Below, piece after piece: positions 1 through 64,000 of a DNA stretch of 64,000 nucleotides. Position 1 is the stretch's first letter. Every line of letters starts with the position of its first letter. The stretch is from the NCBI GenBank assembly GCA_024710005.1, contig JANJVQ010000018.1:1-64000 (forward strand), written 5' to 3'. The DNA is from Paludibacter sp. (GTDB taxonomy: Bacteria > Bacteroidota > Bacteroidia > Bacteroidales > Paludibacteraceae). The notes under the pieces were generated by a model. That model was not told the DNA's origin. It saw nothing but the letters and a program-made list of their open reading frames with translations, and did no database searches. Made by a program: the position numbers and the translations under genes.

Positions 1-107
1 ATCCTCGTTTTTTGATCTAAAAACCAAAAAAACACTTAAAATCACTTCCTGAGATTTGAACAGATAGAAATATCTTGAAAAAACAACTTTTTCTATTTGA
101 AAGGAAA

Positions 108-140
108 GAGGCTGACTCAATTTTATTTTGAGACAGCCTC
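108..140. repeat. Imperfect hairpin at left edge
   Basis: GAGGCTG and CAGCCTC pair across an A/A mismatch, followed by CTCAA/TTGAG, giving a 12-pair stem with a 7-nt loop. No clear T-tract follows on either strand, so this is not a convincing terminator. Sequences beginning GAGGCTGTCTCAAAA are reminiscent of IS1182-type ends, but no transposase is visible. The rest of bases 1-249 shows no gene. Confidence 0.4.
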
Positions 141-249
141 CTCTAATTGTAGTGCAATAAAATAAAAATACTGCAAAATATGATCTTAATTTGGAATTCA
201 TACAGGATATACTTAACTTTAGGCTTCGATAGGTAAAATAAAAAAGATC

Positions 250-1152
250 ATGGCAAAGAAACGAACAGTACTCATTACCGGAGCTTCCGGATACATCAGC
301 GGACATCTTCAGCAAAAACTCAAAACACAGGGTTATCAGGTTCGGACACTCACTACAAACATGCTGAAATCTAATGTAGAGGATTGCTTTTACTGGAATC
401 CGGAAAATCAGGACATCAACCGGAAAGCCTTTGATTCTGTAGATTACATCATTCATTTGGCAGGAACCAATATCGGGGCAGGTCGATGGACGAAGAAACG
501 AAAACAGGAAATTTTAGACAGCCGTATCAACACAACCCGTTTTCTTTTTGAAAAAGTACAGTTATATAAGGTTCCGTTAAAAGCCTTCATCACGGCTTCT
601 GCAACAGGTTTCTATGGCACAGTAACCAGTGACACAGTTTTCGATGAGGAAGCACCTGCTGCTCACGATTTTCTGGGGAATGTGTGTTTTCAATGGGAAA
701 CTGCAGCCGACCGGTTTCTGGAGCTTGGTATCCGTACCGTGAAAATCCGAACAGGTGTCGTGTTGAGCAACGATGCCCCGGCCGTAAAAAAGATGTTGAT
801 GCCCATTAAAATGGGACTGGGGAGTCCGCTTGGCAGCGGCAAACAATACATGCCCTGGATCCACATCGACGATTTATGCGAAATCTACCTGAAATCCATT
901 GAAAACAAATCCTTTACAGGAGCTTACAATGCCGTAGCGCCTCAACACATCACCAACAGGGAAATGATGAAAACGCTGTCGAAAATACTGAAAAAACCTT
1001 TCTGGTTTCCTGCCGTACCAGCTTTCGTGCTGAGAATTCTTTTCGGAGAAATGGCTGACATCCTGCTAAAAGGGAGCAGGGTGGAACCTAAAAAGCTTAT
1101 CGAAGCAGGGTTTGAATATCGTTTCCCGGAAGTTGGGCAGATTTTATTATAA
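250..1152 (+). CDS. TIGR01777-type NAD(P)-dependent sugar epimerase / SDR39U1 family
   Basis: This is a 300-residue extended short-chain dehydrogenase. A Rossmann glycine-rich start (GASGYISGHL, residues 11-20) is followed by the family-typical IHLAGTNIG around residue 67 and by SATGFYG in the active-site region (about residue 117), where the usual YxxxK catalytic pair is not obvious. That is normal for the TIGR01777 subfamily. The C-terminal half ends with the DUF1731-like segment (LLKGSRVEPKKLIEAGF). Length matches the family. The exact substrate is unknown; these are cytosolic nucleotide-sugar epimerase-like proteins. The gene stands alone, and its stop codon abuts a copy of the ACCATATAAG repeat. 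Family assignment is secure, function is not. Confidence 0.88.
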   Translation: MAKKRTVLITGASGYISGHLQQKLKTQGYQVRTLTTNMLKSNVEDCFYWNPENQDINRKAFDSVDYIIHLAGTNIGAGRWTKKRKQEILDSRINTTRFLFEKVQLYKVPLKAFITASATGFYGTVTSDTVFDEEAPAAHDFLGNVCFQWETAADRFLELGIRTVKIRTGVVLSNDAPAVKKMLMPIKMGLGSPLGSGKQYMPWIHIDDLCEIYLKSIENKSFTGAYNAVAPQHITNREMMKTLSKILKKPFWFPAVPAFVLRILFGEMADILLKGSRVEPKKLIEAGFEYRFPEVGQILL

Positions 1153-1172
1153 ACCATATAAGTCACTTCCGG
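1153..1172. repeat. ACCATATAAGTCA dispersed repeat, single arm
   Basis: ACCATATAAGTCA starts directly at the stop of the SDR gene and runs into the 3' end of the convergent radical-SAM gene. It matches the arm of the palindromic repeat seen at 19.3, 28.2, 29.3, 57.7, 59.6 and 63.1 kb. Confidence 0.6.
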
Positions 1173-2401
1173 TTTATTGCCCACTCCATCACATTGGCCG
1201 GCGACCGCTTAAAAAACAATTCGTTCGCCATGAACTCCATATAGGGTTTGGTGTGACGATAATACATCTTGAACCCTGCACAGAGGTAGTTCAAACCCGG
1301 CTCACCTGTAGGTGTTTTGATGATGCGATTTTTCGGACATTCGCCGTTGCAAAGCTTCAAAAACTCGCATTGTTTACACTGTGTCGGCAGTTTATCCCGC
1401 TTGTCGGATCCAAAACGAAGTTGTTCCTCAGAAAACATCATTTCAAAAATTGTTTTGTGTTTGATGTTGCCTAACTTATATTCAGGAAAAACGTAATGGT
1501 CGCAGGCATATACATCACCATTGAACTCCATAACCGAAGCATGACCACATTTTTCAGCATAAATGCAGGAACCGGGTTGCTCTCCAACCGTATTTGCCAG
1601 GGTAGCATCGAAAATCTGCACAAAATATTGTCCTACATCATTGCGTACCCACTCATCAAAAATTTCAATGTAGAATTTCCCGAATTTGCGGGCATCCACA
1701 GTCCAGGGTGCAATCACATAATCACTGTCATCCTCTGGTCCCATCAGTTTCAACCCACTGGGCACATCGTTCTTATGGATACGCTCCACAATCGGAGAAA
1801 ACTGCATGTAACGGCTACCTATTTCTTTGAAGAAATTATATACCTCCAGCGGATAGTCAACATTGTAGTCGTTGATAACCGAAAGTGTATTGAACTCAAC
1901 GCCATGTTTCTGGAGTAATTCAATGCCGCGCATCACCTGTTTGAATGTCCCATTTCCTCCCTTGTTTTTACGATATACATCGTGACAATGTTCCGGGCCA
2001 TCTATTGAGATGCCGATCAGAAAATTATTATCTTTGAAGAACTTACACCAGTCATCCGTCAACAAAACGCCATTGGTTTGCAGACTGTTGTCAATCTGTC
2101 TGCCACGTCCATGCTTTTTCTGATACGCCAGGGCTTTGTTGTAAAACAATTTATCACGCAGCAAGGTTTCTCCACCATGCCAGGTGAATAAAACTTCTGG
2201 AACCGGTTGTGCCTGAATGTAACTCTCGATGTATTTTTCGAGAATCTCATCACTCATGTGGTAGCTTTGTTTCCCTTTGTATAAATTTTCTTTTTCAAGA
2301 TAATAACAATAGCTGCAATTCAGGTTGCAGATTGAACCTGCCGGCTTTGCCATCACATAGGTAGGCATCGAGAGGGGATTAAATATGGCGGTCTTTTTCA
2401 T
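1163..2401 (-). CDS. Anaerobic sulfatase-maturating enzyme homologue (radical SAM/SPASM)
   Basis: 412 residues. The radical-SAM cluster motif CNLNCSYC (Cys25, 29, 32) binds the SAM-cleaving 4Fe-4S cluster. A C-terminal SPASM region carries the additional cysteines (CIYAEKCGH, YACDHY, QCKQCEFLKLCNGEC) for two auxiliary clusters. Enzymes of this family oxidise an active-site Cys or Ser of type I sulfatases to formylglycine without oxygen. No sulfatase is present in the window, so the target must be encoded elsewhere. The gene is convergent with the SDR gene and has its own short upstream region. Another SPASM peptide-modifying role cannot be excluded, but the length and motif order fit anSME best. 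Confidence 0.9.
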   Translation of the reverse strand: MKKTAIFNPLSMPTYVMAKPAGSICNLNCSYCYYLEKENLYKGKQSYHMSDEILEKYIESYIQAQPVPEVLFTWHGGETLLRDKLFYNKALAYQKKHGRGRQIDNSLQTNGVLLTDDWCKFFKDNNFLIGISIDGPEHCHDVYRKNKGGNGTFKQVMRGIELLQKHGVEFNTLSVINDYNVDYPLEVYNFFKEIGSRYMQFSPIVERIHKNDVPSGLKLMGPEDDSDYVIAPWTVDARKFGKFYIEIFDEWVRNDVGQYFVQIFDATLANTVGEQPGSCIYAEKCGHASVMEFNGDVYACDHYVFPEYKLGNIKHKTIFEMMFSEEQLRFGSDKRDKLPTQCKQCEFLKLCNGECPKNRIIKTPTGEPGLNYLCAGFKMYYRHTKPYMEFMANELFFKRSPANVMEWAINRK

Positions 2402-2482
2402 GGGCTTCTATTTACTAATCAAAATTTCACAAAAGTAACTAATTTAGTTTCATTCTACAAACGAAACAACACTTAAAACATG

Positions 2483-3514
2483 TTACTGATACTGAATATA
2501 AATGGGTTGCGGTTTTAATTTTAACAACTCCGGAGGAGTTAACATACGATTTGGCGATTTCTTCAAATCGTTTTTGTAAAACAATTTGAAGCCTGTAAAT
2601 TGCACCGGTTCCCGATAAATATAGCGATTATAGGTACTGTTTTTCAGCACCGGTTCACCCCATCCATCCATGTGCATGACAAGTTGCACTTCCGGATGAA
2701 GTTTGATGTTTTTGTAATTTTTCACCATACCCTGCGTAAAGCGATGCACAATCAGCATTTTTGGAGGAAGGTTATTCTCCTGCACTAATTTAGCGAGGTA
2801 TTCCGAGCAAAAATTGATATCGTCAGCATCGTACCAACCTATTTTCTTACCCGGGATACTCCCGTCTTTCATCGAAAACTCGGGATCGATACCCAAATGT
2901 ACATTGGACATTTTCAGATACTTTTCTAATAATGGCACTTCATGTTGCAAAGTACTCAGTCCGACCTGTATATCTAAAAAAACGATGGCATCACCCATCC
3001 TCGCAATTGACAAAGCGGAATCAATCTGTGCATCCGGCATGCGTTTGCAGTAAGTCCCATCAGACATGGGGATACCCTGCGCCACCACGGCAATGTAATG
3101 AACTGCCGGTTGAACGGGAGTATTAGGGTCTGCCGTTTCCCAGGCCTGTACCTCAGCATTCAGTCTCTCCCACATTTCGTTAGGTGGATATTCACCCAAC
3201 GCACCCATTTTTTTAGAATAAAGATTACCGTAATAAGCCACAATTCTTTTAAACGGTAAAATTGCTCCAGCCAATGGATAAGGCTGATTTTTAACCGGCC
3301 ACATTCCGGTGGTGTCTCCGTTTGCCAAAGCCGTTATTTTTTCCTGATAAGCAAGGGAATCAATTGTAACAACTTCTGTCTTAACACCTTCTCCTGATAC
3401 TGTATTTTCTTCTGATGTTTCTTGTTGAACATCTTCCTGTGTCGAATTGCGAACACAACCGGTAAACAACAAGGAGCATACGAAAATAATAAGATAAAAT
3501 AATTTGCTTTGCAT
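2483..3514 (-). CDS. Putative lipoprotein of unknown function
   Basis: The ATG at 3514 is chosen because it opens directly onto a lipoprotein signal (MQSKLFYLIIFVCSLLFTGC); an upstream in-frame start at 3544 would add ten residues before it. After the lipid-anchored Cys comes an acidic linker, then about 290 residues without a family I can name with confidence. The segments YIAVVAQGIPMSDG, IVFLDIQVG, VHLGIDPEF, MLIVHRFT and VMHMDGWG read like successive beta strands of a TIM-barrel-like fold with conserved Asp/His tips. It is encoded just downstream of a lipoprotein polysaccharide deacetylase on the same strand, so an envelope or glycan role is possible but unproven. Confidence 0.75.
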   Translation of the reverse strand: MQSKLFYLIIFVCSLLFTGCVRNSTQEDVQQETSEENTVSGEGVKTEVVTIDSLAYQEKITALANGDTTGMWPVKNQPYPLAGAILPFKRIVAYYGNLYSKKMGALGEYPPNEMWERLNAEVQAWETADPNTPVQPAVHYIAVVAQGIPMSDGTYCKRMPDAQIDSALSIARMGDAIVFLDIQVGLSTLQHEVPLLEKYLKMSNVHLGIDPEFSMKDGSIPGKKIGWYDADDINFCSEYLAKLVQENNLPPKMLIVHRFTQGMVKNYKNIKLHPEVQLVMHMDGWGEPVLKNSTYNRYIYREPVQFTGFKLFYKNDLKKSPNRMLTPPELLKLKPQPIYIQYQ

Positions 3515-3607
3515 ATATAACTTAATTAAAACCACATTAGTCACATTAAAAACATTAGTAGTGTCGTTACCTACGGCAACTCCGTGAGATGATGGACTCT
3601 ACACACC

Positions 3608-3627
3608 CCAGTAAGCAAGCTTACTGG
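3608..3627. repeat. Short hairpin between lipoprotein genes
   Basis: CCAGTAAG and CTTACTGG form a perfect 8-bp stem with loop CAAG. It lies between two minus-strand genes and is not followed by a T-tract, so its role is unclear. Confidence 0.35.
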
Positions 3628-3674
3628 TTACTAAACTTCGCTTCCTCCGGAAGCAAAAATAAATCGGATTCCCA

Positions 3675-3697
3675 TTATTCGCTATTCGTTATTCGCT
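3675..3697. repeat. GCGAATA-type tandem repeat, copy 1
   Basis: Three near-tandem copies of the heptamer unit (ATTCGCT/ATTCGTT, i.e. GCGAATA on the other strand). The repeat overlaps the last codons and stop of the deacetylase gene. Related copies occur near 24.98, 34.5, 35.57 and 43.3 kb. Confidence 0.65.
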
Positions 3698-4540
3698 GAA
3701 AAACGTACGTTTCATTGACTTCAACAACCCCTGTGGAGTCAGCTCAGGAACAATCATACGGCGAACGGTTTGCAAAGGTTGAATAGAATCGCGTTTGTTC
3801 GACAAAATAAACGAGAGCTTAAAATACCTGCCAAGTTCCGTTGCCGCCTGATGATCGTAAACACCATTCGGATAGGCCCAATAATCGACAGGCTTACCCA
3901 TAATTCCCTCTAATTTTGCTTTTGGATTAACAACTTGTTGTTGCCAGTCGGTTTCCTCTTTGTATTTTGTTGCCATCGTATGATCCCAACTGTGCAAGCC
4001 AATTGTATGTCCTTTCTCAGCAAGCTCCTTAATCTGCTCCGTTGACATATAATTCTTCTTATTATATGTAATGGTCATAATAAAGAAAGCTCCCCTGAAT
4101 CCATATTTCTCCATGATGGGAGCAGCTACCGTGAAATGTTCAGTGCGGGAATCATCAAAACTGATCATTACTGGTTTTTCGGGTAAAGGATTGTTAAAAA
4201 CTAAGTAATCATATAACTGATTTGGTAAAACAGACCGAAAGCCACTATCTGCCAACACTTTCATGTGTGCTTCAAATGTTGCAGGGCTAACTGAGTAATC
4301 TCCTTTTGCACTTTCACTTATCCGGTGATAGCACAGGACGGGTACTTCAGCTTTTTGGAGAATTTCAGCGGGTGTATTTGGAGTTTGATGGTGGATGGAC
4401 TGCTTTTCAACAAGCGGTTTATCAACAGAATGATTAACAGTTGCAGAGTCAGTCTTATCATTATTTTCAACCGGATTATTGCAGTTATAAATTGTCAACA
4501 TCAAAAACAGAAAAGATAACAGGTAAAGTTTGCTACGCAT
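3689..4540 (-). CDS. Polysaccharide deacetylase family lipoprotein (CE4/NodB-like)
   Basis: 283 residues with a lipoprotein-type signal ending in a Cys (LTIYNC, around residue 20). The NodB domain starts at PVLCYHRIS (about residue 69). Motif 1 reads ISFDDS, where most relatives have FDDG, and still supplies the catalytic and metal Asp. Motif 2 is GLHSWDHT, with the two zinc-binding His. WAYPNGVYD corresponds to the R/YPxG motif 3. CE4 enzymes remove N- or O-acetyl groups from peptidoglycan, chitin-like or xylan polymers; the substrate here is not known. The protein would act on the periplasmic or outer-membrane face. Its stop codon lies inside a GCGAATA repeat. Confidence 0.85.
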   Translation of the reverse strand: MRSKLYLLSFLFLMLTIYNCNNPVENNDKTDSATVNHSVDKPLVEKQSIHHQTPNTPAEILQKAEVPVLCYHRISESAKGDYSVSPATFEAHMKVLADSGFRSVLPNQLYDYLVFNNPLPEKPVMISFDDSRTEHFTVAAPIMEKYGFRGAFFIMTITYNKKNYMSTEQIKELAEKGHTIGLHSWDHTMATKYKEETDWQQQVVNPKAKLEGIMGKPVDYWAYPNGVYDHQAATELGRYFKLSFILSNKRDSIQPLQTVRRMIVPELTPQGLLKSMKRTFFSE

Positions 4541-4552
4541 TTGATTCGATAA

Positions 4553-5086
4553 TTACAATCCTAACACTTTCACATCAACAAAAAAAACGGTATTTATATC
4601 AATCTTATAATCCGAACCAAGCATTTGGCGTGTCACCGTATTCAGTTTAAGTTTAAATGAATCTTTTTTTATATAATCCTGCATATCAGCATCGGACACA
4701 TCAAGTTCCAACTCTTTTCCTGCTGTAGTGGGGACATTTTCCTTCCAGGCAATTTTAATTTCGGGAAGATCATCTGCAGCAAGATAAACATTGATTGATT
4801 TGAGAAACCCAAAATCTCCATTTGAAGGTGATTGAATAGTTAATTTTATTGTTTTCAGTTTGATTTGTTCCACCAAATCCATACTGGCATTATTCGCAGC
4901 AAAATCCGACTCAGTATTGGTTTCTATATCCGGAGTAAATACATTAAACGGCAAATTAACTCCTGTTGATGCCGGAATTGTCGTACTTGTATTAAAATCC
5001 AGTTCAAAGCGTGTTAACTCTTTAAGCGTCTCACAGGATGAGAAAAATATAATTGTTAATGTAAAAAATATAGTTAATGATTTCAT
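4553..5086 (-). CDS. Small putative lipoprotein
   Basis: 177 residues with a clear lipobox (FFSSCETL, Cys about residue 18), then a mostly beta-strand, Thr/Asp-rich body with no family I recognise. It ends 12 bases upstream of the deacetylase start and probably shares its transcript. Alternation of hydrophobic and polar residues (TIKLTIQSP, KLKLNTVTR) suggests a beta-sandwich. Confidence 0.7.
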   Translation of the reverse strand: MKSLTIFFTLTIIFFSSCETLKELTRFELDFNTSTTIPASTGVNLPFNVFTPDIETNTESDFAANNASMDLVEQIKLKTIKLTIQSPSNGDFGFLKSINVYLAADDLPEIKIAWKENVPTTAGKELELDVSDADMQDYIKKDSFKLKLNTVTRQMLGSDYKIDINTVFFVDVKVLGL

Positions 5087-5112
5087 GAGTGTATGTTGTA
5101 TTAATTGTGTTT

Positions 5113-5652
5113 TTATTTATTATTGTTTTCTTTGTTTTTTGAGTCTGACTTTTTATCATTCTCACTTTCAGCAGCAATTTCATCCAACACTTCCTTCCAC
5201 AAGTCCTCTTTCATCTTGATAGTAAGCAACCCGGTTCTCTTAATAAGATAATAAGCAATTGCAAGGGAGATAATCAGTACGCCCATCCCTATTAATAACT
5301 CTCCGGAAAGCTGTTCAACCTCAATAATCACAATTTTACGCGCCAAAGCTATGATGGCTACCAACACAACCACTTCAACATGCACCACGTTCTGCTTTAA
5401 ATAAACCTTGATTGTATCAAGCAATTCAATGCCGATTAACACCAACAGGAAAACACCGAATAATCCGGTAAGGCCATTCAGTGAAATTAACCAATCACCT
5501 TCGTTTCCGATTGCACTGATAACAAACCGGGCTAATTCAACTGTTGCGAGTAACAACACAAAAGACATCATGAAAATCAGGGTAATGACAATGATTTTCT
5601 CTATTGTCTGCGTAAATTTCTTCAGAAAATTAATGACGCTTGTTAGTTTCAT
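5113..5652 (-). CDS. PsiE-family (phosphate-starvation-inducible-like) membrane protein
   Basis: 179 residues with four predicted membrane helices (about 19-42, 58-78, 90-107 and 118-138), then a charged, Lys/Asn-rich tail. The layout and the TIEKIIVITL, LLDTIKVYL and VEVVVLVAIIALARKIII-like segments fit the PsiE family (PF06146), whose biochemical role is not established. The gene is 26 bases upstream of the small lipoprotein gene and likely cotranscribed with it. Upstream, a TATCTTTA sequence (minus strand, near 5698-5691) resembles a Bacteroidetes -7 box. Confidence 0.75.
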   Translation of the reverse strand: MKLTSVINFLKKFTQTIEKIIVITLIFMMSFVLLLATVELARFVISAIGNEGDWLISLNGLTGLFGVFLLVLIGIELLDTIKVYLKQNVVHVEVVVLVAIIALARKIVIIEVEQLSGELLIGMGVLIISLAIAYYLIKRTGLLTIKMKEDLWKEVLDEIAAESENDKKSDSKNKENNNK

Positions 5653-5776
5653 GCTGATATGATTGAAGTATCGTTAAAAATATGGATGTAAAGATACTTT
5701 ATTTCACTTATTTACTAACAAAAAAACTACAATTTTTGTTGCACTAAATCAATTTCTAAAATATAACACTGCAAAT

Positions 5777-6901
5777 TTAATTGATGTGAAAACCCTGGCT
5801 CAACAATTCTGCAGATTTAAACTGATTGTATTTCTCCTCCTGCAAGGGATAATCCCAGCATCCCATACTATGATAAATATCTCCACCGAAACCAATTTTA
5901 AATTTATACAATCCGTACAATGGATGCGCAGTATCAGGATTTGGCGCAACACCAAACATATCATATTCTGTACAACCAAATTCCTTTGAAATTTTCATGG
6001 CTTCCCATTGCAGGGCGTAAGTCGCCATCAGATTCCGGTTTGTAGAAGAAGACGCCCCGTAGAGATACGACCCTCTGTTTCCGGTCAAAATCAGAAACAT
6101 GGCAGCCAGCGGGATTTTGTCTGATTCAGCAATCAGCAAGCGTACTTCAGCAGGAGAAGAAGTATGTTCAGCCCTTGCTTTCAGAATCGCTTCGAAATAA
6201 CGGATATCATTGAGGAAGAAGTTATTTCTGGCGGCAGTTTCTTTATAAAGCTGATACCACACAGCCATACTTTCCAGTCCGGCAGAGCGCACTTCCACCC
6301 CTCTTTTTAGCGACAATCCGATGTTGTAGCGTGTTTTGGGTTTCATCCCTTTCAAAACCGTTTGTTCGTCCGGCTTCAAATTAACAAAGATGGTATTTGA
6401 AGGCAAAATATTAAAATGAGCCTTCTGAAAATTCCAGTTGGCAGTATTAAAATTAAACCTTAACTCCTGCGCATTAATTTCAGGTTCACCAAGCCAGTTT
6501 GCGTGCTCATCAAAATGAGCAGAATCTTTTGCCCAGTACGACTCCCAGCATAAGTCATAGCGAATCAGAATGCAGTTCAACGGCAGAAAGGATCGCAAAC
6601 TCTCCGACATTTCCTCCAGAAACCGCCCCTGAATTTCCTCATCCGGTTCAATTTCCGGTCCGTAAGGCACATAAGCGATACAGTCGTGCCGGTTAATTTG
6701 TTGCAAAATCACCAACACATCCGAATGAATATAATCATCCGAAGCAGCATCCAGAAACAATCTTTTTCGTTTGGATTTAAAATTTACGGCAACAGTAGAA
6801 GCCCCTAACTGATTTTTCACGTGCGACCAAAAAGCGGTTTGCTGCACAATCGGAGTTTGATATAATTCGTCCACTCCTTTTCTACAAACATCTGAAAGCA
6901 T
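5777..6901 (-). CDS. FemABX-like peptidyl/aminoacyl transferase (GNAT fold)
   Basis: 374 residues resembling the FemAB/FemX group: an N-terminal segment with QTAFWSHVKNQLG, central NTIFVNLKPDEQTVLKGMKPKTRYNI (typical of lipid II:glycine transferases, split here as two motifs), and a C-terminal acetyltransferase-like part (LAAMFLILTGNRGSYLYGASS...ALQWEAMKISKEFG..EYDMFGVAP). FemABX enzymes add amino acids from aminoacyl-tRNA to peptidoglycan precursors. In Gram-negative Bacteroidetes the substrate is undetermined and other acyl transfers are possible. It stands alone, with a good -7 box upstream at 6953-6960. Confidence 0.82.
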   Translation of the reverse strand: MLSDVCRKGVDELYQTPIVQQTAFWSHVKNQLGASTVAVNFKSKRKRLFLDAASDDYIHSDVLVILQQINRHDCIAYVPYGPEIEPDEEIQGRFLEEMSESLRSFLPLNCILIRYDLCWESYWAKDSAHFDEHANWLGEPEINAQELRFNFNTANWNFQKAHFNILPSNTIFVNLKPDEQTVLKGMKPKTRYNIGLSLKRGVEVRSAGLESMAVWYQLYKETAARNNFFLNDIRYFEAILKARAEHTSSPAEVRLLIAESDKIPLAAMFLILTGNRGSYLYGASSSTNRNLMATYALQWEAMKISKEFGCTEYDMFGVAPNPDTAHPLYGLYKFKIGFGGDIYHSMGCWDYPLQEEKYNQFKSAELLSQGFHIN

Positions 6902-6952
6902 GATACATAAAACCGTGAAACGGTAATTTTAAACGTTTAACAAATTAACGTG

Positions 6953-6960
6953 CAAAGGTA
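6953..6960 (-). promoter_or_regulatory. Bacteroidetes-type -7 box (TACCTTTG)
   Basis: On the minus strand the sequence reads TACCTTTG, matching TAnnTTTG, about 52 bases upstream of the FemAB-like start. No good TTTG -33 element is seen at the usual spacing. Confidence 0.5.
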
Positions 6961-6986
6961 AGGATTAAAGTTATGATAAAAAAGTT

Positions 6987-6994
6987 TATCTTTG
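6987..6994 (+). promoter_or_regulatory. Bacteroidetes-type -7 box (TATCTTTG)
   Basis: TATCTTTG is a strong match to TAnnTTTG, 89 bases upstream of the DUF6249 gene at 7083. The position corresponding to -33 is weak. It would drive the three-gene sigma-factor operon. Confidence 0.55.
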
Positions 6995-7082
6995 AATCAA
7001 AAAAAATCATGCATAATAAATCCAAAACATTGTTTCATTCCGTCTAATAAGAAAAACATTGTCAAATTTAAAAAATCAAATT

Positions 7083-7709
7083 ATGAAACGATTCATTTTT
7101 ATGCTGGTGAGCATTGTGTTAATTTCAACAACAAGTTACATAAAAGCTCAAGACGAACAGGACAGTACGACTCAGAAAGTTCCTAAAACCGAGTTGACAC
7201 AAGCCGAGAAAGACTCTATCCTGTTTGCAAGACTCAGTCCTGAACAATTGATGGAGTTAAAAAGGCAGGAATTGGAATTAGAATCTCAGAAAATCGAAGC
7301 CAATAGTAGAGAAGACATGCCCTTAAATGGTTTTGGAATTGTGATGATTGTGATGTTACCTTTCCTTTTTGTCATTACTATTGTGACTATTAATGTCAGA
7401 CGTAAAAATGCTGAATCAAAAAGGAAATATGAGCTTTACATGAAATCCCTGGAAATGGGTCAGACTATTCCTGAACATTTCTTTGATGAACCACAAACCG
7501 GTAAGGCAAGCAACCTCAAAAGAGGAATTATTTCTTTGATGGTTGGTATTGCATTTGGATTGTATGTTATCATTGAAAAGAACACTGAACTACCATTCCT
7601 GATGGCAGCTTTAATACCGGGATTCGTCGGCTTGGGCTATCTCCTGGTTCATTTTATTGAAAAACCAAAGAATCAGCATCCAGCAGAAAAGCAAGATGAG
7701 CAAATCTGA
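7083..7709 (+). CDS. DUF6249-like membrane protein
   Basis: The ATG at 7083 opens onto a signal peptide (MKRFIFMLVSIVLISTTSYI..A); an upstream TTG at 7059 would only add eight polar residues. About 208 residues: a periplasmic stretch rich in Glu/Gln (LSPEQLMELKRQELELES), one membrane helix (VMIVMLPFLFVITIVTINV), a basic cytosolic linker, then two more hydrophobic helices near the C-terminus. This layout is typical of DUF6249 proteins, commonly found upstream of an ECF sigma factor in Bacteroidetes. The end overlaps the sigma gene by 14 bases, so they are probably cotranslated. A regulatory partner role is inferred from the arrangement only. Confidence 0.75.
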   Translation: MKRFIFMLVSIVLISTTSYIKAQDEQDSTTQKVPKTELTQAEKDSILFARLSPEQLMELKRQELELESQKIEANSREDMPLNGFGIVMIVMLPFLFVITIVTINVRRKNAESKRKYELYMKSLEMGQTIPEHFFDEPQTGKASNLKRGIISLMVGIAFGLYVIIEKNTELPFLMAALIPGFVGLGYLLVHFIEKPKNQHPAEKQDEQI

Positions 7710-8238
7710 GGATTTAATGCTGGTAGCTCGGGTTAATTTATCCGGAGATAAATCAGCATTCGACCTGTTAACCCGAAAGTATCAATCGTCCATCCGAAGG
7801 TTCTTCCTGAACCTGACGATGGGCGACAATCCGCTCAGTGACGATTTAGCACAGGAAACATTTATCAAAGCTTATCTCAATCTGAACGGGTTTCAGGGAT
7901 TATCCGGATTTTCCACCTGGTTATTCAGGATTGCATACAATGTGCACTATGATTATATCAGATCAAGAAAAATAACCGGCGACATCAACGAGTTGGAAAT
8001 AAACCGAATGCATGAGGTACAAAATGAGTTTTCAGCCGAGAGAACCGACATTAACGAAGCCCTGATGGTATTGCGAACAGAAGAGAGAACAGCAATTCTG
8101 TTGTTTTACATGGAAGACAAAACCCACCAGGAAATCGCGAAGATTATGCAGTGTCCGTTGGGAACTGTAAAAACATACATTCTAAAAGGAAAAGAAAAAT
8201 TGGGCGCTTATTTAAAAAATGCTGGATATGGAAACTAA
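7696..8238 (+). CDS. ECF-type RNA polymerase sigma factor (sigma-70 family)
   Basis: 180 residues from the ATG at 7696. Region 2 is seen at FDLLTRKYQSSIRRFFLNLT..DDLAQETFIKAYL..FSTWLFRIAYNVHYDYIRS, which binds core polymerase and the -10 region. Region 4 at LRTEERTAILLFYMEDKTHQEIAKIMQCPLGTVK is the -35-binding helix-turn-helix. ECF factors redirect RNA polymerase to a small regulon. The gene overlaps both neighbours (DUF6249 upstream, a small membrane protein downstream), a compact operon in which the flanking membrane proteins may control sigma activity. Confidence 0.9.
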   Translation: MSKSEDLMLVARVNLSGDKSAFDLLTRKYQSSIRRFFLNLTMGDNPLSDDLAQETFIKAYLNLNGFQGLSGFSTWLFRIAYNVHYDYIRSRKITGDINELEINRMHEVQNEFSAERTDINEALMVLRTEERTAILLFYMEDKTHQEIAKIMQCPLGTVKTYILKGKEKLGAYLKNAGYGN

Positions 8239-8551
8239 ATATGATGACCGGATGATCCGCAATTTCTTTCAGGAAAACAAAAAAGAAATTGAGGATAATT
8301 ACTTTACGAAGAGAGTAATGCAAAGACTTCCGGATAAAAAGAAAAATTATGACTGGATCATCGTGTTATGTACAGCTCTGGGGACTCTGATTGCAGGATT
8401 ACTGGGATGGAACAGTCAGTTACCGGTAATAACTATCTCTATTCCAAGCCATACAACCTTGTATTATTTACTGGGAGGTATATTTGCTTTTCCTCTTGTA
8501 ATACTGCTTATTTACGAATTGCTTAATAACAAAAGGATTAGCCTGATTTAA
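8219..8551 (+). CDS. Small membrane protein downstream of ECF sigma (DUF5056-like)
   Basis: 110 residues, or 107 if the in-frame ATG at 8228 is used. A charged N-terminus (METKYDDRMIRNFFQENKK) is followed by two membrane helices (about 42-62 and 77-99). It resembles the small DUF5056 proteins encoded after Bacteroidetes ECF sigma factors. These may act as membrane-bound negative regulators, but no classical anti-sigma zinc motif is visible. The start overlaps the sigma gene by 20 bases, and the last 84 bases overlap, antiparallel, the 3' end of the convergent lipoprotein gene. Confidence 0.72.
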   Translation: MLDMETKYDDRMIRNFFQENKKEIEDNYFTKRVMQRLPDKKKNYDWIIVLCTALGTLIAGLLGWNSQLPVITISIPSHTTLYYLLGGIFAFPLVILLIYELLNNKRISLI

Positions 8552-9151
8552 TTTTACCTTTTGCTTATCAGGCTTCGGAAGAATAGAGTAATCGTAAATA
8601 ATCAGTTCATTGGTTTCAAAACGACCTTTCAGTTCGGATTTGTCATCTAATATAAAATCACAGTCAAACCGTGATATACTGTCTGTAAAGCTTATCTGCA
8701 TTGTTCCACCTACAATATACTTTCTGACTGAGAAATACTCGTTTTTCTCAATAAAGTATATATATGCACCAATATCATCATACTTAACTCCTTCGTCATC
8801 ATACAATTCTCCCGGAGCAATCTTAAACACATCAATTGTATCAGCAATCTCATAAGTCCCGGCAGGGAATATTGTATCAGAGGAAGAGACAAAAATATCA
8901 TTCAGCACCAAATACTGACCAAATCCGGTAAGATAACCATCCTTAGTCAATGTCAAAGAATCAGTAAAGGCTCGTAAACTCAACACGTGATTATCAAATC
9001 CATAATGAGCGTATTGTGATCCCCAGAACTCAGCATAACCACTTGAATACTGAGGATTCTTTTCATACTGATATTCAAACACTTCTCTTCTCTCACAGGC
9101 TTGCAAAAGGAGCATGAAGCATACTATATATAAATAAACCTGTTTATCCAT
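8468..9151 (-). CDS. Putative lipoprotein, conserved structure unknown
   Basis: 227 residues starting with a lipoprotein signal (CFMLLLQACERRE, Cys about residue 19). The body is Tyr/Asp/Gly-rich and beta-strand-like, with recurring FxxGxY/LxLNDIF-type patterns; no family is recognised. The ATG lies on the last base of the upstream permease stop (one-base overlap), so translation is probably coupled to it. The 28 C-terminal codons are antisense to the sigma-operon gene at 8219-8551; the Lys-rich tail (YKRKSKYTSQ) may be an unselected read-through extension. Confidence 0.7.
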   Translation of the reverse strand: MDKQVYLYIVCFMLLLQACERREVFEYQYEKNPQYSSGYAEFWGSQYAHYGFDNHVLSLRAFTDSLTLTKDGYLTGFGQYLVLNDIFVSSSDTIFPAGTYEIADTIDVFKIAPGELYDDEGVKYDDIGAYIYFIEKNEYFSVRKYIVGGTMQISFTDSISRFDCDFILDDKSELKGRFETNELIIYDYSILPKPDKQKVKLNQANPFVIKQFVNKQYYKRKSKYTSQ

Positions 9152-10413
9152 TATGCAGTCTTATTGATATCGGGTTTTATGTATCTGACCGGGTACGAGG
9201 CGGCAATAAAACCAATTACCAGTACGGTTATTAAAACTAAAAAAACATCCGAAAATTGTGTTACCGAAGGATAATTCTCTACAATAAAGCCAGCACCCAG
9301 TTTGATAAAACCTATTTTTTCCTGTAAAAGCGCAAAGCAAGTTCCGATTACGACGCCGAAAACAGCTCCCACCAACGAGATCATCCATCCTTCCAGTAAG
9401 AATATCTGCTTAATTAACCGGTTATCCGCTCCCAAATTACGCAAGGTTAAAATATCATCCTTCTTGTCAATTATCAGCATAGAAAGCGAGCCAATGATAT
9501 TAAAACTGGCTATCAGCAGGATAAAACTAAGAATTAAAAACGTAATCCATTTTTCAATCTTCATGATTTTAAAATAACTTTCCTGCTGTTCGTACCTGTT
9601 TTTTACAGAGAAACTATCTCCCAGTATTTGTTTAACTTCCTTCTGAATCTTTTTTCCATCAGCCCGAGGAGTCAGTTTCAGTTCAACTGCTGTCACTTCT
9701 GTATCCTCATATTCAAAGAGTTCACGCGCTAAATTCAACGAAACCAACACATATTGATTATCGTACTCGCTTTGCTGTACCGAAAAAACACCGGAAAGAA
9801 AAGTTGCCGACTGATTAAAACTCTGTTCCGGTCGCAACAGATTAATACGGGATGTTCGCTTGGGAGCATAAATATACAATGGGTCTATGAAATGTGCACC
9901 TAATCCAAGTGTAGCCGCTATACCCGCACCTGCCACCGACCTTTCAAAAGCCCCATCGTACAACAAAAACTCACCATCGAACATGATGCTGTCGATCAAG
10001 GTCATTTGTTTGAAATCTTCAGACACGCCTTTAATCATGGCCGGCATCTGCTTCTCTTTAAATCGCAGCAATGCATTTTCCTCCACCACTTCTGTAAACA
10101 CAGCAACAGCAGGATGTTTTCTGACAGCATCAAATTCAGGCGAGTCGATTGAAAATTGTTTCCCTTCATTCACCGTGATTTTCAACTCCGGATCGAAGGC
10201 TGAAAACAAATCAGAAAAAAGCAATTCGAATCCATTGAAAATAGAGAGTACAAAAACCAGCGCCATGGTACCGACAGCCACACCCACTGAAGAAATACCC
10301 GAAATGACATTGATGGCATTGTGAGATTTCTTCGAAAAAAGGTAACGGTGTGCGATATTAAATGCAAATTTCAACCGGCCTGTGCGAACTGCTATGTGAG
10401 CTTTTTTTCTCAA
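9151..10413 (-). CDS. LolC/LolE-like ABC transporter permease (FtsX/MacB family)
   Basis: About 420 residues. Membrane helix 1 is at about 38-62 (GISSVGVAVGTMALVFVLSIFNG), a large periplasmic MacB-PCD-like domain spans about 65-275, and three C-terminal helices lie near 285-310, 330-358 and 380-405: the lipoprotein-releasing permease topology. The motif DILTLRNLGAD before helix 3 is typical of the LolC/E contact with the ATPase. No LolD-like ATPase is adjacent. The best start is a TTG at 10413, overlapping the rbfA stop by four bases (TTGA); no ATG occurs before helix 1. It sits between rbfA and a lipoprotein gene, consistent with a role in lipoprotein sorting. Confidence 0.85.
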   Translation of the reverse strand: MRKKAHIAVRTGRLKFAFNIAHRYLFSKKSHNAINVISGISSVGVAVGTMALVFVLSIFNGFELLFSDLFSAFDPELKITVNEGKQFSIDSPEFDAVRKHPAVAVFTEVVEENALLRFKEKQMPAMIKGVSEDFKQMTLIDSIMFDGEFLLYDGAFERSVAGAGIAATLGLGAHFIDPLYIYAPKRTSRINLLRPEQSFNQSATFLSGVFSVQQSEYDNQYVLVSLNLARELFEYEDTEVTAVELKLTPRADGKKIQKEVKQILGDSFSVKNRYEQQESYFKIMKIEKWITFLILSFILLIASFNIIGSLSMLIIDKKDDILTLRNLGADNRLIKQIFLLEGWMISLVGAVFGVVIGTCFALLQEKIGFIKLGAGFIVENYPSVTQFSDVFLVLITVLVIGFIAASYPVRYIKPDINKTA

Positions 10414-10775
10414 TTTTCTTCTTCTGATGCAGGCGATGGAGGATCACTTTTCAGCAACCGATCGATATTTTCTAAGTAATCGAGCGAATCATCTAAATGA
10501 AAGTTCAACTCCGGGATGATCCTCAGGTTGCTAACCCTTTTGCCCAGTTCGAAACGAATCGATTTAGTGTCTTGTTTCACTTGCTCCAGAACTTCTGTGG
10601 TTTTATCGCCAGGGAAGATACTCAGACTGATATGGGTCACACTCAAGTCCGGACTTACCTTAACACGCGTTACACTGATGAGCGTTCCATGCAACTTTTT
10701 GGCATAGAGCATAAAAATTTCTCCCAACTCCTTTTGGAGCATCCGGGCTATTTTTTCTTGTCTTTTTGATTCCAT
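10410..10775 (-). CDS. rbfA: Ribosome-binding factor A
   Basis: 121 residues, the usual size. A KH-like fold starts at SKRQEKIARMLQKELGEIF. The motif VTRVKVSPDLSVTHISLSIFP is the conserved core, and FELGKRVSNLRIIPELNFHLDDSLDY is the second half. RbfA binds the 30S subunit and helps mature the 16S rRNA 5' end. The start is two bases after the stop of the RhuM-like gene, and the end overlaps the permease gene, so it is part of a tight minus-strand run. The acidic C-terminal tail is short. Confidence 0.93.
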   Translation of the reverse strand: MESKRQEKIARMLQKELGEIFMLYAKKLHGTLISVTRVKVSPDLSVTHISLSIFPGDKTTEVLEQVKQDTKSIRFELGKRVSNLRIIPELNFHLDDSLDYLENIDRLLKSDPPSPASEEEN

Positions 10776-10777
10776 TT

Positions 10778-11605
10778 CTATTTGTTTATTTTACTGATTA
10801 ATTCGTTTGCATCTAGCTTAATTTTTGAAAATGCAAACCATTTCTTTGCCAGATCTTTCAAAGAGGCGCCTATATGATATACCACATCCTGATCTATAAT
10901 TAAAAATCTGTCATGTGATTTCTTAAAAACACGCACTTCAACCGGCTCGTATTGAGCATTGTATTTTTCAACATCCAACCTGAATGAGTCTGAAATAACA
11001 CTTGTATATATTGTTGCTTTTACGCCTTTTCTTCGCTTTGAAAAAATCATCAATACACTTTCATCAATGTAATTATCAATCAGAATTATGGACTTTTTTG
11101 CCGATCTAATCAGATCTACTACAAATTTATATGCATCGAAAATCTGACCATCATAAAAAATTCCTTCATTAGGAGGTAAAGTGGTTTTTATCAACAAATC
11201 AAATTTTTGATCATGTTCATGTAATTTTCTCTCAATCCTTTCAAATCGTTGATTAAAGACATAACCTTTCATCAAATATTCTTTAAGAACACTGTTTGCC
11301 CAAATCCGAAATTGTGTGCCTCGCTTGGATTTAACACGATAACCAACAGAAATAATAACATCAAGGCTATAAACAGCAACAGGTTTATCAGAAAAAGCAT
11401 TATGCAAAAAATGCATATTGCTTTTTTCATCCAGCTCATTTTCGATAAAAATACTTCTAATATGCCGTGAAATAACTGATTGATTTCTTTGAAACAACTC
11501 AACCATCTGAGCCTGTGTAAGCCATACGGTTTCAGCTTCAATTCTCACTTCAATTTGCTTTGCTTCATCTGCAGCATAAAGCACAATTTCTCCACCATTT
11601 TCCAA
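10778..11605 (-). CDS. RhuM-family protein with C-terminal PLD-like half
   Basis: 275 residues. The N-terminal half has the RhuM signature: WLTQAQMVELFQRNQSVISRHI (helix-turn-helix-like), then VAVYSLDVIISVGYRVKSKRGTQFRIWA. The C-terminal half (about 150-275) reads IFDAYKFVVDLIRSAKKSIILIDNYID and ends with SHDRFLIIDQDVVYHIGASLKDL. This resembles one phospholipase-D-type half-site, but with HDR in place of the HxK motif. RhuM is annotated as a virulence protein in Salmonella; its biochemical function is unclear. The gene is AT-rich relative to cysS and ruvB and lies between cysS and rbfA, which suggests an acquired gene. Confidence 0.78.
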   Translation of the reverse strand: MENGGEIVLYAADEAKQIEVRIEAETVWLTQAQMVELFQRNQSVISRHIRSIFIENELDEKSNMHFLHNAFSDKPVAVYSLDVIISVGYRVKSKRGTQFRIWANSVLKEYLMKGYVFNQRFERIERKLHEHDQKFDLLIKTTLPPNEGIFYDGQIFDAYKFVVDLIRSAKKSIILIDNYIDESVLMIFSKRRKGVKATIYTSVISDSFRLDVEKYNAQYEPVEVRVFKKSHDRFLIIDQDVVYHIGASLKDLAKKWFAFSKIKLDANELISKINK

Positions 11606-11681
11606 AAAAAATCTAATTTAGGTTTTGTAAACAACGATAATACATGCTATTTCTTATCTTCCTCCAGAGATAAGAAAAAAA

Positions 11682-13148
11682 CTACAATTTCCATTCGAAA
11701 CCGTCCTTGGTGTCTTTAATTTCAAAACCCATGGCGGTTAACTCATTTCGTATTTTGTCACTGGTTGCCCAGTCTTTGTTCTTTTTGGCTTCCAGACGGA
11801 TGTTCAGTAATAAATCAACCGCTTTTTGATAAGCTTCTGTACCGTTTGCTGATACTGACTCAGATTGCAATCCGAGTAAATCTGCCAAATAAAGTTTGAA
11901 CACAGACTGCAATTCCGACAAATCAGCCTGACTGATCGTTTCTTTCCCATCGTGTACCAGATTGACAGAACGTAAAGCGTCGAACAAAGCTGATATGACC
12001 ATCGGCGTGTTCAAGTCATCTGCCATGGCATCATCACATTTTTTTCTTACTTCGGAAATATTTACTGAAGAAGTTGCTGATGCCTGCAACTTTTGCAAAC
12101 GTGCATATCCTTCCATCAACCTTTCCAGACCTTTTTCAGATGCTTCGAGTGCCTCACTGCTGAAATCGACCGTGCTGCGGTAATGTGCCTGCAGAATGAA
12201 AAAGCGGATGGTCATCGGACTGAAAGCTTTTGTCAGCAGGGCATGATTACCGGTAAAAAACTCCTCAAGCGTGATAAAGTTCCCCAGCGACTTACCCATT
12301 TTTTGTCCGTTGATGGTAATCATGTTATTGTGCATCCAATACTTTACCGAATCCTTGCCAAGTGCTGCACACGACTGCGCAATTTCACATTCGTGGTGCG
12401 GGAACATCAAATCCATTCCACCCCCATGAATATCGAACTGTTCCCCTAAGTATTTTGTACCCATGGCTGAACATTCCATGTGCCATCCCGGGAAACCTTC
12501 GCTCCAGGGCGCTTTCCAACGCATGATGTGTTCGGGAGAGGCTTTTTTCCACAGCGCAAAATCAACACTGCGGCGCTTTTCGCTTTGTCCGTCTAAATCA
12601 CGGGTAGTCTCAAGCATTTCATCAATATTCCTGCCTGATAGTTTTCCATATTGATAATCACGGTTATACTTTTCCACATCAAAATAAACCGATCCTTCGC
12701 TTTCATAAGCATAACCTGCATCTAAAATTTTCTGTGTAAATTCAATCTGCTCCATGATATGTCCCGATGCATGCGGTTCAATGCTCGGAGGCAACACATT
12801 CAGCGCTTCCATCGCTTTGCGGTAGCGATTCAGGTAGTACTGCACGACTTCCATCGGCTCCAACTGGTCGAGTCGGGCTTTTTTGGCAATTTTATCTTCA
12901 CCTTCATCGGCATCATTTTCGAGGTGACCAACATCGGTGATATTTCTGACGTACCTGACTTTATATCCCAAATGCTTCAGATATCTGAAAAGAATGTCGA
13001 AGGTGATAGCCGGACGGGCATGTCCCAGATGCGGATCGCCATAGACAGTCGGACCACAAACATATAGTCCTACATGGGGTTCGTGAATAGGAATAAACTG
13101 CTCTTTTTTACGGCTTAGCGTGTTGTAAATGTATAATGTATGTTCCAT
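11682..13148 (-). CDS. cysS: Cysteinyl-tRNA synthetase
   Basis: 488 residues. The class I signatures are intact: PHLGHA (HIGH motif, about residue 38) and KMGKSLGN (KMSKS motif, about residue 280). The zinc site uses Cys31 (CGPTVYG), [11 protein letters not shown] and HHECEIAQ. The C-terminal DALR-like region ends with the conserved anticodon-binding tail ([25 protein letters not shown]). It charges tRNA-Cys in the cytosol. It begins 6 bases after the ruvB stop, giving a ruvB-cysS pair. Confidence 0.97.
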
Positions 13149-13154
13149 AAGGAT

Positions 13155-14171
13155 TTAAAACAATGTTCCTGTTTCTCCGAATTTAATTTTCCCTAAATGT
13201 TTATATGCCAGTTCTGTGACTTCCCGTCCCCGGGGTGTTCGTTTCATAAAACCTTCTTTTATCAGGAAAGGCTCATAGACTTCCTCGATTGTTCCCGGAT
13301 CTTCTCCCAGAGCGGTTGCTATGGTATTTAACCCAACCGGTCCACCACTGAATTTATCAATGATAGTGGTCAGTATCTTATTATCTATCTCATCCAAGCC
13401 GTATTTATCAATATTCAGCGCTTCAAGTGCATATCTGGCGATGTCCAAATCGATTTTGCCGGAGCCCTTCACCTGTGCAAAATCACGCACGCGCCGCAAC
13501 AGGGCATTGGCAATACGGGGCGTACCACGACTTCTGCCCCCAATTTCACGGGCAGCATCATCTTTTATCGGCACCTGCAACAAACCGGCAGAACGTTTGA
13601 TGATGTGGGTAATCACATCTATATCGTAATACTCAAAATGACAATTGATGCCGAAACGTGCACGCAAAGGAGCTGTCAGCAAGCCACTCCGGGTAGTTGC
13701 ACCAATCAGCGTAAACGGATTCAGTTCAAGTTGGATGGAACGGGCAGAGGGCCCTTTATCAATCATGATATCGATGCGGTAATCTTCCATCGCCGAATAC
13801 AGGTACTCCTCCACAATCGGACTGAGCCGGTGTATCTCGTCAATAAAAAGCACATCGTTGGTTTCCAGACTCGTTAACAATCCCGCCAGATCACCGGGCT
13901 TATCGAGCACCGGCCCGGAAGTTATTTTAAATCCGACATTCAGCTCGTTGGCAATGATGTTCGATAAGGTTGTTTTGCCAAGTCCCGGGGGACCGTGCAA
14001 CAACACATGATCCAGCGACTCCGTGCGCATGCGGGCAGCCTGAACGAAAATTTTCAGGTTATCCACAATCTTGCTTTGTCCCCTGAAATCAGAAAACGTC
14101 AAAGGCCGGAGGGAATTCTCAAACTCCTTCTCCCCGTTGCGGTTGTTTCTTATGTCAAACTGTTCTTCCAT
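13155..14171 (-). CDS. ruvB: Holliday junction branch migration helicase RuvB
   Basis: 338 residues, standard length. Walker A is GPPGLGKTT (about residue 60) and Walker B is LFIDEIHR (about 110). The sensor/arginine-finger region is [18 protein letters not shown]. The C-terminal winged-helix DNA-binding domain includes [28 protein letters not shown] (read as two adjacent motifs) and TPRGR. The RuvB hexamer drives branch migration with RuvA; ruvA and ruvC are not in this window. It is the first gene of the minus-strand run reaching to 8468. Confidence 0.97.
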
Positions 14172-14545
14172 TAACTCTTCTTAATCTTAACATCGAAATC
14201 CGTCATCATAAACTATTTACAGATTCTTTTGAAAGTCCGTTTAGCTGGATTGATATATAAGTTCTATTTGTTGCAAAAATACAAAATAGCAGCGGGAATA
14301 GAAAATATCTGTTTGACATAACTCAAATTTATCATTTGTCAGGAAAATTAACCTTAAACTATCATATTGCAAACAAAAAGACCACCAATCATTGCATTTT
14401 AAAACAACAAACAAATAAAATAAATCTTTTTGACGTTATTTCATTTTCATTTAAATCATTTTGATTATTTTTGCAGCAAAATAACATCATTCTGTCATCA
14501 ATTGTCATATAAATTACACATACTTATAAATTCAAACTTTAAACA
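14172..14545. promoter_or_regulatory. Divergent control region between ruvB and amt
   Basis: A 374-base AT-rich region. A TATTTTTG at 14466-14473 fits the -7 consensus TAnnTTTG and would give amt a leader of roughly 65 bases. No convincing TTTG lies 19-21 bases upstream. No small ORF, hairpin or riboswitch-like structure stands out. Confidence 0.4.
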
Positions 14546-15892
14546 ATGAAACAACAAAAAGTTGCCTGGAAGTACCGGATTCCATTTTTACTCTTAGCCA
14601 TCGTAGCCTTAATCTCTTTAATTCCGGTAAGTTATGATACCTTGTTACCTGAAGGCATGGAATCGCTTGAAATCAATCATGCGGATACATCCTGGTTGCT
14701 GATGGCATCAGCGCTGGTATTGCTAATGACACCCGGACTGGCATTTTTCTACGGAGGGATGGTTAGGTATAAGAATTTAGTATCCACGCTTTTACAAAGT
14801 TTTATCGCGCTGGGTATAATCAGTGTTCTTTGGATTGTGGTTGGATTCAGCATGGCTTTTGGCGATAGCATCGGAGGTATCGTAGGGAATCCAACTTCTT
14901 TTATGTTCTTTAAAAATGTGGGGTTAACACCGCACCCGGATTTTGGTCCGACAATTCCTTTCGCTTTGTTCGCCATGTTCCAGCTTAAGTTTGCCATCAT
15001 TACTCCGGCACTTATCACAGGCGGTTTGGCTGAACGGGTTCGTTTTACTTCACTGATGATGTTCCTGATTTTGTTTTCCTTATTTATATATGCCCCGCTG
15101 GCTCACTGGACCTGGCATCCGGAAGGATTTCTGCATAAATGGGGCATCCTCGACTTTGCAGGTGGAACTGTAGTACACATTTCAGCAGGCTTTGCAGCCC
15201 TGAGTGGCGCTATCTTCCTTGGTAAAAGAAAGGGTGTCAACGGTGATGCACGTCCGACCAATATTCCCTATATTTTATTGGGAACCGGTTTGCTCTGGTT
15301 CGGTTGGTTCGGTTTCAATGCGGGGTCTTCTTTGGCTGCTGATGATCTGGCTGTAAGAGCTTTCGTAAACACGAACATTTCATCTGCAACTGCCATGCTA
15401 ACCTGGTTACTTGCCGATGGCGCCATGGGTAAAAAACGCTCTGCCGCAGGTGCTGCCATAGGTGCGGTGGTAGGTTTGGTAGCCATCACCCCGGCAGCCG
15501 GGTTTGTAACGGTCGGACAAAGTGTGTTCTTTGGTTTTATCGCTTCATTGGTAAGCTATACCGCGGTTCAACTGAAATCAAAAACCAAAATCGATGATAC
15601 GTTGGATGTATTCCCCTGCCATGGTCTGGGCGGTATCGTGGGCATGATTCTGACAGGTGTATTTGCCGTAAACGGAGGAGAAGGTGTTGGGCTGATTCAT
15701 GGTAACGTGGGACAATTTTTCATGTACCTGCTTGCCTTATTGATTGTCGGAGCATTCACATTCGGAGGTTCTTATCTGTTGTATAAATTTACCAATTACT
15801 TTCTGCCGATGCGTGTCACCCCTGAACAGGAAGCGCAAGGTCTTGATCTCACACAACATGGTGAGGAAGCTTTCGACTTATCGACCAAATAA
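14546..15892 (+). CDS. amt: Ammonium transporter (Amt family)
   Basis: 448 residues. After an N-terminal hydrophobic segment the 11-helix Amt core begins near residue 45 (DTSWLLMASALVLLMTPGLAFFYGGMV, spanning the first core helix). The two pore histidines are visible: HISAG in helix 5 (DFAGGTVVHISAGFAAL) and CHGLGGI in helix 10. FGWFGFNAGS is another family hallmark. It conducts ammonium/ammonia into the cell under nitrogen limitation. No glnK/PII gene is adjacent, unusual compared with many bacteria. A clean intrinsic terminator follows, so the gene is monocistronic. Confidence 0.95.
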   Translation: MKQQKVAWKYRIPFLLLAIVALISLIPVSYDTLLPEGMESLEINHADTSWLLMASALVLLMTPGLAFFYGGMVRYKNLVSTLLQSFIALGIISVLWIVVGFSMAFGDSIGGIVGNPTSFMFFKNVGLTPHPDFGPTIPFALFAMFQLKFAIITPALITGGLAERVRFTSLMMFLILFSLFIYAPLAHWTWHPEGFLHKWGILDFAGGTVVHISAGFAALSGAIFLGKRKGVNGDARPTNIPYILLGTGLLWFGWFGFNAGSSLAADDLAVRAFVNTNISSATAMLTWLLADGAMGKKRSAAGAAIGAVVGLVAITPAAGFVTVGQSVFFGFIASLVSYTAVQLKSKTKIDDTLDVFPCHGLGGIVGMILTGVFAVNGGEGVGLIHGNVGQFFMYLLALLIVGAFTFGGSYLLYKFTNYFLPMRVTPEQEAQGLDLTQHGEEAFDLSTK

Positions 15893-15929
15893 GATATATT
15901 AGTTTTTTAGAGGTATATATGATTTGTGT

Positions 15930-15963
15930 CTCCCCCGGGCTGTGAAGTTCGGGGGAGTTTTTT
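15930..15963 (+). terminator. Intrinsic terminator of amt
   Basis: CTCCCCCG pairs with CGGGGGAG (8 bp, 12-nt loop), followed by TTTTTT. The T-tract overlaps the stop codon of the convergent argE-like gene at 15962. Confidence 0.9.
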
Positions 15964-17020
15964 ACATTTCCACGCTATCCAGCAAACCCACATACACTTC
16001 TATCGCTTCCTCGATTTCCTTCAGCATTACATATTCATTCGCTGTATGAGAACGGGAGGAGTCGCCCGGGCCTATTTTTACACTGGGAAAAGGGAGAAGC
16101 GCCTGATCGGACAAGGTAGGTGAACCAAATAATTTACGACCCAGTATTTTTCCCTGTTTAACAACAGGATGATCAAGCGGTGTGGCGGTGGAACTGAGAC
16201 GGGTAGAGCGGGCAGTAACCGTGCAATTTACCTTTTGCGTGATAATTTCGAGCAGTTCCTGATTGCTGTACATCTCATTGGAACGAACATCCACCACAAA
16301 CGAACACTGATCTGGCACCACATTATGCTGCGTACCAGCATTAATTTGCGTTACGGTCATTTTTACCGGACCGAGAAATGTTGTTTGTTCAGGGAAAACA
16401 AATTCTTTAAACCAGTTTATATCTTCTAACGCTTTATAGATTGCGTTATCGCCTTCATCACGGGCGGCATGACCGGATTTTCCATAGGCAACACAATCGA
16501 GTACCATAAGCCCTTTTTCGGCAACAGCCAAATGCATGCCGGTTGGCTCGCCAATAATTGCAAAGTCGATTTGCGGAAGTTCCTGTAACAAGCTGCTGAT
16601 TCCTTTTTCCCCGGAAATTTCCTCCTCAGCAACCGCGGCATAAATCAGGTTATAGCTTTGCTTTTTTTGTGATAGAATGAAAAAGACCTGCAACAGAGTC
16701 ACCACTGAAGCTCCGGCATCATTGCTACCCAAACCATACAATTTACCATTTTCCACCACCGGAAAAAACGCGTCGTACGTCCAACCCGCAACCGGTTTTA
16801 CCGTATCGATGTGCGAACAAAGCAATAATGTCGGTCGCGCAGAATCAAAACCCGGGCTCATCAGCCAGATGTTATTATCCTTGCGGGATACAGCATAACC
16901 TTGCAACTCAATGTAACGCTCCAGCAAATCCGCCACTTTTTTTTCTTCCTTACTGAAAGAAGGGATGGCGATGATGTTTTTCAACAAAATGGTTGCTTCT
17001 TGTGTGTATTCCTGATACAT
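15962..17020 (-). CDS. argE: M20 family acetylornithine deacetylase-like enzyme
   Basis: 352 residues with the M20 metal-site pattern: LLLCSHIDTV (His and catalytic Asp), YGLGSNDAGAS (bridging Asp), AEEEISGEKG (catalytic Glu plus ligand), and GEPTGMHLAVAEKG. A lid domain follows, with SGHAARDEGDNAIYKA. In Bacteroidetes arginine synthesis this enzyme removes the N-acyl group (acetyl or succinyl) from ornithine or citrulline derivatives. Because the transcarbamylase at 19378 is the acylornithine type, the substrate is probably N-acylcitrulline. It is the last gene of the minus-strand arginine cluster. dapE-like specificity is possible but less likely by context. Confidence 0.85.
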   Translation of the reverse strand: MYQEYTQEATILLKNIIAIPSFSKEEKKVADLLERYIELQGYAVSRKDNNIWLMSPGFDSARPTLLLCSHIDTVKPVAGWTYDAFFPVVENGKLYGLGSNDAGASVVTLLQVFFILSQKKQSYNLIYAAVAEEEISGEKGISSLLQELPQIDFAIIGEPTGMHLAVAEKGLMVLDCVAYGKSGHAARDEGDNAIYKALEDINWFKEFVFPEQTTFLGPVKMTVTQINAGTQHNVVPDQCSFVVDVRSNEMYSNQELLEIITQKVNCTVTARSTRLSSTATPLDHPVVKQGKILGRKLFGSPTLSDQALLPFPSVKIGPGDSSRSHTANEYVMLKEIEEAIEVYVGLLDSVEM

Positions 17021-17023
17021 GGT

Positions 17024-17890
17024 TTATTGAATCAATTTTTGTTTTTTCATCCAGTTTTCCAACATTACCGGCCATTTATCGGCTTCAGGATTCGTGGGGC
17101 GCATACCAATACCATGACCGCCTTCAGGAAAGGTATAAACTTCAACCGGTACTTTTTTCGACTTCAACGCCTCTGCAAACAAATAACTATTTTCTATAGG
17201 CACTGATTTATCATCTTCAGCATGAAAAAGAAAAGTCGGAGGAGTTTTGGAAGTTACCTGCAACTCATTTGAATATAAATTCACCAAAGACACATCGGGT
17301 GTTTTTCCCAATAAATTATGCTTAGAACCGCGATGTGTAATTTCGGGTTGCATCGTAATCACGGGATAGGCCAGAATCATGAAATCGGGACGATTATTTT
17401 TAGCGGTAAGGCGGGTTCCCGCAGTAGAAGCCAAATGTCCGCCAGCAGAAAAGCCCATGATACCTATTTTAGTTTTGTCTATTTTCCACTCTTTTGCACG
17501 TTTGTGGATGATCTCAAGAGCGGTTTGGGCATCTTTAAGCGGAATTTCGTGGTGACCGTTCGGCATGCGATAATAAAGCACGAAAGCGGTTACTCCCAAT
17601 TTATTAAACCACTGTGCAATTTCTTCTCCTTCTTTGATGACAGAAACACCGGTATAACCGCCACCCGGACAAATCAACACGGCTGTGCCTGTATTTATTT
17701 CAGCAGGAGCAGGATATACGTACATCCGTGGTTCGGATATCTTTACCATAAAATCTTTTCGAAGAAACTGCTCTTCTTCGGTGATTTCGTTCGACTCAGC
17801 TGACCCGTTAGGATAAAGCAGGATTTTTTCCTGCGCGTGTATTACGTGCATCATGAAAATTAATGTCAATAATAATGTTGTTGTTTTCAT
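17024..17890 (-). CDS. Secreted alpha/beta hydrolase, acetyl-xylan-esterase-like
   Basis: 288 residues with a signal peptide (MKTTTLLLTLIFMMHVIHA). The oxyanion-hole motif is CPGGGYTGVS; the nucleophile elbow is GFSAGGHLA. The late Asp is in HAEDDKSVP and the His in EGGHGIG, completing the Ser/Asp/His triad. This matches the BD-FAE/acetyl xylan esterase group of Bacteroidetes. It would de-esterify plant or other polysaccharides outside the cytoplasm. Three bases separate it from argE, and argB is 54 bases upstream, so a glycan esterase sits inside an arginine biosynthetic cluster. Confidence 0.85.
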   Translation of the reverse strand: MKTTTLLLTLIFMMHVIHAQEKILLYPNGSAESNEITEEEQFLRKDFMVKISEPRMYVYPAPAEINTGTAVLICPGGGYTGVSVIKEGEEIAQWFNKLGVTAFVLYYRMPNGHHEIPLKDAQTALEIIHKRAKEWKIDKTKIGIMGFSAGGHLASTAGTRLTAKNNRPDFMILAYPVITMQPEITHRGSKHNLLGKTPDVSLVNLYSNELQVTSKTPPTFLFHAEDDKSVPIENSYLFAEALKSKKVPVEVYTFPEGGHGIGMRPTNPEADKWPVMLENWMKKQKLIQ

Positions 17891-17944
17891 ACGTAAATGA
17901 TTTATTTTTTCATACCTGTCAGGTTTTTAAAACCTCACAGGTAT

Positions 17945-18718
17945 CTACAACTCTATTATAATCGTTCCGCCCTCTTTATCAATTAAATCGGCACGGGTAA
18001 TTACCACCTTCTTCACACCTGCCTTCAAGGCCTCAAAGGCATTTTCGAGCTTTGGAATCATTCCACCCTGAATCACGCCGGATTGTACATAGCTTTCAAA
18101 AAGTGCAGGTGTCAGTTCTGCAATCACGCTATCATCATCATTTTCATCTTTTAGCACACCCTTTTTCTCGAAACAATACATCAGTGTTACATCAAAATAT
18201 GTTGCAAGTGCTTTGGCTGCTTCTCCTGCGATGGTATCGGCATTGGTATTGAGCAGATTGCCGGATTTATCATGGGTTAGTGGCGCCAACACCGGCACTA
18301 CATCCTTTGCAATCAAATCAGCTAAAATAGATGCATTTACCTCTTTCACATCGCCCACGAAGCCATAATCGACGTCTTTTACAGGACGTTTTTCTGAACG
18401 CATGTAATTCAGATCGGCACCGGTTAAACCCAGGGCATTGACACCCAGGGCCTGCAAACCGGCCACAATTTGCTTGTTTACCAATCCGCCATAAACCATC
18501 GTAACCACTTTAAGCGTTTCTTCATCTGTAATGCGGCGACCATTCACCATTTTGCTTTCAATTCCGAGCCGGGCTGCCATGGCTGTAGCCGAGCGACCGC
18601 CACCATGCACGAGGACTTTATGTCCTTCTATCTTCGCGAAATCTGTCAGGAGTTGTTTCAATGAAGCTGGCTCCTCAACAATTTTTCCTCCTACCTTAAT
18701 CAGTATCAGTTTTTCCAT
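17945..18718 (-). CDS. argB: Acetylglutamate kinase
   Basis: 257 residues of the amino-acid-kinase fold: LILIKVGGKIVE (phosphate-binding Lys), VLVHGGGRSATAMAARLG, MVNGRRITDEETL, ALGLTGAD, NTNADTIAGEAA, and a C-terminal IQGGMIPKLENA. It phosphorylates N-acetylglutamate in step 2 of arginine synthesis. It lacks the N-terminal helix linked to hexameric, arginine-inhibited forms. The start overlaps the apt stop by one base (TGATG), indicating coupled translation. Confidence 0.95.
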   Translation of the reverse strand: MEKLILIKVGGKIVEEPASLKQLLTDFAKIEGHKVLVHGGGRSATAMAARLGIESKMVNGRRITDEETLKVVTMVYGGLVNKQIVAGLQALGVNALGLTGADLNYMRSEKRPVKDVDYGFVGDVKEVNASILADLIAKDVVPVLAPLTHDKSGNLLNTNADTIAGEAAKALATYFDVTLMYCFEKKGVLKDENDDDSVIAELTPALFESYVQSGVIQGGMIPKLENAFEALKAGVKKVVITRADLIDKEGGTIIIEL

Positions 18719-19242
18719 CAGAATTTTATCATTGAATGAATATCCGTGGCGTTTTCGAGTTTTTCTTTTCCTTTCAGGAATTCAAGTTCGATCAGAAAAC
18801 TCACGTAAACTGCTTTCATATCAAAATTGGCAAGTAGTTTCAAAGCTGCTCCCGCACTACCACCCGTTGCCAGCAAATCATCGTGCAACAGGACAACATC
18901 TCCCGGGTCAATGGAATCTTTGTGAATTTCCAGCGCATCCTGACCGTATTCCAAATCATAAGCCAACCGATAGGTGTCAGCAGGTAATTTCCCGGGTTTA
19001 CGCAACAACACGAAACCGGCACCCAGCTTGTACGCCAGGATACTTCCCAGCACAAAACCGCGGCTTTCGACGCCCACAACCTTCGTGATGCCTTTGTCTT
19101 TGTAGTATTCGTATAGTTCATCCACGATGAAACGTAACACTTCAGGGTCTTTCATCGCCGTGGTGATGTCTTTAAATAAAATTCCCGGCTTGGGAAAGTC
19201 TGGTACATTTCTGATGGATGCAATAACTTTTTCTATATTCAT
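18718..19242 (-). CDS. apt: Adenine phosphoribosyltransferase
   Basis: 174 residues, standard size. FPKPGILFKDIT is the adenine-binding start, VGVESRGFVLG the pyrophosphate loop, and VVLLHDDLLATGGSAGAALKLL the PRPP-binding motif (family consensus VDDLLATGGT). It salvages adenine to AMP. Translational coupling to argB places purine salvage in the arginine cluster; the sequence offers no functional link. Confidence 0.94.
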   Translation of the reverse strand: MNIEKVIASIRNVPDFPKPGILFKDITTAMKDPEVLRFIVDELYEYYKDKGITKVVGVESRGFVLGSILAYKLGAGFVLLRKPGKLPADTYRLAYDLEYGQDALEIHKDSIDPGDVVLLHDDLLATGGSAGAALKLLANFDMKAVYVSFLIELEFLKGKEKLENATDIHSMIKF

Positions 19243-19256
19243 AATTTTGTTACTTT

Positions 19257-19355
19257 ACCATATAAGTCATATAAGCTACATATAAGTTATATATACTATT
19301 TGAAGATTTACGATTAAACGCAAAGCTTATATGTAACTTACATGACTTATATGGT
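19257..19355. repeat. ACCATATAAG palindromic repeat, two-arm copy
   Basis: A 30-nt arm beginning ACCATATAAGTCATATAAGC (19257-19286) is matched by its inverted copy at 19326-19355 with two differences. The arms surround a 39-nt spacer between apt and the transcarbamylase gene. A transcript would form a long AU-rich hairpin without a GC-rich terminator core. Confidence 0.8.
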
Positions 19356-19377
19356 TATATTTTATATCTTTAGTTTG

Positions 19378-20334
19378 TTATAGTCTATTCTCTAAAAGTC
19401 TTTTGATAACAACCTGCGCTGAAATTTCACGGTTGGCGGCTTCGGGTATCACAATCGACTGCGGACTTTCAATCACTTCATCGGTCACAATCATGTTACG
19501 GCGAACCGGCAGGCAATGCATAAAATACGCGTTGTTCGTCACGGCCATCTGACGTTCGCTTACCGTCCAGTTGCGGTCGGTGCTGAGTATTTTACCATAA
19601 TTCGGATCCTGATAAGCTGCCCAGTTCTTGGCATAAATAAAATCAGCGCCTTCGAAAGCCTTCATCTGGTCGTATTCCACCTTTGCCCCCCTTACAAACT
19701 CCTCTGCCAACTCATATCCTTCAGGATGGGTAATCACAAAATCAACCTCCGCTTCGTTCATAAAATCGGCAAAAGAATTAGGCACCGCCTGGGGTAATGC
19801 TTTAGGGTGTGGCGCCCAGGTCAGGACAACCTTCGGACGAGCCGTTTTTTTATACTCCTCGATGGTAATCAGGTCAGCAAAAGCCTGTAAGGGATGTGCT
19901 GTAGCTGCTTCCATGCTGAAAACCGGTTTACCTGAATATTTGATAAACTGATTGATGATGGTTTCACTGTAATCGAAAGCTTTGTCTTCGAACTGCGCAA
20001 AAGCCCGCACCCCGATGACATCACAATAGGCGCCCATCACCGGAATAGCTTCAAGGATGTGCTCCGGCTTGTCGCCATCCATTACCACGCCCCTTTCTGT
20101 TTCCAATTTCCAGGCTCCCTGATTGATGTCGAGCACCATGGTGTTCATGCCCAGGTTCATTCCTGCCTTTTGGGTACTCAGGCGCGTACGCAGACTCGAG
20201 TTGAAGAATACCATCAGCAGGGTTTTATTTTCTCCGATGTGCTTGTAAGCGTAACGGTTTTGCTTGATTCCCAATGCCTCATTAATTGCATCTTGCAGAT
20301 TACCGAGGTCTTTGACGTTGGTGTATGTTTTCAT
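19378..20334 (-). CDS. argF': N-acylornithine carbamoyltransferase (SOTCase/AOTCase type)
   Basis: 318 residues. The carbamoyl-phosphate loop reads SLRTRLST rather than the STRTR of ordinary ornithine transcarbamylases; this and the overall pattern mark the N-succinyl/N-acetylornithine enzymes of Bacteroidetes and Xanthomonas. HPLQAFADL binds carbamoyl phosphate. HCLPVRRNMIVTDEVIESP is the C-terminal substrate loop, with Arg replacing the usual Gly-x-Glu contacts. It makes N-acylcitrulline. Which acyl group is used cannot be told by eye. It is the promoter-proximal gene of the cluster, separated from apt by a palindromic repeat. Confidence 0.9.
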   Translation of the reverse strand: MKTYTNVKDLGNLQDAINEALGIKQNRYAYKHIGENKTLLMVFFNSSLRTRLSTQKAGMNLGMNTMVLDINQGAWKLETERGVVMDGDKPEHILEAIPVMGAYCDVIGVRAFAQFEDKAFDYSETIINQFIKYSGKPVFSMEAATAHPLQAFADLITIEEYKKTARPKVVLTWAPHPKALPQAVPNSFADFMNEAEVDFVITHPEGYELAEEFVRGAKVEYDQMKAFEGADFIYAKNWAAYQDPNYGKILSTDRNWTVSERQMAVTNNAYFMHCLPVRRNMIVTDEVIESPQSIVIPEAANREISAQVVIKRLLENRL

Positions 20335-20399
20335 ATAATTTTCTTGTCAACAGTCTGCGGTCAACAGTCCACAGTCGTTGATTTATTTAATCTTATTTA

Positions 20400-21947
20400 T
20401 TATTTCGGTTGCATTACAATCAGCGGAATCAGCATTTCTTCCAACGAAATACCACCATGCTGAAATGTGTTTTTATAATAACTCACGTAATGATTGTAAT
20501 TATTCGGATACGCGAAAAAATCTTCGTTGCCGGCAAAAATATAGGTTGAACTTACATTCGGACTGGGCAACCCGATTTGTTTGGGATCTGGTATCTCATA
20601 AACTTCCTTGCGGTTATAACTCAGATTCTTACCTACTTTATAGCGTAAATTCACATTGGTATTTTTATCCCCGATGACCTTAATCGGATTTTTAACCTGA
20701 ATAGTTCCGTGATCGGTAGTCAGGATAACCTTGTACCCCCTGCGGGCAATGGCTTTCAGTAATTCAAGTGTACCCGAGTGTTTGAACCACGACACAGTCA
20801 ACGAACGATACGCATCTTCATCATTGGCTAATTCGCGCATCATCTTGGATTCAGTTCGGGAATGAGAAAGCATGTCGATGAAATTCAACACGCAGACATT
20901 TAACTGGTTATTTTCCAATTGCGGCAATCTTTCAATCAGTTTCTCACAATAAGACGATTCATTCACTTTATTATATGAAAAAGCATAATTTTTTCTGAAG
21001 CGTTGCAATTGCGTTTGGATCAAGTCTTTCTCATTCAGGTTTTTCCCCTCTTCTTCCTCTTCATCAACCCATAAATCCGGAAACATCTGCTGAATTTGCA
21101 CGGGCATCAGTCCTGAGAAGATTGCATTTCGAGCGTATTGTGTTGCAGTCGGTAAAATGCTGGAATACATTCCTTCTTCGGTGAACGTATAATATTCATT
21201 CAACATTTCACGAATCATTTTCCACTGGTCGAAACGGAAGTTATCAATCAGCACAAAAAACACTTTTTCACCGTCATCCAACAAAGGGAAAACCTTGGTT
21301 TTGAAAATATCCGGACTTAACAGCGGTCTGGTTTCAGGCTTTTTAAACCAATCAATGTAATTTTTCTTGATGAATTTATTGAAAGTACTGTTGGCTTCTG
21401 TTTTCTGCATACGCAGCATTTCGTCCATGCCGCTGTCAGTTTCCGACAATTCAAGTTCCCAGTAAACCAGCTTCTTATACACCTCTACCCAATCATCATA
21501 GGTTAGCGAATCATTGATTTGCATGCCTATTCGTCCGAACTCAGAGCGATACGTCGAAGTAGTATGCTCAGTCTGAATCTCTTTCTTGTGAATATTCTTT
21601 TTCAACGTCAGCAAAATCTGACTGGGATTTACCGGTTTCGTAAGATAATCCGCAATCTTACTTCCGATGGCCATATTCATGAGGTTTTCCTCCTCACTCT
21701 TCGTAATCATGACCAGGGGCACATTCGGGTGAATCTCCTTAATCAGCGGAATGGTTTCCAACCCGCTCAACCCAGGCATATTTTCATCTAAAAAGATGAT
21801 GTCAAAACTTTCCTTTTTACACAAATCCACCGCGTCTTTGCCATTGGATGCTGTAATCACCTCATATCCCTTTTCTTCCAGAAAAAGCACATAGACTTTC
21901 AGCAAGTCAATTTCATCATCTGCCCATAAAATTCTGTCTTTCTTCAT
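20400..21947 (-). CDS. porX: PorX-like response regulator with PglZ domain (T9SS regulator)
   Basis: 515 residues. The receiver domain (1-120) has the acidic pair ADDE (Asp10-Asp11), phospho-acceptor Asp54 (IFLDENMPG), Thr82 and Lys104. After a helical linker comes a PglZ/alkaline-phosphatase-superfamily domain (about 225-515) with FVLIDNFRFDQW (metal Asp235), LPTATQYARNAIFSG (nucleophile Thr, about 267-269) and LTTDHGT (metal Asp/His). PorX with the kinase PorY controls T9SS genes in Porphyromonas gingivalis, and its PglZ domain has phosphodiesterase activity there. It begins one base after the porW-like stop, so the two genes are translated together. No porY is visible. Confidence 0.93.
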   Translation of the reverse strand: MKKDRILWADDEIDLLKVYVLFLEEKGYEVITASNGKDAVDLCKKESFDIIFLDENMPGLSGLETIPLIKEIHPNVPLVMITKSEEENLMNMAIGSKIADYLTKPVNPSQILLTLKKNIHKKEIQTEHTTSTYRSEFGRIGMQINDSLTYDDWVEVYKKLVYWELELSETDSGMDEMLRMQKTEANSTFNKFIKKNYIDWFKKPETRPLLSPDIFKTKVFPLLDDGEKVFFVLIDNFRFDQWKMIREMLNEYYTFTEEGMYSSILPTATQYARNAIFSGLMPVQIQQMFPDLWVDEEEEEGKNLNEKDLIQTQLQRFRKNYAFSYNKVNESSYCEKLIERLPQLENNQLNVCVLNFIDMLSHSRTESKMMRELANDEDAYRSLTVSWFKHSGTLELLKAIARRGYKVILTTDHGTIQVKNPIKVIGDKNTNVNLRYKVGKNLSYNRKEVYEIPDPKQIGLPSPNVSSTYIFAGNEDFFAYPNNYNHYVSYYKNTFQHGGISLEEMLIPLIVMQPK

Positions 21948-21948
21948 C

Positions 21949-24801
21949 TTATTCTGTTTTTATATTTTCTTCGTCATCAGCCCTTTTTTCACCAGGCTTT
22001 TTCTCCGACCCCATTTCTGTCCGGTACATCAGGTAGTCATCCAGCGTAAACCCTGATTTTGTCAACGCGTAATTATGTTCAGAAATAACCAAGGGGAATG
22101 TCTTCAACTCCTTCATCAGTTTCACAATTTCAGCATCTTCGGCAATGGCTTCAAGATACCAGGCAGCATCAGTATAATTATCAAAATCAAAGACCGACAA
22201 GACATTTCTTGACGCGTCCATCCTACTGATATTCAATTCAAAATCATTCAGCAAGAAGCGCGAGAAATTGAAAACAGCCAACTGAAACTGAAGCGCGTAC
22301 AATGACTCTTCGGGTTCTGATGATATCAGCATAACCCGGTGTTTGGTTTGTTTATCGGGACTGAAAGTCAAGGTAACGCTATCCCCACGCTCAACCTTAA
22401 CCTGCACTTCACGGCGCGCCAGGATGGTGCCGTGCGTGGTGCCCTGTTGTGCTTCCCTGCCCTGTTTAATCAACGCAAGCATATCTTTCGAAATGGAGCT
22501 CACATCACTGGTTGGAAAAGCATCCAATAACTCAGTCAATGCTTTTTCAAATTGTTCAGGCTGCTGTGTTTTACCGACACTGAGTGCTTTCAGAAAAAGA
22601 AATTTCGGCATCAGGGTACTCATCGGGTATTTTTCTGCCACATACTGAACCTGACCAAAGACCTTTTCAAAATCATTTTTATTGAATGCTTCGTAAGCAA
22701 TCCGGTAAACAGAGTCCTGCTCGGCAAACATTTGCTGCTTTGTTTCAATATAATTCGGATTGGTAAGCAACTGTGCATATCTGTTATCGGGATAACCGGT
22801 AATTAACTTTTCTCTTACAGATTCCGCCTCCGTGACCTGAGCCAGCCGGGTGTGCATCAAATACGACTGATATAAGGCATCCGGAACCAACTCATACACT
22901 CCGAAACGTTCCAGGTATTCCCTGAATGTGGCAATCGACAATGGTAAATCTTCCAGTTTATCCTTGTAAATCATCCCCATGCTAAACAAGGCATCAGCCC
23001 AAAGCTGACTCGAACGGGCAAGTTGCTCTTTAGTAACCGGAATCTGTCTCAGGTAGTACGCCGGATTTTTATTATCGGCAAGCGCTTCTCCCTGTTGCTG
23101 AACTTCGCCTTCAGCTAATTCTCCGGTTTCAGTCACCGGAATTGAATCATTAGGCAAAGCACCGGTTGCCGGTTGACCATTGACCTGTTCATCAGCAAAA
23201 AGCACAGCTGATTTATTAACGCGCCTCCAGTTATCTTCCAGTTTTCTTCTTCCCCAACGGGATTGAAATTCCGTTTGTCCGGTTCGAATCAGATTCGGAT
23301 TATAGAAATACCATTCACCCTGCGGATTTCGACCGCCAATCATGGGCATAGCAGCCACCTGACCGGCACGTTCCTGATTCGTTTCCTGTAACTGCCTCAT
23401 TTTCTCTTCTTTCTCAGCAGCCAGTTTTTCTTCCTGTTCCAGTCTGGCAATATAGGCATTGATACTCTTTAGCCTGTCTGCATCCGACATGGCCGAGAGT
23501 CTTTGCAAACTGTCCTGCAAAACCACTATATCATGTTGCACAACCAACTCAGAAAGTACCTCCGCCCTTTTAAATACACGCGGGTAATCCGGATGTTCCA
23601 GACTAATTATCTTCGACGCTTCATCATAACTTGGCTGCGCCTTCACATACGCTTTTTGTGTATAATACAGATCACCCATCAATATCAACGTCACCGCCTT
23701 ATCGATGCCATTACGCGTACTGTTATCCACCGCTTCATGAAAATACTCGAGTGCTTTTAGCGTATCTTTTTCATGCAGATATGATTTCCCAATTGTATAA
23801 TACAATTGATCCAAATAGTCTCTATTGTTGAAGTTTTTGGTCATTCTCAGCAACTCACGGCGTGTATCCTGCATATTATCCAGAAATAATCCCGCTCTGC
23901 TGATGGTTGCATTAAAAGCCATTTCATAAGGCGGATTTTTCTTAATCAGCGCGGAATATGCTGCATGAGCTTTTCGTTTATCCCCGGTTTGTTCATACAA
24001 TTGTGCCAGCAAATAAGAAAATCTTATTTTCAGCGTCTTATCTTTTTCCCTCGACAATGCCATTTCCAGGAATGGAATAGCTTCTCTGTATTGTGTTTTC
24101 TTCAACAATAAATCAGCATAAACAGACGCGTACAAACCGACATTGTCACCTTTTAAATTCTTCTGATTCAGTTTACTTAGCATGTCTTCCGCCTCATAAA
24201 TCCATCCCATTTCGGCATAGGAACGAACCACCCACAACTGACAAGTCACGCCAAGATCCTCATTTTCTTTGAAATGACGGGCAATGTAGTTGAAAGTCCC
24301 CACGGCACCGAGAAAATCAGCTTTGTGAAACTCCGCCTTTGCCAGCAACAACCACACTTCATGCATAAAAGGATTATATTCCTCTTTATTCATGAATTCC
24401 CGGTATCCTTTTTTGCCTGCCTTGCGGCGATTATACTCCGGTTTGATTTTAATTGAGCGGGTTTTGATGGCTTTACGGCATTTCTCAATGGTTCTGTTCA
24501 GCTGACTGGTACCGGCAGCAGCACTCTCATGATTACTGATGGGATACATCGAGATAACCTGACCGAAATCATCTTTATTGGCTTCGCGAATAGCTTTGAT
24601 GGCATCATCATAGCTAACCTTCCCATTGAAATGAACATTGAAACGCGTATTCACCGACTGAACAGCCCGGGCAGTCCAGGTGTTTTTATTCATGGAACAT
24701 CCCGACATTACGAGCAGTAATGCCAGCATGCAGTATATATGCAGGTGTTTTTGCTTCAAAATTAAGTTGATTTTACCATTTTCAGAAACCGGATTCAACA
24801 T
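21949..24801 (-). CDS. porW: PorW/SprE-like TPR lipoprotein of the type IX secretion system
   Basis: About 950 residues from the ATG at 24801; an earlier TTG at 24849 and a later ATG just before the hydrophobic stretch are alternatives. The lipobox is LLLVMSGC. The family start is recognisable: CSMNKNTWTARAVQSVNTRFNVHFNG. TPR-like helical pairs run from about 145 to 460 and again from about 590 to 760, with a Gln/Glu-rich coiled segment near 455-480. SprE/PorW proteins are outer-membrane-associated lipoproteins needed for T9SS export and gliding. Adjacency to porX supports the call. Confidence 0.88.
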   Translation of the reverse strand: MLNPVSENGKINLILKQKHLHIYCMLALLLVMSGCSMNKNTWTARAVQSVNTRFNVHFNGKVSYDDAIKAIREANKDDFGQVISMYPISNHESAAAGTSQLNRTIEKCRKAIKTRSIKIKPEYNRRKAGKKGYREFMNKEEYNPFMHEVWLLLAKAEFHKADFLGAVGTFNYIARHFKENEDLGVTCQLWVVRSYAEMGWIYEAEDMLSKLNQKNLKGDNVGLYASVYADLLLKKTQYREAIPFLEMALSREKDKTLKIRFSYLLAQLYEQTGDKRKAHAAYSALIKKNPPYEMAFNATISRAGLFLDNMQDTRRELLRMTKNFNNRDYLDQLYYTIGKSYLHEKDTLKALEYFHEAVDNSTRNGIDKAVTLILMGDLYYTQKAYVKAQPSYDEASKIISLEHPDYPRVFKRAEVLSELVVQHDIVVLQDSLQRLSAMSDADRLKSINAYIARLEQEEKLAAEKEEKMRQLQETNQERAGQVAAMPMIGGRNPQGEWYFYNPNLIRTGQTEFQSRWGRRKLEDNWRRVNKSAVLFADEQVNGQPATGALPNDSIPVTETGELAEGEVQQQGEALADNKNPAYYLRQIPVTKEQLARSSQLWADALFSMGMIYKDKLEDLPLSIATFREYLERFGVYELVPDALYQSYLMHTRLAQVTEAESVREKLITGYPDNRYAQLLTNPNYIETKQQMFAEQDSVYRIAYEAFNKNDFEKVFGQVQYVAEKYPMSTLMPKFLFLKALSVGKTQQPEQFEKALTELLDAFPTSDVSSISKDMLALIKQGREAQQGTTHGTILARREVQVKVERGDSVTLTFSPDKQTKHRVMLISSEPEESLYALQFQLAVFNFSRFLLNDFELNISRMDASRNVLSVFDFDNYTDAAWYLEAIAEDAEIVKLMKELKTFPLVISEHNYALTKSGFTLDDYLMYRTEMGSEKKPGEKRADDEENIKTE

Positions 24802-24904
24802 GCTTCTAAAACTGAAAAATAGCTTTTCTATTGTATTTTTAACGTACAAAAATAGCTAATTTCAACTACAATTGCGTAATTTTGCGGTGAATTTAATTTA
24901 ATAT

Positions 24905-25024
24905 AACCACAAAAGGCACAAAAGAAAAATTTTAAATTAATGATTGTAAGGAAATGTTATGCTAACTTACATTTTCACTATTCGTTATTTGCTTCTTGAA
25001 CTTCCTTTTGTGCCTTTTGTGGTT
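24905..25024. repeat. AACCACAAAAGGCACAAAAG inverted repeat enclosing a GCGAATA copy
   Basis: AACCACAAAAGGCACAAAAG at 24905-24924 has an exact inverted copy at 25005-25024. The 80-base interior contains CACTATTCGTTATTTGC, a degenerate GCGAATA unit. The same architecture recurs at 43233-43396. Confidence 0.8.
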
Positions 25025-25039
25025 TAAGAATCTATAAAA

Positions 25040-25438
25040 ATGTGGGTACTTATTATACTTTTAATTGCCGGAGCAGGGCTTTTGATGCTGCTCACCTATC
25101 TTAACCGGAAAAAGAAAACTGAAGAGGTTGAGATAAATTTCGAGATGGATGAAGAATGTTGTGGCGCACATGAGGTATGCGACAAAGATTCCCTCTTAAA
25201 TCCGGATTGTGAAGTCGTGTATTATGACGACGAGGAACTGGATGAACTAACCGGAATAAGCCCTTCTTCTTTTACTGAAAACCAGAAAAATCAGATTGCA
25301 GATATTTTTTACACGCTGAAAGAAAGCGATGTAGCCGGATGGCTGCGCAGTCTGCAACTCCGTAAAATTGAACTTCCTGAAGAAATCAAAGAAGAAGCAC
25401 TGATGATTGTCAGGGAGAGAAGAACAGTAAAAGTCTGA
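25040..25438 (+). CDS. Small single-pass membrane protein with Cys motif, function unknown
   Basis: 132 residues: an N-terminal membrane helix (about 3-21), a basic stop (NRKKK), an acidic stretch, then ECCGAHEVCDKDSLL with three cysteines plus a His that could hold a metal or form disulfides. The C-terminal half is helical and charged. I recall similar Bacteroidetes proteins annotated as hypothetical or, doubtfully, as phospholipase; no catalytic motif supports the latter. It converges with the CPBP protease gene, leaving only three bases between stops. Confidence 0.7.
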   Translation: MWVLIILLIAGAGLLMLLTYLNRKKKTEEVEINFEMDEECCGAHEVCDKDSLLNPDCEVVYYDDEELDELTGISPSSFTENQKNQIADIFYTLKESDVAGWLRSLQLRKIELPEEIKEEALMIVRERRTVKV

Positions 25439-25441
25439 TAG

Positions 25442-26317
25442 CTATTCTTCCGGTAAGCGTTTTGTCTGCCTTCTGAAATAATAAATCAGCACTGCCACCA
25501 ATACCATGCTGATGATACCGGCAAAATACGTTTCCGATTTCCCTATATTTTCCAGATCCAGGGCTTGTTGTGCACCATCTCCTTTGAAATAATAATATAA
25601 CACGGCAGCAGCATTGTTGGTAAAATGTGCTGCCACCGGCACCCAGATATTGCCTGTCCACAAAAACAGATACCCAAGCAAAGCCCCCATCAGCATACGG
25701 GGAATAAATCCAAAAAACTGAAAGTGAATGGCACTGAAAATGATAGCTGTAATCCATACCGCAGCATGCGCTTTGACTTTATTTTGCATGATCTGCTGCA
25801 AGATTCCCCTGAAAAAAAGTTCTTCGCCAATGGCCGGAATAATGGCTATCAGCCCGAGGTTAATCAACAAACCGCCTACGGCATCAACATCCAGCATCCT
25901 GAGCGTAAGGTCTTCCGCTCTTTTCTCCATATCAATCAACTGATTTTCAATCCACGAAAAAGATTCCGGAAAATGAATGGCGTGGTTTATTTCTCCCAGT
26001 AAATTAATGGCTGGCACGGCAGAAAACATGATGATTATAGCCAGCAACACATCCTTTGAAAAAGGTTTACGATTTATCTGAAGATATTGAAGAGGCTTTT
26101 CACTCCATAAGTAAGCCAGGATAAAAGGAGGAATTACAAACAGCCCCAGTGATTGAAGAAACTGCGCCAGTTTAATCGAACTGATATCCGACAGGTCTCC
26201 GTTTGTTATCCAAAGCGAAATCATGGAGAATAGCAACATGAAAAACAACGAGATTCCTGCTAATTGGAGAATTCTTGAACCTAAGCCGGAATGACTGAAA
26301 ATGCCTTTAACCTTCAT
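25442..26317 (-). CDS. CPBP-family intramembrane glutamic protease
   Basis: 291 residues with about eight hydrophobic helices. The ABI/CPBP signatures are intact: GEELFFRGILQQIM (the EExxxR motif, about residue 165), AIIFSAIHFQFFG (FxxxH, about 190-200) and WVPVAAHFTNNAAAV (HxxxN, about 225). Relatives include CAAX prenyl proteases and bacteriocin-immunity proteins, but no bacteriocin gene lies nearby. It acts in the inner membrane; the substrate is unknown. Confidence 0.88.
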   Translation of the reverse strand: MKVKGIFSHSGLGSRILQLAGISLFFMLLFSMISLWITNGDLSDISSIKLAQFLQSLGLFVIPPFILAYLWSEKPLQYLQINRKPFSKDVLLAIIIMFSAVPAINLLGEINHAIHFPESFSWIENQLIDMEKRAEDLTLRMLDVDAVGGLLINLGLIAIIPAIGEELFFRGILQQIMQNKVKAHAAVWITAIIFSAIHFQFFGFIPRMLMGALLGYLFLWTGNIWVPVAAHFTNNAAAVLYYYFKGDGAQQALDLENIGKSETYFAGIISMVLVAVLIYYFRRQTKRLPEE

Positions 26318-26391
26318 AAATGAACTAATGCTACTTTTGTGTATTTAACAATCTTATTACACCTCAAGTGTTCTAAACCATAATATATAAA

Positions 26392-26430
26392 ACTAAAAAA
26401 CTCCTGTCATCACTCGGACAACAGAAGTTT
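26392..26430 (-). terminator. Intrinsic terminator of the RRM gene
   Basis: On the minus strand AAACTTCTGT pairs with ACAGGAGTTT (10 bp, one G-T pair, 13-nt loop), followed by a run of T (26400-26395). It lies 22 bases after the RRM stop. Confidence 0.85.
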
Positions 26431-26452
26431 AATTCCTGAATCAGAAAGTTTG

Positions 26453-26695
26453 TTAAGCTTTTGGTCTGGCTTCTTTAACTACCATGGTACGACCGTCCAG
26501 GTCAGCTCCGTTCAGTTCTGCAATAGCTTTTTCGCCACCTGCATCATCCATTTCCACGAAAGCAAAACCTTTTGATTTGTTGGTTTCACGGTCTTTGATG
26601 ATTTTGCATGATTGTACCTGACCGTATTCGGCCATAACCCCTTGCAGGTCATTTTCACGGACTCTGTAACTTAAGTTACCTACATAAATGTTCAT
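26453..26695 (-). CDS. RRM-type RNA-binding protein
   Basis: 80 residues, a single RNA recognition motif. RNP2 is IYVGNLSY (residues 3-10) and RNP1 is KGFAFVEM (about 42-49), both with the aromatic residues that stack on RNA. Such short RRM proteins are abundant in Bacteroidetes, where they bind single-stranded RNA and may replace cold-shock or Hfq-like functions. Monocistronic: a terminator follows and a long (219-base) AT-rich leader precedes it, which could carry temperature-dependent control. Confidence 0.93.
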   Translation of the reverse strand: MNIYVGNLSYRVRENDLQGVMAEYGQVQSCKIIKDRETNKSKGFAFVEMDDAGGEKAIAELNGADLDGRTMVVKEARPKA

Positions 26696-26914
26696 AAAAA
26701 AATAAAAAAATAAAATGAATAAAATAAACCTTTTAAGAACAGCATAAACAAACGTATTGGTTAAAACAAAACCTGCCCTTAGGTAAGAGTCGGAAATAAC
26801 CTTGCGATATTTTACGCATCATTCTCAGCGACAAAGGAAAACAAATATTTTCGAATATGCAAAAAAATCGAAAAATATTTTAATTACAAAGCTGTGAATG
26901 TTACAATTAAGATG

Positions 26915-28147
26915 TTATGAACGGGTTTGTCCGTCACCTTTTATAATCCATTTATAAGAACAAAGCTCTTCCAGTGCCATCGGTCCCCGTGCATGCATTT
27001 TCTGTGTGCTGATGCCGATTTCAGCACCGAGACCAAACTGTGCCCCATCTGTAAATGCCGTTGAAACATTGGTGTAAACGCAGGCTGCATCAACCATCTT
27101 ATCGAAATACTGAATATTTTGGTCGTTTTCGCTGATGATGCATTCACTGTGTTTGGAGCTATTAACGGAAATGTGTTCAACGGCTTCAGTAACAGACGAG
27201 ATGGTTTTAACCGACATTTTATAGTCTAAAAACTCTGTCCCAAAACTTTCAGCCACTGCACGCTCCAGATATGGATATGTAGCTTCTAAAACAGCATAAG
27301 ATGGCTCATCTGCATAAATTATTACCTTCTTCTCTGCTAATTTTGCACATAAAACGGGTAAATCCTTCAATCTGGAAGCATGTATCACCAGACAATCCAA
27401 GGCATTACAAACACTTACCCGACGGGTTTTAGCATTAAAAATAATGGATTTCCCTTTTTCAATATCTCCAAATTCATCAAAGTAGGTATGACAAATGCCG
27501 GCACCGGTTTCAATCACAGGGATTCGGGAGTTATCGCGGACAAATTCAATCAGTCCCTTCCCTCCGCGAGGAATAATCAAATCAACATATCCTACGGCGT
27601 TCATCAAATCGGTGGTAGCTTCTCTTCCTGCAGGAAGCAGGGTCACGATATTTTTATCCAATCCATGTTTTTCCAACACTTGTTGAATTAACTCCACGAT
27701 GGCTTTATTTGAATTATACGCGTCTGTTCCGCCTTTCAACACACAAGCATTGCCCGATTTCAGACAAAGGGAAAACACATCGAAACTAACATTCGGACGG
27801 GCTTCATATATAATTCCAATCACCCCGAAAGGCACACTAACCTTGGTGATTTTCATACCATTGGGACGCTCTGTTTCCATTTTCACCTTCCCAAGCGGTG
27901 AAGACAGACCTGCCACATTGCGAATATCGGCCGCAATGCCTTCGATACGTTCTTTGCTTAACAACAAACGGTCGTACATCGGGTTTGATTGATCCATCAT
28001 GGACAAATCTTTCGCATTTTCTGTCAGGATATGACCGGTATTGGCAACGGCTGCATCAGCCAGACCCACTAATACCTGATTAATGGTGTCGTCGGTCACT
28101 AAATTTAATGTGCGCGAAGCGTTGAGGGAGTTTTGTTTCCAGTTCAT
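26915..28147 (-). CDS. proA: Gamma-glutamyl phosphate reductase (glutamate-5-semialdehyde dehydrogenase)
   Basis: 410 residues, standard size. The aldehyde-dehydrogenase-like fold shows [29 protein letters not shown], the catalytic cysteine in [15 protein letters not shown], and the C-terminal [19 protein letters not shown]. It reduces glutamyl-5-phosphate to the semialdehyde with NADPH, step 2 of proline synthesis. It lies 45 bases downstream of proB; an ACCATATAAG repeat arm fills the gap. Confidence 0.96.
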
Positions 28148-28161
28148 AATACTTTATTTAA

Positions 28162-28191
28162 ACCATATAAGTCATATGAGTAACATATTAG
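28162..28191. repeat. ACCATATAAG repeat, single arm between proB and proA
   Basis: ACCATATAAGTCATATGAGT begins a 30-nt copy of the repeat arm, one base from the proB stop. No partner arm is found nearby. Confidence 0.7.
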
Positions 28192-28192
28192 T

Positions 28193-29269
28193 TTATTCTA
28201 AATATAGATAATCACAATGCACTATCGGCTTTTGATTTTTTTTACCGATTAGTTCGCGGGATTTTTCACTGTCGTACTGCACTTTACCAACACCCAGTGA
28301 CCTCCCGCTTTCATCAATAATTTTTACGATGTCATCTTTTTCAAATTCTCCTGAAATAGCGGTAACACCCACAGGGAGCAAACTAACTGCTTTTTCTCCT
28401 GTCAGCGCTTTGGCTGCATTTTCATTTACATGTATCTCGCCTTTGGCAAAACCCTGGCTGTGCGCTATCCATTTCTTCACTGAAGATACGGTATCCGATG
28501 AAGCTACAAAGTGTGTACAAACCACATCCGATTTTTTATCCAACAACTGAATCAGTATGTTTTCCCTTTTTCCGTTGGCAATATAAACTTCTATTCCTTC
28601 ATCGGCAATTTTACGTGCTATGGAAGTCTTGGTTGCCATGCCACCTCTCCCGAAAGATGATTTCGACGATTGAATAAAATCAGACACATCTTCGCCTTTC
28701 CTGATTTCCCGTATTACTTTTGAATTTGAATCATCGGGCGAACCATTGAAAATTCCATCAATATTACTCAGGATAATCAACGCTTCCATATCCATCATCG
28801 ATGCAATCAATCCTGAAAGTTCATCGTTATCCGTAAACATCAATTCGGAAACCGAAACCGTATCGTTTTCATTTACAACAGGAATAACCTTATTATCCAG
28901 CATCACCTGCATGCAGTTTCTTTGATTGAGATAATGCCGGCGGCTACTGAAATTCTCTTTCATGGTCAGAACTTGTCCAACCGTTATGCCGTGCTCCCGA
29001 AACAAATCCCAGTAATGGTTAATCAGTTTAGCTTGTCCGACTGCCGAAAAAAGCTGACGTTGATCCACCACGTCCATTTTCTTCGACACCCCCATGATAC
29101 TCCTTCCCGAAGCCACTGCACCGGATGAAATCAGCACGATTTCCACGCCTTTTTTGTGCAATGCGGCCACCTGATCAACGAGTGCCGACATCCGGGTGAT
29201 ATCCAGCGTCCCATCCGGTCTGGTCAGGACATTGCTTCCTATCTTTACTGCTATCTTTTTGTATTTCAT
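28193..29269 (-). CDS. proB: Glutamate 5-kinase
   Basis: 358 residues from the ATG at 29269; an in-frame upstream start (29293) lies inside repeat sequence and is unlikely. The amino-acid-kinase domain is KKIAVKIGSNVLT, IVLISSGAVASG, VVNENDTVSV..FTDNDELSGLIA, and GRGGMATKTSIARKI. A C-terminal PUA domain starts about residue 270 (GEIHVNENAAKAL...GVTAISGEF), as in the Escherichia coli enzyme. It phosphorylates glutamate in step 1 of proline synthesis. First gene of proB-proA. Confidence 0.96.
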   Translation of the reverse strand: MKYKKIAVKIGSNVLTRPDGTLDITRMSALVDQVAALHKKGVEIVLISSGAVASGRSIMGVSKKMDVVDQRQLFSAVGQAKLINHYWDLFREHGITVGQVLTMKENFSSRRHYLNQRNCMQVMLDNKVIPVVNENDTVSVSELMFTDNDELSGLIASMMDMEALIILSNIDGIFNGSPDDSNSKVIREIRKGEDVSDFIQSSKSSFGRGGMATKTSIARKIADEGIEVYIANGKRENILIQLLDKKSDVVCTHFVASSDTVSSVKKWIAHSQGFAKGEIHVNENAAKALTGEKAVSLLPVGVTAISGEFEKDDIVKIIDESGRSLGVGKVQYDSEKSRELIGKKNQKPIVHCDYLYLE

Positions 29270-29279
29270 ATTTAAATAT

Positions 29280-29416
29280 ACCATATAAGTCAAATAAGCT
29301 ACATATAAGTTATGATTGCCTTTTACCTTATAATTTATAATTGTTGTCCGATAAACTTATATTTTTTCCCGAGCAATATTGATAATTATCTAAAAAGCTT
29401 ATTTGACTGATACGGT
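29280..29416. repeat. ACCATATAAG palindromic repeat, two-arm copy
   Basis: ACCATATAAGTCAAATAAGC (29280-29299) and its inverted copy at 29396-29416 differ at two positions across 21 nt. The element fills the gap between proB and the M28 peptidase gene and touches the proB start region. Confidence 0.7.
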
Positions 29417-29425
29417 TAAAAATTA

Positions 29426-30397
29426 TTATTCATTATAAACCACATGCAGCACGGTTGTACCAACAGCAAACAAAGTTTCCTTATCAATGTTGCTCATGGT
29501 ATCGTTTACCGTATGCCAGTAATCTCCAAAACCTTTATCACTTTGCGGGTCATACTGTATAATATTAGCACTCGGAATTCCGGCAATCTGATTCACATAC
29601 AAATGATCATCGGTTACTGATCCCCCCGACCTATTAATAAAGTATTTATCAAAGCCCAGGTTTGCTGCTGTATTCCAGATTTTATCCACTACATTGCGCG
29701 CGTAATAGTCTGATATTTGTTCCCTGTAGAACTTTGAGCCTTTTGCGCCAACCATGTCCAGTAAAATTCCAAACTTTGCCTGATAACCTTGCACATGCGG
29801 ATTTTTTGCCCAATACTGGGAACCCAGACACCAGGAGTCAGTCGCATTTCCCCTGTAATTCTCAGGTGCTCCGTAATCTTCTGCATCGAAAAATATTATA
29901 TCCACACCCAAATGGGGCGATTGCAAACCGATCTGACGCGCAATTTCAAGTAATACACCTACACCACTTGCACCATCATTGGCACCCAATACAGGTTTGT
30001 TGTAATTTCTTGGGTCAGGGTCATGATCCGACCAGGGTCGGCTATCCCAATGCGCAAAAAGTAAAATCCGCTGTGAAGAACCGGGATTAAAAGACCCTAT
30101 AATATTAACAGCATCCAGCACATCCCCGTTGAAAGCTCTTAGTTTTACCTTTTGCTCGGTTACTTCAGCTCCAAAACTCCGAAGCGATGCTGTCAGGTAT
30201 TCAGCACAAGCCTTGTGAGCAGGTGTATTAGGCACCCTTGGACCAAAATCAACCTGTCTTTGTATAAATTGAAATGCCGAGTCGGAAGAAAATACAGGGA
30301 CATCAACTGTACTTTCATTTGAAGTAAGTGGCTTTGCCTGCTGTTTACAAGAAAAAAGCGAGGCAATTATGATTAATAAATAAATTTTTCTTATCAT
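29426..30397 (-). CDS. M28 family peptidase / glutaminyl cyclase-like lipoprotein
   Basis: About 323 residues from the ATG at 30397, which opens onto a lipoprotein signal (IIIASLFSCKQ); an upstream ATG at 30514 would add 39 residues without signal character. M28 metal ligands: HWDSRPWSDHD, GANDGASGVGVLLEIA (bridging Asp), IIFFDAEDYG (acid residues), and VTDDHLYVN (last His). The size and the WCLGSQYWAK segment resemble bacterial glutaminyl-peptide cyclotransferases, which cyclise N-terminal Gln exposed in the periplasm of Bacteroidetes. An aminopeptidase role is the alternative. A TATCTTTG -7 box lies just upstream. Confidence 0.86.
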   Translation of the reverse strand: MIRKIYLLIIIASLFSCKQQAKPLTSNESTVDVPVFSSDSAFQFIQRQVDFGPRVPNTPAHKACAEYLTASLRSFGAEVTEQKVKLRAFNGDVLDAVNIIGSFNPGSSQRILLFAHWDSRPWSDHDPDPRNYNKPVLGANDGASGVGVLLEIARQIGLQSPHLGVDIIFFDAEDYGAPENYRGNATDSWCLGSQYWAKNPHVQGYQAKFGILLDMVGAKGSKFYREQISDYYARNVVDKIWNTAANLGFDKYFINRSGGSVTDDHLYVNQIAGIPSANIIQYDPQSDKGFGDYWHTVNDTMSNIDKETLFAVGTTVLHVVYNE

Positions 30398-30417
30398 TGC
30401 ATGTTGATTTTGCCGAA

Positions 30418-30425
30418 CAAAGATA
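30418..30425 (-). promoter_or_regulatory. -7 box TATCTTTG of the M28 gene
   Basis: The minus strand reads TATCTTTG, matching TAnnTTTG, only 21 bases upstream of the start at 30397, so the leader would be very short. The spacing supports choosing this start over the one at 30514. Confidence 0.5.
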
Positions 30426-30613
30426 CAGCTTTTTTGTAAAACAATATATTTAGTGTTTTTTATCAAAAAAGTATGTTTTTGAGCATAAAACGCAAAAAAC
30501 AGGTTGTAAAACATATTTTTTCATTTGTTTTGAAACAAAATTCAGCTTTTCTTTGCAAGCGTTAACTAAACAACACAATCTTTTTTATACCTTAAAAAAA
30601 CTAATACCTATTT

Positions 30614-30651
30614 ACAACGCGGGACTTTGTGAAAAGTCCCGCGTTGTTTTT
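30614..30651 (+). terminator. Strong stand-alone intrinsic terminator upstream of etfB
   Basis: ACAACGCGGGACTT pairs perfectly with AAGTCCCGCGTTGT (14 bp, 6-nt loop) and is followed by TTTTTA on the plus strand. No plus-strand gene lies upstream; the nearest gene is divergent. It must end an unseen plus-strand RNA or insulate the region. The following stretch (CATCCCGAGCATATCGAGGGATCT) looks like a common Bacteroidetes dispersed repeat. Confidence 0.85.
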
Positions 30652-30740
30652 ATGTCATCCCGAGCATATCGAGGGATCTCCCCAAAAATTTGATTCACCC
30701 TCCCTTTTCTGCACATTATCAAAATTTTGTGCAGGTTTTA

Positions 30741-30771
30741 GTTGCATGTTCAACAAAAACTGCTATTTTTG
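30741..30771 (+). promoter_or_regulatory. Putative promoter of etfB-etfA-acd
   Basis: GTTG (30741-30744), a 19-nt spacer and TATTTTTG (30764-30771) approximate the TTTG-N19-TAnnTTTG promoter. It lies downstream of the strong terminator and about 105 bases before etfB. Confidence 0.5.
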
Positions 30772-30875
30772 TGCGGGTTTTTTACAAACCGGTCGACAAA
30801 CTCCTTTTAAGCGAAATCGGAGCCTGTTCATCCTATTTTGAATTATTTCATTTATAAACCAAAATAATACGCAAA

Positions 30876-31748
30876 ATGAGTTTTAATATTGTTGTGCTTG
30901 CAAAACAAGTGCCCGATACGCGTAATGTTGGGAAAGATGCCATGAAAGCTGACGGAACGGTTAACCGTGCCGCGCTTCCTGCCATCTATAATCCGGAGGA
31001 TCTCAACGCACTCGAACAGGCACTTCGTTTAAAATCAAAAGTTGAAGGCGCACAGGTTCATGTGCTTACGATGGGACCTGCCCGTGCTGCCGAAATTATC
31101 CGTGAAAGCATGTATCGCGGAGCAGATGGAGGTTATCTGTTGAGCGGACGCGAATTTGCCGGTTCGGATACCCTCGCTACTTCTTATGCCCTTGCTGCTG
31201 CCATCCGTAAAATTGGCAAAGTAGACGTAATCGTCTGTGGTCGTCAGGCAATTGACGGAGATACCGCTCAGGTTGGTCCGCAGGTTGCAGAAAAACTGGG
31301 ACTTCCACAAATTACCTATGCAGAAGAGATTCTTGATTTATCGAAAGGGAAAATCACGGTGAAACGTCGCCTGGAAAGAGGTGTTGAAGTGGTTAAAGGT
31401 GCCCTGCCCATGGTGGTTACTGTTAACGGATCTGCTGCTAATTGTCGCCCTCGCCACGCCAAACTCACCCTGAAATACAAAAATGCAAAAACGGTTAGTG
31501 AGCGTCAGGCTTCTTCTACCGATTATACTGATTTGTACGAAACACACCCATACCTCAATATTGCTGAGTGGGGTGCTTCCGATATTGAACACGAAGCACA
31601 GTGGCTCGGACTTTCCGGCTCGCCTACCAAGGTTAAACAAATCGAAAGCGTTGTGTTTACGGCCAAAGAAAGCAAACGTTTAACGCCTGCTGATGGTGAA
31701 ATCGAAGAGTTAATTAAAGAACTTATTGCTAACCACACGATCGGATAA
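30876..31748 (+). CDS. etfB: Electron transfer flavoprotein beta subunit
   Basis: 290 residues. The start FNIVVLAKQVPDTRNV is the family hallmark. VIVCGRQAIDGDTAQVGPQVAEKLGLP is the adenosine-binding region (AMP/FAD), followed by VKRRLERGVEVVKGALPMVVTV. ETF shuttles electrons from acyl-CoA dehydrogenases to the respiratory chain. It heads a three-gene operon with etfA (4-base gap) and an acyl-CoA dehydrogenase, the expected partner. Confidence 0.95.
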   Translation: MSFNIVVLAKQVPDTRNVGKDAMKADGTVNRAALPAIYNPEDLNALEQALRLKSKVEGAQVHVLTMGPARAAEIIRESMYRGADGGYLLSGREFAGSDTLATSYALAAAIRKIGKVDVIVCGRQAIDGDTAQVGPQVAEKLGLPQITYAEEILDLSKGKITVKRRLERGVEVVKGALPMVVTVNGSAANCRPRHAKLTLKYKNAKTVSERQASSTDYTDLYETHPYLNIAEWGASDIEHEAQWLGLSGSPTKVKQIESVVFTAKESKRLTPADGEIEELIKELIANHTIG

Positions 31749-31752
31749 TCTC

Positions 31753-32772
31753 ATGAACAACATATTTGTATATTTAGAAATTGAAGACGGCATCGTAGCT
31801 GATGTTAGTCTGGAGCTGCTGACCAAAGGCCGTACATTAGCCGACAAGCAGCAATGTAAATTAGAAGCTGTTGCAGCAGGTTATCAGTTGGATAAAATCG
31901 GAGAGCAGGTTTTTCCTTATGGCGTTGACACTTTGTATCTGGCTGATGACAAGCGCTTGTCACCTTATACTACATTGCCACACACCTCCATATTGGTGAA
32001 TCTTTTCAAAGAAGAAAAACCTCAGATTGCCCTGATGGGAGCAACTTCTATCGGTCGCGATTTGGGTCCGAGGGTTTCATCGGCCTTGTTCAGTGGATTA
32101 ACCGCCGACTGTACGGCCCTTGAAATCGGAGCATACGAAGACAAAAAAGCAGGTAAAGTTTACGACGACCTGTTGTACCAGATTCGTCCGGCTTTCGGAG
32201 GCAATATCGTGGCCACCATCGTGAACCCGGATTGCCGTCCACAAATGGCTACCGTACGCGAGGGTGTGATGAAGAAAGAAATCCGCAACGCGAAACATGT
32301 AGGTAAGACTGTGAAATTAGAGGTTTCAAAATATGTCTCCGACACCGATTTCGTGATTGAAGTGATTGAGCGTCACATAGAAAAATCGAAAGTAAACCTG
32401 AAGGCAGCACCTATCATCGTGGCAGGAGGTTACGGCATGGGAAGCGCGGAAAACTTCAAAATGCTGTATGACCTGGCAGGCGTGCTGGGTGGCGAAGTGG
32501 GAGCTTCACGTGCAGCAGTTGACTCAGGCATGGCTGAACACGAAAGACAAATCGGTCAGACCGGCACAACGGTTCGTCCGAAACTCTACATAGCCTGTGG
32601 TATTTCCGGACAGATACAACACATCGCCGGGATGCAGGAAAGCGCCATGATTATCGCCATCAACAATGATCCGGATGCACCGATTAATGCTATTGCCGAT
32701 TATGTGATTACAGGTAATGTGGAAGAAGTTGTCCCCAAAATGATTAAGTACTACAAGAAAAACAGCAAATAA
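31753..32772 (+). CDS. etfA: Electron transfer flavoprotein alpha subunit
   Basis: 339 residues from the ATG at 31753; an upstream alternative at 31726 overlaps etfB by 23 bases and is less likely. The N-terminal half (NNIFVYLEIEDGIVADVSLELL) is followed by the C-terminal FAD-binding domain: IIVAGGYGMGSAENFKMLYDLAGVLGGEVGASRAAVDSG (several motifs), GQTGTTVRPKLYIACGISGQIQH and AIAINNDPDAPI-like residues near 310. It forms the heterodimer with EtfB and holds the FAD. One base separates it from the dehydrogenase. Confidence 0.95.
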   Translation: MNNIFVYLEIEDGIVADVSLELLTKGRTLADKQQCKLEAVAAGYQLDKIGEQVFPYGVDTLYLADDKRLSPYTTLPHTSILVNLFKEEKPQIALMGATSIGRDLGPRVSSALFSGLTADCTALEIGAYEDKKAGKVYDDLLYQIRPAFGGNIVATIVNPDCRPQMATVREGVMKKEIRNAKHVGKTVKLEVSKYVSDTDFVIEVIERHIEKSKVNLKAAPIIVAGGYGMGSAENFKMLYDLAGVLGGEVGASRAAVDSGMAEHERQIGQTGTTVRPKLYIACGISGQIQHIAGMQESAMIIAINNDPDAPINAIADYVITGNVEEVVPKMIKYYKKNSK

Positions 32773-32773
32773 G

Positions 32774-34480
32774 ATGAACTACTACAATAATAATCCGGCA
32801 TTAAAATTCCAGCTTTCGCATCCGTTGATGCAAAAGATTGTTGCCCTGAAGGAGCAGAATTTTGTTGAGAAAGATCAATACGATTACGCACCGCGTGATT
32901 TTGAAGATGCCATTGACAACTACGAAAGAGTATTGGAGATCATCGGTGAGATTTGTGCCGAAATCATTGCTCCGAATGCTGAAAGCGTGGACCATGAAGG
33001 TCCGCAGGTAATCAACAACCGGGTGAAATACGCTCGCGGCACCCAGGAAAACCACGATGCGCTGGCACAAGCCGGCTTATACGGCATGTCGCTGCCACGT
33101 CAGTATGGCGGACTCAATTTTTCCATGATTCCTTACATCATGGGTGGTGAAATGGTCTCTCGTGCTGATGCGGGTTTTGCCAACATCTGGGGCCTGCAGG
33201 ACTGCGCCGAAACCATTGCCGAATTCGCTGATGAAAGCATCAAAGCTGAATTCCTGCCCCGTGTTTGTCTGGGCGAAACCTGTTCAATGGACCTGACCGA
33301 ACCGGATGCCGGTTCCGACTTACAGGCCGTGCAACTCAAAGCCACGTACAACGAACATGATGGAGTTTGGTACCTGAATGGTGTAAAACGCTTTATCACC
33401 AATGGTGATGCGCAGATTAAATTAGTACTCGCCCGCTCGGAAGAAGGTTCTACTGACGGACGCGGTTTATCGTATTTCGTGGCGGACAATAATTTTGACC
33501 ACACGATTAAAGTGCGCCGCATTGAAAATAAATTAGGTATCAAAGGATCACCGACCTGCGAACTGGTATTTACCAATACGCCGGCCAAATTAGTGGGAAC
33601 ACGCCGCATGGGTCTGATTAAATATGTGATGTCGCTGATGAACGGCGCTCGATTGGGTGTTGGTGCACAATCGGTTGGTGTTTCTCAGGCTGCTTACGAC
33701 GAAGCCATCGCGTATGCCCGCGAGCGCAAACAATTTGGTAAGGCCATCATCGAATTCCCGGCAGTGTACGAAATGATTTCACTGATGAAAGCGAAACTCG
33801 ATGCTACCCGTGCCTTGTTGTACGAGACCACCCGTTTCGTCGATGTGTACAAAGCGTATGAAGCCATCGAAGCCACCCGCAAGCTCACACCGGAAGAACG
33901 TGCTGACTATAAAGAATATCAGAAACTGGCCGATGGTTTCACACCAATCCTCAAAATGTTCTCCAGTGAATTTGCCAACCAGAATGCTTATGATAGCATC
34001 CAGGTGCATGGAGGTTCCGGTTTCATGAAAGACTATGCCTGCGAACGAATCTATCGCGATGCCCGCATCCTGACAATTTATGAGGGAACTTCCCAGTTGC
34101 AGACCGTTGCGGCCATCCGCCACGTCACCACCGGCAACTACCTCAAACAAATCAGGTACTACGAAGCTCAGCCGATTAATCCTGAGTTTCATTCTTTGCG
34201 GAAAAAGTTGATTACCATGACAACTTTGCTGGAGAATTCGACAAACCGTGTTACTGAAAGCAAAAATCCGGAATATATCGACTTCCAGGCTCGTCGTTTG
34301 GTTGAAATGGCCGGTCACATCATCATGACCTACCTGCTCATCATCGATGCCAGTCGCGATGACATGTTCCGCAAATCAGCCGAGGTTTACCAACGTTATG
34401 CTGAAGTCGAAGTCAGGAAACATGCTACTTTCATTAAGAATTTTGATGTGGAACAAGTGGACAAGTATAAAATAGCGTAA
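32774..34480 (+). CDS. Acyl-CoA dehydrogenase
   Basis: 568 residues, longer than the roughly 380 of short-chain enzymes because of an N-terminal and a C-terminal extension (about 470-568). Signatures: CSMDLTEPDAGSDLQAV (flavin/acyl-CoA loop), IKGSPTCELVF, and the C-terminal helix YACERIYRDARILTIYEGTSQLQ, whose Glu is the catalytic-base position of medium/short-chain members. It oxidises an acyl-CoA and passes electrons to the ETF encoded upstream. Chain length and pathway are not evident. The following spacer carries a GCGAATA repeat and a terminator hairpin. Confidence 0.93.
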   Translation: MNYYNNNPALKFQLSHPLMQKIVALKEQNFVEKDQYDYAPRDFEDAIDNYERVLEIIGEICAEIIAPNAESVDHEGPQVINNRVKYARGTQENHDALAQAGLYGMSLPRQYGGLNFSMIPYIMGGEMVSRADAGFANIWGLQDCAETIAEFADESIKAEFLPRVCLGETCSMDLTEPDAGSDLQAVQLKATYNEHDGVWYLNGVKRFITNGDAQIKLVLARSEEGSTDGRGLSYFVADNNFDHTIKVRRIENKLGIKGSPTCELVFTNTPAKLVGTRRMGLIKYVMSLMNGARLGVGAQSVGVSQAAYDEAIAYARERKQFGKAIIEFPAVYEMISLMKAKLDATRALLYETTRFVDVYKAYEAIEATRKLTPEERADYKEYQKLADGFTPILKMFSSEFANQNAYDSIQVHGGSGFMKDYACERIYRDARILTIYEGTSQLQTVAAIRHVTTGNYLKQIRYYEAQPINPEFHSLRKKLITMTTLLENSTNRVTESKNPEYIDFQARRLVEMAGHIIMTYLLIIDASRDDMFRKSAEVYQRYAEVEVRKHATFIKNFDVEQVDKYKIA

Positions 34481-34502
34481 AGCGGAAAACATAAAGCGAA
34501 GA

Positions 34503-34527
34503 GCGAATAACTAATAGCGAATAGTGA
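34503..34527. repeat. GCGAATA-type repeat, copy 3
   Basis: GCGAATAACTAATAGCGAATAGTGA, directly upstream of the terminator stem and after the acyl-CoA dehydrogenase stop; GCGAATA units occur twice plus degenerate copies. Confidence 0.65.
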
Positions 34528-34603
34528 CAATAACAGTCAGAAAACGAGTGACCTTAATCGCGAAGCGATTTCGACACGAGTTTCTGACTGTTGTTGTATT
34601 TTA
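34528..34603 (+). terminator. Long-stem terminator between convergent operons
   Basis: CAATAACAGTCAGAAA (34528-34543) pairs with TTTCTGACTGTTGTTG (34581-34596), 16 bp with one G-T pair. The interior contains a small TCG..CGA hairpin and the flank is T-rich (TATTTTATTTT). It ends the etf operon and abuts the convergent EamA gene. Confidence 0.7.
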
Positions 34604-35521
34604 TTTTCCTGCCTGTTTCTCTGCCTCCAACTGCGCCCGCGACTTACTTTGTGTCACGATATATACGCCCGAAAACACCAGCACCGCCGCCAGCGCCTGC
34701 TGATAACCAAACTTATCGATACCCACGAGGACAGCCACCAGCGAAGCCATGATAGGCTGCACGTAATTGTACATACTCAGGGTGGTGGGACGAACAGCTT
34801 TTTGACCGATGGGAACCAGAATATAACTCAAAAAAGTAGCTAATACGATTACATAAGCAATCGCATACCAGGTTGAATTCGTTAAGGCTGCAAAACTAAC
34901 CTCTTCAAGCAGAGAATAGCTAAAAGGTAATCCGGTAATGGTGGCAAACAGAAACATCCATTTCATGACCGTGACCGGGTGATATTTGATAATCAGATTC
35001 TTGAAAAGGGTAAGATATAGAGCAAAGGATACGACAGCCAGGAAAACAATGATATTCCCAAGCATATTGCCATTACCGGCTGCCACCGTCTGACTGCTGA
35101 AAACTATAATTAGTGCGCCCGAAGCTCCCACGATTACCCCGATTGCTTTTAGTTGTGTTATGGGTTCTTTCAGGAATATAGCCGATAATATCATCGTTAC
35201 GATGGGCAGCATCGTCACCACAATGGAGGCATCAATGGAGGAAGTCATGGATAAGCCCACGAAGAACGGCAGCTGATTGAGCGTCAGTCCGAATACTGAT
35301 GCAAAGAACAACAACAGCACATCCTTAGGCGGTACACGCTCACGCTTAATGAAAAGAGAAGCCAGCCAAAACAACACCATTGCACCTGAAAAACGAAAGA
35401 AAGTAAGTACCGTCGGATGCAGAATCTCAGGCATCAACATCCGGGCGACCGGATTATTGACTCCGAAAAATATGTTTGCCAGCAACAAGGCTAGATGTCC
35501 TGTTTGTTTCTTTTGTTCCAC
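34601..35521 (-). CDS. EamA/DMT-superfamily transporter
   Basis: 306 residues with ten predicted helices as two EamA repeats (first about 8-140, second about 155-295). GVNNPVARMLM and VIVGASGALIIVF are typical of each half. The start is a GTG at 35521; no ATG precedes the first helix. DMT proteins export or import small metabolites such as amino acids or drugs; the substrate cannot be deduced. It is followed by the terminator shared with the etf operon. Confidence 0.87.
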   Translation of the reverse strand: MEQKKQTGHLALLLANIFFGVNNPVARMLMPEILHPTVLTFFRFSGAMVLFWLASLFIKRERVPPKDVLLLFFASVFGLTLNQLPFFVGLSMTSSIDASIVVTMLPIVTMILSAIFLKEPITQLKAIGVIVGASGALIIVFSSQTVAAGNGNMLGNIIVFLAVVSFALYLTLFKNLIIKYHPVTVMKWMFLFATITGLPFSYSLLEEVSFAALTNSTWYAIAYVIVLATFLSYILVPIGQKAVRPTTLSMYNYVQPIMASLVAVLVGIDKFGYQQALAAVLVFSGVYIVTQSKSRAQLEAEKQAGK

Positions 35522-35558
35522 AAGTTTTAATTTTGAGGGGGCAAAGATAGTTATTTTA

Positions 35559-35586
35559 GCGAATAGCGAATAGCGAATAGTGAATA
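35559..35586. repeat. GCGAATA-type repeat, copy 4
   Basis: Three perfect tandem GCGAATA heptamers followed by GTGAATA, located between the EamA gene and the dioxygenase gene. Confidence 0.75.
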
Positions 35587-35604
35587 ATAAAATTAAAACA
35601 CTAT

Positions 35605-36417
35605 TTAATATATTTTCACTGATGTCATCGTGAGTGAGCCACCAACGGGGTGATCGTTAAACAGGGTGATTGCCTCATCCTTTTCTTTGAGTGCCAGCAC
35701 ATAGAGCAAGGGTAAAAAATGTTCGGGTGTCGGGACGGCCAGCTGAAATGCCCTGCCATGGGCATGGTAATCAATTAAGGCCTGATGGTTATCATGCCGA
35801 ATAAAATCATTCATGCCGGTTCTGGCCTCCTGTGCCCAGTCGAACGCATAATCAACTTTGTTCAGGTTCTGCCAGTCGACCATCCGCAGGTTGTGCACCA
35901 TGTTTCCACTGCCGATAATCAGCACCCCTTTTCGCCGCAACGTGGCCAGTTCCTTCGCCAGATCATAATGTTCCTTTGGCTTTTTGTGCACGTCCAAACT
36001 CAGTTGTACTACCGGCACATTAGCTTCGGGGTATAAATGTTTGATTACACTCCAGGCTCCGTGATCGAGTCCCCAGTCGTAATCGAGTTCCACCGGCGTT
36101 TGTTGCACCGTATCCTTTGCTGTTGAAGCAAGCGACGGACTTCCCGGTGCGGGGTACTGCACTTCATACAATTCTCGCGGGAATCCTCCGAAATCATGGA
36201 TGGTACGGGGATTCTCCATGGCAGTAACCTGCGTACCCCTTGTTTCCCAATGGGCAGAAACACACAGAATAGCGTTGGGCTGCGGAAGTTCTTTCGCCAT
36301 CGCCCTGAAACCACGTACAAACTGATTCTCCTCAATCGCGTTCATGGGGTTTCCATGACCGAGGAAAAGAAGGGGCATTTTTTCAGTTGAATGGAGGGAT
36401 GAGAATGGAGTTGACAT
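35605..36417 (-). CDS. ygiD: LigB-type extradiol dioxygenase (DODA/YgiD-like)
   Basis: 270 residues, or 257 if the ATG at 36378 (MPLLFLGHGNPMNA) is used, which is closer to the E. coli protein start. Class III ring-cleavage signatures: FLGHGNPMNAI (first metal His), SAHWETRGTQVTA (second His), GLDHGAWSVIKHLYP (catalytic His) and IIGSGNMVHNLR (Glu/His region). YgiD cleaves 4,5-DOPA in vitro; the physiological substrate is not known. It stands alone. Confidence 0.88.
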   Translation of the reverse strand: MSTPFSSLHSTEKMPLLFLGHGNPMNAIEENQFVRGFRAMAKELPQPNAILCVSAHWETRGTQVTAMENPRTIHDFGGFPRELYEVQYPAPGSPSLASTAKDTVQQTPVELDYDWGLDHGAWSVIKHLYPEANVPVVQLSLDVHKKPKEHYDLAKELATLRRKGVLIIGSGNMVHNLRMVDWQNLNKVDYAFDWAQEARTGMNDFIRHDNHQALIDYHAHGRAFQLAVPTPEHFLPLLYVLALKEKDEAITLFNDHPVGGSLTMTSVKIY

Positions 36418-36577
36418 GTTATAAATGTTGATTGTGTTTACAGTTACAACAGAAGAAGGCAGTGAAAGTTTATAAACTAAATCTAATCCAATACCTGTCT
36501 ATCAACAATCTCTATTGTGAATATATATCTCATTTACAGTTCGGTTTTCTAAAACTAGCTACAACGGACGTCGTGCT

Positions 36578-37651
36578 TTAGAGTTTTAGAATTTCAACTA
36601 ATTCTATGTTTATGTATAAAGTTTCACGTCCAATTTTCAGTGATTTCAGAACCCCAATTCGTTCAAGTTCTCTTAAATAACGTGACGCAGCTTTTCTTTC
36701 AACCTGAAGTGTATTCACTACAAAGTCAATTTTTGAATATGGTTGTTCGAATAACAATTCAACCAATTCTTTTCGATAGATTTTTGGTGCAAGCTGTTGA
36801 ACTTTTTCTATTGTTGAATCCAACGATTTTCTGATTGTGCTTATCTTCTCAATAGTTCGAATTGCAGTCTTTTCAATCGCATTCAATATAAAAAGTATCC
36901 ATTCTTCCCATTCACCAGTCGTGTTCGTTCGATTAAGCAATCTGTAGTATTCGGCTTTGTTTTCAATGATATACGAACTCAGATAAAGAATTGGAATGTC
37001 AATCAATTTATTCATAATCAAATAAAGTATATTGAGGATTCTTCCTGTTCTTCCGTTTCCATCATAAAACGGGTGAATACTTTCAAACTGATAATGATAT
37101 ACTGCTAAATTTATTAGCGGAGACAAACTTTGGTCTGTGTCGTTAAAGTAATTAATGAAATTTGTCAAAAGGTCAATAATTTCAATCTCGTCTTGTGGAG
37201 GAGTGTATACAACTTCTCCTGTATTACTGTTTTTCAAGACAGTTCCCGGCACATTTCTTATTCCAGCGGAATTTCCAACAAGTACTTGTTGAATGCTTTT
37301 TATGTCGTTAACACTCAAAAATCCCTGTTTCTCAACCAAGTCAAAACCAAGAAAAATTGCTTTTCGATAATTCACCACTTCTTTTGTCGCAGCGGTAATG
37401 TTTGATTTGTCAATTGCAATTGCTTTGTAAAGTTCGTCTTGGGTAGTAATTATATTCTCAATTTCCGAACTGTCTTTCGCTTCCTGAAGCACAATTGCAT
37501 TCACAAGCATTAGTTGATTCGGAATAGTTTTCGCTATTCCTTTTAATTCAGCCAAGGCTGTTGCGGCTTTAGCTGTCTGTCTAAGAATCCTAATCGTTTC
37601 AACTTTTTCTGTCTGCGGTGGTAACTTTTCAAGCTTATAATCTGGTGTCAT
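36578..37651 (-). CDS. Fic-domain protein (probable AMPylase)
   Basis: 357 residues from the ATG at 37651; a GTG at 37660 is the alternative. The Fic core HPFYDGNGRTGRILN (about residue 194) has the catalytic His, phosphate-binding GNGR and second Arg, so it should be active. The N-terminal helix holds SSEIEN, matching the inhibitory (S/T)xxxE(G/N) motif that blocks ATP binding (class II). A C-terminal winged-helix-like segment (ELVELLFEQPYSKIDFVVNTLQVERKAASRYL) may bind DNA. Visibly AT-richer than its neighbours, suggesting transfer. Likely self-inhibited target modifier; partner unknown. Confidence 0.9.
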   Translation of the reverse strand: MTPDYKLEKLPPQTEKVETIRILRQTAKAATALAELKGIAKTIPNQLMLVNAIVLQEAKDSSEIENIITTQDELYKAIAIDKSNITAATKEVVNYRKAIFLGFDLVEKQGFLSVNDIKSIQQVLVGNSAGIRNVPGTVLKNSNTGEVVYTPPQDEIEIIDLLTNFINYFNDTDQSLSPLINLAVYHYQFESIHPFYDGNGRTGRILNILYLIMNKLIDIPILYLSSYIIENKAEYYRLLNRTNTTGEWEEWILFILNAIEKTAIRTIEKISTIRKSLDSTIEKVQQLAPKIYRKELVELLFEQPYSKIDFVVNTLQVERKAASRYLRELERIGVLKSLKIGRETLYINIELVEILKL

Positions 37652-37910
37652 TTGTCCCACATTTATTTAATTCGTCCCAAAAGTACAAAATATGGTACAT
37701 ATACCAATCTTTTTTTCTTTATTTTTTTGCATGCCAATAACATCACACCATCTAAATACATAATATACTTCTTGTCGTTTTTCAGGTATACAATGCGATT
37801 CCCTCAAAAACCACCTAAAATCTTTTCACTTGCATTTCAATAAAAAACCATTCCGCTCATTATCGATTAGATTCTCCAACAAACTCAACTGAATTTTTTC
37901 TATGCAAACT

Positions 37911-37990
37911 TAAAAATAAATTTCGATAAATTTAACATGCGGCAGCAATTTTCTTTCATTTCTAATCACTTAGCTGAATAATAGCTACAT
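37911..37990. repeat. Conserved 80-bp block, copy A of a paired intergenic element
   Basis: This block aligns with 52366-52445, sharing ATAAATTTAAC, ATTTTCTTTCATTT and TAATCACTTA in the same order and spacing. It precedes the 22-nt repeat array at 38073. The rest of the 615-base gap between the Fic gene and the T9SS gene shows no convincing ORF. Confidence 0.7.
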
Positions 37991-38072
37991 GAAGAAGTAT
38001 AATATACTGATAAAGTGGTGGTTCTATTTCAGTTAATGGCGTTGAATGCAATATCAGTACCTGGCTGAAGAC

Positions 38073-38194
38073 AGATGGGCATCTATCTCAAATTAGATGG
38101 GCATCTATCGTCAACGAGATGGGCATCTAATGACAACAAGATGGGCATCTATTGTCAGCGAGATGGGCATCTAACTTAAATTAGATGCCCATCT
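38073..38194. repeat. 22-nt-period array of AGATGGGCATCT dyads (six units)
   Basis: The core AGATGGGCATCT starts at 38073, 38095, 38117, 38139 and 38161, each exactly 22 nt apart. A sixth core at 38183 is its reverse complement (AGATGCCCATCT), again in phase. Spacers are 9-10 nt and vary. Each core is a 4-bp dyad around GGGC. Units five and six make a perfect 13-bp stem with an 8-nt loop (38161-38194). Confidence 0.93.
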
Positions 38195-38195
38195 A

Positions 38196-38235
38196 TAAAA
38201 ACCCGGTCGGCTTACCCAAAAAAAACCGACCGGGT
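38196..38235 (-). terminator. Terminator of the T9SS gene at 38276
   Basis: On the minus strand ACCCGGTCGG pairs with CCGACCGGGT (10 bp, 15-nt loop) followed by TTTT. It resembles the terminator of the HU-like gene at 52771-52808 in sequence (shared CGGCTTA element). Confidence 0.85.
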
Positions 38236-38275
38236 CAAATCTTTATAGTCAGGTTTTCAGATATTTACAAGTAAT

Positions 38276-39193
38276 TTATTTTTTCATGACCTTTTGAATT
38301 GTTTGACAGGATTTAATTCCGGCTTTTACAACATATAATCCTGTTGGAAGCGCAGCCATATCAACTTCATTATTACCTTCCTGCAATGCTTGTTGCATTT
38401 TTAATTGTCCCTGCATATTATAAACTGAAACAAGTTGTCCGGATGCTTCACGTGCACATTTTATTGTAACGATGCTGTTATGTTGATTTGAATTGATTTG
38501 AATTGAATGTGTCCCATGTGTCTTATCAACTCCGGTATATGTATCTTCCCATACTTTTACATTATCGAAATAGTCAACCGAATAACCTGCATTACCGCCA
38601 TTCAGGAGCACTGCGTTGTATTTCAAAAAATTGCCGGCAAGGGTCATATTAGTGCCTTTCTGAACATCATCAATCCAAATATCCATGGTATTCATGACGG
38701 CATTATATTTTATTTTCACTTTGTACCACTGATTTTTATTATAAGATTGAAGGGTAGTACCTGCTGCATAAATTGAACCTGATTCGCTAAAGCCAACCGA
38801 TGCATAACCATAACTCCAACTTGAGATGTCATTGTTATTAAAGCCAATCATTGCATGCGGATAGCCGGTCATAAATACAGTACCCTCATGAGAAACTTTT
38901 ACATTTAACTCCAACCATACAATATCAGGTGTCGAAGTCAACAGGAATTCTGCATTTGCTGAATTGTTTGGTGCTCCTTCGAGTTTCAGGGAATTGGTTC
39001 CTGATACAAATTCGGAATTTGTTACCACCTGCAGATCGCTTCCTGCACCCGGATAACGCAACATCCAACTTGAAGGGAATGTACCAACTGTGTACGAATC
39101 AAAATTATCATCAAGCAAATACGAACTTTGACATATTGCCTTATTACCAAAGAGCATAAAAACAGTCAGGAGAATCAATGTAAGTTTTTTCAT
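38276..39193 (-). CDS. T9SS-sorted protein with jelly-roll (LamG/CBM-like) domain
   Basis: 305 residues: a signal peptide (MKKLTLILLTVFMLFGNKAICQ), a beta-sandwich-like domain about 23-215 (LDDNFDSYTVGTFPSSW...WYKVKIKYNAVMNTMDIWIDD...YFDNVKVWED) as in concanavalin-type lectin or DUF1080-like folds, and a C-terminal T9SS sorting domain (about 225-305) with VSVYNMQGQL, LPTGLYVVKAG and the basic end KVMKK. Exported across the outer membrane by T9SS and probably surface-attached or released. No catalytic residues are recognised. A glycan-binding role is inferred. Confidence 0.82.
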   Translation of the reverse strand: MKKLTLILLTVFMLFGNKAICQSSYLLDDNFDSYTVGTFPSSWMLRYPGAGSDLQVVTNSEFVSGTNSLKLEGAPNNSANAEFLLTSTPDIVWLELNVKVSHEGTVFMTGYPHAMIGFNNNDISSWSYGYASVGFSESGSIYAAGTTLQSYNKNQWYKVKIKYNAVMNTMDIWIDDVQKGTNMTLAGNFLKYNAVLLNGGNAGYSVDYFDNVKVWEDTYTGVDKTHGTHSIQINSNQHNSIVTIKCAREASGQLVSVYNMQGQLKMQQALQEGNNEVDMAALPTGLYVVKAGIKSCQTIQKVMKK

Positions 39194-39609
39194 TTTTAAA
39201 TGGTGTTTATTATTGTTTGTTTATAATGAATATGCTGGATGGAAGGCTGACCCGGGGAGAAATGGGTACGCCGTTACAAGTCAACACAAACGCTGCAAAA
39301 GTATGTATAAAGCAGAAAACGAATGTTTCATTATTACAGAGTCTAATGTGCTATTTTTACAATTTTACTCTTTTTGCTTCTCATTTTGTTCTTTTTTTTC
39401 ATGTAGCTACATAGTTTACACCGTCACACCCCGATACGCATACAGGTGTGGTTGAGACCTTAGTAGCACCTCCTATTTTACTTTCACGGTTACAAGGTGG
39501 GTTACATATCCGATTAATCGTGGTAAAAAACGGTAACCTTGCTTGTTTTACAAGGTAGTTCAGGCTGGAAGTTTTATTTTTGTAGATATTTGAAAAACGA
39601 TAAAATACC
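39194..39609. promoter_or_regulatory. Divergent control region, T9SS gene and GH38 gene
   Basis: A 416-base spacer. A minus-strand -7 box TACTTTTG lies at 39296-39303 (about 100 bases before the T9SS start). A plus-strand box TATTTTTG lies at 39575-39582 (27 bases before the GH38 start). Short direct and inverted pieces around GTTACAAGGTGGGTTAC and GGTAACC (39489-39550) could be operator sites, but no regulator binding site is recognised. Confidence 0.45.
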
Positions 39610-42600
39610 ATGAAGAAAAGACTATTGACCATTTTTACCGGTAGCCTGATGTGCGCCCTCTTGCTGGCACAACCAACCGCACAAAAAAAAGGAAAAGCCT
39701 ACCTTGTTTCCAACGCGCATTTCGACACCCAGTGGAACTGGGATGTGCAACGTTCCATCAGTGATTACATTCCGAAAACCATGCATCAGAACCTGATGCT
39801 GATGGATAAATACCCGAACTACATCTTCAACTTCGAAGGGGGAATCAAATACGCCTGGATGAAAGAGTATTTCCCGCTGGAATATGAATTAGTAAAAAAA
39901 CGCATCGCCGAAGGGCGCTGGCATGTGACCGGCAGCACCTGGGATGCCAATGATGCCAATATCCCGTCGCCTGAATCAACTACCCGCAACATCCTCTACG
40001 GTCAGCAGTACTACCGCGATGAATTCGGCGTGCAGGGCACCGACATTTTCCTGCCCGACTGCTTCGGATTTGGTTATACCTTGCCCTCTATGGCGGCTCA
40101 CTCGGGACTTATCGGTTTTTCCACGCAAAAACTGCAATGGCGACATAAACCTTTTCACGGAGACAGCAAAATCCCGTTCGAAATCGGTTTGTGGGAAGGC
40201 GTTGACGGTTCGCGTGTCATGCTGGTTGCCGACGGAAAATCATACGTAACGAAGTGGAAAGATGAAGACTTAAGCAAAAACCCCCAACTGCTGGATTATG
40301 TAAGTGAGAGTCCGATTAAAACGGTATATCATTACTACGGAACCGGCGACACAGGCGGCGCTCCTACCATCGAATCGGTAAGGGCGGTCGAAAAAGGATT
40401 GGCAGGAAACGGTCCGGTTGAGATTATCAGCGCCACGAGCGACCAGTTGTACAAAGATTTTCTGCCATTCGAAAATCATCCCGAACTGCCTGTATTCAAA
40501 GGGGAATTGCTGATGGATGTACACGCGACCGGCTGCTACACTTCTCAGGCCGCGATGAAACGCTATAACCGGCTGAATGAATTACTGGGCGATGCAGCCG
40601 AACGTTCGGCTGTGGTTGCCGACTGGCTGGGTGCGGTGGAGTATCCCGGGCAAACGCTGACGGAAGCCTGGAAACGTTTCATCTGGCACCAGTTTCACGA
40701 CGACCTTACCGGAACCAGTACGCCCCGTGCCTATGAATTTTCGTGGAATGATGAGCTAATCTCACTTAAACAATTTGGCAATGTACTGACCACGTCAACC
40801 GGCGCTGTTTCGCGCGCATTGAACACCAATGTGAAAGGATTGCCGCTCGTGTTGTTCAACCCGCTGGTAATCCCGGTTGCTGAAAATATCGAAATTGAAG
40901 TCCCCGCGAGCAAAGCAACCGACCGTTTTATCGTGTATGATGAGAACGGTAAAGCGCTCCCAACACAGAATGGTGCCTATACAAACGGTAAACTGACCTT
41001 AATTATAACGGCGCAACTGCCTTCGTGCGGTTACGTGGTTTACGACATCAGAAAAGGAAAACCGAACAGGATGTCGACCGTGAAAGTTAATAACACCTCC
41101 ATCGAAAACAGTGTGTATCGTGTATCCCTTGATGCCAACGGCGATATCGCTTCCATCTTCGACAAGCAAAACAACCGCGAACTGGTGAAAAACGGACAAT
41201 CCATCCGCCTGGCTTTGTTTCCGGAGAATGAGTCTTTCGCCTGGCCGGCATGGGAAATACTGAAAAAGACGATGGATAAAGCCCCCGTTTCTATTACTGA
41301 AAATGTAAAAATATCAGTAGCTGAACAGGGGGCTGTGCGCGGATCGTTGCGCGTGGAAAGAACCTACGGCACATCGAATTTTGTTCAGTATATTCGCTTG
41401 CATGAAGGAGCGCAAGCCGACAGAATCGACATCGTGAACGAAATCGACTGGCAGACAACCAACGCGTTGCTCAAAGCTGAATTCCCGCTGAGTGTTTCGA
41501 ATCCCGAAGCAACATACGACCTGGGATTAGGCGCTATCAAACGGGGCAACAACACCGATATCGCTTACGAAATCTTTGCGCAACAGTGGGCTGACCTGAC
41601 CGACAAGAAAGGTGATTATGGAGTAGCGGTACTCAACGACAGTAAATACGGCTGGGACAAACCCAACGATAACACCATCCGCCTGACTTTATTACATACC
41701 CCAAAAACAAGAGGTGGATATGCTTATCAGGACAAACAGGATTTTGGCAAGCATATTTTCACTTATTCTATCGTCGGACACACCAAGGATTATGTAAGCG
41801 CCGGTATCGTACACAAGGCCGAACTACTCAATCAACAGCCGAAGTCGTTCATTGCAACTAAACAGGCTGGCGAGTTGGGCAGCAGCTTCTCATTCCTGCA
41901 AAACAACAATACCAATGTGCTGATAAAAGCCATCAAACAGGCTGAAAAATCGGATGAATATGTGATTCGGCTCTACGAAAGTTCCGGACAAAACAAGCAG
42001 GCTGCTACCCTCACCTTCCCGGCTCAAATCCTTTCGGCCAAGGAACTGAACGGAGTTGAGGACGAAACCGGAACAGCACAGTTTGAAGGGAATCAACTGA
42101 AAATCGACATCAACGCCTTCGGAGTAAAAACGTTCAAAGTAAAATTAGCCAGTGCGGGCAAAGCAAGTCTGAACAAGGTCTCCACGGCTGTTCTTTCATT
42201 GCCTTTCGACACCAAGTCAACTACCTATAATGCATTCCGCAACACAGCGAATTTCGATGGCAAAGGCAACTCATTCGCGGCTGAACTTTTCCCTGAAAAA
42301 ATAGATTTCAAAGGAATACGCTTCGAACTGGCAGGCGCCGATGAACCTAATGCTCTGAAATGCCGTGGTCAGGTTATCGATCTGCCACAGGGAAATTTCA
42401 ATAGAGTTTACTTACTGACAGCTTCTACCGGGACCGACATGAAAGCTACTTTCACGGTCAATCAGCAAAAACAGGAAGTGGTAGTTCCGTCCTACACCGG
42501 CTTTATTGGTCAATGGGGGCATACAGGACACACCGAAGCCTATCTGAAACCGGCCGACATCGCTTTCGTGGGAACCCACCGGCATTCGATGAGCGAAAAC

Positions 42601-43224
42601 AAGGACTTGCCTTATGAGTTCACCTATATGTTCGCCGTAACAGTTGATCTGCCGAAAGGCGCCAAACAACTGGTACTGCCCGAAAACTCGAAAATTGTCG
42701 TGTTTGCCGCAACGGCTGTACAGGATGATAACAACGGACTAAGCGCTGCTGCCGATATCCTGAAAGTCGCCCTGCCTGAACCTGAAATTTTGGAAACTGA
42801 ATTTGCAAAATACAACCTGCTTTTCGGGAAACCGGTCATTGAAAAGTCAGGACAAGTAAACCAGCATGAAAGAGCTGAGTATGCTACCGACGAGGATATC
42901 AGCACGAAATGGTGCGACAACAGTGGCAGCAATCCTAAACACATCGTGGTGGATCTGGGGGCTGAAAGAACCTTGCGCGGATGGTTAGTACTTCATGCCG
43001 GAATGGAAAACAGTGAATTTATCACCCGCGATTTTGCCTTGCAGGTAAAACTGAAACAAGACGAGGAATGGCGCACGGTAGATAGCGTGACCGGTAATAA
43101 AAGTCTCGAAACCGACCGCAAGTTGCCGGGCGAAGTGAAAGCGCGCTATGTAAAGCTGAATGTAATCAAAGGAGAGCAGAATCTCAGCAATGTAGCGCGG
43201 ATTTATGATTTTCAGGTGTATTAA
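39610..43224 (+). CDS. Alpha-mannosidase, glycoside hydrolase family 38, with C-terminal discoidin-like domain
   Basis: 1204 residues with a signal peptide (1-20). The GH38 catalytic domain starts with YLVSNAHFDTQWNWD (zinc His and Asp, about residues 36-39) and has the nucleophile Asp in LPDCFGFGYTLP (about 142). A further zinc His follows in IWHQFHDDLTGT (about 360). The middle alpha-mannosidase domain and beta-sandwich follow, and the last about 140 residues look like an F5/8 (discoidin) module (ATDEDISTKWCDN...HIVVDLGAERTLRGW). It hydrolyses alpha-mannosides, probably in the periplasm. Followed by GH125, a common alpha-mannan or N-glycan-degrading pair. Confidence 0.93.
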   Translation: MKKRLLTIFTGSLMCALLLAQPTAQKKGKAYLVSNAHFDTQWNWDVQRSISDYIPKTMHQNLMLMDKYPNYIFNFEGGIKYAWMKEYFPLEYELVKKRIAEGRWHVTGSTWDANDANIPSPESTTRNILYGQQYYRDEFGVQGTDIFLPDCFGFGYTLPSMAAHSGLIGFSTQKLQWRHKPFHGDSKIPFEIGLWEGVDGSRVMLVADGKSYVTKWKDEDLSKNPQLLDYVSESPIKTVYHYYGTGDTGGAPTIESVRAVEKGLAGNGPVEIISATSDQLYKDFLPFENHPELPVFKGELLMDVHATGCYTSQAAMKRYNRLNELLGDAAERSAVVADWLGAVEYPGQTLTEAWKRFIWHQFHDDLTGTSTPRAYEFSWNDELISLKQFGNVLTTSTGAVSRALNTNVKGLPLVLFNPLVIPVAENIEIEVPASKATDRFIVYDENGKALPTQNGAYTNGKLTLIITAQLPSCGYVVYDIRKGKPNRMSTVKVNNTSIENSVYRVSLDANGDIASIFDKQNNRELVKNGQSIRLALFPENESFAWPAWEILKKTMDKAPVSITENVKISVAEQGAVRGSLRVERTYGTSNFVQYIRLHEGAQADRIDIVNEIDWQTTNALLKAEFPLSVSNPEATYDLGLGAIKRGNNTDIAYEIFAQQWADLTDKKGDYGVAVLNDSKYGWDKPNDNTIRLTLLHTPKTRGGYAYQDKQDFGKHIFTYSIVGHTKDYVSAGIVHKAELLNQQPKSFIATKQAGELGSSFSFLQNNNTNVLIKAIKQAEKSDEYVIRLYESSGQNKQAATLTFPAQILSAKELNGVEDETGTAQFEGNQLKIDINAFGVKTFKVKLASAGKASLNKVSTAVLSLPFDTKSTTYNAFRNTANFDGKGNSFAAELFPEKIDFKGIRFELAGADEPNALKCRGQVIDLPQGNFNRVYLLTASTGTDMKATFTVNQQKQEVVVPSYTGFIGQWGHTGHTEAYLKPADIAFVGTHRHSMSENKDLPYEFTYMFAVTVDLPKGAKQLVLPENSKIVVFAATAVQDDNNGLSAAADILKVALPEPEILETEFAKYNLLFGKPVIEKSGQVNQHERAEYATDEDISTKWCDNSGSNPKHIVVDLGAERTLRGWLVLHAGMENSEFITRDFALQVKLKQDEEWRTVDSVTGNKSLETDRKLPGEVKARYVKLNVIKGEQNLSNVARIYDFQVY

Positions 43225-43232
43225 ACTTTCTG

Positions 43233-43396
43233 AACCACAAAAGGCACAAAAGGAAGACTAAGGAATCACAAAAGAACTAATAGCGAATAGTGAATAGCGA
43301 ATAGCGAATAACGGAAGTGATGCCCCCCTCTATTAATTCTTAATTTATAATTTTTAATTTTCACTTTTGTGTTTCCTTAGTCTTCCTTTTGTGGTT
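43233..43396. repeat. AACCACAAAAGG inverted repeat with GCGAATA core, copy 2
   Basis: The left arm starts AACCACAAAAGGCACAAAAG (43233) and continues GAAGACTAAGGAATCACAAAAG to 43274. The right arm (43364-43396) is its inverse, lacking one GCACAAAAG unit and with one mismatch. The interior holds five GCGAATA/GTGAATA units (43281-43314) and a T-rich tract. It fills the GH38-GH125 gap. Confidence 0.85.
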
Positions 43397-43434
43397 AAAA
43401 ATTCAAATTTAAACAATCAAATCTAACATACAAC

Positions 43435-44889
43435 ATGAACAAAAAAACCTCAATTCTATCATTCGTTTTTGCACTTGCTGCAACGACCATGGTAAGTGCC
43501 GGCATCACAACCGAGCTGGCGAGCGACAACACCAAAGTTTATATCTCGCAACGTCCAAAGCCTGCCAAGCGCCTTTTCAGTTCCGATGCAGTGGAAATGA
43601 AGATAGCGGAAGTAACCAAACAGCTTACCAACGCCCGTCTGCGCTGGATGTTCGAGAACTGCTTCCCGAATACCATTGATACTACCGTACGCTATTATAC
43701 TACAGAAGATGGCGACGATGACACGGTGGTGTACACCGGCGATATCCACGCCATGTGGCTCCGCGACTCCGGCGCACAGGTATATCCTTACATCAAATTA
43801 GCCAAAGACGATCCGAAACTGCAGAAGATGTTGCGCGGGGTCATTCTCCGACAGTTCAAAAGCATCATCATCGATCCGTATGCCAATGCTTTCCTCGACC
43901 CACACGATCCCAATCCCGACCACCACTGGATGAGTGATAAAACCGATATGAAGCCGGAACTCCACGAACGCAAGTGGGAAATCGACTCCCTGTGCTACGT
44001 GATTCGCTTAGCTTATGAATACTGGAAAGAAACCGGCGACGCTTCCATCTTTGGCAAAGAATGGGAACAAGCCATCGCGCTCATCGTGCAGACTTTCAGG
44101 GAACAGCAGAAAAAAGACGGTCACGGTCCGTACACCTTCCTGCGTGTTACCGATCGCCAGCTCGACACCATGTCCAACAACGGCAAGGGTAATCCCGTGA
44201 AGCCGGTCGGACTGATTGCTTCAGCTTTCCGTCCTTCTGACGATGCCACTACTTTCCAGTTCCTGATTCCGTCGAACTTCTTCGCGGTGACTTCCCTCCG
44301 CAAAGCTGCCGAAATTCTGAATACGGTGAACAACGACAAAGCAACAGCAGTTCAATGTACGTCCTTAGCCAGCGAAGTAGAAACAGCACTAAAGAAATAT
44401 GCCGTTTACAAACATCCGAAGTATGGAAAGATTTACGCTTTCGAAGTTGATGGTTTCGGTAATCAGTTGCTGATGGACGATGCCAACGTACCGAGCCTGC
44501 TGGCCATGTCGTACCTCGGCGATGTAAAATCAACCGATAAGATTTACCAGAACACCCGCAAGTTCGTTTGGAGTGAAGACAATCCCTACTTCTTCAAAGG
44601 AAAAGCAGGCGAAGGCATCGGCGGTCCGCACATCGGTTACGACATGATCTGGCCCATGAGCATCATGATGAAAGCCTTTACCAGCAAAGACGACAAAGAA
44701 ATTAAATGGTGCATCGAAACCCTGATGAAGACCGATGCCGGTACCGGCTTCATGCACGAGTCCTTCCACAAGGACGATCCGAACAACTACACCCGCTCGT
44801 GGTTTGCCTGGCAGAACACCCTTTTCGGGGAGTTGATTATCAAGTTAATTGACGAAGGAAAACTCGGGTTGCTGAATAGCATCCAATAA
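43435..44889 (+). CDS. Exo-alpha-1,6-mannosidase, glycoside hydrolase family 125
   Basis: 484 residues with a signal peptide (about 1-22). The (alpha/alpha)6 domain has DIHAMWLRDSGAQVYPY (the acid Asp and substrate-binding Arg), FLDPHDPNPDHHWMSDKTDMKPELHERKWEIDSLCY (three consecutive conserved pieces), and GGPHIGYDMIWPMSIMMKA near the C-terminus, all GH125 hallmarks. GH125 enzymes are metal-independent inverting alpha-1,6-mannosidases acting on N-glycan or mannan remnants. It likely follows GH38 in one transcript despite the repeat-filled 210-base gap, and a strong terminator ends the unit. Confidence 0.94.
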   Translation: MNKKTSILSFVFALAATTMVSAGITTELASDNTKVYISQRPKPAKRLFSSDAVEMKIAEVTKQLTNARLRWMFENCFPNTIDTTVRYYTTEDGDDDTVVYTGDIHAMWLRDSGAQVYPYIKLAKDDPKLQKMLRGVILRQFKSIIIDPYANAFLDPHDPNPDHHWMSDKTDMKPELHERKWEIDSLCYVIRLAYEYWKETGDASIFGKEWEQAIALIVQTFREQQKKDGHGPYTFLRVTDRQLDTMSNNGKGNPVKPVGLIASAFRPSDDATTFQFLIPSNFFAVTSLRKAAEILNTVNNDKATAVQCTSLASEVETALKKYAVYKHPKYGKIYAFEVDGFGNQLLMDDANVPSLLAMSYLGDVKSTDKIYQNTRKFVWSEDNPYFFKGKAGEGIGGPHIGYDMIWPMSIMMKAFTSKDDKEIKWCIETLMKTDAGTGFMHESFHKDDPNNYTRSWFAWQNTLFGELIIKLIDEGKLGLLNSIQ

Positions 44890-44898
44890 ACCAACATT

Positions 44899-44951
44899 GC
44901 AAACCGGAATTAATCAATCAACCAGGTTGAAAATTCCGGTTTGCTTTGTTT
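44899..44951 (+). terminator. Terminator after GH125
   Basis: GCAAACCGGAATT (44899-44911) pairs perfectly with AATTCCGGTTTGC (44932-44944); the loop contains a smaller CAACC/GGTTG hairpin, and TTTGTTT follows. Confidence 0.85.
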
Positions 44952-44974
44952 ACGTGTAATCTATCTTACGATAA

Positions 44975-46231
44975 TCACATTCCAAATATCAACGGAAACA
45001 CAACTGTTACAAGAATCACCCAGAGCATGTACACCGGTAAGTAGCCGGCAATTGTGTGTTCGACTGTTTTAAGTTCTTTTCCTTTAAACGCGACCTTAAA
45101 CAAATCAATCATAATCAGCACCAAATTTCCGAAAATTAAAAGATTAGATCCTAAAACCGCTGTCCTGTTCGGTGTAAATCCAAATTCACCCAGACGGTAT
45201 ACTATGGCAGATAAAGCAATCAAATCGACCACCAGGGTAACAATGGACAAAGCAAAGAGTATTAACACCTTCAGACTATACCTTTGGTTAGCAGACAGTC
45301 CGGAAACAGAAAACACTACAATTGCCATTACCCCCAATAGCATCAGGTTGAAAACAAGCAGGAAATCCCGGTCATTATACAGATCTTTGCCTGTTACAAG
45401 AATACTTATCAAAAAAACAACCAGGGTAATGAGCACCAGCGGACTAAAAATACCGGCAATAACCGGAGCAACTTTGCTTGTTATCGATGGAAAGTTCTTA
45501 ACAATATAAGTCGCCACGATAGGCGAAACAACCAAGCCGGGTATGATGATATAATCAAAATAAAAACGCTCGATATTCAAATCAATCGCCGAAAACATTC
45601 CCAGCGTAACTGCCGTTAACATTCCTCCGGCAATCAGGATGATGGCGATAAGGATAGCGATGTCGCCATTGTACCTGATATACTCCATCCGTTTCAGTTT
45701 ATCTTTTGTATCGAAGTCAATGTAAATTAATCCGTACAGGCACCACAAGACTAAAGGCAGGTGGATACAGACCAACAGGATTGAATCAGATTCTCTTGTG
45801 GCTGGCAATAAATTAACAAAAACAGCTGAAAACAAAAAGATTACAGCTGAAGTAATCAGATTTTTGATATTTATTTGATTACCGGTAAGAAAAGAAAACG
45901 CTGACAATCCCGTTAAAACAATCAATCCGGTATTCTTTTCAAAAAACAGATTATCATTAGGATTAAAACCCAGGACCTGCGGAAGTTTAATCAAAAAGCC
46001 GACCACCACGCAGGTAATAATCAGAAAATAAATATCGGTTTTCCGTACACCAGATTTTGATTCACGAAGTGTATCTGGTTCCAACCGGGCTTTCCAAAAG
46101 CCGGCTATTTGATGATGTGCTATTTCAGGGTAAATATCTGAAAATGCCTTTACAAATTTTTTCTTATCCGATCTGTACAACTTCTCAAGTTGCACGGGAT
46201 TGTCCATGTTTTCTTTAATCCGTGTTTCCAT
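44975..46231 (-). CDS. Polytopic membrane protein (DUF4153-like)
   Basis: 418 residues from the ATG at 46231. A cytosolic N-terminus of about 65 residues (LEKLYRSDKKKFVKAFSDIYPE) precedes 11-12 hydrophobic helices. Pattern and length resemble DUF4153 proteins, a family of unknown function. The N-terminal motif DIYPEIA..FWKARL is also seen in similar Bacteroidetes proteins. A 61-residue membrane protein gene lies 93 bases upstream on the same strand. Confidence 0.7.
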   Translation of the reverse strand: METRIKENMDNPVQLEKLYRSDKKKFVKAFSDIYPEIAHHQIAGFWKARLEPDTLRESKSGVRKTDIYFLIITCVVVGFLIKLPQVLGFNPNDNLFFEKNTGLIVLTGLSAFSFLTGNQINIKNLITSAVIFLFSAVFVNLLPATRESDSILLVCIHLPLVLWCLYGLIYIDFDTKDKLKRMEYIRYNGDIAILIAIILIAGGMLTAVTLGMFSAIDLNIERFYFDYIIIPGLVVSPIVATYIVKNFPSITSKVAPVIAGIFSPLVLITLVVFLISILVTGKDLYNDRDFLLVFNLMLLGVMAIVVFSVSGLSANQRYSLKVLILFALSIVTLVVDLIALSAIVYRLGEFGFTPNRTAVLGSNLLIFGNLVLIMIDLFKVAFKGKELKTVEHTIAGYLPVYMLWVILVTVVFPLIFGM

Positions 46232-46324
46232 CACTTAAATTTAAGAATGCCGTTGAGTTATTGTTTTATTTTCACTTAACTTTTCTATACTAAACGATTG
46301 AAACAAGTGGATATTGTATTTTAT

Positions 46325-46510
46325 TTATTGTTGATCTGATGACGACTTCTCACCCATCTTTTTAATTATTGCCCTCAACAAATCATTTTGTTCTTTTTTT
46401 AAAGTTATAAACTTATTTACCCAAGTGTATACCAAATAAAATACACCGGCAAAAATTGCCAAATAAAATAGCACGACTAAAATTGCGTAGATTGAAGCTG
46501 TTAATCCCAT
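46325..46510 (-). CDS. Small single-helix membrane protein
   Basis: 61 residues. A membrane helix (IYAILVVLFYLAIFAGVFYLVY, about 6-27) is followed by a short cytosolic helix with heptad-like spacing (FITLKKEQNDLLRAIIKKMGE). No family is recognised. Located just upstream of the DUF4153-like gene, it may be its partner. Confidence 0.6.
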   Translation of the reverse strand: MGLTASIYAILVVLFYLAIFAGVFYLVYTWVNKFITLKKEQNDLLRAIIKKMGEKSSSDQQ

Positions 46511-46623
46511 GAGTTTAAATTTTTAAGTTTATTTTGTTTGTGCTTGTATCCATATTAAATACTTGTATCATCTACGAAAGCTTCACACTATCTACCTCAC
46601 GTTGTGCGGTTTTACCAAGAGTT

Positions 46624-46651
46624 ATCATTTCGAGGATATCCTCGAAATGAT
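46624..46651. repeat. Perfect 28-bp palindrome
   Basis: The half-site ATCATTTCGAGGAT is followed immediately by its exact inverse, with no loop. It lies in the 223-base gap between two membrane protein genes. No T-tract follows on either strand. It could be an operator, a cruciform, or a Bacteroidetes dispersed ATTTCGAGG-type repeat. Confidence 0.8.
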
Positions 46652-46733
46652 CGGCTACCTGTTGACCACTATTGGCACAAGCTTCTTTTGCCCGTTCGAT
46701 TACAGGTAAAAAATGTCTGTACCCGGATGTATT

Positions 46734-47405
46734 TTATCTTGCCATGATCAACATCTTTCGACCCACTATGACTGAAAACACAATCCAGGGAATCAATGAG
46801 ATCAATGAGAAAATCAAACCTATTGTCCCAGCAGTCGAAGGTATAATCATAAATATCCCGGCTATCAATCCCCATATGGCTGCTGCTTTCCCGAATTCAA
46901 CAGATTTAAACATCGTTTTGGCAATTATAATCAGCGCAATGGCATTAAAGACATAATAAACATCAAAAGCAGTCCCCTTATATCTCAAAATCAAGCCATG
47001 TCCGACAGCAATCAATTGCTGTTTTAATTCAATTGATTCAGTTTGATAATACTGTTTACTGACAGCCAGCATTTCAAATCCAATTGATGACACATAGTAA
47101 ATGGCAATGCCTATAAGTCCGAGAACCAACGCAATCAACATACCGGAGAAATCAACTTTTCTCATCGAGGCAAATAGTCCCAGATAAAACACAACTAAAA
47201 ATCCATTATTGAAATAGTATAATAAATCGAGGCTTAGCAGTCCCAACAGCCAATTATCATGAAACAATTTTATGAAACCAATTGAATCTTCCGGAGGTGG
47301 AAATAATGAAAACACCACAACCTGCACAGGAATGATCAACACAATAACCAGGGCTGAGATGCCAGCGACTTTGTACAGTTTTTTCCAGTTGAAATCAGTA
47401 TTCAT
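46734..47405 (-). CDS. Six-helix membrane protein (DUF4386-like)
   Basis: 223 residues from the ATG at 47405 (a GTG at 47441 would add 12). Helices are near 12-32, 52-75, 86-105, 140-160, 168-188 and 195-215. The motif LYKVAGISALVIVLIIPVQ near the start and GTAFDVYYVFNAIALI resemble DUF4386 proteins, of unknown function. Isolated between intergenic regions carrying palindromes. Confidence 0.62.
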   Translation of the reverse strand: MNTDFNWKKLYKVAGISALVIVLIIPVQVVVFSLFPPPEDSIGFIKLFHDNWLLGLLSLDLLYYFNNGFLVVFYLGLFASMRKVDFSGMLIALVLGLIGIAIYYVSSIGFEMLAVSKQYYQTESIELKQQLIAVGHGLILRYKGTAFDVYYVFNAIALIIIAKTMFKSVEFGKAAAIWGLIAGIFMIIPSTAGTIGLIFSLISLIPWIVFSVIVGRKMLIMAR

Positions 47406-47643
47406 AAGGTAATCTTTTAAAATAGTTTCAATGTAATCCACTCCACCTGCCGCATAGCTTCCGTTTGAACTATCCGGAAATTCCGGATAACTGAAATTTT
47501 ATCTATCTCATTATTATTCATGTGAATCTGGAGTCGAGATATAGACTTGTTTTTCACCGTCAGTGAAACGTCAGCAATAAAGTTCTTTGTACAGAAATGA
47601 TAGTTTTATTTCAGTCGCCTTGTATACAGCAGACTTATATGTC

Positions 47644-47862
47644 TTAGCCGTCTGTTATGAAAGTGTCTTTTTTGATTAAAAAGATTTTTTCAGCAATAAG
47701 ATACTTTCCGTCGAAAACCTGAAAGGAATTCTCCATAAAGTTGAATATTTTAGGATTCCGGAAGTTGTCTTTTTCAATCCAAGTCCCATTAAGTTGTTTA
47801 TTCTTGTCAGTACAAGACAAGAGTGTCACAACTACAAATAATATGTAAATTACGTTCTTCAT
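47644..47862 (-). CDS. Short lipoprotein, possibly truncated cassette gene
   Basis: 72 residues with a lipobox (VVVTLLSCTDKN) followed by LNGTWIEKDNFRNPKIFNFMENSFQVFDGKYLIAEK, which reads like the first strands of a lipocalin-type beta-barrel (GxW motif). Complete lipocalins are about twice this length, so the gene is probably truncated. It begins right after an attC-like site and is the last unit of the cassette-like array. The 202 bases beyond its stop hold a TATCCGG/CCGGATA hairpin but no further gene. Confidence 0.5.
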   Translation of the reverse strand: MKNVIYILFVVVTLLSCTDKNKQLNGTWIEKDNFRNPKIFNFMENSFQVFDGKYLIAEKIFLIKKDTFITDG

Positions 47863-47875
47863 TTTTTTCTAATAT

Positions 47876-47937
47876 GCCACCATAACGGATGGCAATAAGC
47901 GGCACACCCGATAGGGTTACGAGTGCATGTTATGGGC
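47876..47937. repeat. attC-like site 4 (imperfect inverted repeat, 62 bp)
   Basis: Minus-strand reading: GCCCATAAC at one end and GTTATGGTGGC at the other pair with extra unpaired bases. Inside, GCAC..GTGC and ACCC-TATC-GGGT make a second stem. This two-arm, imperfectly paired layout, 62 bp long, lying just after a stop codon, matches an integron attC site. ACACCTA precedes it as at the 50.2-kb site. Confidence 0.55.
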
Positions 47938-47948
47938 TAGGTGTTTGA

Positions 47949-48167
47949 TTATTTAAACAAACCCTTTAAAGAATTATCCAAATCTTCGAGAGCTTTATTC
48001 AACTCTTTTATTGATTTTTTCGCAGAACCGTCTTTATCACTTAATTTAATTTTTTGTCCGCATTTACAAGAAATTGTTGATTCATCTGCAACTTGTTTTA
48101 GTGTAACTTCAATTATTGATTTACAATTTGAGCAATCAATCTCGATTTTTTGTTTTGAGATATCCAT
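47949..48167 (-). CDS. Small zinc-ribbon-like protein
   Basis: 72 residues. CSNCKSI (Cys12, Cys15) and CKCGQK supply four cysteines for a zinc ribbon, followed by a charged amphipathic helix (IKELNKALEDLDNSLKGLF). It may bind DNA or protein. Located between the CFI-box gene and an attC-like site; possibly the second gene of one cassette. Confidence 0.65.
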   Translation of the reverse strand: MDISKQKIEIDCSNCKSIIEVTLKQVADESTISCKCGQKIKLSDKDGSAKKSIKELNKALEDLDNSLKGLFK

Positions 48168-48252
48168 AATTATATGTATTAATAAAATGTGGTTAATGTG
48201 TTCTTAATCGGTTTATGTTCCTCGGAAATTCTTATGCAATAAATGATTCTGA

Positions 48253-49161
48253 TCATTTTAATCCTTTTGTGATCAAATGCAGAGGTTTGACAATTATATT
48301 ATATGTTGCCTTTCTAAGAAAAGTCGATTTTTCAATTTTTTTAGCGGCATTTGGACCATGAGAATAATACCAATAAGTAAATTTAATACCCCAATCTCTC
48401 TTAAGCAACCAATTATCTCGGAATATTCTCAAATCCACTACAACAGGATTATTGTAATCACCAGTTGCTGCTGTAGCTATAAAGCAGCCTGAACTTGATT
48501 TGGGATTTGTGACTTCATTGTTTGGATTATTATTTTCAAGTTGCATTTTAGAAAACTGCATTAAATCTCGTAAAAGCTTACTTTCACTACTATCTCCATC
48601 TAATTTGTAAAATTGATCTCCTGAATTTTTTGTTACTAATGAGGTATAATTGACGCTTCTGTAACCTTTTTCACAGCTTATGGCCGTTGGTTTAAGTCTT
48701 ACTACATAGTCCATAAGTTTAAAATATTGAAATAACTTTTCATTGTATTTATTCCAAGTTTTCATCTGAATCGGTAATTTTCGCATTTCATTTACAGCGT
48801 AAAGTGTTCCTGTAGGTATTTGTAATGCATTAAACTGAACATCCATTTCATTCTTTATAAAATCTAAACCTTCTTTTATCTTTTCAAAAAGTATCGTGGA
48901 AAGTCTGTTTACAATCTCCGTTAACTCTTCGTCACTATAATTATATTGAGTAATTGCTGTTTTTAAAGACATCAAAACCTCTTTATCTAACATCTTATCC
49001 ATCCTAGATAGTTGAGCAGCACAATAACTCTTCATCAACCAATTCTGCGAATTTTCCAAATCATTTTCCAGCAATCGATTGTAATAATTATATGCTAATT
49101 CATAATTCTCAGATTCAAATGCAGCTATTGCAAGTTGCTGAAGGTTGTCTGGAGTTGTCAT
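48253..49161 (-). CDS. TPR-like protein with C-terminal CFI-box domain
   Basis: 302 residues from the ATG at 49161. A longer reading frame from 49260 would translate straight through an attC-like site and is rejected. The N-terminus is TPR-like (LAIAAFESENYELAYNYYNRLLENDLENSQNW). The C-terminus carries SSGCFIATAATGDYNNPVVVDLRIFRDNWLL, a CFI-box C-terminal module found on diverse bacterial proteins; its function is unknown. AT-rich like the other genes of this stretch. Confidence 0.72.
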   Translation of the reverse strand: MTTPDNLQQLAIAAFESENYELAYNYYNRLLENDLENSQNWLMKSYCAAQLSRMDKMLDKEVLMSLKTAITQYNYSDEELTEIVNRLSTILFEKIKEGLDFIKNEMDVQFNALQIPTGTLYAVNEMRKLPIQMKTWNKYNEKLFQYFKLMDYVVRLKPTAISCEKGYRSVNYTSLVTKNSGDQFYKLDGDSSESKLLRDLMQFSKMQLENNNPNNEVTNPKSSSGCFIATAATGDYNNPVVVDLRIFRDNWLLKRDWGIKFTYWYYSHGPNAAKKIEKSTFLRKATYNIIVKPLHLITKGLK

Positions 49162-49206
49162 AGTATTAATATTTAACAGTTCGTTATTTATGATTCTTTT
49201 TCTTTG

Positions 49207-49249
49207 TTTTTTTACACTTGCCCATAACGGAAGGCGGCTTGTTGTAGGC
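49207..49249. repeat. attC-like site 3 with conserved flank
   Basis: Plus strand: TTTTTTTACACTTGCCCATAAC (split here as T-run, ACACTTG, GCCCATAAC) then, 12 nt later, GTTGTAGGC. GCCCATAAC/GTTGTAGGC pair through G-T wobbles. The ACACTTGCCCATAAC flank is repeated at 52078-52093. It lies between two accessory genes, upstream of the CFI-box start. Confidence 0.55.
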
Positions 49250-49264
49250 AGGCGTTTCAATTTT

Positions 49265-50158
49265 TTATAGTTTATTCTTGTTGAAAATTTTCACTAAAAC
49301 ATAATCCTTGTCAAAATCATCTACTATTAAAGTTGATTTTAAGTTACAGCCACTTGAACTATAAGAAACCGGTGGATTGCCAAATCTATCAGTGTTTCTA
49401 TAAAAACAATTTTCATTTTTGACTACGACAAAAACTGCACTATTATTAATATCTTCTTTTGAAATTGATAACCCGCAGGAAAACCGAATCGTTGAAGTAT
49501 GTGCGAAATCATTACCATAATCAGCATCATTTCCTAAATAAGAACCGTAGTCTTCCCATCTGTAAAACCGATATTCTAATGTGCCAATTAAACTTAATAC
49601 TCCATTTTCAATTTTACATACAGATATTGGTGGCAATTTTGGCTCTTTGATTTTTGAAGAAACAGAAACATTTGCTAGTACATAAATTTCGCCTCTTTCA
49701 GCATCTCTATAACGCCAACTATCATCATATCTATCAAAAATAAAATTCCCACTAGTGCTAACAGAATTAAATTTCACAGTTACATCACCAGCAATTACAG
49801 AAGAGTTTTCTTTCAACACTTTGAATCCTAAAGTCCTTTTTCTTTCTTCTGCCTCTTTTTTCACCTTCTCTTCTTTTTCAATTTCAGCGATTAAAGATTT
49901 TGCTTTTTTTGCTTCTTCTGTTTCCCCAAATTTTTCAATTAACGCATTAAACTCTTTTTTGGCATTTATAATGTCGTTTTTTGAAAGGTATTGTTGTCCG
50001 TTAGAGAGTCTGACTTGTGGCGTGTTTTGTAATTCTTCAACAGTTTCTTTACATTCGGTTAATTCCGCTTTGAGCTTGTCATATTCAGTCTGTTCAACTC
50101 CGTTGTTACAACTTGCAGTAAGTAATGCAACTGCAATGGTAAAGTAAATTTTGTTCAT
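49265..50158 (-). CDS. Coiled-coil lipoprotein of unknown function
   Basis: 297 residues. Lipobox VALLTASCNN (Cys17). A coiled coil (about 24-45, EYDKLKAELTECKETVEELQ) and a TPR-like helical pair (LSNGQQYLSKNDIINAKKEFNALIEKFG) are followed by a charged helix (about 85-110) and a beta-rich C-terminal domain (about 115-297) like those of DUF4352-type extracellular lipoproteins. No family is certain. Flanked on both sides by attC-like sites. Confidence 0.65.
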   Translation of the reverse strand: MNKIYFTIAVALLTASCNNGVEQTEYDKLKAELTECKETVEELQNTPQVRLSNGQQYLSKNDIINAKKEFNALIEKFGETEEAKKAKSLIAEIEKEEKVKKEAEERKRTLGFKVLKENSSVIAGDVTVKFNSVSTSGNFIFDRYDDSWRYRDAERGEIYVLANVSVSSKIKEPKLPPISVCKIENGVLSLIGTLEYRFYRWEDYGSYLGNDADYGNDFAHTSTIRFSCGLSISKEDINNSAVFVVVKNENCFYRNTDRFGNPPVSYSSSGCNLKSTLIVDDFDKDYVLVKIFNKNKL

Positions 50159-50212
50159 ACTTTTAATTGTTTAATTATTTACTCGATCTCTGTGAGTTGT
50201 CGGTTTACATAT

Positions 50213-50236
50213 GCCTACGACGGATGCGGTTAGGTG
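50213..50236. repeat. attC-like site 2 (short form)
   Basis: Plus strand GCCTACGACGGATGCGGTTAGGTG. On the minus strand CACCTAAC fits the RYYYAAC core (ACCTAAC) and GTCGTAGGC resembles the opposite core. ATGCC, ACGGATG and AGGTGTTT are shared with the 47.9-kb site. The central part of a full attC is missing. Confidence 0.4.
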
Positions 50237-50289
50237 TTTAATAATGAAATGCTTCAAAACTTGTAGAAACCCATTATAGTTTTATTATG

Positions 50290-52005
50290 CTAGCCTTTGT
50301 TCCAACTACTTTCTATTTCGTTGCTCATTTCATTACATTTACTTGAATTTTTAAATAGTGTACCTAAAATACTCTCTGGATATTTTTCAATTAAGAACGT
50401 ATTTATTTGTTCAATTATTTCTTTTACTGTTTTACTCATTAAGACTTTATCAATTTCAAAATCAATTTTATTCATTTCAGATTTGAGTCTTAATTTCAAT
50501 ACAGTTAACAAAGCTATCATTCTATTACCATGAACTAAGATTCCATATTTTCGTCCACTCTTTCTATCTAGCTTCTCTATTTCCGAAAGAATAATCTGAT
50601 CCACTTCTCTCGCAATTTTTACTGAATTGTAAACGAAATAACCACTTACAGATGGATTAAATATTTCTTTATAGATTCCTTTTTCAAGATTTTCGAAAAA
50701 TTTACCAATACCGCCTTTTGCTTGAACAGCTAAAGAAGTTTTTCCGCTAATACATGCTAATGATGTAGTTGCTTCAATCAAATCAAAAGATTTTTCTGAG
50801 TATTTAAAATTTTCGGATCTCATGATATTATAGTCAATAGAATCAATCATGAGCTCAGTTTTAATTCTAACTTGTTCGGGATCTTGTGAAACGAAATCTC
50901 TGTTTTCAATTCTATTTTGTCGATTATTTGTTCTAGTGACTTCTTTGTCAAAATTTTCAGGTGTTTCAGAGAGTTGTATCATTCTAATTGTGACTTTTAC
51001 ATTATCTAATTTGTCAGCATTTTCTACACATTGACCAAATCGACCAATTGAGCTAACAGTCTGAGCACCATTAACAATTGCTGTGTTAGTCAGTTTGAAT
51101 GCGCCTAAATCTCTCGAGCCACCACCAACGATTGATTTGTCAATTTTATCGGCTATGATTGTAATTCCATTATTATAATACCAAAATAAATCAGGATTCT
51201 CGCTTAAAGTTTTCTCAATCTCTACATTAACATCTGTCTTACCTAAAACTTGTCTTATATTTTTTTCAAACAATCTTGTGTTGTAATTTTTCCACCACTC
51301 AACAATTTCTTTACCAGCAACCATACCATAATATGCTTTGTATGGTTCAGAAACTACTCCCCAGTTTATTAAACCCAATTCTAAATCAATCGGTTCATTA
51401 CCTGCACTCAGAGCTAAGGAGGAGTGAACTTTGCTTTGATTTAGACGAACGAAAGTAACTAGTTTTTCGGCATTTTCATCACCTGTATTATTCATTTCAT
51501 TTAGTAAATCTTCTAATATCCTTGTCGAATGCACAGCAAGAACTTGACTAATACATGTATCTATGAATATTAAACTATATCTTGTATCGTACTCTCCAAG
51601 AGCCTTTTCTATGTCAATTTGTTGCTTTTTTACTTTATAGTTAAATCGATCAAAATTAAGGTTAAAAAGATCACGTATTCCATTACAGAACTTTGCTACG
51701 CCAGCACTTTCTGGCTCACCAGTTCCATCTTTACTCCATTTTGATTGGACAATTATCATCCTTCTATGAACGGGTGAATAATATATTGCATCAATACCAT
51801 TGTCATCACCTCCATCTACAATTGAATTTGCAGCTTCTTCAATTGAACATTCAATTGTATTATATACTGCATAAGCAGCAAGACATCTAGTTATTATTTT
51901 GTCATCTTTATGAATGTCATTCACGCCAATGTCTGAAAGATCAAGTTTGTCTTTGAAGAGATCTGATATTTTGCTTGAAATTTGATTAATGTGTATTACG
52001 CTCAT
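50290..52005 (-). CDS. AIPR-family protein (abortive phage infection)
   Basis: 571 residues. The N-terminal segment GGDDNGIDAIYYSP..RRMIIVQSKW has the D-x(n)-QxK spacing of a PD-(D/E)xK nuclease-like core. The AIPR signature follows: TRLFEKNIRQVLG, NPDLFWYYNNGITIIAD, and LTNTAIVNGAQTVSSI (about 340), the hallmark region of PF10592. AIPR proteins are linked to phage resistance in Lactococcus and occur in defence islands; the mechanism is unresolved. It is AT-rich and flanked by attC-like sequences, so it looks like a mobile defence gene. No toxin or methylase partner is adjacent. Confidence 0.86.
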   Translation of the reverse strand: MSVIHINQISSKISDLFKDKLDLSDIGVNDIHKDDKIITRCLAAYAVYNTIECSIEEAANSIVDGGDDNGIDAIYYSPVHRRMIIVQSKWSKDGTGEPESAGVAKFCNGIRDLFNLNFDRFNYKVKKQQIDIEKALGEYDTRYSLIFIDTCISQVLAVHSTRILEDLLNEMNNTGDENAEKLVTFVRLNQSKVHSSLALSAGNEPIDLELGLINWGVVSEPYKAYYGMVAGKEIVEWWKNYNTRLFEKNIRQVLGKTDVNVEIEKTLSENPDLFWYYNNGITIIADKIDKSIVGGGSRDLGAFKLTNTAIVNGAQTVSSIGRFGQCVENADKLDNVKVTIRMIQLSETPENFDKEVTRTNNRQNRIENRDFVSQDPEQVRIKTELMIDSIDYNIMRSENFKYSEKSFDLIEATTSLACISGKTSLAVQAKGGIGKFFENLEKGIYKEIFNPSVSGYFVYNSVKIAREVDQIILSEIEKLDRKSGRKYGILVHGNRMIALLTVLKLRLKSEMNKIDFEIDKVLMSKTVKEIIEQINTFLIEKYPESILGTLFKNSSKCNEMSNEIESSWNKG

Positions 52006-52073
52006 TTTTTAGTAGTTTAAATCATGTTGATTATTTATATATGTAACTTAATTTTACGAAACATTATTTTTGT

Positions 52074-52093
52074 TTTTACACTTGCCCATAACA
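52074..52093. repeat. attC-like flank, site 1 (half site)
   Basis: TTTTTACACTTGCCCATAAC is shared almost exactly with 49207-49228. On the minus strand it gives GTTATGGGCAAGTGTAAAAA upstream of the AIPR gene, the position of the preceding unit's recombination core. No matching inverse core is seen to the right. Confidence 0.5.
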
Positions 52094-52365
52094 CCCAAAT
52101 ATGAATAATTCATTTTCCTTCGTCTCCAACTCACCACTCATATCCCCACTTTATCATCAGTTCTAATTCATTAACATATACGACAATAAGAAACCTCATC
52201 AAGTATAATTAATACACATATTCAAAATCAAACTCCCTACTCTTTTCTCTAAAATCACCTACGATCCACAACGAAACGCACAACCCAAGAGAAAGTACAT
52301 GTTGCGCGTGTCAGTATCAGACAATCCGGTTAACATTTCATCCGTAGCATTTTCAGATTACAAAG

Positions 52366-52445
52366 CTAAAAATATTTTTTAATAAATTTAACTCACACCT
52401 GCTATTTTCTTTCATTTTTAATCACTTACCTGCATATTAGCCAAA
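52366..52445. repeat. Conserved 80-bp block, copy B of the paired intergenic element
   Basis: It aligns with 37911-37990 (ATAAATTTAAC, TATTTTCTTTCATTT, TAATCACTTA). A 20-codon minus-strand reading frame (52415-52353) also exists at the other copy, but the differences between copies are not biased to silent positions. The rest of the 827-base gap (52006-52832) carries GGCAGG/CCTGCC hairpins and the array, with no credible gene. Confidence 0.7.
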
Positions 52446-52626
52446 TAAAAATGTATTATATCCCGCTACAAGGGCAGGTTTTATCACAATTATTAGCAGT
52501 AGTAAAAACAATTTAACCCTGCCAAACAAAAACAATTAGGATTATTTAAACATCAGGAAATTTTGTCAGGTCATGACAACCTGCCAAAAATGGCAGATGG
52601 TAGGATTTGGAGCCGTTGCAGGCAAA

Positions 52627-52767
52627 ACAGGACTTGCGTTCGGCGAGAACAGTACCTTGCTGAAGAGAGAACAGGACTTTGCTGAAGACAGATGGGCAAC
52701 TGGTTCATTCGAGTTGGGCAACTCACGTCAACAAGTTGGGCAACTCGCATCGATAAGATGGGCAAGC
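52627..52767. repeat. 22-nt-period array, second locus (AGTTGGGCAACT dyads)
   Basis: Cores start at 52690 (AGATGGGCAACT), 52712 and 52734 (AGTTGGGCAACT) and 52756 (AGATGGGCAAGC), all 22 nt apart. The same period continues leftward with a different motif: ACAGGACTTGC, ACAGTACCTTGC and ACAGGACTTTGC at 52627, 52649 and 52671. It has the same position relative to a GC-rich terminator as the array at 38 kb. Confidence 0.88.
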
Positions 52768-52770
52768 AAC

Positions 52771-52808
52771 AAAAAACCGGGCGGCTTATCGAGGTAAGCC
52801 GCCCGGTT
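52771..52808 (-). terminator. Terminator of the HU-like gene
   Basis: Minus strand: AACCGGGCGGCTTA pairs perfectly with TAAGCCGCCCGGTT (14 bp, 6-nt loop), followed by six T. It is immediately adjacent to the 22-nt array. Confidence 0.92.
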
Positions 52809-52832
52809 CATCAGGGATAAGGGACGAATAGT

Positions 52833-53228
52833 TTATTTGCTCAGTGTACTGGCCTGTCGGAATTCAACTTTGGCAACCGATTCCTTCAGTTCCTTGCCGG
52901 GAGAGAACCGGATGTTGACTTTTCTGACTTTCGTAGCACTTACATCCGCTTCGGTTTCGCTGCCTTCAGCACTCAGGGTAAGGTGAAATGATCCCCAGTC
53001 GCCCAGCTGGATGGACTGCCCGTTGTGCAGTGCCCGAATCATAATCTTGTGTAACTGTGAAAGCGCCATCTCGGCTTCTTTCGGGTTCAGCGTGGTTTCG
53101 TCAGCTATCTGACGGGCCACGTCTTTTTCTTTGAGCATGCCGGTGTTACGAAGTGCCGGATACCATTTGGGAGTTGCGGTAGGGTCGGAAGGATTCTTCC
53201 GTTGCACCTTGTTATAAAAAACAGCCAT
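52833..53228 (-). CDS. HU-family (HU-related) DNA-binding protein
   Basis: 131 residues from the ATG at 53228; a longer frame from 53270 is less likely. The N-terminal lead AVFYNKVQRKNPSDPTATPKWYPAL is typical of the Bacteroidetes HU-related subfamily. The HU fold follows: KDVARQIADETTLNPKEAEMALSQLHKIM and QLGDWGSFHLTLSAEG. VRKVNIRFSPGKELKESVAKVEF replaces the canonical DNA-binding beta-arm. It probably bends DNA as a nucleoid or site-specific architectural protein. It has its own terminator and lies next to the 22-nt array. Confidence 0.9.
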   Translation of the reverse strand: MAVFYNKVQRKNPSDPTATPKWYPALRNTGMLKEKDVARQIADETTLNPKEAEMALSQLHKIMIRALHNGQSIQLGDWGSFHLTLSAEGSETEADVSATKVRKVNIRFSPGKELKESVAKVEFRQASTLSK

Positions 53229-53393
53229 AATAAATAGTTTTGTGTTTGCTCTTTTTATTGATATAAGCAAACTGGTTATAATTAAATCTATCGGGGTGGG
53301 TATACCAAAGATTGTGCTGTTTTTGAGCGGAAAATTGGAATGATTACATACTTCATAAAATTTAAGTTAAAACAATAGCGTGCGGTTGGTAGA

Positions 53394-53723
53394 GGGGTTG
53401 CTTCGCTACGCTCGCAATGACGAGGTTGCTTCGTCGTTCACTTTGTGAACTCCTCGCAATGACGGTACGTTGATTGGGGGCATATATACGTCGCTCGAGC
53501 GTTTTGCTAACTTAACGAGTGATTTGCAGCGACGGGTTCGAGGAACAATAGCGCCCGTCGTGCAAAAAAATGATGAGTTGTGCAAATTTGGTCGACGGGT
53601 ATTTAATATAATGCAACTGTCCCGTCATTGCGAGTCGGCGAAGCCGACGAAGCAACCCCCCATAAATCGCACACATATATTGTCCCTTCATTGCGAGGTT
53701 GCGAAGCCAACGAAGCAACCCCC
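53394..53723. repeat. Cluster of four CGTCATTGCGAG dispersed repeats
   Basis: Two copies on the minus strand (53394-53422 and 53422-53463, reading CGTCATTGCGAG..GAAGCAACC) face two on the plus strand (53623-53660 and 53688-53723). CGTCATTGCGAG..CGAAGCAA repeats are widely dispersed in Bacteroidetes and other genomes. The central part (53470-53620) contains a CGACGGG/CCCGTCG inverted pair. No gene is supported in this 618-base spacer. Confidence 0.85.
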
Positions 53724-53756
53724 GATAAGTTGTGATCGCGGTTGTGATGCGGATAC

Positions 53757-53784
53757 GTAGAGACGCAATGCATTGCGTCTCTAC
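53757..53784. repeat. Perfect 28-bp palindrome upstream of the SIMPL gene
   Basis: The half-site GTAGAGACGCAATG is followed directly by its exact inverse. It lies 62 bases before the SIMPL start. The GTAGAGACGC..GCGTCTCTAC pattern resembles dispersed repeats I recall from cyanobacteria and Bacteroidetes. Confidence 0.85.
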
Positions 53785-53846
53785 CCATTTTGTTAATCCA
53801 ACAACAAACTGTAACTTTACCTCTCAATTTATAAAACTTCAATGTT

Positions 53847-54548
53847 ATGAAAAACAGAATAATAGAAGCCACCATCCTCGCGGTAGGATTTTGCTTTATT
53901 GGATTGATGCTTTTTATGGGCATCGAAAGTTTTAAAAACAAAGATCGGGTGGTGAGCGTCAAAGGCCTGGCCGAAATGGAAGTGCCTGCCAATAAAATCA
54001 CCTGGCCATTGATGTACAAGGATTTGGGCGATGACCTGATTTCGCTTTACAACAACATCAACACAAAAAACAAGGCAATCATTGCTTTTCTGAAAATTAA
54101 CGGCATTGCCGAGGAAGAAATCAGCGTAGCAGCGCCTGAAATTCTCGACCTCAAGGCTGAACGGTATAACAACACCATACCGGAATTTCGGTACAATGCC
54201 ACTTCGGTTATTACTGTTACCTCGAACAAGGTGGATAAGGTGCGCAAACTGATGTCGGAACAGACTGAATTGTTAAAACAGGGCATCGCTATTTCGGGTG
54301 GAGACTACCGCTACAATGTAAGCTATGAATTTACGGGGCTGAATGAAATAAAACCGGGCATGATTGAGGAAGCGACTCGCAATGCCCGGCTTGCTGCTGA
54401 GAAATTTGCCAAAGATTCCAACAGCAAGTTAGGCAAAATACGGGATGCTTACCAGGGGCAATTTACAATCACCGACCGGGATTCGCATACGCCGTATATC
54501 AAGAATGTGCGGGTTGTGACGACAGTGAATTACTATTTGAAACGCTGA
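53847..54548 (+). CDS. SIMPL-domain (DUF541) protein
   Basis: 233 residues. A membrane anchor (ILAVGFCFIGLMLFMG, about 8-24) is followed by the SIMPL/DUF541 domain: VVSVKGLAEMEVPANKITW, NNINTKNKAIIAFLKINGIAEEEIS, TSVITVTSNKVDKVRKLM, and the C-terminal ATRNARLAAEKFAKDSNSKLGKI. These periplasmic or envelope proteins form oligomeric rings; the role is unclear (oxidative stress in some). Convergent with the GH127-like gene. Confidence 0.9.
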   Translation: MKNRIIEATILAVGFCFIGLMLFMGIESFKNKDRVVSVKGLAEMEVPANKITWPLMYKDLGDDLISLYNNINTKNKAIIAFLKINGIAEEEISVAAPEILDLKAERYNNTIPEFRYNATSVITVTSNKVDKVRKLMSEQTELLKQGIAISGGDYRYNVSYEFTGLNEIKPGMIEEATRNARLAAEKFAKDSNSKLGKIRDAYQGQFTITDRDSHTPYIKNVRVVTTVNYYLKR

Positions 54549-54571
54549 TTGCGTCAATTCATTGACACAAT

Positions 54572-57325
54572 TCACCCCCTCATTTTCACAAACCGCGCGC
54601 TCCCCGTTCCTTCTTTCGAAATCAATTGTAACAGATACACACCTTCCTCGTAGGTATGGGTGGTGAGCTTGGTGATTCCGGGTGTTACACTGGATGTAAA
54701 GATTTGTTTGCCGGAAGCATCGTAGACCGACATCTGCCCGCTGTGGGGAATGGCTACCTGTAAATCGCCGGTAGTAGGATTGGGATAAAGTTTTATATTC
54801 TCCTGTGCTTCTGATTGCGTAAGACCTGATTCAAGCGTTGACTGTACCGAGAGATTGTCCCACCGTGCCAGACTGTTGTATGCCCGTATCCCGATAGAAC
54901 CGGAAGCAAAGGAAGCATCGGAGAAATCAATCTTAGGCGTATTCATATCACCCACGTAAACCTTGATATTCGTGCCTTTAGCCACTACTTTCACGTGGTA
55001 CCACTGATCGGTGTTCAGGTCTACCGGAGTCGAAGTCAGCTGCTGCCACGAACCATTGGCTTTGCCAAGCGTCACGTTATTGCCGGCTGTACTGATGCCC
55101 ACATAGTAACCATCGTAGTCGTCGGGACCAAACGATAGACGACTCGCGCGGAATATCAGTCCGGCATCGCCGCGATCACTGTTGATTTGCACATCAGCTT
55201 CGTAAACAAAATCGGAGAATTCGGTCGCCGGCACTACCGATTTGGTGGCGGGGTGACTGGCCTCGGTGTTGCTGGCACAGTATTGTCCGTCCTTCACATA
55301 CAAGCTACCGCCGTACTGTACCCAGCCTTGCTGTCCGTCAGCAAAATCTTCGGAAAAGGTTTTCGTAATTTTATCGGGCGTACCTACAACAGGTAAACAA
55401 GTCGCACGAAGGGTCTGTGCGCCATAAGGTACCAGTGTAACCTGTTCCTCGCGGGAAGTTGTTTCGACCGGACTATAAGGCGGATCGATGGCCATGTGAC
55501 CGCTATGATTGAATACCCAGGAGTTCAGCTTCCGGGCTTTTACCACCAATTTCACCGGGGTTTCAGCCTGGACAAAAGGATTCGCAGGCATGGCGTTTTC
55601 CACTACCTGAATGGTGGCAGCCGGGTTGTGCTTGTCGACCACCAGCGCGTAGTTCCATGCTGATGCAGGGAAGACTTCGCTTTCCTGAAAACCATTGCCA
55701 TAATCGTTGCGCACCGACCAGTTCTCATCTATCTTCAACGAGAATACCAGCGGTCCGCGCTGTATGCTGACAGCCCTGTTCACTTCTTCGTTCACCACGA
55801 GTGTCATGGGGAAACGGATGCTGATAACATCGTTGTTATGCCAGGTGCGGTTAATAGCATAAAAGCTACTACGCTCAATTCCTGTTTGTACTACGCCGTT
55901 GACCTTGATTTCGGGTGCACTGCACCAGGCGGGAATGCGGAATTTCAGCGGAAAGCTAACGGCTGTTGCTGTCGTAACCGTAAAGCTGAGTTGCTCGCTG
56001 AAAGGATAATCGGTGACTTCCTGAATGGTGACTTCGACGCCATTGCCGACTTTGGCTGTCACACGCGAAGGACCATAAGCCATCACGGCCAGTCCGTTAT
56101 CGGCAGTTGCTGCCCACATATTCTTCACATAATAAGGATAACCCATGTGAAAATCGAAACGGCAACATCCATAACCTGAATACGGACCGGGCATGTGTCC
56201 GTTGTTATAACTCTGTGCAAAGCCGAGGTAGCCATATTTGCTGATTAACTGATTGGCCTGCTGGTAATACTGCAAGCCTTTGATATCGGAAGTCAGTCCG
56301 CCCGGCAATGCATTGAAAGCCACTTCTTCCAGCTGATCTCCGATGCTGGCATCGCCCAGAATCATTTGTGCTGTTTCGGAAGTCTGCATTTGTTCCACTA
56401 CCGAACAAAGTTCCAGTCCGGTCATCGACGATCTGCCTGCCACCATCTCACTCCCCGATTGCATACCCTGCGGTTGACCGTGGTCGCAAAACAGATGTTC
56501 CCGTCCGTGGAAATAGGCCGTACGGTCGGCTTCCGATTTCGATTTCTGATAATAGATAGCCGGCATCTTCATGGCCTGCGGGATGTTTACATTGTGTTTT
56601 GGCTGAAAATCGCTCCCAAACTGATTAAATAAATTCTGTGTATAAATTTCAGTCCACGGATAGGCCTGCTGATGGAGTTTATCGGCTAATTCGAGCAGAA
56701 AAGCATCGCCGGTGCGGTTGTAAAGCCAGAAAACAATTTCAATATTATCGCCTGCACGTGACTTACCCCAACTGCTCAGGAGTTGTGTTCCGATATTGTT
56801 GTTCTGATACTGGAAATACTTCGTAAAAAAAGGAATAACACGCGCATCACCCGTAGCCTCGTAATAGTCGCGGATGGCGTAAAGCATCGGCATGCGCGCC
56901 CACCAGTCGGTATTGTTGGCCGGACCGAAATAGCCGGTGCGACGCTGGTTGTCGAGCGACCAGTCAATCCACTTCTGTGCTTTGGTTTTCAATTCAGCAT
57001 CGTCGAGCACATAAGCCAGTGCCACCAGCCCCTTGGTATAATAAGGCGCCCGTTCCCAGCTATCTCCCGTACCCCCAAGCCAGTCGTTATCGGCTCCCAG
57101 GTCGTTTTTACTGTTGTACAAGGTCTCGGCATGACCCGTCAGACCGTCTTTTTGCAACTGAAGTTGTCCCAGCAGCCAGCCTTCGGCTTTCACTGCCCCT
57201 ACCGGCAGCGCTATGAAAGGAATCTCGGCGAGGGGCGCCCGGTTTTGTATGTAATTACCGGCTTGTGACTGTGGAGCAAGCAGCAGGTTACAGCAAATTA
57301 GTGCTGATAAGATTGCTTTTTTCAT
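54572..57325 (-). CDS. GH127-like (DUF1680) glycoside hydrolase with T9SS sorting domain
   Basis: 917 residues: signal peptide about 1-22; DUF1680/GH127 (alpha/alpha)6 domain about 30-620, with GDSWERAPYYTKGLVALAY, TGLELCSVVEQMQTSE (usual general acid region) and YGCCRFDFHMGYPYYVKNMW (GH127 nucleophile Cys pair); a LamG/DUF1080-like beta-sandwich about 665-830 (FSEDFADGQQGWVQYGG..DAGLIFRAS..WYHVKVVAKG); and a T9SS type A CTD (about 842-917, LYPNPTTGDLQV, YEEGVYLLQL). GH127 enzymes are beta-L-arabinofuranosidases; here the substrate may differ. Exported to the surface, first of four adjacent T9SS cargo genes. Confidence 0.88.
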   Translation of the reverse strand: MKKAILSALICCNLLLAPQSQAGNYIQNRAPLAEIPFIALPVGAVKAEGWLLGQLQLQKDGLTGHAETLYNSKNDLGADNDWLGGTGDSWERAPYYTKGLVALAYVLDDAELKTKAQKWIDWSLDNQRRTGYFGPANNTDWWARMPMLYAIRDYYEATGDARVIPFFTKYFQYQNNNIGTQLLSSWGKSRAGDNIEIVFWLYNRTGDAFLLELADKLHQQAYPWTEIYTQNLFNQFGSDFQPKHNVNIPQAMKMPAIYYQKSKSEADRTAYFHGREHLFCDHGQPQGMQSGSEMVAGRSSMTGLELCSVVEQMQTSETAQMILGDASIGDQLEEVAFNALPGGLTSDIKGLQYYQQANQLISKYGYLGFAQSYNNGHMPGPYSGYGCCRFDFHMGYPYYVKNMWAATADNGLAVMAYGPSRVTAKVGNGVEVTIQEVTDYPFSEQLSFTVTTATAVSFPLKFRIPAWCSAPEIKVNGVVQTGIERSSFYAINRTWHNNDVISIRFPMTLVVNEEVNRAVSIQRGPLVFSLKIDENWSVRNDYGNGFQESEVFPASAWNYALVVDKHNPAATIQVVENAMPANPFVQAETPVKLVVKARKLNSWVFNHSGHMAIDPPYSPVETTSREEQVTLVPYGAQTLRATCLPVVGTPDKITKTFSEDFADGQQGWVQYGGSLYVKDGQYCASNTEASHPATKSVVPATEFSDFVYEADVQINSDRGDAGLIFRASRLSFGPDDYDGYYVGISTAGNNVTLGKANGSWQQLTSTPVDLNTDQWYHVKVVAKGTNIKVYVGDMNTPKIDFSDASFASGSIGIRAYNSLARWDNLSVQSTLESGLTQSEAQENIKLYPNPTTGDLQVAIPHSGQMSVYDASGKQIFTSSVTPGITKLTTHTYEEGVYLLQLISKEGTGSARFVKMRG

Positions 57326-57389
57326 TATAATTTCTTTTGATTAATATTTATTTCATTTAAGGTAAACTTCGTTTTAATACATTATATTA

Positions 57390-57582
57390 CCTTATTTTCA
57401 ACCTTATTTTTCTGACTAAACAACCTTAGTAGCCGCAGAGATAAATAAAACCTCTCTGACCTTATTACCTTATTTTTTTTAACACTTTATACAACCGTCA
57501 AATAAGGTAATAAGGTTATTTTATTGTGTAGCTTTTTTGCTACTAAGGTTGTTTAGTCAGAAAAATAAGGTTTAAAATAAGG
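57390..57582. repeat. Nested long inverted repeat (about 193 bp)
   Basis: Outer arms: 57390-57432 and 57540-57582. The inner 33 nt of each are perfectly complementary (AACCTTATTTTTCTGACTAA starts the left arm); the outer part has one mismatch. Between them, ACCTTATTACCTTATTT (57459-57475) has its exact inverse at 57500-57516. It lies between two T9SS cargo genes. The rest of the 370-base gap is AT-rich with no gene. Confidence 0.92.
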
Positions 57583-57670
57583 TTTCTTCCATATACTGTT
57601 CGTACTCATATTTTATTTATAATTGCTTCTTTTTCGATGCATATATTCATTTTTCCTTTGATAGACACAC

Positions 57671-57689
57671 TTATATGACTTATATGGTA
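57671..57689. repeat. ACCATATAAG repeat, single arm
   Basis: CTTATATGACTTATATGGT, the inverted form of the repeat arm, sits six bases from the stop of the next gene. Confidence 0.7.
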
Positions 57690-57695
57690 AAAAAA

Positions 57696-59570
57696 TTATC
57701 TCTTCACAATTTTCACAAAGCCCCTTTCACCCCCTGCTTCCACCAGCACCACATACATCCCTGCGGATAAACCTGAAACATCTACACTTCCGTTGATGTG
57801 TTGCCTTTGCATTACCACACGGCCGTTTACATCCACAATTTTCACCGCCACATCGCCCAACGGGCTTTCGATGGTTAGTAGCTCGCTTACCAAACGGGGA
57901 TATACGTTGAACAGCGATTCCGCCAATTGCGTGTCAGTACCTGAAATTTCTTCCGCGGGAATCAACAGCCAGTCGGTACTGGGAGCCGATGACAACCGGC
58001 GTTGTACAGGAGGCATCTTTTCGAGCAGCTGTTTATCATCGACCATACCGATGTATTTCATGCTGCTATAGGGAATAAGTTTGTAACTGTCATCACCGTT
58101 GGCCTTCACGATGAAATGCTGATTTGAACTTCCATCATACAACGACTGTATAACCAACAGTCCATCATGCACGTAGTTAGCTTCATTGGTATTGACCGTT
58201 TGCAATACCCTTTCGCTACCCTTGTTGACAATCTTATATAAACCGTGCGCTACCTGCTCAAATGTCCAGAAGCTGTAATCAGTATCGTCGGGTAACATCT
58301 GGTAAATGGTGGTGGCAGTGCCATTGCGCGAAGGTTTAATCACGAAACTGCTTTGTTTGTTTTTGATGACAAAATCTTTGCCTGCCAGCTCCCCGGGATT
58401 ATCCGCCAGCACACGCAGGGAGTTCACCGCCGGAAGTCCCGTCAAGGTTACAACATCCGTTACATCAGCCGTGAGTACAACCGAATCGCCCAGAAAATTA
58501 TCTGCTGAAAACAAGACAATTTTCACGCCTTCTTTTATCCGCAGGCTTGCCAGTTTGCTCACATCAAATCCTTTAGTCTGAAGTTGAGCCTTGGTATAAC
58601 TGCCCAACACAAAATCCGTTTGCGGGGCTTTGTAGTCTTTCACGGGATAGACCATCGCCACGATGCTACCCCGGTCGGCGACCTCACCACCTCCAAACAC
58701 TTCGTTCACCGGTGCAGCAAATTTCTTTAAATCGCGGTCGTAATTATAATTCCAGTAGAAACCTCCGACAATGCCGGCGTTGCTTTTCCAGGTGTTCATG
58801 GCCGTGACTATCTCCTGATGGGTGAGTCCGGGATTTGCTTCTATGTCGCGACTCCCATACACAGGCAAGTTTCCTATTTTCCAGTTTTGTGGATTATTAG
58901 AACTTCCTCCACCATAGATTTGGAGGTAGTTCCGGTCGACAGCTCCCGGGCGGGCAGCTTCTACTTTCGCCACGAAACTATCCCAGTACGATTTATTGGT
59001 ATAAGGTGCAATCGTCGTTTTGAAACCGATATCGTGCAACATGATGTGAAACTGCGATTGCGAGTTGGCTTCGTAATCGTGCTCGATATCGTTATTTACG
59101 GCAATAACTACCGGGATAGCTTCTTTCAGCGCTTTGAAATTACGGTACAAAATGCTGGTAGGTCCGGTGCCCTGCGCATTCACCAAATCACTGATGTTTT
59201 TGTAGGCATGGTTGCCCCAGCCTCCGATACAATGTTCGAGCCTCAAGAGTGAAGTTTTACCCGAAAGCAGTGCATTCACATCGTCCACATAATTAACCTG
59301 CGCGATGTCGTTGGGGTAGCCCGCCACCTTCTGATCGAAAACATACTGACCATCTTTGCAAATGACTTCGCCATCGGTCGTCAGCGTGCCGTCGGTTTCG
59401 ACATGCACGTTAAAGAGTATGCCAAAGGTGAAACCCGAAGCTTTCAAAGCCGTAACGGTTCGGGTACGGTCGCGGCGAAAATGGCCGCAGATGTAGATAC
59501 CCGAATCGGCGAGCATGGTTGCTGTGAGGCAACTTAAGGTGAGAATCAGTAGGTGTTTTTTTAAACGCAT
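57696..59570 (-). CDS. T9SS cargo protein with crystallin-like and ricin-type modules
   Basis: 624 residues: signal peptide about 1-21; an N-terminal domain (22-300) that reads like a TIM barrel (SGIYICGHFRRDRTRTVTALKASGFTFGILFNVHV..IPVVIAVNNDIEHDYE..NAGIVGGFYWNYNYD), possibly a glycosidase without a recognised family; a beta/gamma-crystallin-like motif about 335-395 (GVKIVLFSADNFLGDSVVL); a ricin-type beta-trefoil about 400-540; and a T9SS CTD (550-624; VDVNGRVVMQ, LSAGMYVVLVEAG, KIVKR). The crystallin-ricin pair recurs in the 1134-residue neighbour. Presumably a surface glycan-binding or glycan-cleaving protein. Confidence 0.8.
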   Translation of the reverse strand: MRLKKHLLILTLSCLTATMLADSGIYICGHFRRDRTRTVTALKASGFTFGILFNVHVETDGTLTTDGEVICKDGQYVFDQKVAGYPNDIAQVNYVDDVNALLSGKTSLLRLEHCIGGWGNHAYKNISDLVNAQGTGPTSILYRNFKALKEAIPVVIAVNNDIEHDYEANSQSQFHIMLHDIGFKTTIAPYTNKSYWDSFVAKVEAARPGAVDRNYLQIYGGGSSNNPQNWKIGNLPVYGSRDIEANPGLTHQEIVTAMNTWKSNAGIVGGFYWNYNYDRDLKKFAAPVNEVFGGGEVADRGSIVAMVYPVKDYKAPQTDFVLGSYTKAQLQTKGFDVSKLASLRIKEGVKIVLFSADNFLGDSVVLTADVTDVVTLTGLPAVNSLRVLADNPGELAGKDFVIKNKQSSFVIKPSRNGTATTIYQMLPDDTDYSFWTFEQVAHGLYKIVNKGSERVLQTVNTNEANYVHDGLLVIQSLYDGSSNQHFIVKANGDDSYKLIPYSSMKYIGMVDDKQLLEKMPPVQRRLSSAPSTDWLLIPAEEISGTDTQLAESLFNVYPRLVSELLTIESPLGDVAVKIVDVNGRVVMQRQHINGSVDVSGLSAGMYVVLVEAGGERGFVKIVKR

Positions 59571-59612
59571 ATTGTTATTATAGAATTTTATATGATTTTA
59601 ATTCAATATCCC

Positions 59613-59676
59613 ACCATATAAGTCATATAAGACATTTAAGTGTTCATAGTTATATGTCTTATATGACTTATATGGT
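59613..59676. repeat. ACCATATAAG palindromic repeat, perfect two-arm copy
   Basis: ACCATATAAGTCATATAAGA begins a 23-nt arm (59613-59635) matched exactly by its inverse at 59654-59676, with an 18-nt loop. It lies between two T9SS cargo genes. Confidence 0.88.
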
Positions 59677-59688
59677 AAAATATTACAT

Positions 59689-62600
59689 TTATCTGACAAT
59701 TAACTTTTTCACACCAGATTTATTTCCCCCTGTAAATAAAACAAAATACACCCCGGAAGGAATTCCAGCAATATCTACCTTATTATCCGACATCCCAAGC
59801 TGTTGTGTCAGGATGGTTCTGCCCGAAAGATCGCTTATCTTCAACATACCGCCATTATACACTTCATTAACCGAAACCCGAAGCTGACCGGAGGCCGGAT
59901 TTGGATAAAGCAAAAAAAAATCATCTGCATTCAACTCATCAACTCCGCTGTAATCGAGCGAATAGAGCTGCGAACGGGGCACAATCTCACGGGGCTGTTT
60001 CAGGTTGAGCCATTCGAGCCGGCAATAGGCGCCCCCGTTACTTTCAAAATATTCCAATTTGATGTCGTATAGCTCGTTGGCCTGTAGGGTGATATTACCT
60101 TCGTACTCGATATCGTAATCGTCGAGCCATTTATCGATAACCAACTGGTTGTTGACCCACAGGCGCCGACCGTTGTCGCTGTTGACATAAAAGGTGTACT
60201 CCCCTGTAGCTCTCGGTTCAATCTTTCCCTGCCATCGGATGGAGAAATTATCGGCATTCACACTTCGGTGGGGTTTTGCCGTTCCCCAGCTAAAGTTGAT
60301 GGTGGTGTCTATCTGCGAAGTCTGTAAGGTATTGAATGCCGTACCGTTGTAGTATTCTGCTGTCAACCCGTTGCCTTTCCCGTCAGCTAATGGCGGCACC
60401 GGTTCCAGTTGCCAGCGGGCATTGAGCTGGTTTACATCGTCCGATTGAATGATCTGTGCCAACGAAGATAAAGAAGTGGCTTCGAGTATTTTTCCTGAAT
60501 GGCAGGACAGTATTTTAAACACACCTTCATCGTTTACGGGCACCAGGATAAATTGCTGGTTAGCTGCATCTGTGCTTGTTTTCCATTGCTGCACTTCTGC
60601 TCCGGCTGCTTTCGAGAAATTATCAATCTCGAGACTTTTCCGGCTCGACACCGACTCGATGCGATAGATGCGATCCCTGACTTCTACAAAACGAAATTGC
60701 TGATTGATGGCGCCTGTATTCCGGAAAAGTTTGACTTTCTTTCCATCTTCTGTACTTTTAATTCCCCCATCAATGCCCATGATACTACTACTTTCAACAG
60801 GTTTAATGAAATAACGTCCTTTAGCAACTGTGGCGCCGTTCGAAAGCACTTTCAGTGATACCGTTCTATCTGCCCACGCTGCCAGATTTGCCTGATTTGC
60901 GGTTACCACCAGAGAATCACCGGCAAAATTATCGCCGGAGAACAGCACCACTTTATAACCTTCTGCTACACGCAGGGCTTTGATGCTCGCGGGAGTAAAA
61001 CCCGTCCGTTCGAGTGCATCTGCATCATAGTCCCCGAGTTTCAGTCCACCGGAATAACCACCATAGTCAATGTCGTCATAAGCCGTAACCGGTCCGGCAT
61101 TCGGCATCGGGCGCGAAAAAAGCTGGTAACGCGGGATACGTTGCCGCACCTGCGAGCTGCTTTCCCATTCGAGTAAGGCGAGTCCTTTGGCGCCCGACTT
61201 CTGATAACGAAACTCGATGTCGTATTGTTTACCTGCCTCTAAGGTGATGGTATCAGAGGAAGTAACGGTTGCATTTGTAAGCGAATCGCACAAAGTACGA
61301 CCATTAATTTTAAGCTGCACACCACCCTTGGCGGTGCTATGGAAAGTATACACCTGTGAATAAATGGCTTGTACTTTCCCTGTCCACAAAGCTGTAAAAT
61401 TCTGCTCGCCTACCGCTTCGGTAGCTTCAGTCGAAAATTCATCATCGAAATCGATGGTTGGTTCGTTGGTGGTCAGTACCGGCACTTCAGGATTTGCCGC
61501 AAGTCTGTATTCAGCACGTAGTCCGTTACCATTACCAATGTTGAGTTGCCGAACATTTTTCCGGATCAGCCACACAAATTCTTCGGGCGACACTACCCGC
61601 ACGTTAGGATTCAGTTTGCTGATGCAATTGAGCACATCGCTGGGATTCATGGTCCAGATATGTACCGGTATCAGGCTATAGCCACTTGCCGAATGGATGT
61701 TGGTGGACTGACTGTTGAGCGTATTGGCTAAACTCTGACAAACCCGTTCGCGGGTTGCAGCACTGCCATCGCTCGAATTTCCCCAGAGGGTGAATCGTCC
61801 TCCAATGGAGGGTTTGTCCTTATACCATTTGATTTCTCCGGCCACCTTGGTGTACTGTCCCCCATAAGAATAGTAAAACAGCGCATCAACATTGCTTTGT
61901 TTCAGATATTCATCGGGATTGTGAATACCATCTTTATCGATGATGTTGACGATGTTGAGGTCAGCTTTTTTCATCATTTGGTTCATGAACCGGTTTTGAT
62001 CTGCCAGTTGCGGATAGATGCCCGGGAAATAATAACCCGCACCCGACGGTCCCGCCACGAGATAATTGCGCGCATTCTCGGTGGTCAGGGCGTTTTCAAT
62101 GTATTTTTTATATAAAGCCGGCGCCAGTTCGGCAAACGCCGGAGATACGGTCCAGCCTAATTTGAGACGGGCTTTATCGGGGTTCGACCAGTTGTTGGTA
62201 TTGTTGAGCGAGCCCGACAGCCACTGGATATTATCGCCATCTGAAATCACGAAGCAAACGGTATGCACATTCGGCACCACCTTGAATTCTTCCGGTTCCA
62301 CCTTTTGCCTGGGCAACTTCACCGGTATATTGCTCAGGACTGAAAGATTCGGACTCCAATCCGAAGGATGAATCATGGCCGAGTGCATTGACAGTTGTTC
62401 CACCGTATTGTACTCTCCGGCTCCCCAACCGAAATACACGGCTGAAGGATTCATGCGGTCGTATACCGCGTTGGCTAAACTTCCGGTTGCACTGGCATCC
62501 CAGAACTGCAAGGCGCCTGCAAAGACCGAATAATCGCCTACAAACAAAGCCCGGTCGTCGTTTACCGCCTGATACGAAGCAATCTTCTTGCTGAAATGCG

Positions 62601-63093
62601 CCCCGTAATTGGTCAATGCCCATGCTTCATCCTTGCTTCTCACATCAAGCACCCGGGTATAGCCTGCGTTGATAGCAGTCTGTTCTACATCCGCCGGTAC
62701 AGCGATGGCATTTAGGACAGCACAAAGCGAAAGCGCTACGTTTACCGAAGCTGCTCTCGCTTCGCAGAGAATATAACCGCTGAAACGGTCGGCATACCGG
62801 GCCAGCAATCCACTGAAATTGTTGTAATAGGTGCGATCGATGGTGACATAATCCTCCAGCGTGGCAGCGTGACCGTGTGCATCCCGCAGAATCTCCGGTT
62901 TGGTACGGGCTAACATGCCTTGTAAGGATTGCAACACAATTTTCTGTGAATAGCCGAAAGATTCCGATGTGAGATAGAGCCGGTCGGGCTGTTGCGCCGC
63001 AGCAGGATAAGGACTATCAGCTACACGACTTATTGGTTGTGCAGGGACAAACATCCACATCGAAAGAAATATCAGCAATATGTATTTTTTCAT
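59689..63093 (-). CDS. GxGYxYP-family protein with PA14, crystallin, ricin and T9SS domains
   Basis: 1134 residues: signal peptide 1-18; GxGYxYP N- and C-terminal domains about 35-515 with VCFVISDGDNIQW (280-291), AGPSGAGYYFPGIYP (348-361, GAGYYFP with F replacing Y) and IPVHIWTMNP (about 475); PA14-like domain 520-660 (GLRAEYR...LLEWESS); crystallin-like segment 670-750 (VVLFSGDNFAGDSLVV); ricin-type beta-trefoil about 757-895; a second PA14 at 907-1050 (GLTAEYYNG..YTFYVNSDNG); T9SS CTD 1058-1134. GxGYxYP proteins are putative carbohydrate-active proteins whose activity is not established. The binding modules suggest a complex glycan target. Confidence 0.88.
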   Translation of the reverse strand: MKKYILLIFLSMWMFVPAQPISRVADSPYPAAAQQPDRLYLTSESFGYSQKIVLQSLQGMLARTKPEILRDAHGHAATLEDYVTIDRTYYNNFSGLLARYADRFSGYILCEARAASVNVALSLCAVLNAIAVPADVEQTAINAGYTRVLDVRSKDEAWALTNYGAHFSKKIASYQAVNDDRALFVGDYSVFAGALQFWDASATGSLANAVYDRMNPSAVYFGWGAGEYNTVEQLSMHSAMIHPSDWSPNLSVLSNIPVKLPRQKVEPEEFKVVPNVHTVCFVISDGDNIQWLSGSLNNTNNWSNPDKARLKLGWTVSPAFAELAPALYKKYIENALTTENARNYLVAGPSGAGYYFPGIYPQLADQNRFMNQMMKKADLNIVNIIDKDGIHNPDEYLKQSNVDALFYYSYGGQYTKVAGEIKWYKDKPSIGGRFTLWGNSSDGSAATRERVCQSLANTLNSQSTNIHSASGYSLIPVHIWTMNPSDVLNCISKLNPNVRVVSPEEFVWLIRKNVRQLNIGNGNGLRAEYRLAANPEVPVLTTNEPTIDFDDEFSTEATEAVGEQNFTALWTGKVQAIYSQVYTFHSTAKGGVQLKINGRTLCDSLTNATVTSSDTITLEAGKQYDIEFRYQKSGAKGLALLEWESSSQVRQRIPRYQLFSRPMPNAGPVTAYDDIDYGGYSGGLKLGDYDADALERTGFTPASIKALRVAEGYKVVLFSGDNFAGDSLVVTANQANLAAWADRTVSLKVLSNGATVAKGRYFIKPVESSSIMGIDGGIKSTEDGKKVKLFRNTGAINQQFRFVEVRDRIYRIESVSSRKSLEIDNFSKAAGAEVQQWKTSTDAANQQFILVPVNDEGVFKILSCHSGKILEATSLSSLAQIIQSDDVNQLNARWQLEPVPPLADGKGNGLTAEYYNGTAFNTLQTSQIDTTINFSWGTAKPHRSVNADNFSIRWQGKIEPRATGEYTFYVNSDNGRRLWVNNQLVIDKWLDDYDIEYEGNITLQANELYDIKLEYFESNGGAYCRLEWLNLKQPREIVPRSQLYSLDYSGVDELNADDFFLLYPNPASGQLRVSVNEVYNGGMLKISDLSGRTILTQQLGMSDNKVDIAGIPSGVYFVLFTGGNKSGVKKLIVR

Positions 63094-63129
63094 TAGCGTT
63101 TATATCGATTATTTTTTTAGCCACAACAA

Positions 63130-63158
63130 CTTATATGTACTCATATGCCTTATATGGT
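63130..63158. repeat. ACCATATAAG repeat, single diverged arm
   Basis: CTTATATGTACTCATATGCC continues to TTATATGGT: an inverted, partly diverged arm, immediately upstream of the GxGYxYP gene and just after the stop of the next gene. Confidence 0.65.
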
Positions 63159-63175
63159 AAAATATTATATTATGT

Positions 63176-64000
63176 TCATTGCTTCATAAATCTGGCGCAA
63201 GACATTACTTTACCACTTCGTAAACTGAGCAGGTAAAGACCAGCATTGTAGGCGCTGACATTGATATTGGTTTCTCCGGCCGTAACATGAAAGGATTCGG
63301 TTTCATTTCCCTCCATATCGTATACATACAAACGTCCGTCATACGGCGTATGCACCAACAGATTATCTTTTACCGGATTGGGATAAACTTTCAACGGTGA
63401 AGAACCTCCGATGTTTTTAGTCCCATTCGGTCCCCTGAGAAAGTGAAAATGATCTATTTTATATCCGCTTCCCCTGTACACTAAGTAGATGTTCTGTCGC
63501 CCGGAAACTTCCTGAAGCTGGCAGTTCACCGTAACCCATTCACCGGTATTGGCCGAAGGAATTTCGGCTGTTCCGATTAGCGAACCCGACGGACTTCCGA
63601 TCCGGATTTCAACGGTGCGTCCCGATTGCCGGCTGCCTTGTATCTGGAATACGGCTTCTGCAGGTTGTTCCGAACCAAAATCGACATGATTGTAAGCCGT
63701 ATAATAACCATCGGCAATGTTCCCGACAATGGCAGTTGTATCATCCGAACGTTCCACGATAACGCCTCTCAGGTAATCGAAATTTTCCGCCTCCATGGTT
63801 TTAAATGCATCCTTAATGATTAACTCCGGCGACAGCGGGGCATTGAAAGCTGCCGATACAGCCGTAGAAGTTCCGAAAGCTTTGTTGGAGAAATTATAAC
63901 CATCAGAAAAAATATAGTTTTCGGCTGATTTTACCCACCAGGCAGTCCAGATTACACCGGCTGAATTTCTGTTGTTATAGGCCTGCAAAGCGTTGCGTTG
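63176..64000 (-). CDS. T9SS cargo protein with CBM6-like domain, 5' end cut by window
   Basis: At least 274 codons remain; the frame is open to the window edge, so the true start lies outside. The visible N-terminal part (SAGVIWTAWWVKSAENYIFSDGYNF) is the end of an unidentified, possibly catalytic, domain. Residues about 70-185 look like CBM6 (FKTMEAENFDYLRG..VDFGSEQPAEAVFQIQGS..TVEIRIGSPSGSLIGTAEI..QNIYLVYRGSGYKIDHFHF), a carbohydrate-binding beta-sandwich. The T9SS type A CTD follows (VYPNPVKDNLLV, YNAGLYLLSLRSG). Surface or secreted glycan-binding protein, part of the 54-64 kb cargo cluster. Confidence 0.82.
   Translation of the reverse strand, partial: QRNALQAYNNRNSAGVIWTAWWVKSAENYIFSDGYNFSNKAFGTSTAVSAAFNAPLSPELIIKDAFKTMEAENFDYLRGVIVERSDDTTAIVGNIADGYYTAYNHVDFGSEQPAEAVFQIQGSRQSGRTVEIRIGSPSGSLIGTAEIPSANTGEWVTVNCQLQEVSGRQNIYLVYRGSGYKIDHFHFLRGPNGTKNIGGSSPLKVYPNPVKDNLLVHTPYDGRLYVYDMEGNETESFHVTAGETNINVSAYNAGLYLLSLRSGKVMSCARFMKQ

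Follow-up and report, generated by a model that had tools for sequence, protein, structure and literature searches.

Tandem DNA sites that are bound by the protein of an adjacent gene include iterons and the parS/ParB centromere arrays. REPs, for their part, surround the gene for RAYT, a Y1 tyrosine transposase. The IHF and HU proteins, which fall in the same superfamily as the HU-HIG proteins considered here, are to our knowledge not associated with private tandem palindromes; IHF is sequence-specific, and HU is usually taken as a non-specific packer of DNA. Canonical HU is a plain protein of ~90 amino acids without the N-terminal HIG extension. For the HU-HIG proteins, a role against genome invaders was reportedly proposed by Burroughs and colleagues in 2017, and we know of no tested function for the expansion of this family in Bacteroidota.

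The nearest described repeat, as far as the available part of its description goes, is BrickBuilt of Porphyromonas gingivalis, a minisatellite-MITE with small inverted-repeat ends that is present in 19 copies in one strain (PMC4596501). It is made up of intergenic 23-nt tandem repeats with a leader and a tail, and one copy, BrickBuilt_14, adjoins the gene of a PF00216 DNA-binding protein (PMC4596501). The arrays reported here are likewise intergenic tandem repeats, of 21-23 nt, with a leader, a likeness drawn from the description and not from the brick sequence, but BrickBuilt has MITE ends and the available part of that source describes no cognate protein. Cognate repeat arrays for HU-HIG proteins are not described in the open literature searched, a scope outside which most subscription papers fall, and the available part of PMC11035120 merely names one HU-HIG protein in a table.

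In the window, by which we mean the whole stretch of 64,000 nucleotides of Paludibacter sp. DNA that was analysed, an array of this kind adjoins an HU-HIG gene. Like the REPs around RAYT, HU-HIG arrays are palindromes private to one flanked gene, with dispersed relatives; RAYT, however, is a transposase, whereas here the protein is HU-like, the phase is 21-23 bp and the remote copies are few. Iterons and parS differ in being bound by another protein class, and here many different sets are found per genome.

Window arrays and their copies

A 22-nt array lies beside the HU-like gene, as the original prediction had it, with seven units in a single register at 52624-52767 (Table 1). Its further observations, that the period runs leftward into another motif and that both window arrays adjoin terminators with shared sequence, also hold: three AAAACAGGACTT-type units are in register with the four GGGC dyad units, and CGGCTTA is common to the terminator-like hairpins of both arrays. 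The AAAACAGGACTT type is the make-up of the array behind a related HU-HIG gene in a relative (L029 in G027). With at most one mismatch, GATGGGCATC has 12 matches in the window, compared with a shuffle mean of 3.6 and none of 100 shuffles reaching 12. Taken alone, GTTGGGCAAC is weak (8 window matches, shuffle mean 4.0, 6 shuffles reaching 8), so that the array stands above chance because its units keep register.

Table 1. Positions of the arrays and neighbouring features in the window
Feature	Position	Strand	Remarks
SoFic-like Fic gene	36578..37660	-	start faces the 38-kb leader and array; PADLOC SoFic 374.4 bits
Leader of the 38-kb array	37905..38035	-	homologous to ~52.36-52.49 kb
Paralogous (38-kb) array	38073..38194		five AGATGGGCATCT and one AGATGCCCATCT, exactly 22 apart; without HU-HIG gene beside
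Terminator-like hairpin	~38198..38236		at the right-hand edge of the 38-kb array; follows the 38276-39193 gene
AIPR/AbiU-like gene	50290..52005	-	behind the leader; candidate regulated gene; PF10592 113.2 bits, PADLOC AbiU 122.5 bits
Conserved leader	52330..52620	-	common to element copies
AAAACAGGACTT-type units, three	52624..52689		each + 10 nt, middle one AGAACAGTACCT; register same as GGGC units
Unit 1, aaaacaggactt + 10 nt	52624
Unit 2, agaacagtacct + 10 nt	52646
Unit 3, agaacaggactt + 10 nt	52668
GGGC dyad units, four	52690..52767		AGATGGGCAACT, AGTTGGGCAACT, AGTTGGGCAACT, AGATGGGCAAGC; starts 52690, 52712, 52734, 52756
Unit 4, agatgggcaact + 10 nt	52690
Unit 5, agttgggcaact + 10 nt	52712
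Unit 6, agttgggcaact + 10 nt	52734
Unit 7, agatgggcaagc	52756
Terminator-like hairpin	52775..52808		AACCGGGCGGCTTA-N6-TAAGCCGCCCGGTT; between the array and the HU-HIG stop codon
HU-HIG gene (PF18291)	52833..53228	-	131 aa; proposed cognate binder; 85.7 bits, cut-off 26.2

The profile match that assigns the adjacent protein to HU-HIG is near full length (positions 1-124 of 125), and its PDB sequence matches are to IHF/HU chains (best E 4.9e-05). PF00216 also matches the protein at 41.4 bits; a canonical HU of this type was ruled out by the N-terminal HIG extension. The genome holds four near-full-length HU-HIG matches of at least 85 bits. Upstream of the gene, at 53400-53740, dispersed TCATTGCGAG..CGAAGCAACCCC repeats can be made out by eye. 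On the other side of the array, a putative promoter resembling TANNTTTG (minus strand, 52368-52361) faces the AbiU-like gene. Elsewhere in the window, 7-bp TAGCGAA/AATAGCG tandem repeats are found at 35557-35586 and 43279-43310.

Because 131 bp of their left flanks are 74% identical, the 52-kb and 38-kb arrays are paralogous elements. Two further arrays are present in the same genome, one at C25:134 kb, which lies beside a second HU-like paralog and has a hairpin similar to that at 52775-52808, and one at C6:52.7 kb, and the same-genus relatives G027 and G029 also hold copies of the element. The unit at the end of the array is inverted at 38183, at C25:134 kb, in L177 and in L316, and would form a long hairpin with its neighbour. 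In L041 (G027:C102) the array directly follows a gene that looks, on inspection by eye, like that of a rifampin ADP-ribosyltransferase.

The gene beyond the leader was scanned in six leader copies with Pfam and PADLOC, and in four it is of a defence type: AbiU/AIPR (50290-52005), SoFic (36578-37660), a Thoeris-like TIR protein (L029), and an HKD+Snf2 protein behind a small HTH gene (L036). The gene beyond the leader of the C25 copy and that of L030 gave no Pfam or PADLOC match. In L043:1501-2465 (G027:C138) the leader precedes a PF14848/DUF4469 HU-like gene in place of the array. With four defence types set beside two unmatched copies and this variant, control of defence genes by these elements is a suggestion and not a rule.

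Distribution of the motif and pairing in its dyad

The paired pattern TGGGCANCT-N10-AGNTGGGCANCT occurs at 57 loci in genome contigs, almost all of them from Bacteroidales; those titled otherwise are three from Nocardioides stalactiti, one from Cytophagales and one from a Bacteroidetes bacterium. There was no match to the pattern in viral contigs. In members of Phocaeicola and Bacteroides the array is again directly behind an HU-like gene. A profile search placed an HU-HIG-like ORF within 500 bp at 8 of the 57 loci (one of them weak, 24 bits) and found any such ORF at 9, counts that apply to a set in which 22 arrays are within 600 bp of the end of the sequence stretch examined.

One Paraprevotella genome carries exact paired units in at least 13 clusters, and more with one mismatch. 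No full HU-HIG was found in it, only four weak PF18291 matches, the best at 34 bits. It is possible, though improbable, that the arrays are bound by some other protein and that HU-HIG genes co-accumulate with them in the same variable regions, as the Paraprevotella arrays and the similar pattern at the three N. stalactiti loci might indicate. Such a binder is hard to reconcile with private motifs that co-diverge with the HU-HIG sequence and with the rarity of arrays at other ORFs of the same regions, both described below. Paraprevotella loci L061, L068, L073, L081, L085 and others have AGWTGGGCAWCT arrays of about three units in which the halves vary independently, some of them just behind rho-independent-looking terminators. 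In N. stalactiti, outside Bacteroidota, AGGTGGGCAACT units occur every 22 bp (L067, L069 and L097).

The original prediction read the core at 52690-52767 as AGTTGGGCAACT and saw in it a paired change that keeps the palindrome. That reading is true only of the units at 52712 and 52734, so two of the four GGGC units are compensated; the outer two, at 52690 (AGATGGGCAACT) and 52756 (AGATGGGCAAGC), have an uncompensated A/A at pair 3-10. Across three arrays of the genome, with the C6 array outside the count, 13 of 16 units pair at this position. In 58 arrays from 29 genomes, pair 3-10 is complementary in 198 of 252 units, as against 121.6 expected with independent halves; these are counts and not probabilities, since units and related genomes are non-independent. 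Position 3-10 was left free in the search pattern, T/A, A/T and C/G were counted as pairs, and the identical contigs L107/L041 and L053/L038 entered the tally once each. The other pairs of the dyad are nearly invariant or without covariation, with 37 C/A mismatches at pair 4-9 among the 252 units, and overall covariation is confined to one of six pairs. At 3-10 there is none in Paraprevotella (14 of 34 units paired, 16.3 expected), and 0 of 14 Nocardioides units pair. Covariation across related genomes, which had been anticipated, is therefore seen in the tally as a whole but not in these two genera, and the uncompensated halves that would have spoken against it occur in both of them and in half of the GGGC units of the 52-kb array. 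Taken together, the pairs without covariation, the mismatches at 4-9 and the Paraprevotella and Nocardioides units make a DNA half-site that tolerates A or T a better fit to the pattern at 3-10 than a stem.

The same choice arises from folding. If transcribed, the array might form tandem hairpins acting as an sRNA, a protein sponge or tandem terminators. On either strand the 38-kb array is more stable than its shuffles (z -6.1 and -9.3), as any row of palindromes has to be, and the 52-kb array gives just -2.3 and -1.9. By itself a 12-nt unit does not fold, although one of 16 nt reaches -3.8 kcal/mol once flanking bases are included, and in many dyads the pairing runs right through the centre, so that no loop remains. 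Read from the opposite strand, the C/A mismatches of pair 4-9 would become G-U, and 9 of 67 unit consensuses from HU-HIG loci are terminator-like (A-run/GC/T-run), 7 of the 9 being downstream of the gene. Set against this, the units read either GGG or CCC with respect to the HU-HIG strand (L226, L231), and the placing of arrays varies: some precede promoter-like sites, some lie within leaders and others are found past a terminator-like hairpin. No Rfam family matches the window at gathering score, and the best sub-threshold hit at the array region is 18.3 bits. The weak folding of units, the modest z of the 52-kb array and the variable positions of TANNTTTG/A sites (see below) make an RNA function less likely, and we regard it as very unlikely; the RNA stem offered originally as an alternative to a binding site draws weak support at best.

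Several more specific identities were considered. An sRNA of the FopS/RbpB type was set aside; the word "tandem" is absent from the main text of PMC11697453. The window does encode, at 26453-26695, an 80-aa RRM protein (PF00076) of the same kind as Bacteroides RbpB. A CsrB-like sponge was set aside as the 12-nt units do not fold, an integron attC-like reading of GTTRRRY in AGTTGGGC, made by eye, was also set aside, and so were Tn7-type transposon-end arrays, as both window arrays are direct and not inverted.

Phased arrays beside HU-HIG genes

Arrays were sought in 40 regions, mostly of ~14 kb, around full-length HU-HIG genes from the Paludibacter genome and six genomes of an even order-wide draw, in which 7 of 60 genomes had a full-length HU-HIG gene among the matches listed. 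The regions represent 40 of ~61 full-length genes (>60 bits, counted by eye), most of the others being close to the end of a contig or next to a gene already chosen. TRF arrays with a period of 20-24 accompany 25 of the 40 HU-HIG genes at a distance of no more than 500 bp; the remainder of these regions holds ten such arrays, from which 1.1 would be expected near the genes. When the 80 flanks were scanned by lag, runs of at least 15 appeared at lag 22 in 20 flanks and at lag 21 in 8, with 1-3 at other lags. The motifs at these loci are mutually unrelated and many are palindromic, for example AGCTGTCAGCTGACAGCT, CACTTTAGTACTAAAGTG, ACGGGGCGCCCCGT, TTTCAAACCGTGAAA and TAGCATATATATGCTA-like units. 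A phylum-wide draw had an array at 5 of 11 HU-HIG loci, one of them a pyrimidine run.

Two expansion genomes, G062 and G063, chosen for their AGTTGGGCAACT arrays, contributed 20 HU-HIG genes each out of 38 and 32 matches. Runs of at least 17 are present at 28 of these 40 loci, with lag 22 in 23 loci, lag 23 in 5, lag 24 in 3 and other lags in 0-2, and the motifs are mostly distinct and common to near paralogs (AGATGTACATCT, GACACTTNTGCTAAGTGTC, AAAGGTGTTTAACACCTTT, GTTAACTACGACAGTTAAC). When the sets are combined, after removal of eleven duplicate loci and one protein identical to another, 67 of 106 unique HU-HIG proteins have an array and the run statistic detects none at the other 39. The period is 22 in 50 of the 67, 21 in 9 and 23 in 8; 42 arrays are upstream of the HU-HIG gene and 25 downstream. 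Across Bacteroidota, most examined HU-HIG genes adjoin their own short, often palindromic repeats ~22 apart, and the claim that the period outlives the motif is borne out by loci that keep 21-23 bp with unrelated motifs.

By the same statistic, arrays accompany 27 of the 40 HU-HIG genes in the first set of regions versus 9 of 209 other ORFs (at least 100 aa, at a distance of >1.5 kb from HU-HIG; a flank may be common to two neighbouring ORFs). HU differs from HU-HIG in this respect, with none of 40 canonical HU loci having a run of at least 17 at lags 21-23; TRF reports arrays of period 23-24 near 2 of 22 canonical HU genes. In a pooled test that allows a central gap, 28 of 67 unit consensuses contain a perfect 6-pair dyad (null mean 2.65, maximum 8). 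An earlier per-array test was weak, with p<=0.05 in 9 of 45; it omitted five loci duplicated under other ids and five canonical HU loci, and scored any run >300 (masked N in L195) as lacking an array. A neutral minisatellite expansion would account for some unit drift within arrays, but hardly for a period confined to 21-23, dyads that are kept and adjacency to one gene family, and we give it almost no credence.

Relative to the start codon, the median upstream array extends from -165 to -64. No promoter position constant relative to these arrays was found: a TANNTTTG/A site may precede an upstream array, fall within it or follow it, and in 17 of the 42 none was found.

Private motifs, remote arrays and a proposed cognate protein

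At HU-HIG loci the sites co-diverge with the protein, with a Mantel r of 0.294 between protein and motif similarity and a null maximum of 0.079 in 1000 permutations. A motif similarity of at least 0.7 is reached by 12 of 23 protein pairs at 70% identity or more versus 9 of 2188 pairs below, which makes the motif mostly private beyond close paralogs. The window subfamily seems to have kept its address, as the window protein and an HU-HIG of an uncultured Phocaeicola (L226) both have AGTTGCCCAACT at 44% identity.

Changes of motif between close relatives point to where specificity might reside. Four G058 paralogs that are ~88-92% identical keep period 21 and array position and differ in motif. 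Among them, L187 and L188 have similar TTTCA...GAAA motifs and a shared segment, KPMASRELVEFRGN, in a C-terminal wHTH-like tail, while L186 and L189 differ in both the segment and the motif; the comparison covers four proteins that differ elsewhere too, with the tail recognised by eye. The KPMASRELVEFRGN segment looks like a wHTH recognition helix. Short HU-HIGs are without this tail and hence without that candidate motif reader. L249 and L251 are 97% identical and have unlike repeats, and sliding-window partial correlations between protein segment and motif are weak, peaking at 0.12 within the N-terminal extension and reaching 0.10 close to the domain end.

Some motifs recur away from their gene. 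The window motif is found at two HU-HIG loci and in two arrays without HU-HIG. The motif of the C35 locus recurs at C22:78224-78325 and C17:70573-70654 (22 bp), that of C36 (23 bp) at C13:66061-66144 with spacings of 23, 22 and 23, and in G063 AGATGTACATCT is present in an HU-HIG array on C29 and in six units on C11 (22 bp). AGGTATATACCT had no remote copy in G063 and occurs only at its own HU-HIG gene. For each of the five motifs examined, 0-2 remote arrays per genome were found, which keep the motif and nearly the period. The five remote arrays viewed are all close to a gene 3' end and not clearly at promoters: one is between convergent recA and 2Fe-2S thioredoxin-like genes, one between two codirectional ORFs, and others are behind T9SS-tailed, sulfatase and histidine-kinase genes.

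Positions near 3' ends such as these are also what would be left by REP-like selfish repeats that spread between intergenic 3' ends, with HU-HIG as a dispersal or maintenance factor or a mere neighbour. The many Paraprevotella arrays without a full HU-HIG and the inverted end unit of some arrays would suit such repeats as well. Their spread would, however, have to stop at 0-2 remote arrays per genome for each of five motifs, hold a tight period of 21-23 bp and leave upstream arrays at the median position given above; moreover, we know of no transposase activity in HU-HIG. We consider this origin unlikely.

The reading we favour as probable is that the adjacent HU-HIG protein is site-specific and has the array as its cognate DNA element, with a phased filament that would form there in cis and at a few sites in trans. 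An HU-HIG dimer would recognise a palindrome of ~12-18 bp, and some 3-9 units spaced 21-23 bp apart, or two helical turns, would line the dimers up along a single face of the helix, where they could assemble into a short nucleoprotein filament. If each paralog group has its own motif, the arrays would serve as private addresses. Binding in cis might tether the protein or autoregulate the HU-HIG gene, with the protein filling its own array first and remote arrays second. The remote arrays, here those at 38 kb and on contig C6, would then make up a small set of trans targets, and in the window the AbiU-like and SoFic genes are the likely ones. That HU-HIG binds the array, forms a filament and regulates genes, and in which direction, we infer from sequence. 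Selection on the dyad as a binding site, the central proposal of the original prediction, gains support from both the HU-HIG loci and the pairing across genomes. What speaks against the cognate reading is that 39 of the 106 proteins have no array by the run statistic, that a Paraprevotella genome has arrays but no full HU-HIG, that few of the 57 motif loci are near an HU-HIG-like ORF, that L249 and L251 have unlike repeats, that AGGTATATACCT has no remote copy, that remote arrays are near gene 3' ends and that promoter positions vary.

Proteins with cognate tandem sites are a known kind, and what would be new here is their appearance in an unexpected family. We put forward, as a tentative extension, that Bacteroidota may carry up to dozens of orthogonal HU-HIG/array pairs, forming a modular, self-addressed layer of chromatin that would differ from classical, non-specific HU and have the control of defence genes as one of its uses. 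If this is true, the family would conserve the two-turn phase as its code and use the motif as a private address. How HU-like folds gain sequence specificity would become directly testable, and many protein/site pairs that may be orthogonal would be available. It could also account for some of the 22-23-nt intergenic repeats of Bacteroidota, and would suggest a role for the expansion of HU-HIG in this phylum.
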